Origin: Aquimarina sediminis
GTDB lineage: Bacteria; Bacteroidota; Bacteroidia; Flavobacteriales; Flavobacteriaceae
Direction of reading: 5' to 3'
Length of the DNA: 64,000 bases
NCBI RefSeq assembly: GCF_002895435.1
Contig: NZ_POYJ01000002.1
Span: forward strand, 620,001-684,000
Translations under genes and position numbers: made by a program
Notes under the pieces: generated by a model
Told to the model about the DNA's origin: nothing
Database searches by the model: none
Seen by the model: the letters and a program-made list of their open reading frames with translations, nothing else
Shown: piece after piece, positions 1-64,000 of the stretch
Layout: every line of letters begins with the position of its first letter
Numbering within the stretch: position 1 is the first letter of the stretch

Positions 1-1
1 A

Positions 2-1624
2 ATTTTGATGACCGATGGAGGGGTTGCCAACAATTATCCAGTAAAGGAGATTAGGGAAAAAGGAGCAGAGATAGTGATAGGTGTTGATGTACAGGATAGT
101 TTGATGTCTAAAAGTCAATTAAATTCTGTAACAGATATCATGTTGCAAATCAGTAATTTCAGAACTTATAATGCGATGAAAGATAAAGTCTCTGAAACAG
201 ATGTGTATATTAAACCCTCAATAACAGATTTCTCAGTAATATCATTTGATCAGGCAGATCAAATTATAACTAATGGTGAAAAAGCTGCATTTGCCAACTA
301 TGAGAAGCTGAAAGAAATTGCAATGCGCCAGAAAAAACACCCAAAGAAAGCACCAATAGTTAAAGATTCTGAGCAAATATTTATAAATAGTATTGTTATT
401 TCTGGAAATAAGAGATATACCAGAGCGTATATCAAAGGGAAATTAAAGCTAAAAACACCGAAATTAACAACCTATCAAAAATTAAATGAAGGAATTAATA
501 ATTTATCTGCTACAGGAAATTTTGATAGAGTAAATTATAAGCTAATTGACAAGAATAAAGGTAAGGAACTAGTCCTTAGTGTTAAAGAAAGTGAAAATAA
601 AATGTTATTGCGTTTTGCTCTTCATTATGATGATTTATATCAAACAGCTGCTTTGGTTAATGTTACCAGAAAAAGTCTCTTTATTGAAAACGATGTTCTG
701 TCTGCCGATGTAGCATTGGGAGATAATATACGTTATGATATAGATTATTATGTAGATAAAGGTTTTTATTGGAGTACAGGATTAAAGGTTCGGTATACCA
801 ATTTCAGGAAAGCAATTGACTATGATTTTATACAGCGATTTGGTGAGTTTCCTGACATAAATATCAATACTATTGATGTAGAATACAGCGATTTTAATGG
901 GCAGGCTTATGCAGAAACATTAATACAACAAAACTTCTCTGTTGGATTAGGGGCAGAATATAAACGACTTACGATTATTTCAGAAACATTTGGTGAGGAT
1001 GAGAATCAAATTCCAAGAACTGTATTTGATGATAGTGATTATTGGAGTGCTTTTGGGTATATCAAACTAGATACCTATGATAATAAGTATTTTCCGAAAC
1101 AAGGGTTCTTATTCGAAGGTGATTTGCATACTTACCTCCTCTCTTCTGATTTTACAAACGATTTTAATGAATTTTCAATAGCAAAGGCAAAATTAGGATA
1201 TGCTACCCCGCTAATTAAGGATTTATCGATGAATATAGGTTTTGAAGCAGGTACAAAAATAGGAGATGCCTCTTTGAGCTCCCTTGATTTCTTATTAGGA
1301 GGTTTTGGGGCAAGAACCATTAACAACTTTATTCCCTTTTATGGCTATGACTTTCTTGGGATAACAGGAGAGAGTTTTGCAAAAGGAGTTGTGTCATTGG
1401 ACTATGAAGTATTTAAGAAGAATCATATTAACGCATCCGCAAACTTTGCTAATGTAGGTGATAAATTGTTTAGTACTGGGGATTGGTTTGAGGATCCAGA
1501 ATTCTCTGGATATGCTCTGGGATATGGACTGGATACTTTTGCTGGTCCTGTGCAAGTTAAATACACATATTCTCCAGAATTAGATGAAAGTAGTTGGTTC
1601 TTTAGTATTGGATTTTGGTTTTAA
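2..1624 (+). CDS. Patatin-like phospholipase with C-terminal outer-membrane barrel (5' truncated by window)
   Basis: The reading frame is open from base 2, so the gene begins upstream of the window. The visible start (MTDGGVANNYPV) is the end of a patatin domain: the DGG motif carries the Asp of the Ser-Asp dyad, while the GxSxG serine lies outside. A POTRA-like segment follows at about residues 127-200 of the visible part (FINSIVISGNKRYT). The rest is alternating beta-barrel sequence ending in WFFSIGFWF, with the terminal Phe typical of BAM substrates. This patatin-POTRA-barrel order is that of PlpD-type (type Vd) autotransporters and related Bacteroidetes proteins. A secreted or surface lipase role is inferred from the family. 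Confidence 0.85.
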   Translation: MLMTDGGVANNYPVKEIREKGAEIVIGVDVQDSLMSKSQLNSVTDIMLQISNFRTYNAMKDKVSETDVYIKPSITDFSVISFDQADQIITNGEKAAFANYEKLKEIAMRQKKHPKKAPIVKDSEQIFINSIVISGNKRYTRAYIKGKLKLKTPKLTTYQKLNEGINNLSATGNFDRVNYKLIDKNKGKELVLSVKESENKMLLRFALHYDDLYQTAALVNVTRKSLFIENDVLSADVALGDNIRYDIDYYVDKGFYWSTGLKVRYTNFRKAIDYDFIQRFGEFPDININTIDVEYSDFNGQAYAETLIQQNFSVGLGAEYKRLTIISETFGEDENQIPRTVFDDSDYWSAFGYIKLDTYDNKYFPKQGFLFEGDLHTYLLSSDFTNDFNEFSIAKAKLGYATPLIKDLSMNIGFEAGTKIGDASLSSLDFLLGGFGARTINNFIPFYGYDFLGITGESFAKGVVSLDYEVFKKNHINASANFANVGDKLFSTGDWFEDPEFSGYALGYGLDTFAGPVQVKYTYSPELDESSWFFSIGFWF

Positions 1625-1712
1625 ATCAAAAATTTAAGAAAAACACAGAATTATTTCCGATATTTGTGGTATTATGAACTTGTTTTGGCAGGATTTACTA
1701 TTATTACTACAC

Positions 1713-1743
1713 TACCTTATTAAACGGAACCCCGAATAAGGTA
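1713..1743. promoter_or_regulatory. Inverted repeat upstream of hmgA
   Basis: Nine-base arms TACCTTATT (1713-1721) and AATAAGGTA (1735-1743) are perfectly complementary around a 13-base spacer. There is no T-tract, so a terminator is unlikely. It lies about 45 bp upstream of the hmgA -7 box, a plausible place for a regulator site, but no regulator is identified. Confidence 0.35.
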
Positions 1744-1789
1744 ACCGTGCTATTCGTATTATTTTAAAAGAAAAAAGTAGTTAATATTT

Positions 1790-1797
1790 TAAATTTG
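1790..1797 (+). promoter_or_regulatory. Bacteroidetes -7 box for hmgA (leaderless)
   Basis: TAAATTTG matches the Bacteroidetes consensus TAnnTTTG. Its last G is 7 bases before the hmgA ATG, so transcription should begin at or next to the start codon and give a leaderless mRNA. Confidence 0.55.
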
Positions 1798-1804
1798 CAG
1801 CAAC

Positions 1805-2962
1805 ATGCCTTTTTATCATTCTTTAGGGAAAATACCTCCCAAACGTCACACTATATTTAAAAAACCTGATGGTAGCTTATACTATGAACAATTGTTTGGA
1901 ACCATAGGTTTCGACGGGATGTCGACTAATTCTTATCATTGTCATAGACCAACACAGGTAAAAGAGATTAAAGGAAGCTATAATGTAGCTCCTAAGATTG
2001 CTATCAAAAACAATATCAAGTCATATAGACTTCATGGTTTTAATGTTAGTCCTGAAAAGGATTATTTGGAAAGCCGAAAAAATGTATTGACAAATAGTGA
2101 TGTAAGTATTGTTTTATCTGCTCCTCAAGAATCCACAACCGAGTATTTTTATAAAAACACCGACGCGGATGAAGTCATTTTTATACATCGAGGAACAGGA
2201 AAATTTCGTAGTCACTTAGGTAATATAGATTTTAAATATGGGGATTATATCGTAATTCCGAGAGGGACTATTTATAAGCTTGATTTTGATACAACCGATA
2301 ATCGCTTATTTATAGTAGAATCAAGGAGTCCGATATATACTCCCAAAAGGTACCGTAATTGGTTTGGTCAATTGTTGGAGCACTCTCCTTTTTGCGAACG
2401 AGACTTTAGAACACCTTATGAGCTAGAAACAAATGATGAAAAAGGGGATTTTTTAATAAAGGTGAAGAAGCAAGACGAAATTTTTGACATGGTGTACGCA
2501 ACACATCCTTTTGACGTGGTTGGGTATGATGGTTATAGTTTCCCTTACGCTTTTTCGATACATGATTTTGAACCCATTACAGGTAGAATCCACCAACCAC
2601 CACCAGTGCATCAAACTTTTGAGACAGATACATTTGTAATTTGTTCTTTTGTGCCTAGGTTATATGATTATCACCCAGATAGTATCCCTGCACCTTATAA
2701 TCATAGCAATATTGATAGTGATGAGGTGCTATATTATGTAGATGGTGATTTTATGAGTAGAAACGATATTGCTGCAGGTCATATTTCTTTGCATCCAGCA
2801 GGAATCCCACATGGACCACACCCTGGAGCGGCAGAGCGAAGTATTGGTAAAACAAAAACAGATGAACTTGCCGTTATGGTAGATACTTTTAAACCACTTA
2901 TGGTAACCGAAGAAGCTATGAAAATAGCGGATGAAGATTATCATAAATCTTGGTTGGAGTGA
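1805..2962 (+). CDS. hmgA: Homogentisate 1,2-dioxygenase
   Basis: 385 aa, a cupin-fold Fe(II) ring-cleaving dioxygenase that converts homogentisate to maleylacetoacetate in tyrosine and phenylalanine degradation. The C-terminal metal region is visible: a His and Glu in YNHSNIDSDEVLYY (about residue 300) and the His-rich HPAGIPHGPHPG at 330-341, as in the family. The protein is shorter than the roughly 430-residue proteobacterial and eukaryotic enzymes but full length for the Bacteroidetes branch. It is followed by hpd and a fumarylacetoacetase gene on the same strand. The ATG follows a -7 box by 7 bases, which supports this start and implies a leaderless message. Confidence 0.93.
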   Translation: MPFYHSLGKIPPKRHTIFKKPDGSLYYEQLFGTIGFDGMSTNSYHCHRPTQVKEIKGSYNVAPKIAIKNNIKSYRLHGFNVSPEKDYLESRKNVLTNSDVSIVLSAPQESTTEYFYKNTDADEVIFIHRGTGKFRSHLGNIDFKYGDYIVIPRGTIYKLDFDTTDNRLFIVESRSPIYTPKRYRNWFGQLLEHSPFCERDFRTPYELETNDEKGDFLIKVKKQDEIFDMVYATHPFDVVGYDGYSFPYAFSIHDFEPITGRIHQPPPVHQTFETDTFVICSFVPRLYDYHPDSIPAPYNHSNIDSDEVLYYVDGDFMSRNDIAAGHISLHPAGIPHGPHPGAAERSIGKTKTDELAVMVDTFKPLMVTEEAMKIADEDYHKSWLE

Positions 2963-3141
2963 TTAAATGTATTGTTAGACTCTGTTGCATCTTTTAAATA
3001 TTATGTTATGCTAAACTATAGGAAAGATATTACTGCTCACCTTAGGGCTATGTGGTAGTGTTATAAGATTAGACCGTTAAGGGAAGATTAACTGCGAATT
3101 TTCTCATTGATTCATTTTTTAACTATATAAAATAAAACATT

Positions 3142-4281
3142 ATGTCATCTAATATAACACCACAAAATTTAGAAAAAATAGTTCCTCAGGCAGAAGATTT
3201 TTTGCCACTATTGGGAACAGATTATGTAGAGCTTTACGTGGGTAATGCAAAACAAGCTGCTTATTATTACCAGGCTGCCTGGGGATTTCAACCAATAGCG
3301 TATGCCGGATTAGAAACTGGTCGTACAGATAGTGTTTCTTATGTATTAGAACAAGATAAAATACGATTGGTGCTTACCTCTCCTCTACAACCTGATGGAG
3401 ATATTAATAAGCATATAAATGCACATGGAGATGGAGTGAAAGTTGTAGCACTTTGGGTTGATGATGCGACCAAAAGTTATGAAGAAACTGTAAAAAGAGG
3501 GGCTAAATCATATCTGGAACCTGTTGTAGAGGAAGATGAAAACGGATCTGTTGTGTTTTCGGGAATCCATACTTATGGAGAAACAGTACATGTTTTTGTA
3601 GAACGAAAAAACTATAAAGGAGCCTTCTTACCTGGTTATATGCCATGGAACAAACCTTATAAAACAGAGCCTACAGGACTAAAATTTATAGATCATATGG
3701 TAGGCAATGTAGGTTGGAACGAGATGAATAAATGGTGTGAATTCTATGCAAAAGTAATGGGGTTTGCTCAATTGGTATCCTTTGATGACAAAGATATTTC
3801 TACAGAGTATACAGCCTTGATGAGTAAGGTAATGAGTAATGGTAATGGGCGTATCAAGTTTCCTATTAATGAGCCTGCAGAAGGAAGAAAAAAATCTCAG
3901 ATTGAAGAATATATAGATTTTTATAATGGCGCAGGTGTACAACATATGGCCTTGGCAACAGACAATATTATTGAAACCGTTTCTGAACTTCAAAAACGAG
4001 GTATAGAGTTTCTTACTGTTCCGGCGAGTTATTATGAAACCGTATTAGATCGGGTTGGAGAGATAGATGAAGATTTGGCTCCATTAAAAGAATTGGGAAT
4101 CTTGATTGATAGAGATGATGAAGGCTATCTTCTGCAGATTTTTACCAAACCTGTTTTAGACCGCCCAACAATGTTTTTTGAAATTATACAACGAAAAGGA
4201 GCACAATCTTTTGGAAAAGGTAATTTTAAAGCATTATTTGAGGCAATAGAAAGAGAACAAGAACAAAGAGGTACTCTATAA
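3142..4281 (+). CDS. hpd: 4-hydroxyphenylpyruvate dioxygenase
   Basis: 379 aa with two vicinal-oxygen-chelate modules (about 20-160 and 175-350). It converts 4-hydroxyphenylpyruvate to homogentisate, the substrate of the preceding hmgA product. The facial triad is visible: His in FIDHMVGNV, His in VQHMALATDNI, and Glu in FFEIIQRKG. The C-terminal helix (GNFKALFEAIEREQEQRG), which closes the active site in this family, is intact. The 179-bp gap after hmgA shows no recognisable promoter or terminator, so the two genes may be cotranscribed. Start by ATG at the expected N-terminus. Confidence 0.95.
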   Translation: MSSNITPQNLEKIVPQAEDFLPLLGTDYVELYVGNAKQAAYYYQAAWGFQPIAYAGLETGRTDSVSYVLEQDKIRLVLTSPLQPDGDINKHINAHGDGVKVVALWVDDATKSYEETVKRGAKSYLEPVVEEDENGSVVFSGIHTYGETVHVFVERKNYKGAFLPGYMPWNKPYKTEPTGLKFIDHMVGNVGWNEMNKWCEFYAKVMGFAQLVSFDDKDISTEYTALMSKVMSNGNGRIKFPINEPAEGRKKSQIEEYIDFYNGAGVQHMALATDNIIETVSELQKRGIEFLTVPASYYETVLDRVGEIDEDLAPLKELGILIDRDDEGYLLQIFTKPVLDRPTMFFEIIQRKGAQSFGKGNFKALFEAIEREQEQRGTL

Positions 4282-4305
4282 AGATATTCTAAAATATACT
4301 TTTTT

Positions 4306-4332
4306 GAAGAAAATGTATCCAGTATTTTCTTC
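4306..4332 (+). terminator. Hairpin after hpd, weak intrinsic terminator
   Basis: Perfect 9-bp stem GAAGAAAAT / ATTTTCTTC around a 9-base loop, followed by ACTATTTTG rather than a clean U-run. It lies 25 bp past the hpd stop. Termination may be partial because the pathway gene at 4492 follows on the same strand. Confidence 0.45.
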
Positions 4333-4342
4333 ACTATTTTGT

Positions 4343-4376
4343 ATACCAATTATTGAACTCAATCAATGATTGGTAT
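4343..4376. repeat. 14-bp inverted repeat between hpd and fumarylacetoacetase
   Basis: Arms ATACCAATTATTGA (4343-4356) and TCAATGATTGGTAT (4363-4376) pair over all 14 positions with one G-U, around the 6-base loop ACTCAA. No T-tract follows. It is either a structured spacer of the catabolic mRNA, a regulator site, or a small dispersed element. Confidence 0.6.
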
Positions 4377-4491
4377 GCAATTATAGGTAGTACATTATTC
4401 TAATAATGTTTACTAACAGAATCTCTTGTATAATAGTAATTGTTTGTATGGATAAGATACAGAAAACAAACTCTTATAAAATTGTAAAATA

Positions 4492-5484
4492 ATGAAATTA
4501 GCAACCATAAAAAATAATACCCGAGACGGGCAATTAATCGTAGTAAAAAAAGATCTAACCAAAGCTGTAAGAGTTTCTGAGATTGCTCAAACAATGCAGG
4601 AAGCTTTAGACAGTTGGGATGTTATTTCTCCTGAACTAGAAAAAATATATAAAAAATTACAAAATGATGAATTGCCGGAAGCGTTTGATTTTAATCCTTC
4701 AGATGCAATGGCAGCGATCCCAAGAGCTTATCATTGGGCAGATGGAAGTGCTTACGTAACCCATGTAGAGTTGGTAAGAAAAGCTAGAAACGCAGAGTTG
4801 CCAAAAACTTTTTGGACAGACCCGTTGATGTATATGGGAGCTTCGGATGCTTTTATTGGAGCTAATGAAGATATTAAAATAGAAAATGAAGAGTGGGGAA
4901 TTGATTTTGAATCAGAAGTAGCGGTTATAACAGATGATGTTCCTGCGGGGATAAGTGCAAAAAATGCTCGTAAGCATATTAAACTAATTGCTATTATTAA
5001 CGATGTTTCTTTAAGGAATCTTATACCTAATGAATTATCCAAGCAATTTGGCTTTTATCAGTCAAAACCATGGACATCTTTTTCGCCTGTTGTCGTTACA
5101 CCAGATGAACTTGATGACGCCTGGGATAATGCCAAAGTACATTTACCATTAATATCTACTTTAAACTCCAAAGTTATCGGATCTCCAAATGCTGGAGTGG
5201 ATATGACATTTGATTTTGGAGAGTTAATTGCTCATGCAGCAAAATCCAGAACTTTAATGGCAGGGTCGGTTATTGGGTCTGGTACTGTAGCTAATCAAGG
5301 AAGTCCAGATGGATCTAGTTGTTTGGCAGAAGTAAGATGTCTGGAAATTATAAAAGATGGAAAACCGACAACTCCATTTATGAGTTTTGAAGATCGAATC
5401 GAAATCGAAATGAAAGATAAACAAGGTAAAACTATTTTTGGAAAAATTGATCAAGTTGTTAAAAAATATGAACCTGTAAATTAA
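4492..5484 (+). CDS. Fumarylacetoacetate hydrolase family protein (fumarylacetoacetase)
   Basis: 330 aa. The fold and order match the bacterial two-part FAH enzymes: an N-terminal substrate-cap region (1-75) and a C-terminal FAH domain. The acidic metal-binding cluster is recognisable around NEEWGIDFESEVAVITDD. GELIAHAAKSRTLMAGSVIGSGTVANQG is the conserved basic and glycine-rich catalytic stretch. It would hydrolyse fumarylacetoacetate to fumarate and acetoacetate, completing the pathway begun by hpd and hmgA. The isomerase needed to supply fumarylacetoacetate is not next to it. Position beside hmgA and hpd makes the FAH assignment firm compared with other FAH-fold hydrolases. Confidence 0.88.
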   Translation: MKLATIKNNTRDGQLIVVKKDLTKAVRVSEIAQTMQEALDSWDVISPELEKIYKKLQNDELPEAFDFNPSDAMAAIPRAYHWADGSAYVTHVELVRKARNAELPKTFWTDPLMYMGASDAFIGANEDIKIENEEWGIDFESEVAVITDDVPAGISAKNARKHIKLIAIINDVSLRNLIPNELSKQFGFYQSKPWTSFSPVVVTPDELDDAWDNAKVHLPLISTLNSKVIGSPNAGVDMTFDFGELIAHAAKSRTLMAGSVIGSGTVANQGSPDGSSCLAEVRCLEIIKDGKPTTPFMSFEDRIEIEMKDKQGKTIFGKIDQVVKKYEPVN

Positions 5485-5668
5485 ACATTAAATCGTTTAA
5501 TTTGTGATGTAGCCAGACTAAAAAAAGTAATTCAAACAACTAATTTTTTGGATAAATCAGTGTTTTCTTGTTTTGAGAAAAATGCAATTTTAAGGGGAAA
5601 CCACATAAACTTATGTTAAATTCCATAATAAAAAAACGTTTTCGTTTGATAATTGTTCAAAAAAAGTT

Positions 5669-5790
5669 CATTTTTGCATATATACGTGGAGTGGTTACCA
5701 CATATATCTAAAACAATAATTATTCTCATAATTTAAGTTTTTAGTTGGTTAATAAAAGTAAAAAGGAGAGCTGTGGTGGCTCTCTTTTTT
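5669..5790 (+). ncRNA. Candidate small RNA transcription unit
   Basis: TTTG (5645-5648), 20 bases, then CATTTTTG (5669-5676) resembles a Bacteroidetes -33/-7 pair with one -7 mismatch. Downstream, ATATAT+GTGG (5678-5689) pairs with CCACATATAT (5698-5707) around a 2-base bulge. A strong terminator ends at 5790. No ORF with a plausible start lies between, so a transcript of about 110 nt is predicted. No known RNA family is recognised. Confidence 0.35.
5761..5790 (+). terminator. Intrinsic terminator
   Basis: GAGAGC (5766-5771) and GCTCTC (5779-5784) pair around TGTGGTG, extended by A-T pairs, with six Ts at 5785-5790. It lies 280 bp after the fumarylacetoacetase gene, so it more likely ends an independent short transcript. 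Confidence 0.8.
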
Positions 5791-5845
5791 GTTTATACTT
5801 TTTGTTTGATAGCAATATACATTTTTATCTCTTCGCATTAAATAG

Positions 5846-5853
5846 TACTTTTG
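5846..5853 (+). promoter_or_regulatory. -7 box for the DUF3108-kynA-M23-pgi operon
   Basis: TACTTTTG matches TAnnTTTG and lies 64 bases before the ATG at 5918. No clear -33 TTG at the usual spacing was found. Confidence 0.5.
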
Positions 5854-5917
5854 GAATGGATATTGTAATTACCTAACTAAATTATATATGTGTTAAACAA
5901 TAACAATGCCCTAAACT

Positions 5918-6697
5918 ATGAAGAAGTATATTTTAGTTTTACTTTTAATGATAAGTACGATTCCTGCCTTTGCCCAGAAAAATCATAAAGCGTTTGATTC
6001 TGGTGAATGGTTTAGGTTTAGGATTCATTATGGTCTGTTTACTGCGAGCTATGCCACACTCGAGGTCAAAGAAGAAAAACTAAATGGTATGCCTGTACAT
6101 CATATTGTTGGAATAGGTAAGTCTTCTGGTATTTTAAGTGTTTTCTTTAAAGTAGAAGACTATTACGAGACCTATATTGATAAAAATAAAGTGAAACCAT
6201 ACCGGTTTATAAGAAAAATAAATGAAGGAGGGCATACTAAGGATATAGAAATTAATTTTAACCATAAGAACAGCAAAGCGTTAGTTTTTAATAAAAAGTA
6301 CAATACCAAAAAGACATTTTCTATTAAATCAGATGTTCAGGATATGATGTCTTCTTTTTATTATTTGCGTAATAGCATTAATACTTCCTCTCTTAAAAAA
6401 GGTGATGAGCAATTTGTGAATATGTTTTTTGATAATGAAAACTACCGTTTTAAATTAAAGTTTTTAGGGCGTGAAGTTATTAAAACCAAAGTAGGTAAAG
6501 TAGCATGTCTAAAATTCAGACCGTATGTTCAGGCAGATAGAATTTTTAAAGAAGAAGAAAGTATGACTGTTTGGGTAAGTGATGATGATAATCGTATGCC
6601 TGTAAGAATAAAAGCAGATATATTAGTAGGTTCAATAAAAGCAGATTTAGATGCTTTTAAAGGGCTTAAACATCCATTTAAAATTGTAGTAGATTAA
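5918..6697 (+). CDS. DUF3108 domain-containing exported protein
   Basis: 259 aa with a cleavable signal peptide (MKKYILVLLLMISTIPAFAQ, cleavage near residue 20). The body is a beta-rich DUF3108 domain (about 25-245), a family of periplasmic or outer-membrane-associated proteins whose function is not established. First gene of a four-gene operon: its stop overlaps the ATG of the tryptophan dioxygenase gene by one base, implying translational coupling. No catalytic residues could be assigned. Confidence 0.82.
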   Translation: MKKYILVLLLMISTIPAFAQKNHKAFDSGEWFRFRIHYGLFTASYATLEVKEEKLNGMPVHHIVGIGKSSGILSVFFKVEDYYETYIDKNKVKPYRFIRKINEGGHTKDIEINFNHKNSKALVFNKKYNTKKTFSIKSDVQDMMSSFYYLRNSINTSSLKKGDEQFVNMFFDNENYRFKLKFLGREVIKTKVGKVACLKFRPYVQADRIFKEEESMTVWVSDDDNRMPVRIKADILVGSIKADLDAFKGLKHPFKIVVD

Positions 6698-7662
6698 TGA
6701 ATGAATCTATAAAACCTGAAATTGCCGAGAAAATAAAACAATTAGAGAAAAAATTCCAGAATTCTGGTCAGGATTTGGGATCATATCTAGACGGTTTGCT
6801 TCATGATCGATATTTAACCTATTGGGATTATATTCATTTGGATACTTTGTTAAGTTTGCAAATTCCAAGAACACATTTTCCAGACGAAGAGATATTTATT
6901 ACCTATCATCAAATCACAGAACTTTATTTTAAATTGATCATCCATGAATTAAAACAAATTATTGATGATAAATTACAAACTGCAACATTTTTTACAGACA
7001 AAATAAATAGAGTAAATCGCTATTTTAGAGTGTTGATCAATTCTTTTGATGTTATGATTAAAGGAATGGATAAGGAACAATTTCTTAAGTATAGAATGTC
7101 TCTTCTGCCAGCAAGTGGGTTTCAATCCGTGCAATTCAGGTTGATTGAGATTTATTCTACACCATTGGTAAATCTGGTTAATACCAAAGAAAGAGATCAG
7201 TTTTCTGAAACAGATATGCTAGGAGAAGTGTTCGAGCATTTGTACTGGAAATCTGGTGCAACCGATAAAGAAACTGGCGAAAAAACACTTACGCTCAAAC
7301 AATTCGAATATAGATACACTCCTAGAATGATGCGTATTGCTCACCAGGTACAACACAGTACAATTTTTCATAAATATCTTGAACTCCCAGAAAAAGAGCA
7401 AAATAATGTGCACCTTATCGAAGCATTACGTACTTTTGACACTAATGTGAATATTAATTGGTTATTAATGCACATGGGTGCTGCGTATAGGTATCTCAAT
7501 AAAGAAAAAGGTGAGGTTTTGGCAACAGGAGGAACAAATTGGAAAAAGTTTTTACCTCCAAGTTTCCAGAGAATCATGTTTTTTCCAAATCTTTGGAGTA
7601 CTGAAGAAAAAGAAAATTGGGGTCAACAATGGGTCGCTCATCGATTTAATACCGCAAAATAA
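6697..7662 (+). CDS. kynA: Tryptophan 2,3-dioxygenase
   Basis: 321 aa haem enzyme that opens the indole ring of L-tryptophan to N-formylkynurenine, first step of kynurenine catabolism. The distal active-site His is H71 in FITYHQITELYFKL. The proximal haem ligand is probably H259 in NWLLMHMGAAYRYL, and the ATGGTNW substrate loop follows. Length is slightly above the 280-310 of proteobacterial enzymes owing to an extended N-terminus. Starts inside the stop codon of the DUF3108 gene. No other kynurenine genes are in the window. Confidence 0.9.
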   Translation: MNESIKPEIAEKIKQLEKKFQNSGQDLGSYLDGLLHDRYLTYWDYIHLDTLLSLQIPRTHFPDEEIFITYHQITELYFKLIIHELKQIIDDKLQTATFFTDKINRVNRYFRVLINSFDVMIKGMDKEQFLKYRMSLLPASGFQSVQFRLIEIYSTPLVNLVNTKERDQFSETDMLGEVFEHLYWKSGATDKETGEKTLTLKQFEYRYTPRMMRIAHQVQHSTIFHKYLELPEKEQNNVHLIEALRTFDTNVNINWLLMHMGAAYRYLNKEKGEVLATGGTNWKKFLPPSFQRIMFFPNLWSTEEKENWGQQWVAHRFNTAK

Positions 7663-7674
7663 AACAGTCGTCAG

Positions 7675-8934
7675 TTGAAACAAATAGGTTACATACTACT
7701 TATCGCGGTAGTGTTATTCTCATGTCAGAAAGAAAAAAAAGAATTAAAGAGTATTGCTCCTGAAGTTATTAAGGAAACAACACCTCCCGTCATTACCGAA
7801 TTTGGTTATGTTCTCAATGATTTTAATGTTGTCAAAGACACCATAAGACCAGGAGATAGCTTTGGTGCTATTATGGATACACATGGTATTAGTAGAACTA
7901 AAGTATTTGAAATAACTAATACAATAAAAGACACGTTTAATGTTGCCAGAATTCAAGCAGGAAAACCTTATATGCTTCTCAAATCTAAAGATACTACAGA
8001 AAAAGCACAGGTATTTGTATATCAAAACAACAAAATTGATTACACAGTGATTGATTTTAGAGATAGTATTATTGCTAAAAAAAGTAAAAAACCGGTAACC
8101 CTCGTAGAAAAAAAAGCTTCAGGAATCATAACCAATAGTTTGATGCAGACATTTGATGATATGGATCTTAATTTTTTGGTAGCTTATAATATGGCAGATA
8201 TTTATGCCTGGACTATCGATTTTACAAGATTACAAGCTGGAGATAGATTTAAGGTTGTATATACCGAAAGATTTATTGATGATACTATTCCTGCGGGAGT
8301 TGAACAAATTAAAGCAGCATATTTTGAACATAGAGATAAACCTATATATGCTTTTAGGTTTATGGATGATTCTATTAATAATTCTTCTGACTATTTCGAT
8401 GAAAATGCAAATAATTTGCGTAGAGCATTTCTTACATCTCCTGTGAAATTTAGTAGAATTTCGTCTAGATATAATCTTAAGCGTAGAATCAAATATTATG
8501 GATATAAAATAAGACCACATAGAGGAACCGATTTTGCTGCCCCTATTGGTACTCCCATATTAGCCACTTCAGATGGGATTGTAACTAAATCAGAGCGTAA
8601 AGGAGGTAATGGTAAATATGTAAAAATCAGGCATAATGCTACCTATGACACTCAATATCTGCATATGAGCAAGCAAGCCGTAAAAGTGGGGCAGTTTGTA
8701 AAACAAGGAGATGTTATAGGGTATATTGGTATGACAGGTAATACCGGAGGTCCCCATGTTTGCTACAGATTCTGGAAAAACGGAAAAGAAGTAGATCCTT
8801 TTAAGCAAGATCTTCCTGCATCAAAACCATTAGCAGATAGTCTCAGAACAGGGTTTTATAACCACATCAAACCCTTAAAAGCAGATTTAGATAGTATTCA
8901 TTTTAAACCACAAAAGCCACAAGAAATATTATAG
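7675..8934 (+). CDS. M23 family metallopeptidase, lipoprotein
   Basis: 419 aa starting at TTG 7675, 12 bases after kynA; the start is supported by the lipoprotein signal MKQIGYILLIAVVLFSC with a lipobox Cys at residue 17. Residues about 50-260 form the N-terminal region common to Bacteroidetes murein endopeptidases. The M23 (LytM) domain lies at about 270-390, with metal ligands in HRGTDFAAPIGTPI (HxxxD), the HxH-type QYLHMS, and GGPHVCYRFW. It would cleave peptide crosslinks of peptidoglycan from the periplasmic side. The stop is 3 bases before pgi. Confidence 0.9.
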   Translation: MKQIGYILLIAVVLFSCQKEKKELKSIAPEVIKETTPPVITEFGYVLNDFNVVKDTIRPGDSFGAIMDTHGISRTKVFEITNTIKDTFNVARIQAGKPYMLLKSKDTTEKAQVFVYQNNKIDYTVIDFRDSIIAKKSKKPVTLVEKKASGIITNSLMQTFDDMDLNFLVAYNMADIYAWTIDFTRLQAGDRFKVVYTERFIDDTIPAGVEQIKAAYFEHRDKPIYAFRFMDDSINNSSDYFDENANNLRRAFLTSPVKFSRISSRYNLKRRIKYYGYKIRPHRGTDFAAPIGTPILATSDGIVTKSERKGGNGKYVKIRHNATYDTQYLHMSKQAVKVGQFVKQGDVIGYIGMTGNTGGPHVCYRFWKNGKEVDPFKQDLPASKPLADSLRTGFYNHIKPLKADLDSIHFKPQKPQEIL

Positions 8935-8937
8935 ACC

Positions 8938-10584
8938 ATGACATTACCAACTATTAACCCAACCACCACAAAAGCCTGGGAAGCATTAAAATCTCATTAT
9001 GAGAATATAAAAGACATACATCTCAAAGACCTTTTTAAGCAAGCTCCGGATAGGGCAAAAGCCTTTTCTGTAGCGTGGAATGATTTCTATGTGGATTATT
9101 CCAAAAATAGAATAGATGATTCTACTCAAAGATTATTATTGGACCTCGCAAGAGAAGTGAAGCTGGATGAAGCGATACAACACTATTTTGGTGGAGGCAT
9201 TATTAATGAGACAGAAAGCAGAGCCGTTTTACATACTGCACTTAGAGCACCTTCAACTAAAGATGTTATAATAGAAGGGAAAAATGTAATTCCCGAAGTC
9301 ACTGCAGTAAAAGAAAAAATAAAATCTTTTAGTAAACAGGTTATTTCTGGGGATCTTAAAGGGTATACAGGTAAGTCTTTTACAGACATTGTTAATATTG
9401 GTATTGGAGGTTCTGATCTTGGTCCAGCAATGATAACAGAATCATTAGCATATTACAAGAATCATCTTAAGATACATTTTGTCTCTAATGTAGATGGAGA
9501 CCACGTGCATCAAAATCTAAAAGGATTGGATCCAGAAACAACTTTGTTTGTGGTAGTTTCTAAAACTTTTTCTACACAAGAGACTTTATCCAATGCTACT
9601 ACTGCCAGGAATTGGTTTACGAAAAAAGCTCCAAAAGAGGCTGTAGGCAAGCATTTTGTGGCTGTATCCAGTAATATTCTTAATGTTACTAGTTTTGGAA
9701 TTGCAGAAGAAAATATTTTTCCGTTATGGGATTGGGTCGGTGGTCGCTTTTCTTTATGGAGTGCTGTTGGTTTATCAATAAGCTTATCATTGGGATATGA
9801 AAACTTTGAAGCTTTATTGGAAGGAGCGTATGAAATGGATGAACATTTTAAGAATACCTCTTTTGAAGAGAATATCCCAGTAATTTTGGGAATGCTCAGT
9901 ATATGGTATAACAATTTCTTTAATGCAGAAAGCGAGGCGATTATCCCTTATTCTCAATACCTGCACAGGTTGCCGGCCTATCTTCAGCAAGGTATTATGG
10001 AAAGTAATGGAAAAAGTGTTGATAGAAATGGAGAACCTGTTAATTATCAAACAGGGACAATTATTTGGGGAGAACCAGGGACTAATGCTCAGCATGCTTT
10101 TTTTCAATTAATTCATCAGGGAACCAAATTAATCCCTGCCGAATTTCTAGGTTTTAAACATTCTTTGTTTGGAGATCAGGATCATCAGGATAAGTTAATG
10201 GCAAACTTTTTTGCGCAGACCGAAGCTTTAATGAATGGCAAAACCAAAGACGAAGTCCTTGAGGAGTTATCTAATAAAAATATTTCTGAAGAAAAAATAA
10301 AACAATTATTGCCTTTTAAAGTTTTTGCGGGAAACAAGCCAACTACAACTATTTTGGTAGATAAACTCACTCCCAAAAGCTTAGGGGCGCTAGTTTCTAT
10401 GTATGAACAACGCATTTTTGTTCAGGGAGTTGTATGGAATATTTTTAGCTATGATCAATGGGGAGTAGAGCTCGGGAAGCAACTGGCTACCAATATTTTG
10501 TCAGAGATTGATACAAATCAAAAGGGAGAACATGATTCCTCTACAACTGCACTAATGCATAAATATCTGGAAAAATCTAAATAA
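8938..10584 (+). CDS. pgi: Glucose-6-phosphate isomerase
   Basis: 548 aa, the usual length for the long bacterial and eukaryotic form. Interconverts glucose-6-phosphate and fructose-6-phosphate in glycolysis. Both family signatures are intact: [13 protein letters not shown] (about 263-275) and [15 protein letters not shown] near residue 505. The catalytic Glu region around [11 protein letters not shown] and the [17 protein letters not shown] stretch are also present. Last gene of the DUF3108-kynA-M23-pgi operon, 3 bases after the M23 gene, and followed by an intrinsic terminator. Confidence 0.97.
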
Positions 10585-10631
10585 AAAAACAACTCCTAAT
10601 ATTTATTGAGAGTAAAGTTTGTATAAAAAAA

Positions 10632-10664
10632 TGGTCCTAGATTTAATCTGGGATTATTTTTTTA
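10632..10664 (+). terminator. Intrinsic terminator after pgi
   Basis: TCCTAGAT and ATCTGGGA pair over 8 bp (one G-U) around TTA, followed by TTATTTTTTT. It is placed 50 bp past the pgi stop. Confidence 0.7.
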
Positions 10665-11046
10665 TCTTGTAGGCATTACTGGTTTTAATGCATTTAAAGC
10701 TAAGTTTTGAACTCAAACACCCCTTTTCTGCCGCTTTGTTGCAACTTTGTAATAATTTTTAATTAACAATTTTTTGGTTAATAACTTTTGGATATTTTCA
10801 ATTGACTAAGCATCAGTAGAATACAAAAATAATTATACCTTGAATCCATAATTAAATTGTGAAAAAAAATTAACATTAACATAAACTATGCACGCATAAA
10901 GATTCGTTCTTTTGCCTAGAATATTAACACTATCAATTATTTATAAAACTGGATGCGATTTAAATAATTCTTAAGACACTCAAAAAAGAAGTATTATTTT
11001 CATTGTTAAAGGTTCTCAGACAATTAAAAACAATTAAAACACACTC
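10665..11046. other. Long leader region before TonB-dependent receptor
   Basis: 380 bp with no gene. AT-rich, with an inverted repeat AATTATTT (10935-10942) / AAATAATT (10962-10969) about 75-110 bp before the ATG. No TAnnTTTG box or riboswitch core was recognised. Long upstream regions are common before Bacteroidetes TonB receptors. Confidence 0.5.
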
Positions 11047-13650
11047 ATGAAAAAGATTACATTTTTATTTGTTGTAATCCTTATGGCGACCGTTGGGGAA
11101 ACGTTTGCGCAAGGGATCGTTACAGGGACAGTATTTGATGCCGATTCAAATGCTCCGCTACCAGGAGCAAATGTTATTGAAGTAAGAACTTCTAACGGAA
11201 CAACATCGGATTTTGACGGTAAATTTTCTATTAAAGTAGAGAATACTACAGGAACAATTAACATTTCTTATGTTGGTTTTGAAGCTAAAAACATTGCTTA
11301 TGATGTAACTAATGGAAATCAAGACCTCGGAACGATTAGCCTAGGGTTAGATAATTCTTTAGAAGAAATTATCCTTGTAGGTACGGGGGTTGTCGATTTG
11401 GCAGAAGATAGAAAAACACCTATTGCGGTAGCTACTATTAAAGGAGAAGATATACAACTAAAAGCGGCTGGTAATGTTGAATTTACAGAAACGATGAAAA
11501 ATACACCTTCTGTATATGTCTCTAATCAAGCAGGAGGCTTTGGAGATAGCCAGATTTTCTTAAGAGGTTTTGATAATACCAACACTGCGGTTTTATTAAA
11601 TGGGCAGCCTATTAATAGTCCAGAGGATGGTAGGATTTTTTGGTCTAATTGGGCAGGAATGTCTGATGTGGCAAATGCAGTACAGGTACAACGTGGTTTA
11701 GGATCTTCTAAATTAGCTATTTCATCCGTTGGAGGTACGATAAACATTATTTCTAAAACTACTGATCAGAAAGAAGGTGGTTTTGTACGATTATTAGGAG
11801 GTAATGATAGTTATGCCAAAGGAACTGTTGGTTATAATACAGGTTTAAGCGATAGTGGATGGGCATTCTCTGTGTTGTTAGATCATTGGCAAGCACATAG
11901 AAAATATGCAGAAGGTACCGCTGGTCAGGGGCAAAACTATTTGTTCTCCATTGGATATAAACCAAATGAGCAAAATACTTTTAATTTTTTGATTACAGGA
12001 GCTCCACAATGGCATGAGCAAAATTTTTCTCAAGATTTAGAAGTTTTCGAAGAATTTAGTGAGAAGCAAAATAGAAACTCTGGTTTCTTAAATGGTGAAC
12101 GATATACAGAAAGAAGAAATTATTATCATAAGCCAGTTGCTAACTTAAACTGGGATTTTGATATTAATGAACAACTAGATTTGTCTACAGTACTATACGC
12201 ATCTTGGGGTCGTGGAGGAGGAACCGGAGGTCTAGGTAGAGGTAGAGTTCGTGTTGATAATAATAATAATCAAAACATAGACTTTGATCAGATTGTTGAA
12301 AACAACATAGCTAGTGCAGATAGTAATGGTTTTGGAAACTTTGGGGATTCTTATATAAGAAGATCTTCTGTAAACAACCATAATTGGTATGGGTTGCTTT
12401 CAAATTTAAATATTGAAATGAATGAAAACTGGGCGTTTAATGTTGGTGTCGACGGAAGATTATATCGAGGAGATCACTTTAGGCAAGTAAACGATTTATT
12501 AGGTCTAAGAGGATTCACGGATAACTTTAGAACGGATAGACCAGACGACTATGTATTTACAGAAGAATATGAAGCAGATCCATGGTCAGCCTTATTTGAT
12601 TTTGCAGATGAGGCTAATCGTACACAGTTTGATTATTCTGAAAACATCAATTACCTAGGAGGGTTTGGTCAGGCAGAATATTCTACAGATAAATTTGCTG
12701 TATTTTTTCAAGGGGCATTATCTACTCAATCATACCAAAGAGAAGGGCGTTTTGTAGGAACAGGTAATGGATTGGGTAAATCAGAAAAACTAAACAAAGT
12801 AGGATTCAATGTAAAAGGAGGGGCATCATATAACTTATCTCCGCAAAATTCTATTTTTGCTAATGCTGGATTTTTCTCTCGCCAACCATTTTTAGATAAT
12901 GTATTCGGTGATATAAGAAACTCTAATGATATAGTGGAACCAGAAGTTGATAATGAAGAAATCACTGGTTTTGAAGCAGGATACCGTTTTAAAGGATCTA
13001 ACTTTGCTTTAAGTGTTGATGTATATAGAACAGAATGGGCAAATCGTTTCTTAAACACTTTTGGTCCAGAGCAGGCAAATGGTGATTTTACAACATATAG
13101 ATTAACAGGTGTAGGTCAGATTCACCAAGGATTTGAGTTTGATTTAGAATATAGACCAGATGACGGTAGATGGAGATTAAAAGGATATGGGTCTATCGGA
13201 AATTGGAAATTTGATGGAAGATCTCCTTACACCTTAACAAATGATCAAACAGCAACGATAATAGATTCTGGAAATGTAGATTTAACTGGAACTAAGGTTG
13301 GTAACGCTCCTCAAACTTCATTTGGTGTTAGTGGATATCTAGATATTCTCGATAATTTATCAATTGATATTGATTACAATATTTATACAGATCTATATGG
13401 TTTTGTAGATCCGGCAGATGTTGCTCAAGCAGCATTTAATGGAGCAGTTTATCAAGCAGATAGACTGCCATCATATGATCTGGTAGATGCTGGTCTTACA
13501 TACAAGTTTAATATAGGTGAAAATAGAGTAACGTTTAGAGGGAATGTAAAAAACCTTTTTAACTCTCCTTATATAAACCAATTAGACTCTTTTGGCTACT
13601 ATTTAGGAGTAGGAAGAACCTGGAACGCAAGTTTAAGTTATAAGTTCTAA
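11047..13650 (+). CDS. TonB-dependent receptor with carboxypeptidase-regulatory-like N-terminus
   Basis: 867 aa. Signal peptide 1-22 (ending TFAQG), a CarboxypepD-reg-like beta-sandwich at about 24-105 (GTVFDADSNAPLPGANV), a TonB plug at about 110-235 (FLRGFDNTNTAVLLNGQPIN), and a 22-strand barrel to the C-terminal Phe. It imports an unidentified large or scarce ligand across the outer membrane using TonB energy. No SusD-like partner follows, so a simple glycan-uptake SusCD pair is not supported; siderophore, cofactor or metal uptake is as likely. Terminator directly downstream; monocistronic. Confidence 0.92.
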   Translation: MKKITFLFVVILMATVGETFAQGIVTGTVFDADSNAPLPGANVIEVRTSNGTTSDFDGKFSIKVENTTGTINISYVGFEAKNIAYDVTNGNQDLGTISLGLDNSLEEIILVGTGVVDLAEDRKTPIAVATIKGEDIQLKAAGNVEFTETMKNTPSVYVSNQAGGFGDSQIFLRGFDNTNTAVLLNGQPINSPEDGRIFWSNWAGMSDVANAVQVQRGLGSSKLAISSVGGTINIISKTTDQKEGGFVRLLGGNDSYAKGTVGYNTGLSDSGWAFSVLLDHWQAHRKYAEGTAGQGQNYLFSIGYKPNEQNTFNFLITGAPQWHEQNFSQDLEVFEEFSEKQNRNSGFLNGERYTERRNYYHKPVANLNWDFDINEQLDLSTVLYASWGRGGGTGGLGRGRVRVDNNNNQNIDFDQIVENNIASADSNGFGNFGDSYIRRSSVNNHNWYGLLSNLNIEMNENWAFNVGVDGRLYRGDHFRQVNDLLGLRGFTDNFRTDRPDDYVFTEEYEADPWSALFDFADEANRTQFDYSENINYLGGFGQAEYSTDKFAVFFQGALSTQSYQREGRFVGTGNGLGKSEKLNKVGFNVKGGASYNLSPQNSIFANAGFFSRQPFLDNVFGDIRNSNDIVEPEVDNEEITGFEAGYRFKGSNFALSVDVYRTEWANRFLNTFGPEQANGDFTTYRLTGVGQIHQGFEFDLEYRPDDGRWRLKGYGSIGNWKFDGRSPYTLTNDQTATIIDSGNVDLTGTKVGNAPQTSFGVSGYLDILDNLSIDIDYNIYTDLYGFVDPADVAQAAFNGAVYQADRLPSYDLVDAGLTYKFNIGENRVTFRGNVKNLFNSPYINQLDSFGYYLGVGRTWNASLSYKF

Positions 13651-13680
13651 TAATTCATTAGAAATATAATATTATAAGAA

Positions 13681-13721
13681 AACCTCTCATTCAACTATTA
13701 TCGAATGAGAGGTTTATTTTT
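13681..13721 (+). terminator. Strong intrinsic terminator after TonB receptor
   Basis: Perfect 12-bp stem AACCTCTCATTC / GAATGAGAGGTT around a 10-base loop, followed by TATTTTT. Confidence 0.92.
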
Positions 13722-13826
13722 ACATTATGTCGGTACACAAATATTGTTTGAAGATAAATCAATCTAGAACAAATCTAAATAAGCTCATGCGTTGCTAGCA
13801 CGCAAGGCTTTTTTATGCATAATATG

Positions 13827-13834
13827 TACCTTTG
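13827..13834 (+). promoter_or_regulatory. -7 box upstream of the small membrane protein
   Basis: TACCTTTG matches TAnnTTTG, 20 bases before the ATG at 13855. Confidence 0.5.
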
Positions 13835-13854
13835 AATAAACTAATCATATTACT

Positions 13855-14295
13855 ATGTACGAAGCTATTCAAATCGTTCACTCTTATTGGGCTTATCTTG
13901 TTGTTCTTGTCGTTACTTTGGCAACTATAAATGCTCTTGCCGGTTTTTTTACCAAAAGAGAATATTCTCCCAAAGACTTTAGAGTTTCTCTATTTGCGCT
14001 TATCGTTACACATATCCAACTTCTGGTAGGTATTGTAATTTTATTTGTATCTCCTCTTGTTGTGTGGTTCTCTGGGACTCATAAAATGGGAGAAATCATG
14101 AAAGATGCTACCCTGAGATTATATAATGTAGAACATCCATTGGTAATGATTTTAACAATTGTTTTTATTACAATGGGATATTCTAAACATAAGAAAAAAC
14201 TGACTTCAACACCCAAGTTTAAGGTATTAGCTATTTTTTATACTATTGCATGGATACTTATGTTATCTCGTATTCCTTGGGCGAATTGGTTCTAG
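13855..14295 (+). CDS. Four-helix membrane protein of unknown function
   Basis: 146 aa with four predicted transmembrane helices (about 8-31, 45-72, 92-110, 122-139). Several His residues lie at or near helix ends (H10, H52, HKMG, EHPLVM). A His pattern like this occurs in membrane b-haem proteins, but haem binding is only a guess. Relatives occur widely in Flavobacteriia. It stands alone with its own -7 box and converges with the yjbQ-type gene. Confidence 0.7.
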   Translation: MYEAIQIVHSYWAYLVVLVVTLATINALAGFFTKREYSPKDFRVSLFALIVTHIQLLVGIVILFVSPLVVWFSGTHKMGEIMKDATLRLYNVEHPLVMILTIVFITMGYSKHKKKLTSTPKFKVLAIFYTIAWILMLSRIPWANWF

Positions 14296-14360
14296 ATTAA
14301 ATAGATAATTATTACGTTTTAAGGCTGTAGAATTTAAGGGCAGACCAGTTCTTAGTCAAT

Positions 14361-14783
14361 CTAAGAACCATAAGCGGTTATTACTATTCTTCTTGATCCT
14401 CCATAGTCACGATGTTCACAAAGATAAATACCTTGCCAGGTACCTAGGTTTAACTTTCCTTGTGTAATGGGTATTTGTATAGAAGTGCCCATCAGTGAAG
14501 ATTTTATATGCGCAGGCATATCATCTGGTCCTTCATAGGTATGGATATAATATGGTGCATTTTCGGGTACCATAACATTCATATGGCTTTCAAAGTCCTG
14601 ACGTACTGTTGGGTCTGCGTTCTCATTTATAGTTAGACTGGCAGAAGTGTGTTTAATAAATACCTGTAACTGTCCTATTGTGATTTGTTTAATCTCCCGC
14701 ATCTCTTCGATGACTTTGTCAGTAATTAAGTGAAACCCTCTTGGATATGATGGTAGTTGTATTTCTTTTTGGAAAAATTTCAT
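14361..14783 (-). CDS. YjbQ family protein (UPF0047 / secondary thiamine-phosphate synthase)
   Basis: 140 aa, the full YjbQ fold. The conserved HTSASLTINENADPTVRQDFE stretch (residues about 45-65) and the C-terminal QGIYLCEHRD are both intact. Family members have weak thiamine-phosphate synthase activity, but their physiological role is unsettled. Transcribed alone, facing the upstream membrane protein gene. The start at 14783 gives the expected N-terminus. Confidence 0.88.
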   Translation of the reverse strand: MKFFQKEIQLPSYPRGFHLITDKVIEEMREIKQITIGQLQVFIKHTSASLTINENADPTVRQDFESHMNVMVPENAPYYIHTYEGPDDMPAHIKSSLMGTSIQIPITQGKLNLGTWQGIYLCEHRDYGGSRRIVITAYGS

Positions 14784-14893
14784 AAATAATAAATCATCTC
14801 TGTTTATGTGGAGTCAACGTATTTAATGATGCCGCCAAGAGCAATTTAATATAAATTTCACAGTCTCGCTAGATTGTATTGGTAATAACTATT

Positions 14894-14901
14894 TACCTTT
14901 G
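14894..14901 (+). promoter_or_regulatory. -33/-7 promoter for the HAD phosphatase gene
   Basis: TACCTTTG (14894-14901) with TTG at 14874-14876, 17 bases upstream, is a good Bacteroidetes promoter. It lies inside the longest ORF (upstream start 14879), which argues that translation starts at 14924. Confidence 0.6.
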
Positions 14902-14923
14902 TATCTTAAAACTTCAGATCACT

Positions 14924-15745
14924 ATGGATTTATCTCAAATCAAAATGGTTGCCACAGATATGGATGGTACACTTCTTAATACAAATAGTAAAGTAAGCCA
15001 CCATTTTTTTGAGCTTTTTGAAGAGTTAAATGATCTAGGGGTGATTTTTGTTGCAGCTAGTGGCAGGCAGTATTATAGCATTATAGATAAGCTAAAACCA
15101 ATCAAAGATAATATTTATGTGATTGCAGAAAACGGAGCCTTAACTATGCGACAAGATCAGGAGCTTCAAACCACAACAATTGATCGACAGACCTACCTTG
15201 AACTAATAGATATAACCAAAAAACTAGAAGGTTCTCAGGTTATTCTTTGTGGACGAAAACAAGGGTATATCCAGGATTATGGACAAGATTTTATTAATAT
15301 GTTTAATGAATATTATGATCGATATGAGATCGTTGAAGATCTTGCTGATGTAACTGATGACCAATATCTCAAAATCGCTATATGTAATCAAAAGGGGTCT
15401 GAAGAGTACTTATATCCTGCATTAAAACATCTGGAAAACAGATTAAAAGTAAAAGTGTCGGGAGAAATCTGGCTAGACCTGTCTCATAGCCTTGCAAATA
15501 AGGGGCATGCTCTAGAACAATTACAAAAAAGTAATAATGTTTTGCCTGAAGAGACTATGGTTTTTGGAGATTATAACAATGATTTGGAAATGATGACCAG
15601 AGCCAAATATAGTTTTGCCATGGAGAATGCGCATCCCAACGTAAAAGCTATTGCAAACTATACCACAAAGAGTAATAATGATAATGGAGTAGAATATATG
15701 CTACACAAAATGATTGAAGCTAAGAAAGCAATGCTCAATAAATAG
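14924..15745 (+). CDS. Cof-type HAD-IIB family phosphatase
   Basis: 273 aa from ATG 14924. An in-frame start at 14879 exists but would place the promoter inside the coding region. HAD motif I is DMDGTLL (nucleophile and acid Asp); motif II is the Ser in VAASGRQYYS; motif IV is GDYNNDLEMM near residue 220. A large type IIB cap lies between. Cof-type enzymes dephosphorylate sugar phosphates, FMN or phosphorylated cofactors; the substrate cannot be read from the sequence. Converges with the deaminase gene, 13 bp between stops. Confidence 0.88.
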   Translation: MDLSQIKMVATDMDGTLLNTNSKVSHHFFELFEELNDLGVIFVAASGRQYYSIIDKLKPIKDNIYVIAENGALTMRQDQELQTTTIDRQTYLELIDITKKLEGSQVILCGRKQGYIQDYGQDFINMFNEYYDRYEIVEDLADVTDDQYLKIAICNQKGSEEYLYPALKHLENRLKVKVSGEIWLDLSHSLANKGHALEQLQKSNNVLPEETMVFGDYNNDLEMMTRAKYSFAMENAHPNVKAIANYTTKSNNDNGVEYMLHKMIEAKKAMLNK

Positions 15746-15758
15746 AAAGAAGTTTTGC

Positions 15759-16235
15759 CTAATAGGCTGTCTTGTCCATTTTTTCTTCCCATTCTTTAAA
15801 AACTTTGACAGCTTCTTCTCTCATAAGACCAACAAAATCGATTTGTCTGGTATCAATCGTTTTATCGAGTTCATCATAAATAAACTGATCATCAAAATTA
15901 ATTGCTGCGGCATCTTCTTTTGTACAGCCATAAAAGACTTTCTTAGGTCTAGCCCAATAAATAGCTCCTAAGCACATAGGGCAAGGCTCACAAGAAGTGT
16001 AAATTATACAATCCTCTAGTTGAAAAGTTTTTAATTTATCACAAGCCTTTCGTATGGCTACCACTTCTGCATGTGCAGTTGGGTCATTAGTAGAAGTAAC
16101 ACTATTACAGCCTTCAGCTATGATTTTATCATCTTTGACAACTACAGCGCCAAAAGGACCTCCGGTATTAGAATTCATACCTTGTTGGGCTACTGCGATA
16201 GCTCTACCCATAAAATATTTATCTCTTTCTGTCAT
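15759..16235 (-). CDS. Nucleoside/guanine deaminase family protein
   Basis: 158 aa zinc-dependent cytidine-deaminase-fold enzyme. Zinc and proton-shuttle residues are H55 and E57 in the HAEVVAIRKA motif and C85/C88 in CEPCPMC. Length and the C-terminal extension ending in WEEKMDKTAY resemble the Bacillus-type guanine deaminase, which swaps its C-terminus between subunits, so guanine to xanthine is the best guess. tRNA adenosine deaminase (TadA) is less likely because of the C-terminal region. It lies 93 bp downstream of lepA on the same strand. Confidence 0.85.
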   Translation of the reverse strand: MTERDKYFMGRAIAVAQQGMNSNTGGPFGAVVVKDDKIIAEGCNSVTSTNDPTAHAEVVAIRKACDKLKTFQLEDCIIYTSCEPCPMCLGAIYWARPKKVFYGCTKEDAAAINFDDQFIYDELDKTIDTRQIDFVGLMREEAVKVFKEWEEKMDKTAY

Positions 16236-16327
16236 ATTTTATAATTCTTTTAGAATCTGGTTATAACTAATAAAGATTACTGGGCTTTTTGTTGGTGTCG
16301 AATTAAAGACGTTAAAAAATCAAAAGC

Positions 16328-18124
16328 CTAATCATTCAATTTTAGAACCGCCATAAAAGCCTCTTGTGGGATTTCTACATTACCCACCTGACGCATACGT
16401 TTCTTTCCTTTTTTCTGTTTTTCCAATAGTTTACGCTTACGAGAGATATCTCCACCATAACATTTGGCTGTTACATCTTTTCTAAGTGCTTTTACAGTTT
16501 CACGAGCAATAAATTTAGCTCCAATTGCTGCCTGAATCGGAATGTCAAATTGTTGACGAGGAATCAACTCCTTCAGTTTTTCACATATCTTTTTACCCAC
16601 ATCATAAGCATTGTCTTTGTGTAATAATGCAGATAGAGCATCTACAATATTTCCATTAAGCAAGATGTCCACTTTTACCAATTTGGAAGCACGCATCCCA
16701 ATAGGTGCATAATCAAAAGATGCATATCCTTTTGATACCGTTTTCAAACGATCGTAGAAATCAAAAACAATCTCTGCCAATGGCATATCAAATGTTAACT
16801 CTACTCGCTCTGTAGTCAAATAAGTTTGGTTTGTAATCTCACCACGTTTTTCGATACATAATGACATTACTGATCCTACAAAATCAGACTTGGTAATAAT
16901 TGATGCTTTGATATAAGGTTCTTCTACTCTGTTCATAGAAGAAGGATCCGGTAAATCTGATGGATTATTTACGATAATAATGTCATCAGGATTTTTGTTG
17001 GTATACGCATGATAGGATACGTTAGGCACCGTAGTGATTACGGTCATATTAAATTCACGTTCTAATCGCTCCTGTATGATTTCCATATGTAACATCCCCA
17101 GGAATCCACATCTAAAACCAAAACCTAAAGCTGCCGAGCTTTCTGGTACAAATACCAGAGAAGCGTCATTAAGCTGTAATTTTTCCATAGAGTTACGAAG
17201 CTCTTCATAGTCTTCTGTATCTACAGGATAAATCCCTGCAAATACCATCGGTTTTACATCTTCAAAACCTTCAATTGCATTTTGCGTAGGCGTTTTGGCA
17301 TCTGTTATGGTATCTCCTACTTTTACTTCACGAGCATCTTTGATACCTGTGATAAGGTACCCTACATCTCCTGTTTTAATCACCTGTTTAGGAACCTGAT
17401 TTAACTTCAATGTTCCTACTTCATCTGCATTATAATCTTTACCCGTAGCTACAAACTTAATCTGTTGTCCTTTTTTAATTTCGCCATTAACTACCCTAAA
17501 ATAGGTTTCTACTCCTCTAAACGGATTGTATACCGAATCAAAAATTAAGGCCTGTAGTGGTTCTTCTGGATCACCTTCTGGAGCAGGGATACGTTCTATA
17601 ATGGCTTCAAGGATCTCTTCGATCCCAATTCCGGTTTTGGCACTTGCAGGAATAACTTCTTCAGCATCACATCCTAACAAATCCACAATATCATCGGTTA
17701 CTTCTTCAGGATTTGCACTAGGCAGGTCTACTTTATTAAGTACGGGGATAATTTCCAAATCATTTTCCAGAGCCAGATATAAATTAGAGATGGTTTGTGC
17801 CTGTATACTTTGTGCAGCGTCTACTATTAATAATGCACCCTCACAAGCTGCAATAGAACGAGATACCTCATAAGAAAAATCTACATGACCCGGGGTGTCA
17901 ATAAGATTAAGAATATATTCTTCTCCTTTATAGGTATACTCCATCTGGATGGCATGACTCTTTATGGTTATTCCACGTTCACGCTCCAAATCCATACTAT
18001 CCAGTAGTTGAGCCTGTGCTTCACGTGCCGTTACCGAACCCGTAAAATCTAATAATCGATCCGCCAGTGTACTCTTACCATGGTCAATATGTGCAATAAT
18101 GCAAAAGTTTCTTATGTGTTTCAT
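16328..18124 (-). CDS. lepA: Elongation factor 4 (LepA), ribosome back-translocase GTPase
   Basis: 598 aa from the ATG at 18124, where family members begin ([19 protein letters not shown]). An in-frame ATG at 18139 adds five residues. G1 [10 protein letters not shown]3 DTPGHVDF and G4 NKVDLP are intact, followed by the EF-G-like domains and the LepA-specific C-terminus ([24 protein letters not shown]). Acts on the ribosome during translation and biogenesis. Preceded by a leader of about 110 nt with two small hairpins. Confidence 0.97.
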
Positions 18125-18139
18125 CTCTCGTATATTCAT

Positions 18140-18250
18140 CTTTAGGGCGTGACCTCTCGCTTGTGGCGAGTGGTCGGGCTATCTGCGCTACATGGTAGCT
18201 TGCTCCTATCCCTCACGCAATTCTCACTATTGTAATAGCTTGCAAATATA
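18140..18250 (-). promoter_or_regulatory. lepA promoter and structured leader
   Basis: On the minus strand TATATTTG (18250-18243) matches the -7 box. The 5' leader then contains GCTAC-CAT-GTAGC and CTCGC-CACAA-GCGAG, two perfect 5-bp hairpins, before the start. No known leader family was recognised. Confidence 0.5.
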
Positions 18251-18335
18251 ATTGATTTTAGAAGGTTTATACTATCCCTCCCCGTATTTTTAAATCTCAC
18301 AGGTGTCGTAAACCGCTGAGATCTTAAAGAATTTG

Positions 18336-18343
18336 TATTTTTG
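18336..18343 (+). promoter_or_regulatory. -7 box for dusB
   Basis: TATTTTTG matches TAnnTTTG and sits 17 bases before the GTG start at 18361. Confidence 0.5.
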
Positions 18344-18360
18344 CCAAAAAAAATATTGCT

Positions 18361-19353
18361 GTGGTCAAAATAGGAGACATAGATGTAGGAGAATTTCCAT
18401 TGTTATTAGCACCGATGGAAGATGTAAGCGATCCACCTTTTCGAGCGTTGTGCAAGGAGCAAGGTGCAGATGTGGTATACACAGAGTTTATCTCTAGTGA
18501 AGGACTTATTCGTGATGCTGCCAAAAGTGTAATGAAACTGGATATTTATGAAAAAGAACGTCCCGTAGGTATTCAGATTTTTGGAGCTAATCTGGATTCG
18601 ATGTTAAAATCTGTAGAGATTGTAGAAGCATCAGGTCCTGATATTATCGATATTAATTTCGGTTGTCCTGTAAAGAAGGTAGTAAGTAAGGGTGCTGGAG
18701 CAGGTATTCTTAAGGATATCGATCTTATGGTGTCGCTTACAAAAGCGATGGTAGATCATACTAAGCTACCCGTGACCGTGAAAACTCGTTTGGGATGGGA
18801 TCACGATTCGATCAGAATTGTAGAGGTAGCAGAGCGATTGCAGGATGTAGGAGCCAAAGCCATTTCTATTCATGGGCGTACCCGAGCACAGATGTATAAA
18901 GGTAATGCCGATTGGAAACCGATTGCCGAGGTAAAAAACAATCCGAGAATGCATATTCCTGTTTTTGGTAATGGTGATGTAGATTCACCAGAACGTGCCA
19001 AAGAGATGCGAGATGTTTATGGACTAGACGGAGCTATGATCGGTCGTGCCAGTATTGGTTATCCATGGTTTTTTAACGAAGTAAAGCACTATTTTAAAAC
19101 CGGCAAGCATTTACCCCCGCCAACGATAGAAGAACGTGTAGTAGCAGCGCGTAGACATTTACAAATGGCTATCGATTGGAAAGGAGAAAAATTAGGTGTT
19201 TTTGAAACCCGAAGACATTATACTAATTATTTTAAAGGAATACCTCATTTTAAAGAATACCGAACCAAAATGGTAACCAGCGATCAGCCTGAAGATGTAT
19301 TTGCTGCTTTTGATGAAGTACAGGCTACATTTTCTGGGTTTCAATTTGTGTAG
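18361..19353 (+). CDS. dusB: tRNA-dihydrouridine synthase (DusB family)
   Basis: 330 aa FMN enzyme that reduces uridine in tRNA D-loops. Start is GTG (GTG GTC AAA), giving the family-typical N-terminus MVKIGDIDVGEFPLLLAPM. A TIM barrel covers about 10-240, with the FMN-binding APMEDVSDPPFR, the catalytic Cys in NFGCPVKKVVSKGAG (about residue 104), KTRLGWD and the GRASIGYPW phosphate-binding end. The C-terminal helical tRNA-recognition domain (about 250-330) is complete. Divergent from lepA. Confidence 0.95.
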   Translation: MVKIGDIDVGEFPLLLAPMEDVSDPPFRALCKEQGADVVYTEFISSEGLIRDAAKSVMKLDIYEKERPVGIQIFGANLDSMLKSVEIVEASGPDIIDINFGCPVKKVVSKGAGAGILKDIDLMVSLTKAMVDHTKLPVTVKTRLGWDHDSIRIVEVAERLQDVGAKAISIHGRTRAQMYKGNADWKPIAEVKNNPRMHIPVFGNGDVDSPERAKEMRDVYGLDGAMIGRASIGYPWFFNEVKHYFKTGKHLPPPTIEERVVAARRHLQMAIDWKGEKLGVFETRRHYTNYFKGIPHFKEYRTKMVTSDQPEDVFAAFDEVQATFSGFQFV

Positions 19354-19453
19354 TTTTTTTGGTATGATCAAAACAAATCTTGTCGAGGCTTAATGTATTT
19401 GTTACATTGGAGTAGATAGGAATCCGTAATCAAGTAGCAGAAAATGCATAGCG

Positions 19454-19474
19454 GTCACTAGCCTGTCGAAGTGC
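19454..19474. repeat. REP-like single unit
   Basis: CACTAGCCTGTCGAAGTG resembles the widespread GAGCCTGTCGAAG-type palindromic repeat, with CACT...AGTG ends. Single degenerate copy; classification is by resemblance only. Confidence 0.35.
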
Positions 19475-19599
19475 TTTGATGCATCCATAGTCAATTGAAA
19501 AACTGGAATGGCTGGAAGTCCGAAGTCGGGTGTTGGGTGCTGTCCGTTCCTGATATAGGTTATGACAACCACATAAATGTATGTACACAAAAGAACCTT

Positions 19600-19675
19600 A
19601 CCCTTCGAGAACCTCAGGGTACGGATTGCTTACAATATATTTTCTTAGTAGCCGAGGGCTGAGGCTCTCGAAGCC
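19600..19675. repeat. Inverted pair of REP-like units
   Basis: CTTCGAGAACCTCAG (19603-19617) and CTGAGGCTCTCGAAG (19659-19673) are reverse complements with one mismatch. Each is itself bounded by short complementary ends (ACCCT/AGGGT; GGGCT/AGCCC). This is the paired arrangement of REP/BIME elements. No RAYT transposase gene is in the window. Confidence 0.6.
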
Positions 19676-19770
19676 CGGTAGTAGAAGTCGAGTGTTGAAG
19701 TTGACCATTAATACGTCAATTATACCTTTTTTATCCCTTACCGATAAGGGGGTAGCCCATCTGGTGAGAA

Positions 19771-20128
19771 TTCGAGTTGATCGCAAGGTGGTTCCAGCTG
19801 ATAGATTGCCGCTTCGAGCTGATAGTTTATCGTTTCGAGTTGATAATTTGACGATTGTTTTTGATAAAGTCCCGCTTCGAGCTGATAGTTTATCGAATAT
19901 ATTTGATAGGTTCACGCTTCGATTTGATAAATTATCAAATCGAAGAACCATTTTATCAACTCGAACCACCTATGCAGGTGGTTAGAATCACCTCGGGATC
20001 AAATCGAAGCGGCAATCTATCAGCCCGAACTACCTCTGTAGGTGGCTAGAAGCTTGACAATATCAGCTAGAACCACCTCGGCATCAATTCAAAAGACCTT
20101 TTTATCAGCTCGAGTCATCTATGATACC
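19771..20128. repeat. Degenerate 21-bp tandem repeat array A, switching orientation midway
   Basis: Seventeen consecutive units, all 21 bp except one of 22 bp (20044-20065). Units 1-8 (19771-19938) carry the core TTCGAGCTGATAG in forward orientation. Units 9-17 (19939-20128) carry its complement (CTATCAGC/TTATCAACTCGAA types) while staying in the same 21-bp phase. Units starting at 19813 and 19876 differ only at their last base. The forward half reads in one frame as heptads such as RADSLSF, RVDNLTI and RFDKLSN. It ends 115 bp before the CHAT gene. Confidence 0.88.
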
Positions 20129-20243
20129 CCTTTTATACTATTAAAAGGCAGATTAACCACTTTTAGCAAACAGTGTGGTAATTATTATACATCTGATTGA
20201 TTTTTACGTTCTTTGTTATTGATATAGTAACACATTATCTCTT

Positions 20244-23200
20244 ATGAAACCTCTACGATCACTTTTGCCAACCCCTATTTTCTGGATTACTTTTTTTATT
20301 GCCTTATCATATACCAGCTATGCGCAGGTAGAAAAAGACACCTTACTGGCTTCGCAGTACTATAAAACAGCAGATTCTTTGTTAATTGATAGAAAACTGG
20401 ATAGTTCTTTAGTCTATTTTCAAAAAGCATTGCCGCTTTATAAAAAAGCTGAAGTTTGGGAAAGAGTAGCGAAATGCCACAACAAAGTCTTTAATGTCCA
20501 CTGGTATAATCATTCAACATCTAAAGAGTTGTTAGAAAGTGCAAACTTAGCACTAGAGATTTGCAATCGATATTTAAAGAAAAATCATCCAGAAGAGGCA
20601 ACTGCTTATGATAACTTAGGGCGTTACTATCAAGATATATATGATTTTAAAACTTCAATTAGTTTTCTTAACAAAGCACTATTAATACGTCGTAAATCTC
20701 TCCCTAGAAACCATAAAGATTTAGCGATTTCATATCATAATATAGGCTATCTACAGCAGGAACATGGCATGTTTGAAAAATCCTATGAGAACTATCTAAA
20801 AGCATTATCTATAAGAATTAATGTTTATGGAGAAAATCATCCTGCAACTTCAGAATCTTATTTTAAAATAGGAGAAATATATGGGCGGCAAGGAAAATAC
20901 AATGAAGCAATAAGACAATATATAAAAGTATTAAAAATCAGAATCCAAGTATATGGTCAAAATCATGTACAAACAGGAGCAGTATATCGTAGTCTAGGAT
21001 ATAGTTATATGTCTAATTCAGAATATGTGAAATCCGAAATTAACTTAAAAAAAGGATTAGTTATTAGTATTAAAAACTATGGAGAAAATGATATGTACGT
21101 CGCAGGTTTGTATTACGTTTTAGGGATGTTATATAAAAGAGTAGGAAAATATGACCTATCTGAAAAAAATTATCAAAAGGCTTTACAAATTTATATTAGT
21201 TTGCTTGGAAAACAAACTACTCATGTTGCTAATACTAGTTATAGTCTGGCGGTACTTTTTGAAAACAAAGGTTTACCAGATACCGCCATAAATTATTATC
21301 AAAAAGCTCTTGAAATATATCTAAGCAAAAAAAAAGACCATCCCTACATTGGTAATATCTATAGTGGTATAGGAGGTGTGTTTTTTAGCAAAGGAGCTTA
21401 TAAAAAAGCTCGCCAATTTTATAAAAAAGGTTTAGATATAACCCTGAAAACTGTAAAAGAAAAACATTATCTAACAGCAACTGCATATTCCAATATTGCT
21501 TGGACTTATGCCTACCACGAAGACTACGAAATAGCTCTTGAATACAACAAAAAGGCTTTACATATTAGAGAAAATGTTTTTGGAAATAGTCATCCCAAAA
21601 TAGCTGCATTATACAACCAAAGGGGAGATATCCTTGAAATGGAAGAGCGATATATTAAAGCGTTATCATTTTATGAAAAGGCATTAGATGTATACACAAA
21701 TAAATTTAAAGAAGGGCACCCAAGCATAGCGGAGTCTTTAGATAAAATAGGTGATTTAAAACAAAAAAATCAACTCTTTGAAGAAGCACAGGATTATTAT
21801 GGTAGGGCATTAAAAATAAGAAAGAATATTTATCCGGAGAACAACAAGTTTATTGCAGAATCGTACAATAATATTGCTCAAACCTATTTTGATTCTGGAG
21901 CATATCAAAATGCCTTAGAAAATTATTCAAAAGCACAAAAAATAAATATCAAAAAAGATAATAGTAGCACTGATAATTTGTCAATTAACAGCTATTTGAG
22001 TTTAGATGTTTTACTAACAACCTTAGATGGGAAAGCAAAATCTTATTCATCTTTGTATCAAAAAAGTAAAGATTTGGATGATCTTAAAAAAGCAATCCAT
22101 GCCTATAGACAAACTGATACGCTAATTAATAGTATACGACAGACATATACTAATTATCAAGACAAAGTAGATTTTTCTAAACAAACTAAAGAAATCTATC
22201 AAGGAGCTGTAACTGCCCAGCTATTGCAAAAAGATCAACAATCCATAGAAAAAGCTTTTTACTACGCAGAAAAAAGTAAATCCAATACTCTTAAAGAACT
22301 ACTTAATGAAGCTAATGCTAAAAACTTTACAGGTTTACCACAAAATCTGGTGACCTTAGAAAAAGAGCTAAGAATCAATAAAGCTTTCTACCAATCTAAA
22401 ATCACAGAAGAATATTCAGAAAAAGAGATAGACACCTCCAGAGTCACTCATTTCGAAAATAAGCTATTCGGCATCAATAGACGTCAGGATTCTTTAACTC
22501 AGGTCTTAGAAAAAAACTATCCAAAATACTACCTGCTTAAATACAAGGATGATATTGCTACCGTACAGGATATCCAACAACAATTGGATGATAAAACGAC
22601 TGTATTAGAATTCTTTACAGGAGATAGTATTACCTATGCTTTTACCATTTCTAAAAACAATATCGCAGTGCAAGAGCTAGCCACTCCAAAACTTACGGAG
22701 CAGGTAGAAGAATTTCGTAAAACCATAGCTGATAAAAATATTGCTGATTTTAAAGAACAAGCACATGGTTTATACAATCTATTGATAGCTCCTGTGGCCA
22801 AGACATTTGTAGGGGATAACCTTATCATCATACCCGATGGTTCCTTATGGCATCTTAATTTTGAGTTATTGCTGACTCAACATGATAAATCTAATAACCC
22901 GGCACTATTATCCTATCTGCTTAGAGAATATGCTGTGACCTATGCCAATTCTGCAAATCTGTTGTTTGGAGGCACTAAGCATCAAGAACAGACTGAACCA
23001 TTACAAGAGTGCCTTGCCTTTTCCTTTTCTGATAGTACACAAACTGGAGAGACAAGGGCAATGAGTCTGGCTGCCCTTAGAGATGCAGGAGACGACCTAC
23101 CCGGGACTCGCAAAGAAATCAGAGCCATCTCTAACATTATCGATGGGCAATACTTTTATGGATCACAGGCAATAGAAGCTAATTTTAAGAAAAATGCCGG

Positions 23201-23768
23201 ACAATATAATATCCTACACCTTGCCCTACATGGAGAGGTAGATAACGAAAGACCAGAGAATTCCAAACTCTATTTTACCAAAAGTAAGGATACACTAGAA
23301 GACAATTTACTCTATAGTCACGAGCTATTTGCCCTGGATATCCCCGCAGAACTTACAGTACTTAGTGCTTGTAATACTGGAACAGGCAAAATTGCCAAAG
23401 GAGAGGGGATTATGAGTTTGGGTACTGCTTTTCAATATGCAGGTACCAAAAGCTTGCTACTCACCAGTTGGGAGGTATCAGATCAAACCACTCCAGAGCT
23501 AATGAAATACTTCTATACCAACCTTAAAGATGGGATGAGTAAACCCAAAGCCCTGCAACAAGCAAAATTACAATACCTAACCACCGCAGATATCAACAGA
23601 TTAGACCCTTTTTACTGGGGAGCATTTTATCTTGTAGGAGATGCAGCGCCCATTCCTTTTGAGAGTAATACATTACTGTATTGGATTATAGGAATTGTGG
23701 TGTTATTATCATTAGGAGGCTTGTTTTGGTATCGTAGGAGAGCCCGAGGTCGGGTGTCGGAAGTTTAA
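20244..23768 (+). CDS. TPR-CHAT domain protein, predicted periplasmic and membrane-anchored
   Basis: 1174 aa. Signal peptide at 1-28 (ending SYAQV). About a dozen kinesin-light-chain-type TPRs of about 42 residues (GxYxxAxxxYxKALxI...HPxxAxxYxNIG) run from about 35 to 575, then a helical linker, then a CHAT caspase-like protease domain at about 790-1130. The catalytic dyad is visible: His996 in LHLALHGEVDN and Cys1043 in LSACNTGTG. A transmembrane helix at about 1143-1163 is followed by WYRRRARGR, so TPR and CHAT would face the periplasm. The last codons overlap a short dispersed repeat (23744-23760). Target unknown; TPRs probably bind a partner. Confidence 0.9.
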   Translation: MKPLRSLLPTPIFWITFFIALSYTSYAQVEKDTLLASQYYKTADSLLIDRKLDSSLVYFQKALPLYKKAEVWERVAKCHNKVFNVHWYNHSTSKELLESANLALEICNRYLKKNHPEEATAYDNLGRYYQDIYDFKTSISFLNKALLIRRKSLPRNHKDLAISYHNIGYLQQEHGMFEKSYENYLKALSIRINVYGENHPATSESYFKIGEIYGRQGKYNEAIRQYIKVLKIRIQVYGQNHVQTGAVYRSLGYSYMSNSEYVKSEINLKKGLVISIKNYGENDMYVAGLYYVLGMLYKRVGKYDLSEKNYQKALQIYISLLGKQTTHVANTSYSLAVLFENKGLPDTAINYYQKALEIYLSKKKDHPYIGNIYSGIGGVFFSKGAYKKARQFYKKGLDITLKTVKEKHYLTATAYSNIAWTYAYHEDYEIALEYNKKALHIRENVFGNSHPKIAALYNQRGDILEMEERYIKALSFYEKALDVYTNKFKEGHPSIAESLDKIGDLKQKNQLFEEAQDYYGRALKIRKNIYPENNKFIAESYNNIAQTYFDSGAYQNALENYSKAQKINIKKDNSSTDNLSINSYLSLDVLLTTLDGKAKSYSSLYQKSKDLDDLKKAIHAYRQTDTLINSIRQTYTNYQDKVDFSKQTKEIYQGAVTAQLLQKDQQSIEKAFYYAEKSKSNTLKELLNEANAKNFTGLPQNLVTLEKELRINKAFYQSKITEEYSEKEIDTSRVTHFENKLFGINRRQDSLTQVLEKNYPKYYLLKYKDDIATVQDIQQQLDDKTTVLEFFTGDSITYAFTISKNNIAVQELATPKLTEQVEEFRKTIADKNIADFKEQAHGLYNLLIAPVAKTFVGDNLIIIPDGSLWHLNFELLLTQHDKSNNPALLSYLLREYAVTYANSANLLFGGTKHQEQTEPLQECLAFSFSDSTQTGETRAMSLAALRDAGDDLPGTRKEIRAISNIIDGQYFYGSQAIEANFKKNAGQYNILHLALHGEVDNERPENSKLYFTKSKDTLEDNLLYSHELFALDIPAELTVLSACNTGTGKIAKGEGIMSLGTAFQYAGTKSLLLTSWEVSDQTTPELMKYFYTNLKDGMSKPKALQQAKLQYLTTADINRLDPFYWGAFYLVGDAAPIPFESNTLLYWIIGIVVLLSLGGLFWYRRRARGRVSEV

Positions 23769-23842
23769 AGTTTTAAAGCGAACAATAAGAACTCTTATAA
23801 CATAAGTCAGTGAAAGAATATTGCTAATCTGATTGAATTTCT

Positions 23843-23868
23843 TACATTTGCACTGTACAAATAGTACA
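23843..23868 (+). promoter_or_regulatory. Promoter with palindromic operator for the S24/S26-like gene
   Basis: TACATTTG (23843-23850) is a -7 box. Immediately after it, TGTAC-AAATA-GTACA (23854-23868) is a perfect 5+5 inverted repeat spanning the expected start of transcription, so a bound repressor would block initiation. Confidence 0.5.
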
Positions 23869-23929
23869 CGTTCTTTGTAAAACCATACTCCATAGTTTAT
23901 GAATTTATGTTTAATTTTTAAAACTATGT

Positions 23930-24229
23930 ATGATGAATTGGAAAATTCAAAAACTATTGAATGGTGAGACGATTGTCTCCAAAGAACCTGGTAATTCTAT
24001 GTTGCCCATTTTGAAATCAAAACAACCTGTCCTCCTTGAGCCTGTAAATTGGGAAGATTGCGAAGCAGGAGATATTGTTTTTTGTAAAGTAAGAGGGAAC
24101 TGTTTTACGCATTTGGTCAAAGGAAAAAATGCAAAACGAGGATTGCTAATCGGTAATAACCGAGGTCGCCTTAATGGGTGGACCAAAAATGTATATGGCA
24201 AAGTAATAGAGATATTGCCAATGTCGTAG
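23930..24229 (+). CDS. Stand-alone S24/S26-like peptidase domain protein
   Basis: 99 aa consisting only of a LexA/signal-peptidase fold. The Ser motif is GNSMLPIL (S23) and the likely general-base Lys is K64 in FTHLVKGKN, followed by GLLIGNNRGRLNGW, which matches the GD/N box of the superfamily. No HTH and no transmembrane helix. Comparable small Bacteroidetes proteins are annotated S24/S26 family peptidase without known substrate. UmuD-like self-cleavage or processing of a peptide are possible. Own promoter with a palindromic operator. Followed by array B and two terminators about 680 bp on. Confidence 0.75.
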   Translation: MMNWKIQKLLNGETIVSKEPGNSMLPILKSKQPVLLEPVNWEDCEAGDIVFCKVRGNCFTHLVKGKNAKRGLLIGNNRGRLNGWTKNVYGKVIEILPMS

Positions 24230-24320
24230 AAGTAGCGCCAAGAGCGCTTTTTTTGTTTTTAATAAGTACTGCTCTAATTTTTCCTATTCCTTCCTTATTA
24301 TTTAGATTTTTAGTGGTATG

Positions 24321-24593
24321 CGTAAGTTTTTTAGCCTTAAAGGTTAAACATTCAATGTTTTATGTGAGCCGTTTAACTCCAGAGACGAAGTCACGCGTCT
24401 TTTTGACGAAGTGTTTAACTTAGAAAGTAAAAACTTTAGCTTTTAGTATTGAAATTTTAACTCCGAAGGTTAAAACTTTAAGCAAGTAGGTTGAATTTTT
24501 AACCTAACTGCTTAAAATTTTGACTACCATCATTAAACCGAGCGTCTTTTTGACCCAAAATAAGGTCTTTAAGATGAAATACGGCTACTTTTC
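24321..24593. repeat. Degenerate 21-bp tandem repeat array B
   Basis: Thirteen consecutive 21-bp units in strict phase, with core GGTTAAAAyTTTAA. Clear members start at 24342, 24426, 24447, 24468, 24489 and 24510. Two units begin GACGAAGT (24384, 24405), and units 24384 and 24531 share the ending GCGTCTTTTT. One frame reads as heptads VKTLSK*, VEFLT*L and LKILTTI, broken by stops. Same heptad logic as arrays A and C. Confidence 0.82.
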
Positions 24594-24905
24594 ATATACA
24601 TGCTATAAGAGTACTTTGGAAAAAACTAAAGTAAGTCTATATAAAAACATAGATTCCCTCACTCAGAATTACCTTTCCCTCATTGTAGGTTTTGTGAAGA
24701 AACGATGTGTACTACTTTTGAGTAAACCAATGAATATATACACTTAGATCTAAAATCTAAAAAATTGGAATTAAGATGTGAAAAAATAAAGGTTAAAAGG
24801 GGATATTGGATTTAGATATAGGATAAAGTTAAGTATAGATTCATTCCTAAGAGATATTTGATGGATGTTGGAGGAATTAATTTTAGGTTGGTTAGTTGAG
24901 TAAAG

Positions 24906-24938
24906 CGGATGCGGCAATGGGGTAGTCGTATCCGTTTT
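24906..24938 (+). terminator. Intrinsic terminator, first of a tandem pair
   Basis: CGGATGCG (24906-24913) pairs with CGTATCCG (24927-24934) over 8 bp with one G-U, followed by TTTTAATT. Confidence 0.65.
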
Positions 24939-24942
24939 AATT

Positions 24943-24977
24943 AAAAAAGAGCTTCTCATTATAAGAAGCTCTTTTTA
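24943..24977. terminator. Intrinsic terminator, second of a tandem pair (bidirectional form)
   Basis: Perfect 13-bp stem AAAAAGAGCTTCT / AGAAGCTCTTTTT around CATTATA. A/T tracts on both sides would work in either direction. Confidence 0.85.
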
Positions 24978-25404
24978 TGGTTAATTGCATGGTTAATGAG
25001 TTTTTCTTTAGTTAAAAGTAAACCCTTTTGCAATTAGAGTTTGTGTTTAGTTAAGTGGTGTTAAAGAAATTATTATTCCAAAAGTATGATATCAAAGATC
25101 TTCGCATTTAATCAATTGAAAAACAGGGCGTTATGTTTTGTTGAGTTTTGTAGTGCTATTTGAAAACTGTAGAATGCCACATGTGAACTGTGGATTTATT
25201 CCACAATTAGTACGTTAAAAATAAATTTGAGACCAATCCAAAGAATACTTTTTGGGTTTAAGTTTTTTACTTAAAATCGTTGGCAGAATTGAAACTAATA
25301 GCTCAATTGTGATCGGTGCCACAAAAGAATAAAAGAAGGCTATAGAATTATGTTTTGCTAATGTTTATTATGATAATTTTTACAATAACTTAAAGAAGAG
25401 TTTT

Positions 25405-25412
25405 TACTTTTG
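25405..25412 (+). promoter_or_regulatory. -7 box for the Tas-like reductase
   Basis: TACTTTTG matches TAnnTTTG, 59-71 bases before the two candidate ATGs. Confidence 0.5.
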
Positions 25413-25483
25413 AGCGTATTATACCAAAAGGCAATCAAGAATGCTATTTGGTGTTTTCTACCTAAAAATACATGACCAAAGAG

Positions 25484-26515
25484 ATGAAGTATACTACATT
25501 ACCCAATACAGATATCAAAGTAAGTAAAATATGCCTGGGATCAATGACCTGGGGTGAACAGAATACAGAAGAAGAAGGGCACCAACAATTGAATTATGCC
25601 ATTGATCAGGGGATTAATTTTATTGATACTGCAGAGTTGTATTCTGTACCTTCCAGACCAGAAACTCAAGGAAGCACAGAAAAAATTATAGGAACCTGGT
25701 TAAAGAAGAGGGGTAAGCGAAATGATCTTGTCATCGCTACAAAAATTGTGGGTCCCAGAGATTTTGTAAAGCATATACGTACAGATGGGTTTACCAAAGC
25801 AGAGTTTGCTGATGCAATTGATAAAAGTTTACAACGATTACAGACAGATTATATTGATCTGTATCAGCTACATTGGCCAGAGCGGAATACTAATTTTTTT
25901 GGAGTACGAGGGTATGAACATGATGAAAATGAACGATGGAGTGATAATTTTGAGCAGGTACTAAGTTATCTTCAGGAATTTATTGCTGCAGGAAAAATAA
26001 GACAGATAGGGCTTTCTAACGAATCCCCTTATGGAGTGATGCGCTATGCCGAAGAAGCTAGAAAAGGAGCTCCAAAAATGATTACAGTGCAGAATCCATA
26101 TAGTTTATTAAATCGAAAGGATGAGGTAGGGCTTACAGAAGTATTGCATCGCGAAAATATAGGGCACTTGCCGTATTCACCTCTTGGTTTTGGTCAACTG
26201 ACAGGAAAATACCTTGAAGAAATGCCTAAAAATGCCAGGGTAACCTTGTTTCCACAATTCTCGAGATATCATAACGAGAAATCATTTGAAGCTACCAGAG
26301 CGTATAATGAAATAGCCAAGAATCATGGGATTAGTCTTACTCAAATGGCTCTGGCATATGTAAATGAGCGCCCTTTTGTTACAAGTACGATAATAGGCGC
26401 AACAACAATGGATCAGCTAAAAGAAAATATTGGTAGTATCGATATTACGCTTTCTGATACGATTATAAAGGAGATCGAAGCGGTGCATGAGAATAACCCT
26501 AATCCAGCACCTTAG
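25484..26515 (+). CDS. Aldo/keto reductase, Tas-like
   Basis: 343 aa from ATG 25484, which aligns with the N-terminus of E. coli Tas (MKYTTLPNTDIKVS...GSMTWGEQN). An ATG at 25472 would add four residues. NADP(H)-dependent (beta/alpha)8 barrel. The catalytic tetrad is recognisable as Asp and Tyr in FIDTAELYSVP, Lys in IATKIVG and His in LYQLHWPER. The C-terminal cofactor loop is TSTIIGATTMDQLKENI. Physiological substrate unknown. Its 3' end overlaps the convergent radA stop by four bases. Confidence 0.88.
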   Translation: MKYTTLPNTDIKVSKICLGSMTWGEQNTEEEGHQQLNYAIDQGINFIDTAELYSVPSRPETQGSTEKIIGTWLKKRGKRNDLVIATKIVGPRDFVKHIRTDGFTKAEFADAIDKSLQRLQTDYIDLYQLHWPERNTNFFGVRGYEHDENERWSDNFEQVLSYLQEFIAAGKIRQIGLSNESPYGVMRYAEEARKGAPKMITVQNPYSLLNRKDEVGLTEVLHRENIGHLPYSPLGFGQLTGKYLEEMPKNARVTLFPQFSRYHNEKSFEATRAYNEIAKNHGISLTQMALAYVNERPFVTSTIIGATTMDQLKENIGSIDITLSDTIIKEIEAVHENNPNPAP

Positions 26516-27879
26516 CCAAAGAGATACTCGACAACATCTTCAATTTTGGTAACCATTTGGATATTGATTTGAGTATTTTGTAATGATATTTTGTTGTATT
26601 TGGATACAAAAATAGTAGAGAAACCTAGTTTCTCTGCTTCTTGTATTCGTTGTTCTACTTTGGCTACTGGTCTAATTTCTCCTGCCAAGCCAACCTCGGC
26701 AGCAAAACAAAAATCTTTAGAAATAGGAATGTCTTCACTCGATGATAATATCGCTGCAACTACTGCAAGATCTATAGCTGGGTCATCTACAGATATTCCT
26801 CCTGTGATATTCAAAAATACATCTTTGGCTCCAAGTCTAAAACCTGCTCGTTTTTCTAAGACAGCCAGTATCATATTAAGGCGTTTAAGGTTGTACCCAG
26901 TGGCGCTACGTTGAGGGGTGCCATAGACTGCGGTACTAACCAATGCTTGTATTTCTATCATAAGTGGTCGCATACCTTCTACTGTAGAGGCTATTGCTGT
27001 ACCACTTAATTCTTCTTCTTTTTTTGAAATTAAGATTTCGCTGGGGTTACTCACTTCTCGCAAACCACTTCCTTGCATTTCATAAATACCTAGCTCAGAT
27101 GTTGAACCAAATCGATTTTTTAGAGCTCTTAAAATTCGATATACGTGGTTTCGGTCTCCTTCAAACTGAAGTACAGTATCTACCATATGTTCCAGGATTT
27201 TTGGTCCTGCGATAGTGCCGTCTTTTGTAATATGACCAATTAACAAAACCGGAGTGGCAGTTTCTTTGGCAAACTTGATTAACTCGGTGGTGCATTCTCT
27301 GATTTGAGAAATACTTCCTGCACTACTTTCTATATAATCACTGTGAAGGGTTTGTATAGAATCTATAATCACAATATCTGGTTGAATCTCTTCAATTTGT
27401 CTAAAGATATTCTGAGTTTTGGTTTCGGTAAGGATTAAGCAGTTATCAGTTTTAGAATGTATACGTTCTGCACGCATTTTGATTTGCTGCTGGCTTTCTT
27501 CTCCAGAAACATATAAGGTTTTATAAGGTAGTTTAAGGCTAATTTGTAGTAATAATGTACTCTTACCTATTCCTGGTTCACCTCCTAGTAGCGTTAAAGA
27601 ACCAGGAACCAAACCTCCTCCCAGGACTCTGTTTAATTCTGCGTCATCAGTATTATAACGAGTTTCCTTACCCGTACTAATTTCAGAGATGCGTAAAGGC
27701 TTGGCAGTTTTATTGGTTTTTGGACTAGAAGTAGCATTTTTCCAGTCACTTTTAGAAGCTTTCTGAACTACTTCTTCGGCAATAGTATTCCACTCTTTAC
27801 AAGATGTGCATTGTCCTTGCCATTTGGCATATTGTGCACCACAATTCTGGCAAAAAAAAACAGTTTTGGTCTTAGCCAT
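26512..27879 (-). CDS. radA: DNA repair protein RadA
   Basis: 455 aa RecA-like branch-migration ATPase used in recombinational repair. N-terminal four-Cys zinc finger (CQNCGAQ...CTSC, residues 10-30), Walker A GGEPGIGKSTLLLQ near 95, the RadA-specific KNRFGST motif near 250, and a C-terminal Lon-protease-like domain with a degenerate catalytic site. Length is standard. Transcribed away from the hydrolase gene, with a terminator hairpin between them. Confidence 0.97.
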   Translation of the reverse strand: MAKTKTVFFCQNCGAQYAKWQGQCTSCKEWNTIAEEVVQKASKSDWKNATSSPKTNKTAKPLRISEISTGKETRYNTDDAELNRVLGGGLVPGSLTLLGGEPGIGKSTLLLQISLKLPYKTLYVSGEESQQQIKMRAERIHSKTDNCLILTETKTQNIFRQIEEIQPDIVIIDSIQTLHSDYIESSAGSISQIRECTTELIKFAKETATPVLLIGHITKDGTIAGPKILEHMVDTVLQFEGDRNHVYRILRALKNRFGSTSELGIYEMQGSGLREVSNPSEILISKKEEELSGTAIASTVEGMRPLMIEIQALVSTAVYGTPQRSATGYNLKRLNMILAVLEKRAGFRLGAKDVFLNITGGISVDDPAIDLAVVAAILSSSEDIPISKDFCFAAEVGLAGEIRPVAKVEQRIQEAEKLGFSTIFVSKYNKISLQNTQINIQMVTKIEDVVEYLFG

Positions 27880-27930
27880 AAAAGATTGATAAGATTGTAA
27901 AAATACTATTATTTTAATAACTCTATAAAC

Positions 27931-27962
27931 AAAAAGAGATCCTCATTTCAGGATCTCTTTTT
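27931..27962. terminator. Bidirectional intrinsic terminator between hydrolase gene and radA
   Basis: Perfect 13-bp stem AAAAAGAGATCCT / AGGATCTCTTTTT around CATTTC. It lies 20 bp past the stop of the minus-strand hydrolase gene and so ends the panC-to-hydrolase transcript. Confidence 0.9.
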
Positions 27963-27981
27963 GTTTGTTGTGAAGGCATGT

Positions 27982-29127
27982 TTACCAACCAAAATCTTCT
28001 TTGATTTTGTTTACTTTATCCAACATATAATCTTTGGTTAAGAAAGCAACTTCTGCAAGTTGAAAACCACTTTCATAGGCTCTCATTGCTTTTTTGGGCT
28101 CCCCAGTTTGTTCATAAAACATACCAAGGTAATAATATCCTAGCATCAAGTCAGAATGCTCCTTGATAGCTAGCTTGCCTAGAGGTTCCATCTCAGACCA
28201 ATTTTCGGTCTTTTCTATAGCTGTAGATATTGCTATAAAGTCATTGATTCTTATTTTACGCTTTATTCCATATAATTTTTCTGTAGTCTTGTATATGTCT
28301 ACCAGATAATCATAAGGAGAAGTTTCTAAAGGAAGAATAACTTCTTTATATGTTTTTTTGCTTATTGGGCGATACATCTCAAAAATATTTTCGAGAGCTT
28401 TCGGGATCGCTTTTCCTACCAAAGTGTAGTGCGATGATTCTTCAAAATTGTCAAAGAAATAGTTGATTTCTGGGTTTTCTATAGCTGATAGTTTTTCATC
28501 TAGAGCGATTAGATCTTTTTTGATATTATCAGCATCATTGGTTGCAGTAGCCAAATAGTACCAAATCTCGGATCCAGTAGATAGCCTGGTAGTAATTCGT
28601 TCTCCCATTGGTGGTCCGAACTCAGGGCTAAGACTTATATAACCTTGAAAAATAGGATTGTCTTTAAACAAAAAATAATTAATAAAATTGGCTGTATAGT
28701 CATGACCAACAATAATTTTTAGTTGTGCGGTACGATATGTCTGATTAAGGTACGGTACCAACTCTTGTCCTATAAATTCGAAAAACTCTGCACCTTTTAA
28801 TTCAGGTAAGAATTCTGCTGTGTCATATTTACAATCATCTTCTCTGGTTTTTCTTTGATTAACCCCTACGACAATTGATTCGGGCATATCTTCCCAGTAA
28901 GAGAAATAATCAACATTTCCGGCAACGGGCTCAAATAGATAATCCCCATCCAGTACTATGATTAAGGGGTATATTTTATCTTCGTTTTTTTTGTAATTAC
29001 GTGGAAGCTGAATTTTTAACTCTCTGTTTTGATCTAATTTAACAGATCTGAAGGACTCGTAGATAGCCTGTCCATAGCTGGAAACAACAAAAACACAAGC
29101 GATAATAAGAGTTACACTTTTTTTCAT
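27982..29127 (-). CDS. Esterase-fold (alpha/beta hydrolase) exported protein with altered nucleophile motif
   Basis: 381 aa. Signal peptide 1-19 (ending SSYGQ), an IroE/esterase-D-type alpha/beta-hydrolase domain at about 20-255, then a helical TPR-like tail (about 300-375). The nucleophile elbow reads VGHDYTAN (Asp143) where esterases have GHSxGG. The later His (SSHYTLVGKAIP) is kept. It may use Asp, as haloalkane dehalogenases do, or be a non-catalytic binding protein. Last gene of the panC-panD-membrane protein cluster (50 bp gap) and followed by a terminator. Confidence 0.8.
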   Translation of the reverse strand: MKKSVTLIIACVFVVSSYGQAIYESFRSVKLDQNRELKIQLPRNYKKNEDKIYPLIIVLDGDYLFEPVAGNVDYFSYWEDMPESIVVGVNQRKTREDDCKYDTAEFLPELKGAEFFEFIGQELVPYLNQTYRTAQLKIIVGHDYTANFINYFLFKDNPIFQGYISLSPEFGPPMGERITTRLSTGSEIWYYLATATNDADNIKKDLIALDEKLSAIENPEINYFFDNFEESSHYTLVGKAIPKALENIFEMYRPISKKTYKEVILPLETSPYDYLVDIYKTTEKLYGIKRKIRINDFIAISTAIEKTENWSEMEPLGKLAIKEHSDLMLGYYYLGMFYEQTGEPKKAMRAYESGFQLAEVAFLTKDYMLDKVNKIKEDFGW

Positions 29128-29177
29128 GAGTATTTTGGATTAGGGTTAAGCAAAGGGACAATATATAAATTATTTCC

Positions 29178-30143
29178 TTATTTTTCTCTGTTTAAAATAG
29201 GTAGAAATAAAAAGGATAACGCTCCTATAATTATATTTATTGCAGTTTGAGACCCCCATAAAATCCAACCGAAAGCTTCTCCTGCAGGTTTTTCTACGTC
29301 AAAAAGTAATAAAGCAGCAGATATTGCTATAGGAAATACACCAATACCGCCATTGGTCGTAGACATTGCGATAGATCCAGCAACAAATGTAACCAATACA
29401 GGACCTATAGATAAATCAGCAGTTTCGGGAACAGTATATTTAATAACATAAAACATCCCAACATATAATCCCCAAATTAAAAATGTGTAAAAAACAAAAG
29501 CCCTTCTTCTTTTAATTTTATAAATACTTTTTATTCCTTCGAGAATCCCTTCGCCAAAAAGACGAATTTTAACAAGAATAGGATTGTTAGACGTTTTTAT
29601 GAGTTTAAGGAATAAAATACCCATAACTATCAGCCCCAAAAGCATGGCTAGCGTAATAAACGGACTAGCTATTTTTTCTTGTAAATAGGATAGTAAGAGT
29701 TCTGACTGAAACAATAACGCAATTGCAATTATTAATAAAAGCATTAGTGAATCAATTACTCTTTCTGATATGATAGTTCCAAAAGCTTTTTTAAACGGGA
29801 TATCTTCATAGGTTGATATGGTACCGCCACGAAGAATTTCTCCCGATCTGGGGATTCCTAAATTAGCAAGATAACCTGCCATAACAGCCATAAAGCTATT
29901 TGAAAGTTTTACAGAATATCCCAGAGGTTCTAATAAAAATTTCCATCGATACGCTCTGGAAAGATGAGAAATGATTCCCATGGTCACGGATAGAATAATC
30001 CACTTTGGATTTGCTTGAGCAATGTAATCTAGTGTTTTTTGTCTTTCTTCGGGAGTGGCAGAACTGATAGAATACCAAATTAAAAAAACTCCCAAAGCTA
30101 ATGGGAGTATAATTTTAAGGTACTTTATAAGCTTAGGATTCAC
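29178..30143 (-). CDS. Lysylphosphatidylglycerol synthase transmembrane-region (UPF0104) family protein
   Basis: 321 aa integral membrane protein with about eight hydrophobic helices, the flippase-like domain found in front of the MprF catalytic domain but here alone. Family landmarks: SRAYRWKFLLEPLGY, GYLANLGIPRSGEILRG and TNGGIGVFPIAIS. Homologues are thought to move lipids or polyprenol-linked substrates across the inner membrane; the substrate here is unknown. It starts 4 bases after panD, so the genes are cotranscribed, an order common in Flavobacteriia. Confidence 0.88.
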   Translation of the reverse strand: MNPKLIKYLKIILPLALGVFLIWYSISSATPEERQKTLDYIAQANPKWIILSVTMGIISHLSRAYRWKFLLEPLGYSVKLSNSFMAVMAGYLANLGIPRSGEILRGGTISTYEDIPFKKAFGTIISERVIDSLMLLLIIAIALLFQSELLLSYLQEKIASPFITLAMLLGLIVMGILFLKLIKTSNNPILVKIRLFGEGILEGIKSIYKIKRRRAFVFYTFLIWGLYVGMFYVIKYTVPETADLSIGPVLVTFVAGSIAMSTTNGGIGVFPIAISAALLLFDVEKPAGEAFGWILWGSQTAINIIIGALSFLFLPILNREK

Positions 30144-30147
30144 TATG

Positions 30148-30498
30148 CTATTTTAATAAATTGTTTTCTTCATTAGGAAAGAGAAGCTTTGGTTTGAAGC
30201 TTTTGGCATCTTCTATATCCATCATGGCATAGGTGATTAGTATTAATACATCTCCTTTTGCCACTTTCCTTGCGGCTGCACCATTAAGCGTTATCTCTCC
30301 ACTGTTTCTCGGACCTGGTATTGCGTATGTTTCTAGTCGTTCTCCGTTGTTATTGTTTACAATCTGGACTTTTTCTCCCTCAATAATGTTGGCGGCATCC
30401 ATTAAGTCTTGATCAATTGTAATACTACCAATATAATTTAAATCGGCACCGGTTACTTTAACTCGATGAATTTTTGATTTTACTACGTGTACAAACAT
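30148..30498 (-). CDS. panD: Aspartate 1-decarboxylase proenzyme
   Basis: 116 aa, standard size. Makes beta-alanine for pantothenate from L-aspartate using a pyruvoyl group. The self-cleavage site is Gly24-Ser25 in NYIGSITID, which yields the pyruvoyl-bearing alpha chain. Downstream landmarks [25 protein letters not shown] and [11 protein letters not shown] are all present. 19 bp after panC on the same strand, so two steps of pantothenate synthesis are coexpressed. Confidence 0.96.
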
Positions 30499-30517
30499 GT
30501 TACAAAGTTAGTTATTT

Positions 30518-31366
30518 TTAATTTAGAGCAATATTATCAATGAGTCTTATCTCTCCTGCAAATACAGCTATAAAAGCTCTGTATTTAGTGTCTTTTTGTT
30601 TCCGTTTAATAGATTTCAGATCTGATGCTTTCGCAATTTCAAAGTATTCTAATGTTAACTCATCGTTAGCTTTGAATTGTTCTGATACCCATTTGTTTAG
30701 AGTAGTAACACTTTTTGTGCCAAAATCCTTTTTTACTTGTTTTAAAATTGAATAAATTAAAGGGGATTCATCAAGCTGTTTCTGGTTTAACCTTTTATTT
30801 CGAGAGCTTAGGGCTAAACCGCTCTCTTCTCTGTATATAGGGCAGCCAATAATTTGGACTGACATTTTTTCAATTTCAATTAATTTTTTGACAATTTGAA
30901 GTTGCTGAAAATCTTTTTCGCCAAAATAAGCTTTATTGGGAGTAATAATATTGAAAAAATGATACAGAACAGTTCCGACACCATCAAAATGACCAGGTCT
31001 AAATTTACCTTCCATTTCATTTTCTAATCCCTTAAAATCATAGCTTATTGAGGAAATCTGGTCTCCATAAACCTCTTTTGGGGTAGGAGCGAACACAATT
31101 ATTTCTTCTGATAACTTTGATAAAAGTTTGATGTCAGAGTCTAAAGTTCTGGGATAATTAACCAAATCTTCAGAGGTGTTAAACTGTGTTGGGTTAACAA
31201 AAATGCTAACTATTACTTTTTGGTTTTCCTTGAGAGCCCTTTCTATCAGGGCTAAATGTCCCTGATGTAACGCTCCCATTGTGGGAACAAATCCAATGGT
31301 TTCACCCTTCTTGATAAAACTTGCAACATCTGCAATTATGTCTAGTCTTTTTTTGTGTACCCGCAT
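30518..31366 (-). CDS. panC: Pantothenate synthetase
   Basis: 282 aa. Condenses pantoate and beta-alanine with ATP. Class-I-like nucleotidyl-transfer fold: FVPTMGALHQGHL carries the HIGH-type motif, then FVNPTQF, YFGEKDFQQL and the KMSKS-equivalent region EESGLALSSRNKRL. First gene of panC-panD-membrane protein-hydrolase. Divergent from the glycogen-synthase-like gene, with a -7 box for each direction in the 112-bp gap. Confidence 0.96.
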   Translation of the reverse strand: MRVHKKRLDIIADVASFIKKGETIGFVPTMGALHQGHLALIERALKENQKVIVSIFVNPTQFNTSEDLVNYPRTLDSDIKLLSKLSEEIIVFAPTPKEVYGDQISSISYDFKGLENEMEGKFRPGHFDGVGTVLYHFFNIITPNKAYFGEKDFQQLQIVKKLIEIEKMSVQIIGCPIYREESGLALSSRNKRLNQKQLDESPLIYSILKQVKKDFGTKSVTTLNKWVSEQFKANDELTLEYFEIAKASDLKSIKRKQKDTKYRAFIAVFAGEIRLIDNIALN

Positions 31367-31389
31367 TGACGTATAACTTATAAGGCGTG

Positions 31390-31397
31390 CAAAAATA
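31390..31397 (-). promoter_or_regulatory. -7 box for the panC operon
   Basis: Minus-strand TATTTTTG (plus CAAAAATA), 23 bases before the panC ATG at 31366. Confidence 0.5.
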
Positions 31398-31428
31398 AGA
31401 TATTACTGGCAGACTGCATAAATTTTCG

Positions 31429-31436
31429 TAATTTTG
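31429..31436 (+). promoter_or_regulatory. -7 box for the GT5-like/DUF4270/glmS cluster
   Basis: TAATTTTG matches TAnnTTTG, 42 bases before the ATG at 31479. Confidence 0.5.
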
Positions 31437-31452
31437 CAAAATTAATTCCAAA

Positions 31453-31478
31453 AGGAGGACGATAAAAGTATCGATTAT
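31453..31478 (+). promoter_or_regulatory. Shine-Dalgarno site with hairpin-bridged spacing
   Basis: AGGAGG (31453-31458) is 20 bases from the ATG, too far to work directly. Between them CGATA-AAAG-TATCG (31460-31473) forms a perfect 5-bp hairpin; folding it out leaves six bases of effective spacing. Confidence 0.4.
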
Positions 31479-32288
31479 ATGAAAGATAAGAGGATATTGT
31501 ATGTATCATCAGAAGTAATACCTTACCTACCAGAGACAGAAATTTCATCTATGTCTTTTGAGGCGCCACGAATGGTAAATAGTAAAGGCGGGCAAATAAG
31601 AATTTTTATGCCTAGATATGGAAACATTAATGAAAGAAGACATCAATTACATGAGGTGATTCGGCTTTCGGGTATGAATTTAGTAATTAATGATTTAGAT
31701 ATGCCTCTTATCATTAAGGTAGCGTCTATTCCGAAAGAGCGAATGCAAGTGTATTTTATTGATAATGAAGATTACTTTAAAAGAAAAGCAACTTTGACGG
31801 ATGAAGAAGGAAAGCTGTTTCCTGATAATGACGAACGAGCTATTTTTTTTGCTAAAGGGGTTATCGAAACTGTCAAAAAATTAAATTGGTCACCAGATGT
31901 AATCCATGTACATGGGTGGTTAGCTTCTCTTTTGCCATTATATCTAAAGCATTATTACGCTAATGAACCTCTTTTTGGTCATAGTAAAATTGTAACTTCT
32001 GTGTATAATAGTGGTTATGATGGGATATTGGATAAAAATATGATGGGGAAGGTAAAATTTGACGGAATAGCAGAAGAAAAAATAAGTGATCTAGAGGAGC
32101 CAACATATAGTAATCTTATGAAAGTAGCTGTGGATAATTCTGATGCCGTTATTGTCGGGTCTGAAGAAATTCCTGAAGAGCTTGTAGAGCACTTAAAGAC
32201 TATAGACCAACCAGTTTTAGAATATAAAAAACCAGATGAATTTGCTGAAGCCTATGAAGCTTTCTATCAAACCGAAGTATTGGTATAG
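31479..32288 (+). CDS. Glycogen/starch synthase N-terminal-domain protein (GT5-like, lacking C-terminal half)
   Basis: 269 aa corresponding only to the N-terminal Rossmann domain of GT5 glycogen synthases (full enzymes are about 470 aa). Landmarks: YVSSEVIPY, MPRYGNINERRH and the VIHVHGWLASLLPLYLK helix. The KTGGL sugar-nucleotide motif after the first strand is replaced by EISSMSFEAP, and no second GT-B domain follows. A glucosyltransferase role is therefore doubtful. The reading frame is healthy and cotranscribed with the DUF4270 gene, so it is a conserved derivative rather than decay. Function unknown. Confidence 0.8.
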   Translation: MKDKRILYVSSEVIPYLPETEISSMSFEAPRMVNSKGGQIRIFMPRYGNINERRHQLHEVIRLSGMNLVINDLDMPLIIKVASIPKERMQVYFIDNEDYFKRKATLTDEEGKLFPDNDERAIFFAKGVIETVKKLNWSPDVIHVHGWLASLLPLYLKHYYANEPLFGHSKIVTSVYNSGYDGILDKNMMGKVKFDGIAEEKISDLEEPTYSNLMKVAVDNSDAVIVGSEEIPEELVEHLKTIDQPVLEYKKPDEFAEAYEAFYQTEVLV

Positions 32289-32309
32289 GCAAAATGACTT
32301 AAATTATTT

Positions 32310-33956
32310 ATGAAATTGAAGAACGTTTTAATTAGAGTAACAGCTATAGTAGCTGTTATTGTTACCTTTTTGTCTTGCGACAATGATTTTAATTCTGTTG
32401 GTAGTGAAATTATTGGAGATGTAAATTTTGAAGACAAAAAATACAGTACAATACCCGTATCTTATAGTAGAAAATTTGAAAGGGTACGTACAAGTAGGTT
32501 AGTGCATAATAATCAAGCTCTTCATGCTAATGTGTTAGGTGTGTATAATGACCCTGTTTATGGTCAGTCTGTATATAGCGTGCTTTCTCAGGTACAGCCA
32601 AATACCTTTAATCCAGATTTTGGAGATAATGCTGTTCTGGATAGTGTAGTCCTTAATTTACCATATTTCTCTGAAGCTACAGCAACGGCTACCGATGATA
32701 ATGGAGCTACCATTACTACATATGAATTAGATTCGATTTATGGAAGCCAACCGTTTAAATTATCAGTGTATCAATCAGATTATTTTTTAAGAGATTTTGA
32801 CCCTGCATCTAGTGATAGGCAGGTATATTATTCAGATGATATTCAAAATAATTTTGGTCCCGAAGTTGAACCAGCAAGTAATTTGCTATACAGTACTACT
32901 TCTTTTGTTCCTTCTGCATCAGAATTAACATTACTACTCCCTGATGGAACCGATGAAGGAACAGAGCCAGATGTAAGCAGAGTATCCCCTAGGTTAAGAA
33001 TTAAGTTTTCTGATGAGGTTAGGGATAGGTTCAAAGAACAATTCCTGGATAAAGAAGGCGGTGTAGAATTGAGTAATGCCAATAACTTCTTTAACTATTT
33101 CAGAGGGATTTATTTTAAAACAGAACCTGTTAATAATGATGGAAGCCTTGTTTTGTTTAATATGAGTGGCGGTGATATAACATTACATTATACATCTGAC
33201 TCTGGAACTCCAGTCGAAAGAACACAAAAAACGCTAGAGTTATCATTTGTCAATAATATAGTAAACGCTATTACGACAACGTTAGATCCTACGATTGCTG
33301 AAGAGTTAAAGGATGAAAATCAGGATAAAATTAATGGAGAAGATAATCTTTATCTAAAAGGAGGAGATGGTTCATATGCAGTAATCGATCTATTTGGAGG
33401 AACAGTTATTAATGAAAATGGAGAAGAAGAAAACGAATTAAGTTTCTTAAGAAGACAAGATTGGTTGATTAATGATGCAAACCTTACGTTTTATGTTAAT
33501 AGGGATAAAGTTACATCGGGAGGAGATACAGAGCCAGAAAGAATTTATGTTTTTAATCTGAAAACAGGGACAATCCTTGCAGATTATAGTTTAGATTCTA
33601 ATTTTCAGTTGCTTAATGAAGAAGATCCGGTGAATTCTATTTTAAGTCATTTAGGAAGAATTAATAGAGACTCTGACAAAAAAGGAGAATCGTATAAAAT
33701 AAGACTTACGCAGCATATTCTTAGTCTTCTGGACGACGAAGAAATCGAGAATGTAAAGATTGGAGTTGCAGTGTCTCAAAACGTAAATATAACAACAACC
33801 GCCATTGGTGATACCCCCACAACTAATGATGAGATAATTCCCTCCTCATCAATAATTTCCCATGAAGGAACAATACTCTACGGAAATGGAGAAAATGTTC
33901 CTGAAGCTAAACGTTTAAAACTTGATATTTTTTATACAGCGTCAAAAAAGAACTAA
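32310..33956 (+). CDS. DUF4270 domain-containing lipoprotein
   Basis: 548 aa. Lipoprotein signal MKLKNVLIRVTAIVAVIVTFLSC with lipobox Cys near residue 23, followed by acidic DND, a usual surface-export-type start in Bacteroidetes. The remainder is a beta-rich DUF4270 domain restricted to Bacteroidetes; no enzyme motif was found. It sits 21 bp after the GT5-like gene and 23 bp before glmS. Location beside glmS suggests a cell-envelope role, which is inference. Confidence 0.85.
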   Translation: MKLKNVLIRVTAIVAVIVTFLSCDNDFNSVGSEIIGDVNFEDKKYSTIPVSYSRKFERVRTSRLVHNNQALHANVLGVYNDPVYGQSVYSVLSQVQPNTFNPDFGDNAVLDSVVLNLPYFSEATATATDDNGATITTYELDSIYGSQPFKLSVYQSDYFLRDFDPASSDRQVYYSDDIQNNFGPEVEPASNLLYSTTSFVPSASELTLLLPDGTDEGTEPDVSRVSPRLRIKFSDEVRDRFKEQFLDKEGGVELSNANNFFNYFRGIYFKTEPVNNDGSLVLFNMSGGDITLHYTSDSGTPVERTQKTLELSFVNNIVNAITTTLDPTIAEELKDENQDKINGEDNLYLKGGDGSYAVIDLFGGTVINENGEEENELSFLRRQDWLINDANLTFYVNRDKVTSGGDTEPERIYVFNLKTGTILADYSLDSNFQLLNEEDPVNSILSHLGRINRDSDKKGESYKIRLTQHILSLLDDEEIENVKIGVAVSQNVNITTTAIGDTPTTNDEIIPSSSIISHEGTILYGNGENVPEAKRLKLDIFYTASKKN

Positions 33957-33979
33957 CAATATTTAAAAAAACTTAAATC

Positions 33980-35827
33980 ATGTGCGGAATTGTAGGGTAC
34001 ATTGGGCATAGGGATGCCTATCCAATTGTGTTAAAGGGGTTAAAAAGATTAGAGTACAGAGGATATGATTCTGCTGGTATTGCTCTTTATGATGGAGAAG
34101 ATATTAAATTATCTAAGACCAAGGGTAAAGTAGCGGATCTCGAAAAACGATTAGAAAAAGAGATCTCAACAAAAGGGACTATTGGGATCGGGCATACTAG
34201 ATGGGCTACCCATGGTGTGCCTAATGATGTGAATTCTCATCCGCATTATTCTAATTCAGGAAACCTTGTAATTATACACAACGGAATTATCGAGAATTAC
34301 GAATCTCTTAGAAAAGAGCTGTCTAATAGAGGGTATACATTTACATCTGAGACTGATACAGAAGTGTTGGTAAATCTAATAGAAGACGTTAAAACCAAAG
34401 AGAATGTAAAACTCGGTAAAGCTGTACAAATAGCTTTAAATCAAACTGTAGGAGCTTATGCAATAGCGGTTTTTGACAAGCAAAAGCCAGACGAAATTGT
34501 TGTTGCAAGATTAGGTAGCCCCTTAGCGATAGGGGTGGGTGAAGATGAGTTTTTTATTGCTTCTGATGCTTCTCCCTTTATAGAATACACCAATAATGCA
34601 ATCTATCTTGAAGATGGCGAAATGGCTATCGTAAGAAGAAATAAAGGTGTAAAAGTAAGAAACATTAAAGATGATAAATTAGTTGACCCGTATTTGCAAG
34701 AGCTACAAATTAATCTTGAGCAGATAGAAAAAGGAGGCTATGATCATTTTATGCTTAAAGAGATTTATGAGCAACCTAATGCTATAAGCGACACTTATAG
34801 AGGAAGAATGCGAGTAGCAGAAGGAATTATAAAGATGGCAGGAATAGATGATAATCTTGCCAAGCTCCTAAATGCAAAACGTATACTAATCGTTGCATGT
34901 GGTACCTCATGGCACGCCGGTTTGGTAGCAGAATATATTTTTGAAGAATTAGTTCGTGTTCCGGTTGAAGTAGAGTATGCTTCAGAATTTAGATATCGAA
35001 ACCCCATAATCCACCAGGATGATGTTGTGATCGCAATATCCCAAAGTGGGGAAACTGCTGATACAATGGCAGCGATTAAATTAGCCAAAGAAAATGGAGC
35101 TTTTGTTTTTGGAGTGTGTAACGTAGTTGGTTCCTCTATATCAAGAGAAACTCATGCAGGAGCTTATACACATGCAGGACCAGAAATTGGCGTTGCCTCG
35201 ACAAAAGCATTTACAACACAAATTACCGTTTTATCTTTAATTGCATTAAAACTTGCTGAGCGCAAAGGAGCAATTTCTAATAGTGATTTCCATTATTACT
35301 TACAAGAATTAGAAAGAATCCCTGAAAAAGTAAAACAGGCATTAGAATCTAATGAACATATCAAGTTTATAGCTGATACTTATAAATCAGCAAAAAATTT
35401 CTTGTATTTAGGAAGAGGATTTAATTTTCCTGTAGCCTTAGAAGGAGCATTGAAACTAAAAGAGATATCATATATACATGCAGAAGGGTATCCTGCTGCT
35501 GAGATGAAGCATGGGCCGATTGCATTAATCGATGAGCAAATGCCAGTTGTGGTAATAGCAACCAAAAAAGGTCATTATGAGAAAGTTGTAAGTAATATTC
35601 AAGAAATTAAATCTAGAAAAGGAAAGATTATCGCGATTGTTACAGAAGGAGATGAGACCGTAAAAAATCTTGCAGATCACGTGATTGAAGTTCCTGAAAC
35701 CGAAGAGTTTTTAACTCCTCTTCTTACAACAATACCATTACAATTATTGTCTTATCACATAGCTGTAATGTTGGATAAAAACGTAGACCAACCAAGAAAT
35801 TTGGCAAAATCAGTAACAGTAGAATAG
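33980..35827 (+). CDS. glmS: Glutamine-fructose-6-phosphate aminotransferase (isomerizing)
   Basis: 615 aa, standard length. Makes glucosamine-6-phosphate, the entry to peptidoglycan and LPS amino sugars. The glutaminase domain starts MCGIVGYIGHR with the N-terminal Cys nucleophile exposed after Met removal. Two SIS isomerase domains follow (about 290-430 and 460-600), with ACGTSWHAGL, SQSGETADT and EMKHGPIALI. C-terminus ends LAKSVTVE as in the family. A strong terminator follows. Confidence 0.97.
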   Translation: MCGIVGYIGHRDAYPIVLKGLKRLEYRGYDSAGIALYDGEDIKLSKTKGKVADLEKRLEKEISTKGTIGIGHTRWATHGVPNDVNSHPHYSNSGNLVIIHNGIIENYESLRKELSNRGYTFTSETDTEVLVNLIEDVKTKENVKLGKAVQIALNQTVGAYAIAVFDKQKPDEIVVARLGSPLAIGVGEDEFFIASDASPFIEYTNNAIYLEDGEMAIVRRNKGVKVRNIKDDKLVDPYLQELQINLEQIEKGGYDHFMLKEIYEQPNAISDTYRGRMRVAEGIIKMAGIDDNLAKLLNAKRILIVACGTSWHAGLVAEYIFEELVRVPVEVEYASEFRYRNPIIHQDDVVIAISQSGETADTMAAIKLAKENGAFVFGVCNVVGSSISRETHAGAYTHAGPEIGVASTKAFTTQITVLSLIALKLAERKGAISNSDFHYYLQELERIPEKVKQALESNEHIKFIADTYKSAKNFLYLGRGFNFPVALEGALKLKEISYIHAEGYPAAEMKHGPIALIDEQMPVVVIATKKGHYEKVVSNIQEIKSRKGKIIAIVTEGDETVKNLADHVIEVPETEEFLTPLLTTIPLQLLSYHIAVMLDKNVDQPRNLAKSVTVE

Positions 35828-35872
35828 TGATTTACGCTCTATTAGATTATTGATTTGTAAGTAAATATATTC

Positions 35873-35908
35873 AAAAGCCTGTTTGCAATTTTGTAAACAG
35901 GCTTTTTT
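35873..35908 (+). terminator. Intrinsic terminator after glmS
   Basis: 12-bp stem AAAAGCCTGTTT / AAACAGGCTTTT around a 10-base loop, with six Ts. Confidence 0.9.
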
Positions 35909-36009
35909 AGTTTAAACTAAACCCACTAAATGATTGCTTCGCTCTTCAATATGTGCCAGTTTAAAAACGCATCTCTCTCTTTTTAATCGCAAGGAATTAG
36001 CTTTAGAAA

Positions 36010-36058
36010 GGTGATTTTACACTTACTTTTTGAATAAGTTTTAAAGTAAGGTAAAACC
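36010..36058. repeat. Imperfect inverted repeat upstream of TonB receptor
   Basis: TTTTAC(A)CTTACTTT near 36015-36029 and AAAGTAAGGTAAAA (36043-36056) are complementary apart from one extra base, about 125-165 bp before the receptor ATG. No T-run follows, so a regulatory site is possible. Confidence 0.4.
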
Positions 36059-36180
36059 GTAAATTGATGATAATTTATGTTAATTGTTATTTATATGATA
36101 AAAACACAAAGGTTTGCTTGATATATTGAAAGATTGATAAAAAAACGTATATTGTTGTCATAACTAATAAAACTTAGGGT

Positions 36181-38940
36181 ATGAGAAAAATTACATTAGT
36201 AATAATGCTGATGGTAAGCATTATTACTACTGCACAAACAACAATTAAAGGACAGGTTGTAGATGATAGTAATCAACCCATTCCTGGGGCTAACATTTCA
36301 TTAAAAGATTCTTCTGTAGGAACTGTAACTGATTTTGATGGTTTTTTTTCATTAACAGTTCAGGAGTCACCTCCTTTTACCATAGCGGTAAGTAGTGTAG
36401 GATTTGAATCTTCTTTAGTTGGTATATCAGTTCAAACTACAGATATAACTATCGTTTTAAAAGAAGGTACAGAGCTTGATGAAGTGGTTATCTCGGCTTC
36501 CAGAACTCCAGAACGTATTTTTGAATCTCCAGTAAGTGTAGAACGTTTTGGGGTTAAAGAGATAAAAAACACACCTTCTGTAGATTTTTATGATGGACTA
36601 GAAAATCTTAAAGGGATCGATATCAACACCAATAGTTTAACATTTAAATCAATTAATGCTAGAGGCTTTGCCACATTTGCCAATACTCGTTTTGTTCAAT
36701 TAGTTGATGGGATGGATAATACAGCGCCGGCTCTTAATTTTGTGCTAGGAAACTTATTGGGAATGACGGAGTTAGATGTAAATAGTGTTGAGCTTCTTCC
36801 AGGAGCTTCTTCAGCCTTGTATGGAGCAAATGCATTTAATGGTATTTTGTTTATGACCAGTAAAAGTCCATTTGATCATACTGGGATTAGTTCCTATTTT
36901 AAGGGAGGAATAACTTCTCAAGAGGCTGCCGGAGATAATGAATTCTATGACTATGGTATTAGAATTGCACATAAATTCTCTAATAAGTTTGCTGCAAAAG
37001 CTAATTTCTCCTATTTGAGAGGTACAGACTGGTTTGCAACAAGTACTGTTAATGTTTTGGATCCAACAACTGATAGATCGGATCCTAATTATGATGGACT
37101 TAATATTTATGGGGATGAAGTAAGTACAAATTTGAGAGGGGTTGGTGTGGCTTTAGTAAATTTAGGAGTTTTGCCTTCAGGAGCAGAGAATCTATTGCCT
37201 AGTGAAGATGTTAGTAGAACGGGGTATGCTGAACAAGATTTGAATGCGTATAAAGCAGAAAGTATCAAATTTGATGCAGCGCTTCATTATAGACCATTTG
37301 CCAATGATTTTGAAATTATTTATAATGGAAAAATAGGGAAAGGAACAACAATTTATCAGGGAGCGAATCGATACTCAATCCGTAATTTTTTCTTGCAACA
37401 ACATAAGATAGAGTTAAAGAATGATAATTTTTTTATACGCGGATATTTAACAGATGAAGATGCGGGAGATTCTTATGACACTAGGTTTACAGGGATTAAT
37501 ATCAACAGAAAGTGGAAAGATGATCAAACATGGTTTGGAGAATATGCAGGAGCCTTTGTTCAGGCTACATTGGCAGGGCAATTACCAGAGCAAGCTCATA
37601 CGATTGCAAGGCAAACAGCTGATACTGGTCGTTTAGTTCCGGGAACTGCGGGGTTTCAAAATGCTTTTAGAGAAGTAACTAATGATCCAAATCTGGCGAC
37701 AGGATCAAAATTCCAAGATGGATCGCAACTCAGACATGTTGATGTGAACTACAATTTTACACATATCACTGGTGATTTTGCTGATATCCAGGTAGGAGGG
37801 TCATTTAGAGAGTATAAATTAAACTCCTCAGGAACGATTTTTACTGATTTTGACGGACCTATTCGATATTCTGAATTTGGTGCGTATACACAAGTTCAAA
37901 AGAAATTTGCTGATGAAAGAGCAAAAGTAACAGCCTCTGTTCGTTATGATAAATCTGAATTGTTTGATGGAAATCTGTCTCCTAGGTTATCTGTTGGATA
38001 TACATTGGGTGAAGAGAGAAGTCATAATATTCGTGCTTCTGTACAAACAGGATTTAGAAACCCTACTACTCAGGATTTATACATTGGATTAGATGTTGGT
38101 AGAGCTGTACTAGTTGGATCAGCAGAAGATAATTTGGATAGAGATGTTAGAACATTTGATGTAAGTGGTGATGGGCAAAATCTTATTGGAGCTAGTTCGG
38201 TTACGGTTTTAGGTAGAGAAGCTTATGAAAATTCATTTTCGGTAAGCTCTGTACAAAATGGAACACCAGAAGCTTCTAATGCAAAACCGGTAGAACCAGA
38301 GAAAATTACAGCATTTGAGGTTGGATATCGTGGTAAGGTAAAGAAGTTTGTAATTGATTTAAGTGGATATTATAACCAGTATAAGGACTTTATATCTACA
38401 GAAAACGTGTTGATTCCTTTGTATGGGCAGGTGGGTGATGGAACATTATCTCTCTTGGCATTACAAAATGGAGACTCGCAGGTGTATCAGGCGTATACAA
38501 ACTCAGATATAGATATAAAATCTTATGGAGCTACAATAGGGGTAAATACCAAGGTTTTTGGAGATTTTGATTTGGGAGCTAATTATACATTTTCTGAACA
38601 GGATTTTGATAAATCCGAAGATCCTGATTTTAGAACAGAGTTTAATACTGCAAAGCATAAAGTGAAAGCGTCCTTTGGGCATGCAAACTTGTTTAAGAAC
38701 TTTGGGTTTAATACAAGTTACAGATGGAGTGATAGTTATTTTTGGGAAGCTTCTTTTGGAAATGGAGATGTGCCTTCTTTTTCGGTTATCGATGCACAGA
38801 TAAATTATAGGATTCCAAAATTAAAAACGACTCTTAAGGTTGGAGCAACTAATATTGGTGGAGATGAGTACTTTACAGCATTTGGAACTGGGTTTGTAGG
38901 ATCACAGTACTACGTTAGTTTGTCAATAAATAATTTGTAA
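36181..38940 (+). CDS. TonB-dependent receptor with carboxypeptidase-regulatory-like N-terminus
   Basis: 919 aa. Signal peptide 1-19 (ending TTAQ), CarboxypepD-reg-like domain at about 21-100 (GQVVDDSNQPIPGANIS), TonB plug at about 105-235 (SINARGFATFANTRFVQLVDGMDN, then SSALYGANAFNGI), and an outer-membrane barrel. It ends in Leu, not the usual aromatic, although the final strand YYVSLSINNL is otherwise normal. 126 bp downstream is a GDSL-family lipoprotein instead of a SusD, so the pair may handle a lipid or ester substrate (inference). Confidence 0.92.
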   Translation: MRKITLVIMLMVSIITTAQTTIKGQVVDDSNQPIPGANISLKDSSVGTVTDFDGFFSLTVQESPPFTIAVSSVGFESSLVGISVQTTDITIVLKEGTELDEVVISASRTPERIFESPVSVERFGVKEIKNTPSVDFYDGLENLKGIDINTNSLTFKSINARGFATFANTRFVQLVDGMDNTAPALNFVLGNLLGMTELDVNSVELLPGASSALYGANAFNGILFMTSKSPFDHTGISSYFKGGITSQEAAGDNEFYDYGIRIAHKFSNKFAAKANFSYLRGTDWFATSTVNVLDPTTDRSDPNYDGLNIYGDEVSTNLRGVGVALVNLGVLPSGAENLLPSEDVSRTGYAEQDLNAYKAESIKFDAALHYRPFANDFEIIYNGKIGKGTTIYQGANRYSIRNFFLQQHKIELKNDNFFIRGYLTDEDAGDSYDTRFTGININRKWKDDQTWFGEYAGAFVQATLAGQLPEQAHTIARQTADTGRLVPGTAGFQNAFREVTNDPNLATGSKFQDGSQLRHVDVNYNFTHITGDFADIQVGGSFREYKLNSSGTIFTDFDGPIRYSEFGAYTQVQKKFADERAKVTASVRYDKSELFDGNLSPRLSVGYTLGEERSHNIRASVQTGFRNPTTQDLYIGLDVGRAVLVGSAEDNLDRDVRTFDVSGDGQNLIGASSVTVLGREAYENSFSVSSVQNGTPEASNAKPVEPEKITAFEVGYRGKVKKFVIDLSGYYNQYKDFISTENVLIPLYGQVGDGTLSLLALQNGDSQVYQAYTNSDIDIKSYGATIGVNTKVFGDFDLGANYTFSEQDFDKSEDPDFRTEFNTAKHKVKASFGHANLFKNFGFNTSYRWSDSYFWEASFGNGDVPSFSVIDAQINYRIPKLKTTLKVGATNIGGDEYFTAFGTGFVGSQYYVSLSINNL

Positions 38941-39066
38941 TCAACGATCATTAAGTAAAGTAAAAGTTGAATATGAAATGAATGTGGCCTAAATTATGAA
39001 TCGTATTCAAAATAACGGCTACATGAGTTTGATTAAGCAATTAAAAACAAAATAAAAAAAGAACAG

Positions 39067-40539
39067 ATGAATACTCAATATAAATGGTTAATACTTCTGC
39101 TTGTTTTTGGATGTATCTCCTGTGAATCAGACGATGATGTATCTGCTGCAGATGAAGAAATTGTAATTACTTCTGGAAATGCCGATTTTTCAAAATATGT
39201 TTCTTTAGGTAATTCTTTAACGGCAGGATTTACTGATGGCGCCTTGTTTATTGCGGGTCAAGAAAATTCGATGCCTAATATTTTGGCACAACAATTTGCC
39301 TTAGCTGGGGGTGGAGAATTTAAGCAACCTTTAATGAATGACAATATAGGAGGGGCTCTTTTGGGAGGGACTCAGATTTTGAACCCAAGATTTTTCTTTG
39401 ATGGAGCCGGTCCAAGTGTTCTTGATGCCGTTCCTACCACGGAGATTACAAATGCAGTAACAGGTCCTTTTAATAATTTAGGGGTTCCGGGAGCAAAAAG
39501 TTTTCATTTACCAGCAGAAGGTTATGGTAATGTGGCAGGAGTAGCTGGTGGATTGGCAAATCCCTATTTTGTAAGAATGGCGTCTAGTCCAACAGCTTCT
39601 GTATTAGGAGATGCAATGGTGCAGAGTCCAACGTTTTTTTCCTTATGGATTGGTAATAATGATGTTTTGGGATATGCACTTTCTGGTGGAGACGGAACAG
39701 ACCCTATAACCGACCAAACAATATTTTCTCAATCTTATAATGCTTTGGTAACAACTCTAACTTCTGGAGGAGCAAAAGGAGTTGGGTTTAATATTCCTGA
39801 TGTAACATCGATACCACATTTTACAACGGTTCCTCATAATCCCGTTCCGTTGGATGAAGCAACGACAGCAGCAGTAAATGGAGCTTATGCAGCTTATAAT
39901 GGTGGTATAGTGCAGGCTTTTGCTTTTTTGGTGAGTCAGAATGTAATATCACAAGAAGACGCAGATGAAGAAATAGCCCGAAGAACAATAAGTTTTACTG
40001 CAGGAGAAGGAAATGCAGTCGTTATTTTGGATGAAAACTTGACCGATTTAACAGGAATAAATTCTGATTTAGTCAACATGAGGCAAGCTACAGTAGGAGA
40101 TCTTTTGGTTTTACCTGCTAGTAGTTTTATAGGAACCTTAGCCGATCCTCAAAACCCCTTATCTGTAAATGGAGTAGCTGTTCCTTTGGCTGATAAGTGG
40201 GTATTAACACCTGAAGAGCAAGAAGAGATAGCAGTTGCAACGACTGCATTTAATTCAATAATAGACACTGCTGTGCAACAAGCAGGTTTGGCATTTGTAG
40301 ATGCAAATACCATTCTAAAGGAAGCTTCGGAGAACGGAGTGATGTTTGATGAGTTTTTATTGCAAGGCAATTTGGTGTTTGGAGGAGCTTTTTCGTTAGA
40401 TGGGGTACATCCTACGGCTAGGGGATATGCCTTTTTGGCTAATAAAGCACTAGAGTCTATAAACGCTACATATGGTTCTAATCTTCCGATGGTAAAAGCA
40501 GTAGATTACTCTACTTTTTATTCGGCTACACTACAATAA
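39067..40539 (+). CDS. SGNH/GDSL hydrolase family lipoprotein
   Basis: 490 aa with a lipoprotein signal (MNTQYKWLILLLVFGCISC, Cys19). GDSL block I appears as YVSLGNSLTAGFTDG, with Asn in place of the usual Asp of GDS. Block III is WIGNNDVLGYAL. Block V is SLDGVHPTARGYAFLANKAL, carrying the DxxH dyad. Likely an outer-membrane or surface esterase or lipase. It follows the TonB receptor on the same strand and ends at a shared terminator. Ligand and ester substrate are unknown. Confidence 0.88.
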   Translation: MNTQYKWLILLLVFGCISCESDDDVSAADEEIVITSGNADFSKYVSLGNSLTAGFTDGALFIAGQENSMPNILAQQFALAGGGEFKQPLMNDNIGGALLGGTQILNPRFFFDGAGPSVLDAVPTTEITNAVTGPFNNLGVPGAKSFHLPAEGYGNVAGVAGGLANPYFVRMASSPTASVLGDAMVQSPTFFSLWIGNNDVLGYALSGGDGTDPITDQTIFSQSYNALVTTLTSGGAKGVGFNIPDVTSIPHFTTVPHNPVPLDEATTAAVNGAYAAYNGGIVQAFAFLVSQNVISQEDADEEIARRTISFTAGEGNAVVILDENLTDLTGINSDLVNMRQATVGDLLVLPASSFIGTLADPQNPLSVNGVAVPLADKWVLTPEEQEEIAVATTAFNSIIDTAVQQAGLAFVDANTILKEASENGVMFDEFLLQGNLVFGGAFSLDGVHPTARGYAFLANKALESINATYGSNLPMVKAVDYSTFYSATLQ

Positions 40540-40556
40540 AAGAATAATATATAATA

Positions 40557-40590
40557 ATAAGCCTGTCTCATATATGAAATGGGCTTTTTT
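40557..40590. terminator. Terminator between convergent GDSL and desaturase genes
   Basis: AAGCCT (40559-40564) pairs with GGGCTT (40581-40586), with an inner TCAT/ATGA stem, followed by TTTT on the plus strand. It lies 20 bp past the GDSL stop and touches the stop codon of the convergent gene. Confidence 0.7.
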
Positions 40591-41863
40591 ATGCAATTTG
40601 CTGAAAAGGTTGAAATCCTTTTTTTCTTTCAATCAATTGAAAGTATAAAGAGCATAAAAAAGAAACAATCATATATCCTAAAATGATGATTGTTGCTCCT
40701 TGAAAAACAGTATCAATACCAAACCAATCACCATTATTTAGTATAAAATACAATCCTAGTGAGAGTTTAATAAATTCGGCAAATAAAGAAATCAAATGTC
40801 TATCCATTAGCGAAGTGTAGGCAAATATTGAAATTGCTAAAAAAATGGAATAATTTACAATTTGGATAAATTCAAGATCTCCTATGTTAATCAATAAATA
40901 ATACATTAACGCTATTGTAATTACTAGCTGCGTCCAAGACCATAGTTTTAGTGTTAATGAGCTTTCTGGTTTGTATTTTTTTCTAGTATATGGGTTGATG
41001 GTAATTTGGATAGGGTATCTTTCTTTTACATCTTCAGGCCTCCACCCAGTGGGCATAAACCATATTTTTATTTTATCAAGCCAGTTTTGAGTTCTCCAGG
41101 CATCTTTAATAATCCCCCATAAATGCATGAAATTAATAAAGAAAGGATTCCATGTGTTCACAGGCTTTTTTACACCATAAACAGGAGGTATGTCAGGAAG
41201 TTCTTCTTGAAAACTACCAAAGAGCTTATCCCAAAAAATGAATATTTCTGCATAATTTTTGTCTAGATACTCATCATTAATTGCGTGGTGAACTCTATGA
41301 TGCGAGGGCGTTACGATAATGTGTTCTAAAAACCCCATTTTATTTATTAATCGAGTATGATACCAAAACTGCGCAAAAAAATGTATCGGAGCGACAAACG
41401 CGACTATTTCTGCAGGAATCCCAAGTAAAGCTAATGGAATATAAAGAAAGAAATAGATAGAAACGATTGCCGAAACATTCTGCCGTAACGCACATGCGAG
41501 ATTATATTCCTCACTACTATGATGAATAATGTGTCTGTTCCAGAATACATTTACAGTATGATTAAAACGGTGAGACCAATATCCTGCAAAATCTAATCCG
41601 ATAAAGGTTAGAGCATAAACTAATATGGTAGATTTGATTTGGAGTAAAGCAATATGCTCAACCATCCATTCATAACTTATAATGATTACCGTTAGGCCAA
41701 TCAGACTTTTAAGAGTGTTTGTTATACCCGAACTGATACTGGAAATAGTATCCATACTCTCATTAACAGGTGTTTTTTTTAACCTGCTTATCAGATACTC
41801 AATAAGGATAAGTACAATAAAACCTGGGATAGCATAGCTCAATGCTGTTGCGTAAGTTTCCAT
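40589..41863 (-). CDS. Sterol desaturase / fatty acid hydroxylase family protein
   Basis: 424 aa membrane protein with di-iron histidine boxes in the usual order: HRFNH, HIIHH, and SHHRVHHAIN after a hydrophobic pair. At least seven transmembrane segments; the C-terminal part (about 300-424) adds further helices beyond the core of about 260 residues. Family members hydroxylate or desaturate C-H bonds of sterols, carotenoids, alkylglycerols or fatty acids. The extended C-terminus resembles alkylglycerol monooxygenase-like members, but the substrate is not deducible. Single gene on this strand. Confidence 0.85.
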   Translation of the reverse strand: METYATALSYAIPGFIVLILIEYLISRLKKTPVNESMDTISSISSGITNTLKSLIGLTVIIISYEWMVEHIALLQIKSTILVYALTFIGLDFAGYWSHRFNHTVNVFWNRHIIHHSSEEYNLACALRQNVSAIVSIYFFLYIPLALLGIPAEIVAFVAPIHFFAQFWYHTRLINKMGFLEHIIVTPSHHRVHHAINDEYLDKNYAEIFIFWDKLFGSFQEELPDIPPVYGVKKPVNTWNPFFINFMHLWGIIKDAWRTQNWLDKIKIWFMPTGWRPEDVKERYPIQITINPYTRKKYKPESSLTLKLWSWTQLVITIALMYYLLINIGDLEFIQIVNYSIFLAISIFAYTSLMDRHLISLFAEFIKLSLGLYFILNNGDWFGIDTVFQGATIIILGYMIVSFLCSLYFQLIERKKGFQPFQQIA

Positions 41864-42040
41864 TATATTTAGTTTTATCTAAAGTTAAGTAAAATATCAA
41901 TTAGTGAAAATTAATTTGTAAACAATTCAAAAACACCATTAAACCTCAAAAAAACAGACGTATTTGTAGGTAAAAATATGAGCGAATGATTACTTCGAAA
42001 AAACAAAACAAAATGAGTTATTTTTTTCATTTTAAAAGAC

Positions 42041-42048
42041 TATATTTG
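42041..42048 (+). promoter_or_regulatory. -7 box for atpD-atpC
   Basis: TATATTTG matches TAnnTTTG; the ATG of atpD is 86 bases further on, leaving a leader of about 80 nt. Confidence 0.55.
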
Positions 42049-42116
42049 CAGCCTGAAAAAAGCTAGTATTCAGTGTAGTTGAGTACTCGATTTTTTAATA
42101 ATAGATTAAATACTAA

Positions 42117-43643
<1,527 letters not shown>

Positions 43644-43734
43644 GTCAATGCTAATGCTGAATCAACTCAGCACAGCACTAAACAAATAAATAACTTAATC
43701 TCGAAATGAATTCGAGATGACAAACAAATTGTCT

Positions 43735-44013
43735 ATGTATTTAGAAATAGTAACACCAGAAGCTGTATTATTTAGTGGAGAAGTAACTTCGGTTGCTGTA
43801 CCAGGAGCAGATGGAGAATTTCAGATGTTAGATAATCATGCGCCGATTATTTCTTTATTAGGTAAAGGAAATGTTAAAGTGTATGGAGATATGGATTTAA
43901 ATGAAGAGGTTGCAGATAAATTTACCAAAGGTGAAAATGGAGCAACATTACTTTCTATTACATCTGGTACTATCGAAATGAAAGATAACAAAGTGATTGT
44001 GCTAGCTGATTAG
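43735..44013 (+). CDS. atpC: F1F0 ATP synthase subunit epsilon
   Basis: 92 aa from ATG 43735 (MYLEIVTPEAVLFSGEV), where Flavobacteriia homologues begin; an ATG at 43717 would add six residues. Beta-sandwich domain with VAVPGADGEFQMLDNHAPIISLL and GTIEMKDNKVIVLAD. The C-terminal regulatory helices of E. coli-type epsilon are missing, as is usual in this group. It couples F1 rotation and lies 91 bp after atpD, ahead of a terminator. Confidence 0.93.
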   Translation: MYLEIVTPEAVLFSGEVTSVAVPGADGEFQMLDNHAPIISLLGKGNVKVYGDMDLNEEVADKFTKGENGATLLSITSGTIEMKDNKVIVLAD

Positions 44014-44040
44014 TTGCTAGGATATTACTTATTAATAATA

Positions 44041-44076
44041 AAAAGACTCCTGTATAATAACAGGAGTCTTTTTTTT
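44041..44076 (+). terminator. Intrinsic terminator after atpC
   Basis: 12-bp stem AAAGACTCCTGT / ACAGGAGTCTTT around ATAATA, with a T run to 44076. Confidence 0.93.
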
Positions 44077-44232
44077 GTAGGTAAACAGTTTGATTATAAA
44101 TATTGGTCAGAACAACAAGAGGATCTAAATGATTGATTTTTAGATAAAATTATGTTAAACTGCCTGATTTAGTTAAAAGGTTTTATACATTTCAAGAGCA
44201 TATTAAATCGCTCTAATATTAAAACCTCACCT

Positions 44233-47070
44233 ATGATTCAAAGACTGATCACCTTTGTAGTTATGCTAAGCACTGTATTGCTGTCTGCTCAGAAAAAACC
44301 GCTGGCTCATACCGACTACGATTTGTGGAAAAATATAACTGATGTGAAAATATCAGAAAAAGGTAAACTAGTTGTTTCTACAATAGAAACTAATACCAAA
44401 AGAGGGAATGGCTATATAGAGATATACAATACCCAAAGTAAAACTAAATCTAAATACCCTAATGGTTACAAGGTTTCGATATCTAAAGATGAGAACTATG
44501 TAGTTTTTCAAAAAAAACCAGATTATCAATTAACTAGAAAAGAAAAAAAGGAAGGTGTTAAAAAAGAAAATCGAACCAAAGATGCCTTGTTTATCTATAG
44601 TGTGAAAAGCAATACTATTTATGATTCTATTCATGAAGTTAAAAAGTATAAAATATCAAAAGAACAAAACTGGCTTATTGTTGAAAAATTTGGAAAGACA
44701 AAAGAAAAAAAATGTACTGTTGTTAATCGCCAAATAGATACATTGGATGCTAGATCCTCACTATCTTTTAAACAAAATTATGCTCTGGTCTATGATTTAA
44801 GAACCCAAAAAAAAGATACTATTCATCAAATAAAAGATTTTGTTTTACCTGAAAATGCAAAGGTTTTCTACTATACGTTAAGAAACAAAAAAGATAAAGA
44901 AAAAGATGTGGGGATTTTTAAATATGACCTAACATCAGGTTCAAAATTTGTTATAGACAGTACTAAGTATACTTATGATAAACTGGCAGTACATAAAGAT
45001 GGAAATAAGCTGATCTATCTATGTGCTACCGATTCTACCTCACTAGATTCTTTAAAATATGAGTTGTATTATTATAAGGATAACTCTTTACAAGTGTTAG
45101 TTGATTCTGCGGGTAAAAATCTAAAAGAAAAATGGAAGCTTAGTAAAGATCAATTACCTTTTTTCTCGGATAGTGGTAAGAGAGCGTACTTCTATTCGAA
45201 GCCAAAAATTATATACTCCAAAGATACTACTTTACTCAAAGAAGAAATACCTCAGGTTGATGTATGGAATTGGCAGGATAAGTTGATTCAACCCGAGCAA
45301 GAATCAAAATTTGAGAAGCTTAATAAAAAGGCATATGTGTCTTACTATAATACAGAAACAAAAAAATATATTCACCTACAGGATAAGACGATAGAGGATC
45401 TTATTTTTGATAAAACCAAAGAACAACAATTTATATTAGGGGCTGTGACATCTCCCTATGATGTCAGGCGATCGTGGGATTACCCTTGGACAAAAGACTA
45501 TTATTTGGTTAATTCTAATACAGGAGATAAGCGAATGATCCTTAAGAATAAAGGACTTCAACCTATTCTTTCTCCCAATGGAAGGTATGTATTGCATTAT
45601 GATATGAAAGAGAAACATTGGTTTTCGATTGATTTGTCTACAATTAAGAGAGTAAATCTTACCAAAGATCTGGTTATTGCATTTCATGATGAAGATGATG
45701 ATCGTCCGGCTTTACCTGCTCCATATGGATTTGGAGGATTTGACTCGATGGGATATGCATTGATTTATGATAAATTTGATATATGGAAGATTTCACTTTC
45801 AGGAGAAGAAAAACCTGTAAACCTTACTAAAAATGGAAGGAAAAATAATATCAGATATAGGACAGAAATGTTGGATTCAGAGGAAAAAACATTAGTCTCA
45901 TATATTGGGAAAGAATTATTAATAACTAGCTTTGACAATACGACCAAAGCTTCAGGGGTATATACGTTGCATAAAGGAAAACTTGTAGAAAAAATTAAAC
46001 CGTCAGAATTCCGAATTACTTCATTTAAGAAGGCAAAACAAGCTGATGTTTTTACCTATAGAAAACAAAATTTCAAGACCTTCTCCGACCTTTACGTTGT
46101 TAAGAACACTTTCCATAAAGGAACTAAAATAACAAATGTAAATCCTCATCAAAAAGATTTTAAATGGGGAACGGCAGAGTTGTTTACCTGGAAAACAGGT
46201 GACGGAAGAAAGCTAGAGGGAATCGTTTATAAACCAGAAAACTTTAACCCCTCAATAAAATACCCTTTGATTACTTATTTCTATGAAAAAAGATCAGATA
46301 GTTATCATTCTTACCATATCCCCAAGCCTAGTGCGTCTATTGTAAATCCATCATATTTGGTGAGTAATGACTATGTGATGTTTGTTCCTGATATTGTATA
46401 TGATGAAGGTAAACCAGGGGCTAGTGCATATAATTGTATAGTGTCTGGAGTAGAAGCTCTGGAAGAGTTAGGGTATATAGATAGTGATAACATAGGGATA
46501 CAAGGGCAGAGCTGGGGTGGATATCAGGTGGCTTATTTAATTACAGTAACAAATAAGTTTAAAGCTGCTATGGCAGGTGCTCCAGTGAGTAATATGACCT
46601 CTGCCTATGGAGGAATAAGATGGAAGTCAGGATTGAGTAGAGCGTTTCAATATGAAAGAACACAAAGTAGACTAGGAAAAAATTTATGGGATGGTTTTGA
46701 TTTGTATATAGAAAATTCACCTCTTTTTGGTATACCGAAGATAGAAACACCCTTACTGATGATGCATAATGATAATGATGGAGCAGTGCCTTATTATCAA
46801 GGAATAGAAATGTTTATGGGGATGCGTAGACTGCAAAAACCTGTTTGGTTGTTAGTGTATAATGAAGAATCTCATAATTTAAAGAAGGTTAAGAATAAAC
46901 AAGATCTATCTATTCGGATGATGCAGTTTTTTGATTATTATCTAAAAGGTAAGCCTGCGCCCAAATGGATGACCAGGGGAGTGCCTAGAATTCAAAAAGG
47001 AAAAGATTTGGGATATGAGTTAGATAGTCTAAGAACATCACCCAGTATTACGCCCAGTTCCAATGAATAA
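44233..47070 (+). CDS. S9 family (prolyl oligopeptidase/DPP-like) peptidase, exported
   Basis: 945 aa. Signal peptide 1-19 (ending LLSAQ), a beta-propeller-like N-terminal part (about 25-640), then an alpha/beta-hydrolase S9 domain (about 650-915). The catalytic triad is visible: Ser in IGIQGQSWGGYQVA, Asp in MMHNDNDGAVPYYQG and His in NEESHNLKK. It would cleave oligopeptides in the periplasm. Longer than typical DPP-IV-like enzymes of about 750 residues. The 3' end overlaps the convergent GNAT gene by 23 bp. Confidence 0.92.
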   Translation: MIQRLITFVVMLSTVLLSAQKKPLAHTDYDLWKNITDVKISEKGKLVVSTIETNTKRGNGYIEIYNTQSKTKSKYPNGYKVSISKDENYVVFQKKPDYQLTRKEKKEGVKKENRTKDALFIYSVKSNTIYDSIHEVKKYKISKEQNWLIVEKFGKTKEKKCTVVNRQIDTLDARSSLSFKQNYALVYDLRTQKKDTIHQIKDFVLPENAKVFYYTLRNKKDKEKDVGIFKYDLTSGSKFVIDSTKYTYDKLAVHKDGNKLIYLCATDSTSLDSLKYELYYYKDNSLQVLVDSAGKNLKEKWKLSKDQLPFFSDSGKRAYFYSKPKIIYSKDTTLLKEEIPQVDVWNWQDKLIQPEQESKFEKLNKKAYVSYYNTETKKYIHLQDKTIEDLIFDKTKEQQFILGAVTSPYDVRRSWDYPWTKDYYLVNSNTGDKRMILKNKGLQPILSPNGRYVLHYDMKEKHWFSIDLSTIKRVNLTKDLVIAFHDEDDDRPALPAPYGFGGFDSMGYALIYDKFDIWKISLSGEEKPVNLTKNGRKNNIRYRTEMLDSEEKTLVSYIGKELLITSFDNTTKASGVYTLHKGKLVEKIKPSEFRITSFKKAKQADVFTYRKQNFKTFSDLYVVKNTFHKGTKITNVNPHQKDFKWGTAELFTWKTGDGRKLEGIVYKPENFNPSIKYPLITYFYEKRSDSYHSYHIPKPSASIVNPSYLVSNDYVMFVPDIVYDEGKPGASAYNCIVSGVEALEELGYIDSDNIGIQGQSWGGYQVAYLITVTNKFKAAMAGAPVSNMTSAYGGIRWKSGLSRAFQYERTQSRLGKNLWDGFDLYIENSPLFGIPKIETPLLMMHNDNDGAVPYYQGIEMFMGMRRLQKPVWLLVYNEESHNLKKVKNKQDLSIRMMQFFDYYLKGKPAPKWMTRGVPRIQKGKDLGYELDSLRTSPSITPSSNE

Positions 47071-47587
47071 TATTCCATTCTAAGCCGTCAGATTCATGTG
47101 TGAGTAATGTCTCAAAACCGATAGCCCGATGAGCATGTAAAGAACGTGTATTGCTAGAAGCTACTTCGGTAATCAGAAAATCGTATTTCTTATGAAGCTC
47201 ACGTTTCATAGTTTGGTATAGACCTCTGAAAACTCCTTGTTTTCTATAAGCCTTATCAATACATACCTGTCCCATTACGATGTATGATGTGTTAGAATCC
47301 AGATGATCGTTAATTTTAGAGAACATGGGTTTTAGTACTTCGATATCATCTTTAAAATCATTGAGCATACATAATGCATAAGCGATGACCTTATTGCCGT
47401 CCTTTGCTATAATATGAGGTTGTTTATTATTCATTTTCTTAAGAATAGTAAGGTCGTGTATTACAGAGACAAATCCTTCAGTTTCTTTTTCTTCCTGAGA
47501 AATAGAGACAGGTAAATTGTTATGTTGTAAAGTGATAATTTGTTCTAGTTCTGCGACAGAAGTAGCTACAGTGTAGATGATGCTCAT
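47048..47587 (-). CDS. GNAT family N-acetyltransferase
   Basis: 179 aa with the GNAT fold. The acetyl-CoA loop is VCIDKAYRKQGVFRGLYQTM (R/QxxGxG/A-like) and motif B is EVASSNTRSLHAHRAIGFETL. Acceptor unknown. Its stop lies inside the 3' end of the S9 peptidase gene. The minus-strand TATATTTG at 47620-47613 is its -7 box, 25 bases before the ATG. Confidence 0.85.
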   Translation of the reverse strand: MSIIYTVATSVAELEQIITLQHNNLPVSISQEEKETEGFVSVIHDLTILKKMNNKQPHIIAKDGNKVIAYALCMLNDFKDDIEVLKPMFSKINDHLDSNTSYIVMGQVCIDKAYRKQGVFRGLYQTMKRELHKKYDFLITEVASSNTRSLHAHRAIGFETLLTHESDGLEWNIIHWNWA

Positions 47588-47612
47588 TTCACTAAAGGTT
47601 TGAAGATGAAAC

Positions 47613-47620
47613 CAAATATA
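47613..47620 (-). promoter_or_regulatory. -7 box for GNAT gene
   Basis: Minus-strand TATATTTG (plus CAAATATA) matches TAnnTTTG. Confidence 0.5.
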
Positions 47621-47713
47621 ATATTATAATAAATTGATAAGGAGGAAACACTTAATTTTATGATTGAATTAAGATAAGTTAAAAACAGGACAGTTTTTAA
47701 GAGGTATTTGTTT

Positions 47714-47721
47714 TATTTTTG
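47714..47721 (+). promoter_or_regulatory. -7 box for biotin operon (leaderless)
   Basis: TATTTTTG ends 7 bases before the bioF ATG at 47729, so the bioF mRNA is predicted to be leaderless. No BirA-type operator was recognised. Confidence 0.55.
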
Positions 47722-47728
47722 AAGCATT

Positions 47729-48886
47729 ATGCAATTGCCAAAAAAACTTCAGAAAAAACTTCAGAATCGAGAAGAGAACAACTCACTTAGAAGACTCTAT
47801 AGTAAGGGTAACCATGTAGATTTTTCTTCTAATGACTATCTTGGATTTGCTGCTAAAAAGAAAATTTTTGAACAAGCTCATAAGATACTTGAAGAAAGAG
47901 AGATTTATCAGAATGGAGCTACAGGATCTCGTTTGCTTTCTGGAAATTATAAGTTGTATGAAGAGACCGAAACCCAGTTGAAAGAATTTCATAATGCCGA
48001 AGCTGCATTATTGTTTAATTCGGGATATGATGCTAACATCGGTTTTTTTTCTGCTATACCACAGCGAGGGGATCTTGTTTTTTATGACGAATTGATTCAT
48101 GCCTCAATCAGGGACGGCATCCAAATGAGCAATGCCAAAGCGTATAAGTTTGGACATAATGACTTAGATGATCTACAAAATAAGGTTCTGAAGCTTGGGT
48201 CTTCCAAAAACAGTATGGCAGAAACTAAGATCTATGTGGTTACCGAATCAATTTTTTCAATGGATGGTGATGCTCCAAATCTAGAGAGATTTGTGTTGTT
48301 TTGTAAGAATCATAACTGTCACCTTATTGTTGATGAAGCTCATGCAACAGGGGTGTTTGGAGAATGTGGTGTAGGGCTATTACAGGCTCTGAACCTTCAG
48401 GATCAGGTTTTTGCCAGAATCAATACATTTGGTAAAGCTATGGGGTGCCACGGTGCGGTAATTTTGGGCTCTATAGATTTAAAAAAGTACTTAATAAATT
48501 TTGCAAGAAGTTTTATATATACTACAGGGCTCCCTCCCCACTCTCTGGCTACAATTCAGGCTGCATATCAAGAGCTTATAAATACATCTCAAGTTGAAAA
48601 ACTTACTCAAAATATTACTTTTTTTAACTCTAAAGTAGAAATAACAAAGCTGAAATCTCAATTTGTCAAAAGTAATTCGGCAATACATTCCTGCATTATC
48701 TCGGGTAATGAGAACGTAAAAAACGTAGCAGCAAAATTACAAGAAAATGGGTTTGATGTAAAGCCGATTTTATCTCCTACCGTTCCAAGAGGTCAAGAAC
48801 GATTACGCTTTTGTATACATTCTTATAATTCTAAAGAAGAAATTTCGGAAGTTTTAGAACTACTTGCTACTTTTGTCCAAGCATGA
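47729..48886 (+). CDS. bioF: 8-amino-7-oxononanoate synthase (biotin synthesis)
   Basis: 385 aa PLP-dependent alpha-oxoamine synthase. Condenses pimeloyl thioester with alanine. NDYLGFA, NGATGSRLLSGN, DEAHATGVFGECGVG and the PLP-Lys motif TFGKAMGCHGAVILG are in order. Alpha-oxoamine synthases are hard to tell apart by sequence, but three further bio genes on the same strand settle it. The stop overlaps the next ATG by four bases. Confidence 0.93.
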   Translation: MQLPKKLQKKLQNREENNSLRRLYSKGNHVDFSSNDYLGFAAKKKIFEQAHKILEEREIYQNGATGSRLLSGNYKLYEETETQLKEFHNAEAALLFNSGYDANIGFFSAIPQRGDLVFYDELIHASIRDGIQMSNAKAYKFGHNDLDDLQNKVLKLGSSKNSMAETKIYVVTESIFSMDGDAPNLERFVLFCKNHNCHLIVDEAHATGVFGECGVGLLQALNLQDQVFARINTFGKAMGCHGAVILGSIDLKKYLINFARSFIYTTGLPPHSLATIQAAYQELINTSQVEKLTQNITFFNSKVEITKLKSQFVKSNSAIHSCIISGNENVKNVAAKLQENGFDVKPILSPTVPRGQERLRFCIHSYNSKEEISEVLELLATFVQA

Positions 48887-49299
48887 AAGAGGCTTTTAAA
48901 ACTGTTGCGGTTTTTCAATATTCTGCAGAAGCATTGATTATAAAAGGAAAATTAGAATCAGAAGGGATTCAGGTTTTTACCATGGATATGCATACAATCG
49001 ATACAGATCCACTAGTGAGTAATGCTATAGGGGGAGTAAAATTAAAAGTATGGGCAGAAGATGAACAACGAGCTTTTCAGGTTTTAGAAAGTATACATAA
49101 ATATGCAATAGGAAATCAAGGACAACCAATTTACTGCCCACAATGTAATGGAGAAAAGATAATGCTGACATCAACAATAGATAGTCTCAAAAGTTTACTC
49201 TTTTTCTTATTTGGTTTTATTTTATTCCTCTTGCCAATGTATCAAAAGATGAAGTATAAATGCGAGGATTGTAAAAAAGAATTTAATATTGATGAATAA
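48883..49299 (+). CDS. DUF2007 domain protein with C-terminal zinc ribbon and membrane helix
   Basis: 138 aa. N-terminal DUF2007 (about 5-70; FQYSAEALIIKGKLESEGIQVFT), then CPQC near 85, a transmembrane helix (LLFFLFGFILFLLPMYQ, about 104-121), then KCEDCKKEF. The two CxxC pairs could form one zinc ribbon interrupted by the membrane segment. It is wedged between bioF (4-bp overlap) and bioD (8-bp overlap), so its expression is coupled to biotin synthesis. Role unknown. Confidence 0.85.
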   Translation: MKEAFKTVAVFQYSAEALIIKGKLESEGIQVFTMDMHTIDTDPLVSNAIGGVKLKVWAEDEQRAFQVLESIHKYAIGNQGQPIYCPQCNGEKIMLTSTIDSLKSLLFFLFGFILFLLPMYQKMKYKCEDCKKEFNIDE

Positions 49300-49912
49300 A
49301 AAGATTTTTATCACGGGAATAGGGACAGAAGTGGGTAAAACCATTGCCTCGGCAATTGTAGTCGAAGCACTGCAAGCTGATTATTTTAAGCCAATACAAG
49401 CAGGAGATTTAGAATACTCTGATACAGATAAGGTACAAGAGTTAATATCGAATACAAAATCTAAGTTTCATAAAAATAGCTATGCTCTACATACTCCTAT
49501 GAGCCCTCATGCCGCTGCAGAAATTGATGGTATTACTATTGAAATTGATAAAATAAAGATTCCTCAGGGTGATAATCATTTGGTTGTAGAAGGAGCAGGT
49601 GGATTGTTGGTTCCGTTAAATAATGAAGACACTATTTTGGATTTAATAGATCATGATTATCATGTTATTGTCGTTTCAAGGCATTATTTAGGAAGTATCA
49701 ACCATACATTGATGACTATTAGAATTCTGAAAGAAAAAGGATTAAATGTGTCTGTTATTTTTAATGGAGAAGATCATAAAACTACTCAAGACATCATAAA
49801 AAGAATGACCGACATTAATGTTATTGGAAGAATTGATGAAGAACCTTATTTTGATAAAGCTGTAGTTAAGGAATATGCCGAGCTGTTTAGAGATAAATTG
49901 CAAAGTATTTAA
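49292..49912 (+). CDS. bioD: ATP-dependent dethiobiotin synthetase
   Basis: 206 aa from ATG 49292 (a TTG three bases earlier is in frame). Closes the ureido ring of dethiobiotin from 7,8-diaminopelargonate, CO2 and ATP. P-loop FITGIGTEVGKT, the substrate-binding KPIQAGD, and VEGAGGLLVPLN are all present. Starts inside the last codons of the DUF2007 gene. Confidence 0.95.
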   Translation: MNKKIFITGIGTEVGKTIASAIVVEALQADYFKPIQAGDLEYSDTDKVQELISNTKSKFHKNSYALHTPMSPHAAAEIDGITIEIDKIKIPQGDNHLVVEGAGGLLVPLNNEDTILDLIDHDYHVIVVSRHYLGSINHTLMTIRILKEKGLNVSVIFNGEDHKTTQDIIKRMTDINVIGRIDEEPYFDKAVVKEYAELFRDKLQSI

Positions 49913-49956
49913 TCCAGGATTTTAGAAGCTTCGTTTTTGAATAAAATGATAAAGAC

Positions 49957-51222
49957 ATGAGTTTAAAAGAAAGAGATAAAAAGCATATTTGGCATCCACT
50001 TACCCAGCATAAGATTCATCCTGATGCCTTACCAATTGTTAAGGCAAAAGGAGCTCTGTTATATGGAGAAGACGGTAAGACGTACATAGATGGGATTGCA
50101 TCCTGGTATACCGCTATGTACGGGCATTGCAACGATTATATTTTGAAGCAGGTTCAAGATCAAATGAAGCAGTTAGATCAGATTGTATTTGCGGGTTTTA
50201 CTCATGAACCTGCGATTAGATTATCAGAAGAGCTAATTAAAATTTTACCTGAGAATCAGGAAAAGATTTTTTTCTCAGATAACGGATCTACAGCCAATGA
50301 AGTAGGGATTAAAATGGCTTTGCAGTATCATTTTAATAGAGGAGAAAAAAGAAATACAATTATTGCCTTTGAAGACGGTTTTCATGGGGATACCTTTGGG
50401 GCTATGTCTGCCTCTGGATTGTCGGTATACAATGGTCCTTTTGAAGATTTTTTTATAGATGTAAAACGTATTCCTACTCCTAATTTTGAAAATATTGACG
50501 ATATCATAAAGCTATTGGAAAGGTATATGGCTGCTAATACTGTGGCGGCATTTATCTATGAGCCATTAGTACAGGGAGCAAATGCAATGCATATGTATGA
50601 AACCAGGTATTTAGACCAAATTCTTAATGTCTGCAAAGAAAATAATGTTATTACTATTGCAGATGAGGTAATGACTGGTTTTGGAAAAACAGGAAAAACC
50701 TTTGCTTCTGATTATATAGAAACCAAACCAGATATTATTTCGATGTCCAAATCCTTAACCGCAGGATTTGTACCTATGGCAGTAACAAGTTGTACGCAAC
50801 AAATTTATGATGCTTTTCTTGATGATTCTGTAGGTAAGGCTTTTTTTCATGCACATACCTATTCTGCTAATTCTATTGCATGTACAGTTGCATTAGCTGG
50901 GATAGAATTACTACAAACCGAAGAATTTCAGAGTCATATCGAAAGAATAGTCAAATCCCATTCAGATTTTAATGCCAAAATAGAAAATCACCCCAAGGTT
51001 AAGACAACCAGACAAAAAGGAGTAATCTATGCATTGGACCTGGATATAGAAATGGATCGATATGGTAAGAAACGTTATGAGATCTTTGATCATTTTATGA
51101 AAAATGGCGTAGCGTTAAGACCATTAGGAAGTACCGTATATATATTGCCTCCGTATGTGATTACTCAGGATCAATTGGAGAAAGTGTATGATACTATTGT
51201 CGAGTTGTTGGAAACGATTTGA
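49957..51222 (+). CDS. bioA: Adenosylmethionine-8-amino-7-oxononanoate aminotransferase
   Basis: 421 aa class III PLP aminotransferase. Makes 7,8-diaminopelargonate. KHIWHPLTQH at the N-terminus is characteristic of BioA. Further landmarks: DGIASWYTAMYGH, DEVMTGFGKTGK, the PLP Lys in SMSKSLTAGFVPM, and RPLGSTVYILPPYVI. 44 bp after bioD. Last gene of the bioF-DUF2007-bioD-bioA run. Confidence 0.96.
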   Translation: MSLKERDKKHIWHPLTQHKIHPDALPIVKAKGALLYGEDGKTYIDGIASWYTAMYGHCNDYILKQVQDQMKQLDQIVFAGFTHEPAIRLSEELIKILPENQEKIFFSDNGSTANEVGIKMALQYHFNRGEKRNTIIAFEDGFHGDTFGAMSASGLSVYNGPFEDFFIDVKRIPTPNFENIDDIIKLLERYMAANTVAAFIYEPLVQGANAMHMYETRYLDQILNVCKENNVITIADEVMTGFGKTGKTFASDYIETKPDIISMSKSLTAGFVPMAVTSCTQQIYDAFLDDSVGKAFFHAHTYSANSIACTVALAGIELLQTEEFQSHIERIVKSHSDFNAKIENHPKVKTTRQKGVIYALDLDIEMDRYGKKRYEIFDHFMKNGVALRPLGSTVYILPPYVITQDQLEKVYDTIVELLETI

Positions 51223-51252
51223 TTATATAATTATAGCTTGCAGAAAAAGATG

Positions 51253-52278
51253 CTACTTTTTTATTAGATGTTCTAGGGTGGTCTTAAAATTTTTAGGATC
51301 ATCAATGAAAAAGGCTAAGGTTTTATAGTTTTTGTTCATTCCATAAAGACCAATAAGTCTATTTTCTTTTTTTAGAGAAATAACAATGTTATGACTTTCT
51401 AGGGCACCAAGAGGAGATAGTTTTCTGGTCTGGGTATCAAATTTAATTTCTTTACTTATTATCTCTACAGACTCAATGTCATTAACGTCTATCGTAGTTT
51501 CGCTCAGAATACCATAGCGTAAGTGTATTTTGTGACCTTCAATACTAAAAGGTCTTTTGATTATAGATTTTAAAAAACCAAAAATTTGAATACTGGAGTA
51601 TATACTTATTATACTTGCTATCCAAGCTGCTGATGTATTCCATTTTAAAAGAAGAAAGTGTAATGCATATGTTTCTATACCAATGATAATGATAAGTGCA
51701 GAAAGTAAAGAAAGAGTTCCACTGTTTTTGTGATAGGTAAATTCATTATCTGCTATGGCTTTCTTTTTCCAATAAATAAATCCAAAATAGAAAATAGCAA
51801 GCTCCATTGTAAGAAGTATTGCGATCTTTTTAGGTAGAATTTGAAGACAAGTTGCCCTTAAAACGGAGAAAAAATCTACTTCATTTTTTGCGTTGATCTT
51901 AAATCGTTTTATAGTTTGGCGAACTTTGTAGTAAACAAAAATAACTACTCCTAATTCTATAAAAGGAAACACCCAGGTTTTTATCAGGTTTAATAAGGAT
52001 TGATGTTCTTTTGGAATGATATAAGAACTGGTAATTATTCCCAGAACAAAAAAAGAGGCAGTGGTGATTTTAGGAATATTTTTCTTTTTGCTTAATAAAA
52101 AGAAAATAGTCGGTATTGTAAAAAGTAGATCCAGAGTGATACCAATCGATAATGTATTAGTATGCGTATCAAATATCTTTGATTGTGTAATTAGAACTAC
52201 AAACAAGATAAGAAGCAGCGGTGTGCCAAATAGTATTACATTATCGTTGATTTTAGTTGTTATATTCTTGCTGTTCAT
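51253..52278 (-). CDS. Membrane protein with PH-like C-terminal domain, unknown function
   Basis: 341 aa. About seven hydrophobic helices (residues 12-30, 35-55, 68-85, 98-120, 150-172, 188-210, 217-240). A soluble beta-rich domain at about 250-335 (IDVNDIESVEIISKEI) resembles the bacterial PH-like domain of YdbT/YcxB-type proteins; that resemblance is by eye only. Its first 26 bp overlap the end of the Coa1-like gene, so both are cotranscribed and coupled. Confidence 0.7.
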   Translation of the reverse strand: MNSKNITTKINDNVILFGTPLLLILFVVLITQSKIFDTHTNTLSIGITLDLLFTIPTIFFLLSKKKNIPKITTASFFVLGIITSSYIIPKEHQSLLNLIKTWVFPFIELGVVIFVYYKVRQTIKRFKINAKNEVDFFSVLRATCLQILPKKIAILLTMELAIFYFGFIYWKKKAIADNEFTYHKNSGTLSLLSALIIIIGIETYALHFLLLKWNTSAAWIASIISIYSSIQIFGFLKSIIKRPFSIEGHKIHLRYGILSETTIDVNDIESVEIISKEIKFDTQTRKLSPLGALESHNIVISLKKENRLIGLYGMNKNYKTLAFFIDDPKNFKTTLEHLIKK

Positions 52279-52693
52279 ATCCTAATAAATCTATTTGTTC
52301 ATCAGTTTTGTCGATAATTATATACATTTCGGTGTATGACCATTGATCATTTCGTTTGGATCCTACTACAAATAGCCTAGCTTCTCCTTTAGGTCCTTTT
52401 ACAGGGATTGACATATCTGCAGATCCGATTCCATTTGTATACGATATGCTACCGCTCATTATTCCGTCTGTTTCTATAGGTTGTCCTAGAATTGTAATCA
52501 CATACTCATCCTCATTTACTTTTGCAAGAGCCTCTTGAGAAGGTGTAGATTCACTTATTAATTCATTTACACCAAAGATTAGAGAGCCTAAGAAAACAAA
52601 AAATAAAACAATTAGGGTAAGACATCCTCCTACTGGCACAGCCCATCCCCAATTTCTGGCAAACCAGCTTTTTTCTTGTGTATGATTATTCAT
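52253..52693 (-). CDS. Coa1 family protein (cytochrome oxidase assembly-like)
   Basis: 146 aa. Short cytosolic N-terminus ending WFARNWGW, one transmembrane helix (about 18-42), then a soluble domain with DGIMSGSISYTNGIGSADMSIPVKGPKGEARL, the core of the Coa1 family (mitochondrial cytochrome oxidase assembly factor 1 homologues). In bacteria the role is unproven. It lies on the minus strand between bioA and the ketosynthase gene, and overlaps the following membrane protein gene by 26 bp. Confidence 0.78.
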   Translation of the reverse strand: MNNHTQEKSWFARNWGWAVPVGGCLTLIVLFFVFLGSLIFGVNELISESTPSQEALAKVNEDEYVITILGQPIETDGIMSGSISYTNGIGSADMSIPVKGPKGEARLFVVGSKRNDQWSYTEMYIIIDKTDEQIDLLGYEQQEYNN

Positions 52694-52814
52694 AAATGAT
52701 TAGTTTGTTTATGTTATAAAGATAAGTATCTAAAAACTGTTTTTTGTTACTAAATTTATTTTTAAAAGAATAGTAAAAAGCGATATAACTATTGAACAAG
52801 ATCGAACAAACCAG

Positions 52815-52822
52815 TACATTTG
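52815..52822 (+). promoter_or_regulatory. -33/-7 promoter for ketosynthase gene
   Basis: TACATTTG (52815-52822) with TTG at 52792-52794, 20 bases upstream. The TTG start codon is 14 bases downstream. Confidence 0.55.
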
Positions 52823-52836
52823 CCAAAACTTGAAAA

Positions 52837-53997
52837 TTGCAACAAAAAGTATCAATAACCGGAATTTCTTCTATATCCCCATTAGGAATTTCTTCTGGAG
52901 ATATATGGAAAGCATATAAAGACCCTCTGCATCGTATTACGAATAGGGAGTTTGAAGGAGAACAAACTGTCGTAGGAGAATTAAAAGAAGATGTAAAGGG
53001 AGTTGTAGAACAACTAAGAGTAGAGGATAGTCATTATGAAGCATTAGATGATTCTGTACTTTTTGGGATATATGCTGCCAGGCAAGCTGTTAAAATTGCA
53101 GGTTGGGATAAAGATCGCAACTTTGGAATTAACATAGGTTCTTCGCGTGGAGCAACAGGGCTTTTTGAAAAATATCATAAAGAATTCCTTGAAACAGGTA
53201 AATCATCTACGTTAAGTTCTCCTACTACTACTCTCGGTAATATTTCATCGTGGATTGCTCATGATTTACAAACAAGTGGACCAGAAATAAGTCATTCGAT
53301 TACCTGCTCTACAGCATTACATGCAATGCTTAATGGCGTAGTGTGGCTACAATCGGATTTTGCAAATCAATTTTTAGTGGGGGGAAGTGAAGCACCGTTA
53401 ACTTCATTTACTATTGCTCAAATGAAAGCGCTTAAAATTTATGCATCAGATACAGAATTGCCATATCCTTGTCAGGCAATGAATTGGGGTAAAAAAAGAA
53501 ATTCTATGTTTCTTGGTGAGGGTGCTGCCGTAGCGTGTTTAGAAAAAGGAACTAAAGAAAATGCGATAGCTTTAATTGGAGGTGTTGGGTATGCAACAGA
53601 ACCCTTGAAACATAATATATCTATATCAACTGATGCAGATTGTTTTCAAAGATCAATGAAAATGGCTTTGGGTAAAACACCGACAAATGAAGTAGATGCC
53701 ATTGTAATGCACGCTCCAGGAACAGTAAAAGGAGATTTAGCAGAATATAATGCTATTAAAGCCGTTTTTAAAGACGTAGTACCTGCTTTGACAACTAATA
53801 AATGGAAAATTGGACATACTTTTGGAGCTAGTGGGATTCTTAGTTTAGAATTAGCAGTATTAATGTTAAAACATCAAGAGTTTATACCTGTGCCATTCGT
53901 TACGTATGATTCATTTCCTAAGCAATTGAATAAGATTATAGTAAATGCAGTTGGTTTTGGAGGTAATGCAGTTAGTATTCTGCTTGAACGCCCTTAG
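52837..53997 (+). CDS. Beta-ketoacyl-ACP synthase (FabF-like) in biotin locus
   Basis: 386 aa from TTG 52837 (MQQKVSITGISSISPLG). Thiolase-fold condensing enzyme with the complete FabF-type triad: C157 in TCSTALHAML, H292 in MHAPGTVKGD, H327 in IGHTFGASG. About 25 residues shorter than FabF and with a divergent motif around the second catalytic His (HAPGTVKGD against HGTGTxxND), so not the housekeeping KAS II. Placed between bioA and bioB with its own promoter. A role in making the pimeloyl chain is a reasonable inference. Confidence 0.85.
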   Translation: MQQKVSITGISSISPLGISSGDIWKAYKDPLHRITNREFEGEQTVVGELKEDVKGVVEQLRVEDSHYEALDDSVLFGIYAARQAVKIAGWDKDRNFGINIGSSRGATGLFEKYHKEFLETGKSSTLSSPTTTLGNISSWIAHDLQTSGPEISHSITCSTALHAMLNGVVWLQSDFANQFLVGGSEAPLTSFTIAQMKALKIYASDTELPYPCQAMNWGKKRNSMFLGEGAAVACLEKGTKENAIALIGGVGYATEPLKHNISISTDADCFQRSMKMALGKTPTNEVDAIVMHAPGTVKGDLAEYNAIKAVFKDVVPALTTNKWKIGHTFGASGILSLELAVLMLKHQEFIPVPFVTYDSFPKQLNKIIVNAVGFGGNAVSILLERP

Positions 53998-54484
53998 TAC
54001 TATTAAAGGTAGTGTCTTTTTATTTGTTTATCTAATATTATAGGCTGTACTATGAAAAACACTGGATAGATAACAAAAAAGCCTTGATCACTCAGTACTA
54101 AGGTGGATGCTACTTTGATAACAAGTGGATAAACTGACAAGACTACCTCAAACTTTCAGTATTGAAGTACCTAAACTGACAAAGTTGCGTGGATTTTTAA
54201 CAGTTGAAGTACCCTAGGGTGCTTCTGAAGTAGGTAGGAGTACTTATATAAGTGAGGGTATGGATATGAAAAAGTACCTAAATCGGATTCAAAATAGGAA
54301 TGAATCGTATGCCACAGGGAAAATTTGTAATATTTGAAAAAGCAGGCATAATCCGTATCTTGAAGAACCTAAAAAGTTTTTTAAACTATTTGAAAGGTTT
54401 TTAGGAATAAAGTAGTGATATTTGTCAACAAAATTTATAGCTTAAAGCTACGTATTTTTTGATACATTTAATTATTTATGATTT
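53998..54484. other. Intergenic region between ketosynthase gene and bioB
   Basis: 487 bp without a gene. 21-bp repeat array C occupies 54061-54291; the remaining 190 bp before bioB is AT-rich. TATTTTTTG near 54450 is one base too long for a standard -7 box. Confidence 0.65.
54061..54291. repeat. Degenerate 21-bp tandem repeat array C
   Basis: Eleven consecutive 21-bp units in phase. The clearest pair starts at 54124 and 54166, sharing TAAACTGACAA at the same place in the unit. Units at 54166, 54208 and 54229 all begin AGTA. One frame reads as heptads VDKLTRL, VPKLTKL and RGFLTVE before a stop. Same heptad logic as arrays A and B, 30 kb away. Confidence 0.78.
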
Positions 54485-55588
54485 ATGAGCATTATTAGAC
54501 ACGATTGGACAGAGCAAGAGGTTCTTGATATTTACAATATGCCTTTAATGGATTTGTTGTACAAGGCAGCTACAATTCATAGAGAATGTCATGATCCTAA
54601 TACAGTACAGGTTTCAACTCTCTTATCTATTAAAACAGGAGGGTGTCCTGAAGATTGTGGATATTGTCCGCAAGCAGCAAGATATCATACCGATATTGGA
54701 GGTAATGATCTTATGAGTGTGAGACAGGTCAAAGCACAAGCACTTCGTGCAAAAGCTTCTGGAAGCTCCAGAGTGTGTATGGGAGCTGCTTGGCGTAATG
54801 TTAAGGATGGTCAAGAGTTCGAGGATGTGTTAGAAATGGTACGTACCATTAACAAATTGGATATGGAAGTGTGCTGTACCCTGGGAATGCTTACTGAAAA
54901 CCAAGCGCAAAGGCTGGCAGAAGCAGGGTTATATGCTTATAACCATAACCTAGATACTTCTGAAGATTATTATAAAGAAGTAATTTCTACTCGTGGATTT
55001 GAAGATCGTTTAAAAACGATTGAAAATGTTAGAAAAACAAATGTTACCGTATGTAGTGGTGGTATTATTGGTATGGGAGAAAAAGTTGAAGACCGGGCAG
55101 GAATGCTAGTAGCACTATCTAGATTAAGTCCTCAGCCAGAATCTGTGCCTATAAATTCTTTGGTAGCTGTAGAAGGAACTCCAATGGAAGATCAGAAACC
55201 CGTATCTATGTGGGATATGATTAGAATGGTGGCTACAACACGAATTGTAATGCCAATAACACAGGTTAGACTTTCTGCTGGTAGAACAGAAATGAGTAGA
55301 GAAGGACAAGCAATGTGTTTCTTTGCCGGGGCAAATTCAATTTTTGCAGGAGATAAATTATTAACAACTCCTAATCCCGATGTACATGAAGATATGGAGA
55401 TGTTTAAAATGTTAGGGCTAAATCCTCAAAAACCATTTGTGAAAAAAGCACAACCCGAAACCGTAGAGGCAGAAGATTCAGAATTTGAATCGATGGGAGA
55501 AAAACCTAAATGGACTAGACCTACACATACAATTGAAAGAAATGAAGCTGCCAAGCAAAAAGCTAAGGGAGTAACAGTAGATAAATAA
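54485..55588 (+). CDS. bioB: Biotin synthase
   Basis: 367 aa radical SAM enzyme that inserts sulphur into dethiobiotin. The SAM-cluster Cys residues are C54, C58 and C61 in GGCPEDCGYCPQAARY. YNHNLDTSEDYY, CSGGIIGMGE and RLSAGR (Arg ligand region of the [2Fe-2S] cluster) are intact. The C-terminus carries an acidic then basic tail of about 40 residues beyond the usual length of about 330, common in Bacteroidetes. Separated from bioF-D-A by 3.3 kb. Confidence 0.97.
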   Translation: MSIIRHDWTEQEVLDIYNMPLMDLLYKAATIHRECHDPNTVQVSTLLSIKTGGCPEDCGYCPQAARYHTDIGGNDLMSVRQVKAQALRAKASGSSRVCMGAAWRNVKDGQEFEDVLEMVRTINKLDMEVCCTLGMLTENQAQRLAEAGLYAYNHNLDTSEDYYKEVISTRGFEDRLKTIENVRKTNVTVCSGGIIGMGEKVEDRAGMLVALSRLSPQPESVPINSLVAVEGTPMEDQKPVSMWDMIRMVATTRIVMPITQVRLSAGRTEMSREGQAMCFFAGANSIFAGDKLLTTPNPDVHEDMEMFKMLGLNPQKPFVKKAQPETVEAEDSEFESMGEKPKWTRPTHTIERNEAAKQKAKGVTVDK

Positions 55589-55658
55589 CATTGTCTGTTT
55601 GTGTTTTTTTAAAATGCTAATTTATTATTAATATAGATTAGCATAGGTTGTAGATGCC

Positions 55659-55666
55659 TATTTTTG
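55659..55666 (+). promoter_or_regulatory. -7 box for JmjC-like gene (leaderless GTG)
   Basis: TATTTTTG ends 6 bases before the GTG at 55673, so a leaderless transcript starting on or beside GTG is predicted. Confidence 0.5.
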
Positions 55667-55672
55667 TAGTAA

Positions 55673-56539
55673 GTGAAATTAAATTTAGAACAAATACCAA
55701 GGGTAAAAACAATTACCAAAGAGAAGTTTCTTAAGGAATATGTTGAATTACAGAAACCGGTGATCATTGAACGGTTAATTGGAGATTGGGCAGCTTATAA
55801 GAAATGGAACCTTTCTTATATCAATTCTTTAGCTGGCAATAAAATCGTTCCTCTGTATGATAGTAGACCTATCTCATCAGAACGAAAATTCAATGAGGCT
55901 CATACTAGTATGAAAATGAGTGATTATCTTAGCTTGCTTGAGAAAGGATCTACTGATTATCGTATTTTTTTGTATAATCTTCTAAAAGAAGTGCCAGAGC
56001 TTCAAGAAGATTTTAGATATCCTGAGATCGGGTTGAAATTCATGAAAAAATTACCATTTTTGTTTTTTGGAGGCGGTGGTTCTAAAGTGTTTATGCACTA
56101 TGATATAGATTATGCTAATATTCTTCATTTTCATTTTCATGGAGAAAAACAGTGTATCCTGTTTCCGCCATCAGAAACCAAATATCTATACAAACTACCA
56201 CATTCGTTAATCTCTCATCAGGACATAGACTTTACAAATCCTGATTTTAAAAAATGGCCTGCACTAGAAAAGGCAAAAGGATATATTGCCAATTTGAAAC
56301 ATGGAGAAACGCTATACATGCCAGAAGGTTATTGGCATCAAATGACATATTTAACTCCAGGGTTTTCTATGAGTATTCGCTCTATTGCTAAAAAGAAAAC
56401 ACGATTTATAAAAGCTACTTATAATGTTTTTATACTTCGCCATTTTGATAATTTTATGCGAAAGATCCGAGGTGAAAAGTGGATAGAGTATAAGAAACAC
56501 CAAGCTATAAAAAGAACTAGTAGAAAAGTAAAGACTTGA
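55673..56539 (+). CDS. Cupin-like (JmjC) domain protein
   Basis: 288 aa from GTG 55673. Cupin_8/JmjC fold typical of Fe(II)/2-oxoglutarate hydroxylases: N-terminal KPVIIERLIGDWAAYKKW, facial triad H142-x-D144 in FMHYDIDYAN and H222 in PEGYWHQMTYL. The C-terminal basic region (about 245-288) is rich in Lys and Arg. Bacterial members hydroxylate proteins or small molecules; the substrate is unknown. It lies 84 bp after bioB but has its own promoter. Confidence 0.85.
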   Translation: MKLNLEQIPRVKTITKEKFLKEYVELQKPVIIERLIGDWAAYKKWNLSYINSLAGNKIVPLYDSRPISSERKFNEAHTSMKMSDYLSLLEKGSTDYRIFLYNLLKEVPELQEDFRYPEIGLKFMKKLPFLFFGGGGSKVFMHYDIDYANILHFHFHGEKQCILFPPSETKYLYKLPHSLISHQDIDFTNPDFKKWPALEKAKGYIANLKHGETLYMPEGYWHQMTYLTPGFSMSIRSIAKKKTRFIKATYNVFILRHFDNFMRKIRGEKWIEYKKHQAIKRTSRKVKT

Positions 56540-56580
56540 GGTAGTTTTTTAATCTGTGATATGGCGAGGTAGCATTAAAA

Positions 56581-56586
56581 AGGAGG
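56581..56586 (+). promoter_or_regulatory. Canonical Shine-Dalgarno site
   Basis: AGGAGG within AAAAAGGAGG lies 9 bases before the ATG at 56596. Such sites are rare in Flavobacteriia. Confidence 0.6.
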
Positions 56587-56595
56587 TTAAGTCAA

Positions 56596-57258
56596 ATGAA
56601 TATCGTTAGTTTTTTATTATTGATTAGTGCTTTTCAAGGGTTTATTTTTGGTTTTGTAATTCTATTTTCTCCGTTTTTTAAAAGCAAAACCAATAATTAT
56701 TTAGGGTATTCTATACTTGTACTTTCTTTGTTAATGTTTAACATGTTTTTTAGTAATATTGGTTTTTTTGATAGCTACCCTTATCTTAGGATTATTGATG
56801 ATATAGAGTGGGTTTTTCTTTTTCCTGTTACCATCTTCTTTTATTTTGTTCTGTTATTAAATTTTAATATACAAAGTAGTAAGTGGATAAAGTGCTTATA
56901 TATCCCTATAGGTATATCTATTACTCTTAAGGTATTTTATGTGCTAGAGGAGGATTATGAATTCTTTTCAATTATTTCTAATAATGCAGATAACTTTTAT
57001 TTTATAGCATTTGAAATTGAAAAATATGCATATTATATATTTAATATCTTGTTGTTAACCTTTTCATTTGTGTTTATAAAAAAGAGTACGCCATTTAATG
57101 ATAAAGAACCTTTGAAATGGGCATTTTTATTATGGAGTATGTTGTTTATTTTGACCTTAATTTGGATAGTCTTAAGTATTGTTGAATCTATATGGGATGC
57201 TGTGGATTCTCAGGTTGTAATAAGTATATTGGCAGTAGAGGTGTCATTTTTTTTATGA
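56596..57258 (+). pseudogene. Membrane sensor half of an AraC-type regulator, HTH missing
   Basis: 220 aa, all membrane: about seven helices in the arrangement seen at the N-terminus of Bacteroidetes AraC-family regulators (MNIVSFLLLISAFQGFIFGFVIL; NNYLGYSILVLSLLM). Full proteins continue for about 150 residues with a cytosolic linker and AraC HTH. Here the frame ends in VSFFL-stop within a run of eight Ts (57246-57253), and the convergent recX gene begins 2 bp later, so the DNA-binding half is absent rather than merely out of frame. It could still be a free-standing membrane protein, but deletion is the simpler explanation. Confidence 0.65.
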
Positions 57259-57260
57259 TC

Positions 57261-57740
57261 TTAAGAAAGTAACTCATTTACTTTTTCATAAACAAGATGT
57301 GTTTCCCAGCCTCTGTATAGTAGGTAGTTTATGAGTTTTCTTCGTTTTTTGTTCTTGTCTGATTCTGTAATGCTATGATATTTCTTTTCTGCCAGCTCAT
57401 GAAAAGTTTCAAGATAGTCTTTGTCAGGGATCTCTTTAAAAGCAGTTTTTATATTATATGGCGAGATCTTGCGGTATTTAAGCTCACGGGTTATACGTTC
57501 TTTTCCCCATTTTTTGATGTTAAATTTGCCTCTAGCAAAGGCTTTGGCAAATCGTTCTTCATTAAGAAAATTATGCTCTAGAAGATGTAGTATAATTTTT
57601 TCTTTAGCCTCTGGGATTAGTTTCATGGTATTTAGCTTATCCTCGACATCTTTATGGCAGCGCTCCTGGTAGGCACAGTAGTGTTCCATTTTTCTTGTGG
57701 CTTCGGTTACGGTTGTAGATTTAATAGGATTTCCATACAT
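57261..57740 (-). CDS. recX: Regulatory protein RecX
   Basis: 159 aa from ATG 57740; an upstream in-frame TTG (57749) lies inside the promoter and is rejected. Three-helix-repeat RecX fold: HYCAYQERCHKDVEDKL, LLEHNFLNEERFAKAFARGKFNIKKWGKERI and LINYLLYRGWETHLVYEKVNEL. Modulates RecA filaments. It converges with the truncated AraC-type gene. The promoter predicts a leaderless mRNA. Confidence 0.92.
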   Translation of the reverse strand: MYGNPIKSTTVTEATRKMEHYCAYQERCHKDVEDKLNTMKLIPEAKEKIILHLLEHNFLNEERFAKAFARGKFNIKKWGKERITRELKYRKISPYNIKTAFKEIPDKDYLETFHELAEKKYHSITESDKNKKRRKLINYLLYRGWETHLVYEKVNELLS

Positions 57741-57746
57741 ATACAG

Positions 57747-57754
57747 CAAATGTA
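57747..57754 (-). promoter_or_regulatory. -7 box for recX (leaderless)
   Basis: Minus-strand TACATTTG (plus CAAATGTA), 6 bases before the ATG at 57740. Confidence 0.55.
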
Positions 57755-57900
57755 CAGTACTTTTTATCTATCTCAGATAAGCTATGGAAAATAATATCCA
57801 GGTAGTTTTGTGTGGCGGGTAGAGATAAGCGTTTTATTCAGAATTAAAATAAAGCATAAAATGGTATATTTATCACTTATTAACAATAGATCAACACCTC

Positions 57901-60177
57901 TTGAAACAAACGAATCCATACACTTTTTTTGATCAATTTTGTCTGAGAACCCCTCTTTTGCCACTAAATTTTTACTACGAGCTTACAAAGGAAAAGAATA
58001 TACCTTTAAAAAAATTTAAGGATATCTGGGAAGATGGTATTATCAAAGAAGCAATCTTTTTGGCCTCGCCAGAACTATATTCTGAAATAGAGAAATGGCT
58101 TTCGGGTCAGCTTAAAGACGTTCAAAAAAGTAAACGATTAGAATCATCACTGTTAAAATATATATCCAGAATGAGCTCTCGATGCACTCCTTTTGGGTTA
58201 TTTGCCGGATGTTGTATAGGTACCTTTGGAGAGACTACAGGTATTGAGCTTGTCGATGATAGGAAGCATCAAAGACAAACTCGTTTTGATATGAATTTTT
58301 TAGTTGCTTTTTCTCAAAAATTGGCAAAAGAAACAATAGTTAAAAAGCAATTGCAGTGGTATCCAAATAATAGTTTGTATAGGATTGGAGATCAATATAG
58401 GTATGTAGAATATGGGTATAACAAATATAACCGAAGAGAGCACTCTATAGAAGCAGTGACCTATTCTGATTACTTAGAAGTAATAATTGAAAATGCTAAA
58501 TTCGGAAAAAAAATAAAAGAATTAGCGTTGCTGTTGGTTGATGATGAAATATCTTATGAAGAAGCTGAAGCCTTTATTGATGAACTTATAGATAACCAAA
58601 TTTTAATAAGCGAGATAGAACCGTCGGTAACCGGTGAAGATTTTCTTGAACAATTAGAAAAATGTTTAGGTAGATTAGATGGTGTCGAAGCTATATTAAA
58701 CGAAATTTATCACTACAAGATGTTTTTGGAGCAGATAGATCAGAAGCTTGGTAACAAGGATAAAGAATACTTGCGATTAAGTGAGAGAGTAGCAAAATTA
58801 GATACGCCTTTTGAATTAAAATACCTTTTTCAAACAGATATGTATACCCAGGCAAAATCAAACCAATTAAGTGTTCGGTGGGGGTATAAATTGAAAAGAG
58901 CAATGACATTGCTGAATAGAATAAGTAGTTCATCTTCTGAAACGCATTTACAGCGATTCAAGGATGCATTTGTGAAAAGATATGAGACCCAGGAGATTCC
59001 CTTGGCGACAGCTTTGGATACAGAAATTGGAATTGGTTACCTTCAGCATCAGGATGCAAACGACTCTACATCATTTTTGGACGGGTTGGACATTCCTTAT
59101 AAACCTTTGCTAGAACAAAAAGTGCATTGGTCTGATGTTCACGAAATATTAAATGCAAAATTGCAGAAAATAGGTAGAGAAAATCAGTATACCTTGTTGC
59201 TAGAAGATAAGGATTTTGAACATCTTGATTTGGATTGGAATGATTTACCAGATACGATGTCTGCTATGGTTCAGGTAGCAAAAATAGAAGGAGAAGAAAA
59301 GATGATATTATCTTCAATGGGTGGATCTTCGGCAGCAAACCTTTTAGGTAGGTTTTCTACAGGAAATGAATTAATTTTAAAACATGTTGATAATATAGTG
59401 TCTATAGAGCAAGAAATTGGTCAAGATCAAATTCTTGCAGAAATTGTTCATTTGCCTGAGTCTAGAACTGGTAATGTAATTAGAAGAGCCACAATAAGAG
59501 AATATGAGATTCCGTATTTGGGAAAATCTAATGTGCCTGCTCGGAAGCAAGTTTTTGTAGAAGACATAATGATATCGGTAAAATATGGACGTATAGTGTT
59601 ACGATCCAAAATTCTTAATAAAGAAATTATTCCTCGTTTGACAAATGCACATAATTATAGTGCTAATGCTTTGCCGGTTTATCACTTTTTGTGCGATGTC
59701 CAAAATCAAAATAAAAGACCAGGCATTGGATTTTATTGGGGTGAGGCGATAGAGAAGAAGGTTTTTTTGCCAAGAGTAGTGTATAAAGATTTTATATTGG
59801 CAAAGGCTAGATGGAAAATCAAAACGTCGGACTTACTTTTTCTAAAAGAAAGAGATAAAGTTTCTGCCGTAAATGAATGGAGAGTTAAACATAGGATACC
59901 AAGCTTAATCCAATTAATTGATGGAGATAATACTCTGTTGATTAATCTAGAGAATAATACATCAATAGATATGTGGTTGAATGCAATAAAGAATAGGGAA
60001 ACTTGTGTGCTTGAGGAATTTTTATTCGCAGAAGAAGGTAAATTCGATAAAAAATTGGGAATTGTACAACAGCAAAAAATGAGTTATACTAATCAATTTG
60101 TTATTTCATTCTATAATCATAAAAAATTGGAGCGGGCAAGAAATGTAAAGGAAGAGTTAAAAATACTCGAGAAATGA
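57901..60177 (+). CDS. Lantibiotic dehydratase, N-terminal (glutamylation) part of a split LanB
   Basis: 758 aa from TTG 57901. Lant_dehydr_N family, which attaches glutamate from glutamyl-tRNA to Ser/Thr of a precursor peptide in class I lanthipeptide synthesis. The family motif RxxxRxTPFG is visible as SRMSSRCTPFGLFAG (R90, R94, T96-G99). SVKYGRIVLRSKILNKEIIPRLTNAHNYS (about 560-590) is the second conserved block. The elimination domain is encoded separately by the next gene. No precursor, LanC or ABC transporter is nearby. Confidence 0.9.
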   Translation: MKQTNPYTFFDQFCLRTPLLPLNFYYELTKEKNIPLKKFKDIWEDGIIKEAIFLASPELYSEIEKWLSGQLKDVQKSKRLESSLLKYISRMSSRCTPFGLFAGCCIGTFGETTGIELVDDRKHQRQTRFDMNFLVAFSQKLAKETIVKKQLQWYPNNSLYRIGDQYRYVEYGYNKYNRREHSIEAVTYSDYLEVIIENAKFGKKIKELALLLVDDEISYEEAEAFIDELIDNQILISEIEPSVTGEDFLEQLEKCLGRLDGVEAILNEIYHYKMFLEQIDQKLGNKDKEYLRLSERVAKLDTPFELKYLFQTDMYTQAKSNQLSVRWGYKLKRAMTLLNRISSSSSETHLQRFKDAFVKRYETQEIPLATALDTEIGIGYLQHQDANDSTSFLDGLDIPYKPLLEQKVHWSDVHEILNAKLQKIGRENQYTLLLEDKDFEHLDLDWNDLPDTMSAMVQVAKIEGEEKMILSSMGGSSAANLLGRFSTGNELILKHVDNIVSIEQEIGQDQILAEIVHLPESRTGNVIRRATIREYEIPYLGKSNVPARKQVFVEDIMISVKYGRIVLRSKILNKEIIPRLTNAHNYSANALPVYHFLCDVQNQNKRPGIGFYWGEAIEKKVFLPRVVYKDFILAKARWKIKTSDLLFLKERDKVSAVNEWRVKHRIPSLIQLIDGDNTLLINLENNTSIDMWLNAIKNRETCVLEEFLFAEEGKFDKKLGIVQQQKMSYTNQFVISFYNHKKLERARNVKEELKILEK

Positions 60178-60275
60178 GTACGATAGCTTTCTTTTATAAA
60201 ATAGAGGATTTGCGTCTGGATATATTTTGAAAGCGAATAATAAGAATGTATATAAAAATCAAAAGATTTTAGTGA

Positions 60276-61166
60276 ATGAGGGTAAAAAGAACTTTTATTG
60301 TTGGAGACGAGTGGTTGTATTATAAGCTTTATTGTGGCGCCAGGACATCCGACATGCTTCTTGTTGAAACTATAAAACCCCTTGTAGAGCAATTATTGGA
60401 AGAAAAACTAATAGATTCTTGGTTTTTTATACGCTACGGGGATCCCGATTTTCATCTTAGAATACGGTTCCATTTACTTGATCTAAGAAAAATAGGAGAT
60501 ATTATACTCCGTATAAATAACGTATTGCAGCAGTATATAACACAGCGTGTTGTGTATAAAGTGCAGACTGATACATATATACGAGAACTAGAGCGTTATG
60601 GGGTTAGTACAATAGAAGCTTCTGAAAAGTTGTTTTTTTATGATAGTGCTATGTTGTTAGATGCTATAAGTGTGATAGAGGATGAAGAATTGTATTTTTT
60701 GTTTGTAGTAAAAGGGGTAGACAAGTTGCTAGAGAGTTTTAATTACACCTTGCAAGAGAAGCTAAATATAGTAAACAGGAACACTTTAGCCTTTAAAAAT
60801 GAGTTTCATGCTGATAAGAGGTTGAATAAACAATTGGATAAAAAATACAGAGGTTTAAAAAGTAAACTTCATTCGTTTTTAGAATCATCATACTCTGCTG
60901 AAGACTATGCTATTTTGGATAATATATTAGCTCATAGAAAGAAAAAATCATTAAGTATTGTAAAAAGTATTATTGATGAGCAACAATTTAATCGTTTAGA
61001 AGTAGAGTTAGATGATCTATTGAGTAGTTATATACATATGACTGTAAATAGAGCATTTAGATCAAAACAGCGTTTTTATGAATTAGTTTGTTATGATTTT
61101 CTACTACGATATTATAAAACAAAAATCAGTTACTCTAAAGCTGATAAAGAAATAAATAAAGTATAG
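60276..61166 (+). CDS. Thiopeptide-type bacteriocin biosynthesis domain protein (LanB C-terminal elimination part)
   Basis: 296 aa. The opening RTFIVGDEWLYYKLYCGARTSD and FFIRYGDPDFHLRIRFHL are the signatures of the SpaB C-terminal domain, which eliminates glutamate to give dehydroamino acids. ERYG and the terminal helices are present. 98 bp after its partner, with no other gene between. Split LanB pairs are usual in Bacteroidetes RiPP clusters, which normally also encode precursor peptides and exporters; neither is visible here. Followed by a terminator. Confidence 0.9.
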   Translation: MRVKRTFIVGDEWLYYKLYCGARTSDMLLVETIKPLVEQLLEEKLIDSWFFIRYGDPDFHLRIRFHLLDLRKIGDIILRINNVLQQYITQRVVYKVQTDTYIRELERYGVSTIEASEKLFFYDSAMLLDAISVIEDEELYFLFVVKGVDKLLESFNYTLQEKLNIVNRNTLAFKNEFHADKRLNKQLDKKYRGLKSKLHSFLESSYSAEDYAILDNILAHRKKKSLSIVKSIIDEQQFNRLEVELDDLLSSYIHMTVNRAFRSKQRFYELVCYDFLLRYYKTKISYSKADKEINKV

Positions 61167-61196
61167 GCTTTGGGCTTATTAATTTTGGTTAACAAA

Positions 61197-61232
61197 AAAA
61201 CCCGACTCTTTTTCAAGGTCGGGTTTTATTTT
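61197..61232. terminator. Terminator between split LanB and RNase E/G genes (convergent)
   Basis: 10-bp stem AAAACCCGAC / GTCGGGTTTT (61197-61206, 61218-61227), with flanking A/T tracts that allow use from both sides. Confidence 0.9.
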
Positions 61233-62769
61233 ATTTTATCAGTTCACCATTTTTATCGTGAAAATGATATTCTAAATACGTGTAAGCGTCTCTAGGTACA
61301 ATCTTTACCCATCGTTTATGGTTAAAATACCATTTGGATCGGGTGGATGGAAATCCTTTTGTTAAAAAAGCTGCAATAAAAGGATGCGCACTAAGTGTGA
61401 TCTTTTTATGATCTTTTTTAATTAATTTTTCTAATTCGACCTTCATTTTTTCTACCAAAACTATGGGCGCCTCAACTTCGCCATTTATTCCATTCGGATC
61501 TTCCTCACGGGTTTTGATATTCATCTCAGGTCGCACGCGTTGTCGCGTAATTTGAATCAAGCCAAATTTACTTGGCGGTAAAATTTTATGCTTTGCTCTG
61601 TCGTCTTTCATCTCTTCTCTCAATTGATTGAAAAGCGTTCTACGGTTTTCGGCATTGTTCATGTCAATAAAATCAACGACAATAATACCTCCCATATCTC
61701 TAAGACGAAGTTGACGAGCCACTTCAGCTGCACTAATAAGGTTTACTTCAAGTGCAGTATCTTCCTGGTTTTTGGCTTTATTAGATCGGTTACCGCTATT
61801 TACATCGATTACATGCATCGCTTCTGTATGCTCAATAACCAAATAAGCACCCTTACTCATAGATACCGTCTTACCAAAACTTGTTTTGATTTGCCTTTCG
61901 ATACCATATTTTTCAAAAATTGGTATTTTAGGATTATGAAGTTTTACAATTGATTCCTTTTTTGGAGCAATTTCTTGCAGATACTCTTTGATTCTATTAC
62001 ATAGATCTTCTTCATCTACAATAATAGAAGTAAAGGTGTCGTTAAATACATCTCTCAATATAGAGGATGCTCTATTCATTTCACCTAATACTTTTGATGG
62101 GTGATGGGCTTTGTGCATTTTTTTGCACATACTTTGCCATCTCCCGATTAGATTTTGTAAATCTTTGTCTAGTTCTGCTACTTTTTTGCCTTCTGCTACA
62201 GTACGAACGATAATGCCAAAACCTTTAGGCTTAATACTTTTTACAAGCCGTTTTAAACGTTCTTTTTCTTCTGAGGATTCTATTTTTTGAGAAATAGAAA
62301 TTCTATTTGAAAAAGGAACCAAAACAATATATCTACCGGCAATCGAAAGCTCTGAGCTAATTCGAGGGCCTTTGGTAGATATAGGTTCTTTTACTATCTG
62401 TACTAATAGTGATTGATTCGACTTCAACACATTGGTAATAGTACCATGTTTGTCAATGTCGTTCTCTACAGGAAAATCCTTAAGAGAGTAATTTTTTAAT
62501 TTACCTGTGCTTACACGTTTTATGAATTTAAGTAAAGAAGATACTTGAGGACCTAGATCATGATAATGCAAAAAAGCATCTTTCTCATAGCCAACATCTA
62601 CAAATGCGGCATTAAGACCTGGGACAGATTTACGAATTTTGGCAATAAATATATCACCTACTGCAAAATCACTATCGTCTTCTTCCTTATGTAATTCAAT
62701 TAGTTTTCCATCCTTTAGTAAGGCAAAATCTGTAGAGGAACCTGACCTAATGATCAATTCTTTGTTCAC
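61231..62769 (-). CDS. rng: Rne/Rng family ribonuclease
   Basis: 512 aa from GTG 62769 (VNKELIIRSG, the family start). An ATG at 62823 adds 18 residues that match no family N-terminus. S1 domain with GDIFIAKIRKSVPGLNAAFVDVGYEKDAFLHYHD, then the catalytic DNase I-like domain with VIDVNSG and IIVVDFIDM (Mg-binding Asp residues) and the small C-terminal domain. Short RNase G-like form; lacks the RNase E degradosome tail and the usual CPxCxG zinc link. Processes rRNA and mRNA. Downstream of HU and the basic peptide. Confidence 0.92.
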   Translation of the reverse strand: MNKELIIRSGSSTDFALLKDGKLIELHKEEDDSDFAVGDIFIAKIRKSVPGLNAAFVDVGYEKDAFLHYHDLGPQVSSLLKFIKRVSTGKLKNYSLKDFPVENDIDKHGTITNVLKSNQSLLVQIVKEPISTKGPRISSELSIAGRYIVLVPFSNRISISQKIESSEEKERLKRLVKSIKPKGFGIIVRTVAEGKKVAELDKDLQNLIGRWQSMCKKMHKAHHPSKVLGEMNRASSILRDVFNDTFTSIIVDEEDLCNRIKEYLQEIAPKKESIVKLHNPKIPIFEKYGIERQIKTSFGKTVSMSKGAYLVIEHTEAMHVIDVNSGNRSNKAKNQEDTALEVNLISAAEVARQLRLRDMGGIIVVDFIDMNNAENRRTLFNQLREEMKDDRAKHKILPPSKFGLIQITRQRVRPEMNIKTREEDPNGINGEVEAPIVLVEKMKVELEKLIKKDHKKITLSAHPFIAAFLTKGFPSTRSKWYFNHKRWVKIVPRDAYTYLEYHFHDKNGELIK

Positions 62770-62914
62770 TCTGATTAGATTTTTATCCCGATAACAATCG
62801 GAATGGATTAAACAATTTTTCACAGGAATTTTAATAATTCCGTTGAAATAAAACTTGCATATTGGTAGTGAATATGATGTTTTACTTCGATTTCAAAGAA
62901 CTTAACTTTTTAAA

Positions 62915-62942
62915 TAAAAAAAGTAGTTAGAAACTACTTTTT
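62915..62942 (-). terminator. Terminator overlapping the stop of the 29-residue basic protein
   Basis: Reading the minus strand, AAAAGTAGTT and AACTACTTTT pair around TCT and are followed by more Ts (plus As at 62916-62920). The stop codon TAG lies in the stem. It separates the HU/basic peptide transcript from the RNase gene. Confidence 0.85.
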
Positions 62943-63023
62943 CTTATGGCGGTTGGCTCTTCTTCTCTTTTTTCGCTTGTGCGTAGCTACCTTGTGTCTT
63001 TTGCGTTTTTTACCACTTGGCAT
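62934..63023 (-). CDS. 29-residue very basic protein, candidate ribosomal protein
   Basis: Begins MPSGKKRKRHKVATHKRKKR and continues RRANRHKKK; 19 of 29 residues are Lys, Arg or His. It lies 25 bp downstream of the HU gene and ends in its own terminator. The spacing of basic residues resembles the small C-terminal AURKAIP1/COX24 (mS38) and actinobacterial bS22 peptides that insert into the small ribosomal subunit; that homology is judged by eye. The frame is clean with a proper ATG. Too short for ordinary gene callers. Confidence 0.72.
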   Translation of the reverse strand: MPSGKKRKRHKVATHKRKKRRRANRHKKK

Positions 63024-63048
63024 AGTGTATATTTTTATTTATTATTAT

Positions 63049-63339
63049 TTATTTTACTTCTACGTTAGTCTTTACACCTTCAACAAATACTTTTGCAGGT
63101 TTAAACGCAGGTATATTGTGTGCAGGAATTTTGATAGTTGTGTTCTTAGAAATATTACGGCCTGTTTTTTCTGCTCTGGTTTTGATAATAAAACTACCAA
63201 ATCCTCTAAGGTATACATTATCTCCACTTTCTAGTGAGCTTTTAACCTCTTCCATAAATGTTTCAACCGTTGCTTGAACATCTCCTTTTTCTATTCCCAG
63301 TTTTTCTGAAATTTTTGCTACAATATCTGCTTTAGTCAT
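63049..63339 (-). CDS. HU family DNA-binding protein
   Basis: 96 aa. Complete HU/IHF fold: MTKADIVAKISEKLGIEKGDV, ETFMEEVKSSLESGDNVYLRGFGSF, the DNA-grasping arm with NTTIKIPAHNIPAFKPAK (Pro at its tip), then a short Bacteroidetes tail KVFVEGVKTNVEVK. Nucleoid compaction and DNA bending. The minus-strand -7 box TATATTTG is at 63386-63379. Cotranscribed with the basic peptide. Confidence 0.95.
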   Translation of the reverse strand: MTKADIVAKISEKLGIEKGDVQATVETFMEEVKSSLESGDNVYLRGFGSFIIKTRAEKTGRNISKNTTIKIPAHNIPAFKPAKVFVEGVKTNVEVK

Positions 63340-63378
63340 TATAATACCTATTTAGGGGTTTTTAAATTTTCAAGGGGG

Positions 63379-63386
63379 CAAATATA
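63379..63386 (-). promoter_or_regulatory. -7 box for the HU gene
   Basis: Minus-strand TATATTTG (plus CAAATATA) matches TAnnTTTG, 39 bases before the ATG. Confidence 0.55.
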
Positions 63387-63442
63387 AGAATTTAAAATCC
63401 AAAATATCAATACTTAAGATGATATTTTCATCTTTAAACGTT

Positions 63443-63450
63443 TAATTTTG
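63443..63450 (+). promoter_or_regulatory. -7 box for mutY
   Basis: TAATTTTG matches TAnnTTTG, 19 bases before the ATG at 63470. Confidence 0.55.
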
Positions 63451-63469
63451 CAAAACTTATAATTTTATT

Positions 63470-64000
63470 ATGATTTTTTCTAAAAAACTCATTACGTGGT
63501 ACTTACAAAACAAAAGAGCAATGCCGTGGCGAGAAACCAAAAATCCGTATCACATTTGGCTTAGTGAAATTATACTTCAACAGACAAGAGTGGCGCAAGG
63601 GTTACCTTATTATATGTCATTTGTAGAGGCCTTTCCTACTGTGTTCGATCTGTCCAAAGCAAGTGAAGAAAAAGTGCTTAAACTCTGGCAAGGATTGGGG
63701 TATTATTCTAGAGCAAGAAACTTGCACGCAACAGCAAGATATGTAGCAAATCATTTGAATGGAGTTTTTCCTTCAGATTATAAAGGACTTTTAAAGTTAA
63801 AGGGAGTTGGAGACTATACCGCCAGTGCTATTGCATCTATATGTTATAGAGAAGCAGTTCCTGTGGTAGATGGAAACGTGTATAGGGTGTTATCCAGATA
63901 TTATGGAATCGAAACACCTATTAATAGTACAAATGGAGTAAAAGAGTTTAAAGAATTGGCAATAACATTAATGGATACAGAGGAACCCGATCACTATAAT
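63470..64000 (+). CDS. mutY: A/G-specific adenine glycosylase (3' truncated by window)
   Basis: 177 codons visible from ATG 63470, open to the window end. Removes adenine mispaired with 8-oxoguanine. N-terminal W-RAMPWRETKNPYHIWLSEIILQQTRV is the MutY-defining stretch, with the catalytic Glu in SEIILQQT. The helix-hairpin-helix and catalytic Asp are seen as LKGVGDYTASAIASICYREAVPVVDGNVYRV. The [4Fe-4S] Cys cluster and the MutT-like domain would lie beyond base 64000. Confidence 0.95.
   Translation, partial: MIFSKKLITWYLQNKRAMPWRETKNPYHIWLSEIILQQTRVAQGLPYYMSFVEAFPTVFDLSKASEEKVLKLWQGLGYYSRARNLHATARYVANHLNGVFPSDYKGLLKLKGVGDYTASAIASICYREAVPVVDGNVYRVLSRYYGIETPINSTNGVKEFKELAITLMDTEEPDHYN

Follow-up and report, generated by a model that had tools for sequence, protein, structure and literature searches.

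An intergenic 21-bp repeat array in Aquimarina sediminis is very probably a dispersed copy of an array that accompanies a Bacteroidota gene family

In plasmid iteron and partition-site arrays a small gene adjoins sites repeated in tandem at intervals of about two helical turns, and in type III toxin-antitoxin systems a repeat array with a period of 34-42 precedes the toxin gene. In the REPIN/RAYT systems the repeats are GTAG- or CGTC-tagged palindromes of 20-40 bp (PMC3733652). The open-licence PMC literature yielded no description of a gene-array system of the kind presented here, in which a small protein gene is followed by a degenerate array with a period of 21 bp and copies of the array are scattered over the chromosome.

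The DNA analysed, hereafter the window, is a stretch of 64,000 nt from Aquimarina sediminis (GCF_002895435.1, NZ_POYJ01000002.1:620,001-684,000, forward strand). The original prediction placed a tandem array of 21-bp units at 19771-20128, and the array is real: the identity at lag 21 across this interval is 0.501, a value reached by 0/2000 dinucleotide shuffles (mean 0.255, sd 0.023, max 0.332; z 10.7), and TRF returned periods of 21, 42 and 63 within 19792-19940. The homologous element is longer than predicted, spanning approximately 19733-20130, and it does end about 115 bp before the CHAT gene, as had been stated. Its parts and the adjoining block are as follows.

19733..19754, no strand assigned: left end, the G/C hairpin ATCCCTTACCGATAAGGGGGTA, which corresponds here to the GGGGTA/TACCCC feature of the element family (sequence and copy alignment)
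19771..19938, plus strand: eight 21-bp units with TTCGAG(C/T)TGATA-type cores (sequence, TRF, lag-21 test and core positions)
19918..19944, no strand assigned: flip point TTCGATTTGATAAATTATCAAATCGAA, a near-perfect dyad where the orientation reverses and the grid is kept (sequence and core positions)
19939..20128, minus strand: second half, about nine positions with TATCA(A/G)CTCGAA-type cores and two one-base slips (sequence and core positions)
20125..20130, no strand assigned: right end, TACCCC (sequence and copy alignment)
19733..20130, plus strand: whole element, very probably a gene-less dispersed copy, no gene of the partner family having been found within the 64 kb of the window (copy count, empty sites and hmmsearch)
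20201..20215, plus strand: TTTTTACGTTCTTTG block ahead of the CHAT gene and outside the element, a probable promoter (conserved where the element is absent)

The forward TTCGA-type cores at 19771, 19813, 19834, 19876 and 19918 share one 21-bp phase, and the degenerate forward cores read from the sequence at 19792, 19855 and 19897 are also on the grid. The reverse cores begin with TCGA at 19940 and 19961 in the phase of the forward cores, so the predicted change of strand on a single grid is borne out by the core positions, but not for the whole second half, where about two positions read as AGGTGG-TTAGAA-like sequence and are not complements. The unit length was likewise described correctly as a 21-bp grid, but two one-base slips interrupt it instead of one, the later reverse cores being shifted to phase +1 (20004 and 20025) and phase +2 (20110). 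A whole-array test of the window copy for in-phase inverted matches gave no signal (p 0.60), which is probably due to the blurring of a single phase by the later slips. In the window copy one unit of the second half is complementary to a unit in the first half of the same copy, and the duplicate at C11:592667 carries the common version, which suggests that an exchange between the two halves may have occurred. The view that the array is more than the product of simple slippage was upheld, and the absence of a named repeat was confirmed as far as Rfam 15 reaches, the window giving no match at the gathering scores.

The original prediction did not extend to the dispersal of the element, nor to its home copy, which stands at another genomic site and is paired with a gene. 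In the host genome (G000, 5.84 Mb) there are 11 copies including that of the window, nine of the others with 78-94% identity and one a partial copy with 73%; a 36-bp match at C8:105313 was left out of this count. The host genome has 19 occurrences of the core CTTCGARYTGATA, which lie inside ten of the 11 copy places. The host copies are intergenic, lie in differing contexts and are overlapped only by reading frames that the array itself creates; in their alignment the left ends agree well and the right ends vary. Flanks are shared with the window only by the copy at C11:592667, where the element and the TPR-CHAT gene were duplicated together. One contig carries the TPR-CHAT gene twice (window 20244-23768 and G000:C11 near 592667, L033), at a distance of about 47 kb and with opposite orientations, and both genes have a copy of the element ahead of them.

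At two places, relatives have the corresponding site without the element. In G020 and G050 the TPR-CHAT gene adjoins dusB in the same order as in the window, and the gap between them lacks the element, while the TTTTTACGTTCTTTG block, about 30-45 bp ahead of the CHAT start, is conserved. Five relatives (G027, G030, G004, G020 and G044) have, at the site of the C3 copy, 374-423 bp of other sequence between the same flanks, with lag-21 values of 0.36-0.42; by eye we take it to be a methionine sulfoxide reductase-like gene. The far end of this gene persists beside the element of the host genome as a remnant (approximately 2030-2215 of L037, G000:C3) and is longer in the five relatives, and this comparison suggests that the C3 copy took the place of part of the gene and did not simply insert. 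The gap at the same site is different and longer in G001, G002 and G050. The left flank of the C2 copy (L036) was matched in 8/8 relatives, and its right flank only in G050, at another location. No target-site duplication is readable at the copies, the flanks being too diverged. The window element is very probably a dispersed copy of a gene-partnered array.

The home copy in the host genome lies at C40:70054, directly 3' of a gene at C40:69443-69931, and G050 has an orthologous gene with its own array. The product of this partner gene, P0001, has 163 aa and gave no credible match in Pfam (E 0.01), NCBIfam, PHROG, PADLOC or PDB sequences, the best matches being weak and far below the cut-offs (NCBIfam E 0.03, PHROG E 0.02, PDB E 0.076); no DNA-binding domain was recognised in it. 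A class-wide profile search located the family in 25/345 Bacteroidia genomes and 17/178 genera, the host's included, and it appears to be a common, uncharacterised family of about 160 aa in Bacteroidota. With the family profile, no member was detected within about 2 kb on each side of the other ten host copies, or less at contig ends. The similarities of distant members to Gag_p15 (E 0.00044; 20.9 bits, cut-off 26.1), DUF6730 (E 0.0058) and NF001613 (E 0.00068; 19.6 bits, cut-off 120) fell below the cut-offs and were taken as chance. Phage or plasmid cargo was also rejected, as no relative was found in viral contigs, plasmids or phages and a tblastn search of 72,556 plasmid records with the partner protein gave no match. 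The neighbours of the partner gene vary widely between loci, and none is common to most of them; the commonest encodes a TPR-HTH protein (22/61). By eye, a CAGTTYC-N7-GAAACTG palindrome just ahead of the probable partner-gene promoter is visible in at least 8 of 26 rows (L155, L156, L159, L164, L165, L170, L173 and L126) and is possibly a shared operator. Another short palindromic repeat, CCCTTCGAGAACCTCAGGG with a near-complement, is located at approximately 19600-19675 of the window, and repeats of the CCCTTCGAGAACCTCAGGG type also precede partner genes in relatives (L164, L133 and L156) and the array of G002.

The association of gene and array was examined in two samples. A scan of GTDB contigs provided 61 loci, mostly from Aquimarina and also from Kordia, Galbibacter, Riemerella, Chryseobacterium and others, which are not independent and belong mostly to one genus; 58 of them were tested after L186, L200 and L201 had been dropped for having less than 300 bp downstream. 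With shuffle p-values from 200 or 300 shuffles in each association test, lag-21 arrays at p<=0.01 lay downstream of the gene in 49/58 loci versus upstream in 5/54, with 4/83 among background windows taken at dusB loci in 29 Aquimarina genomes. When the lags 12-30 were compared, 21 was the best downstream in 46/58 and upstream in 3/56; it was also the best in 10/83 background windows, where multiples of three were favoured. The result was replicated class-wide in Bacteroidia outside the host (downstream 22/28, upstream 5/28, p<=0.01); loci were derived from 30 of the 40 matches of the profile search, and after omission of the two host loci 28 were tested. Twelve further loci, mostly distant paralogs, had an array at the same threshold in 8/12. 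By this test 9/58, 6/28 and 4/12 loci, respectively, lack a downstream array. The family genes of L231 and L250 are preceded, not followed, by a 21-bp array, and the examined stretch revealed no other member of the family. The family gene and a downstream 21-bp array are thus associated in both samples.

The period is constant and the letters of the arrays have little in common between lineages. Close orthologs within the genus have arrays on the same grid with increasingly different letters, and the arrays of two paralogs in the host genome differ. The arrays of the further, mostly distant paralog loci have letters unlike those of the window, also inside the host genome (L214). Since distant Bacteroidota relatives usually have a 21-bp array downstream despite the different letters, our data point to the family and its array as an undescribed protein-plus-array system. 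Across the 49 arrays the mean lag spectrum, whose base is about 0.25, peaks at 21 (0.44), 42-43 (0.38 at 42) and 63-64 (0.35 at 63) and has slight humps near lags 10, 31-33 and 52-54, which are near half-periods of B-DNA turns. Under a 21-column permutation control the units are palindromic at p<=0.05 in 19/72 arrays (about 0.01 in 9) and without significance in 53/72, the window copy falling outside the significant set; in-phase inverted matches reach p<=0.05 in 22/59. A GGGGTA/TACCCC-type motif was found downstream in 47/58 loci, upstream in 9/54 and in 13/87 background windows, its G/C-rich parts standing at the ends or the centre of the arrays. A coding function of the array was rejected, as an open frame is present in 25/54 arrays and equally in 25/54 reversed controls, although array-made frames overlap most copies.

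The home genes of the host genome and G050 are 90% identical, their home arrays 66%, and the copies inside each genome have a mean identity of 82% and 93%, respectively; this pattern would follow if the copies had dispersed once the species had separated, or if they had changed in concert. In G024 a second copy of the unit lacks nearly the whole gene (L115, compared with L116), and gene-less copies are likely to arise by gene loss of this type. Relatives of the G020 array, with one to three matches over 200 bp per genome, are present in seven genomes (13 rows), and G001 has two such matches, yet is without a close ortholog of the partner gene. Three similar units of G019 (L047, L048 and L049), each with an array, a PAAR-domain gene and a further gene, are 87-93% alike, so that the arrays there travel with duplicated PAAR genes. 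After the arrays at L044, L045 and L046 of G050, near contig ends, stands a GTGTTCAAT(T/A)AAGTGTGTCA-like sequence, which in our judgement resembles the end of an insertion sequence.

We propose that the array acts as DNA, in which units two B-DNA turns apart would be bound on one helix face by a single protein, either the partner or one recruited by it. The strand could reverse without loss of phase because the sites would be dyad-like, and the dispersed copies, with the window element as a putative gene-less satellite among them, could offer further platforms for binding between other genes. A gene-partnered array working in this way through DNA binding seems to us credible, though we hold it at a little short of an even chance. 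The partner protein would be the simplest choice of binder; the acidic character of the five partner proteins checked (pI 4.9-5.3) counts against DNA binding. Binding by the partner, helical phasing as the reason for the 21 bp and an effect of the dispersed copies are each conceived here as conditional parts of the mechanism. We infer that the arrays fit DNA with sites two B-DNA turns apart better than RNA, because the 21-bp step is constant under changing letters, the units tend to dyads, the flip is in phase and covariation is weak. A wider version, in which each family protein across Bacteroidota would read its own lineage-specific dyad array, protein and array co-evolving under the fixed spacing and gene-less copies such as that of the window acting as remote platforms, is doubtful at present.

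The gene and array might instead be selfish and mobile without a host function, the array being the non-autonomous form, as REPINs are to RAYTs, and the protein or another enzyme copying it. The 11 copies in differing contexts, the long matches in seven genomes including those of G001, the element-free sites at dusB-CHAT and C3, the gene-less L115 and the variable neighbours of the partner gene would all suit such dispersal, but the partner protein has no transposase domain, the Y1 transposase profile PF01797 had 0 matches in the host genome while 5/14 control genomes were positive, no target duplication can be defined and the C3 copy seems to replace part of a gene. Copying alone would hardly account for a period that stays fixed while the letters of distant lineages are unrelated, and we consider this explanation rather unlikely. 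An array transcribed and folded into an RNA that acts with the protein, for example as a type III toxin-antitoxin-like partner, would agree with the small protein gene adjoining the repeats and with the fold of 19760-20140, which was proposed for checking and is indeed strong (-142.9 kcal/mol, z -10.5, shuffles as good 0/100). Such a fold is, however, expected of two opposed halves, and the predicted hairpin does not appear to be conserved as RNA: both sides changed in 7/102 predicted pairs among 10 copies and in 0/29 in a second set of seven arrays, with an unfavourable covariation term in both (+2.1 in the former), and Rfam searches of four copy loci (L032, L034, L035 and L040) gave 0 matches up to E 1. 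A terminator-like hairpin separates gene and array in 15/49 loci, the array lies 3' of the gene and not ahead of it as in type III systems, and perfect short palindromes such as CTAAACCGGTTTAG would make poor RNA hairpins, all of which renders an RNA element improbable.

That slippage arrays merely gathered here as satellite DNA, with the gene irrelevant, would accord with their degeneracy and with copies that differ by whole 21-bp units (exact 21-bp gaps in L038, L040 and L041), but the downstream and upstream counts of two samples, the constant period with unrelated letters and the in-phase flip leave this very improbable. The original prediction also saw in the element a possible influence on the expression of the TPR-CHAT gene, for which the short distance and the copy ahead of the second TPR-CHAT gene could speak. 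The second case, however, arose when element and gene were duplicated together, the block ahead of the CHAT gene is kept in relatives without the element and the remaining copies adjoin unrelated genes, so a local regulator is the explanation to which we attach the least credence, close to none. If the reading of a gene-partnered DNA array is true, a common unnamed Bacteroidota gene family has a partner DNA element that is absent from annotation, and its rule is one of spacing and not of sequence, the 21-bp step remaining fixed while the letters vary by lineage. This would offer a direct way to find members and many natural protein-array pairs for tests of recognition co-evolution.

Among the known systems, CRISPR arrays have constant repeats, unique spacers and cas genes; the units here are contiguous and degenerate and flip strand. 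The element resembles MITEs in being short, non-coding and dispersed with palindromic ends, but no parent transposase was detected for it, and its diverged flanks showed no target duplication. With type III toxin-antitoxin systems it shares a small protein gene adjoining a repeat array, and it differs in the array being 3' of the gene, in the period of 21 instead of 34-42, in the strand flip and in the weak covariation. Tandem sites about two turns apart with a small gene adjoining recall the plasmid iteron and partition-site arrays, but our arrays lie on the chromosome, the protein had no match among plasmid or phage records, no Rep or Par domain was found in P0001 and the letters change completely between lineages. 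The closest likeness in arrangement is to REPIN/RAYT, with a resident gene beside the repeat, scattered intergenic copies and palindromic repeats. In the host genome, however, no Y1 (HUH) transposase was found, the partner protein showed no relationship to RAYTs in the searches made, and a long array with a 21-bp period stands against palindromes of 20-40 bp (PMC3733652). The system is therefore not REPIN/RAYT by its defining gene, though arranged alike, and if our reading is true, it would provide a non-transposase counterpart for asking why bacteria keep scattered families of intergenic repeats.
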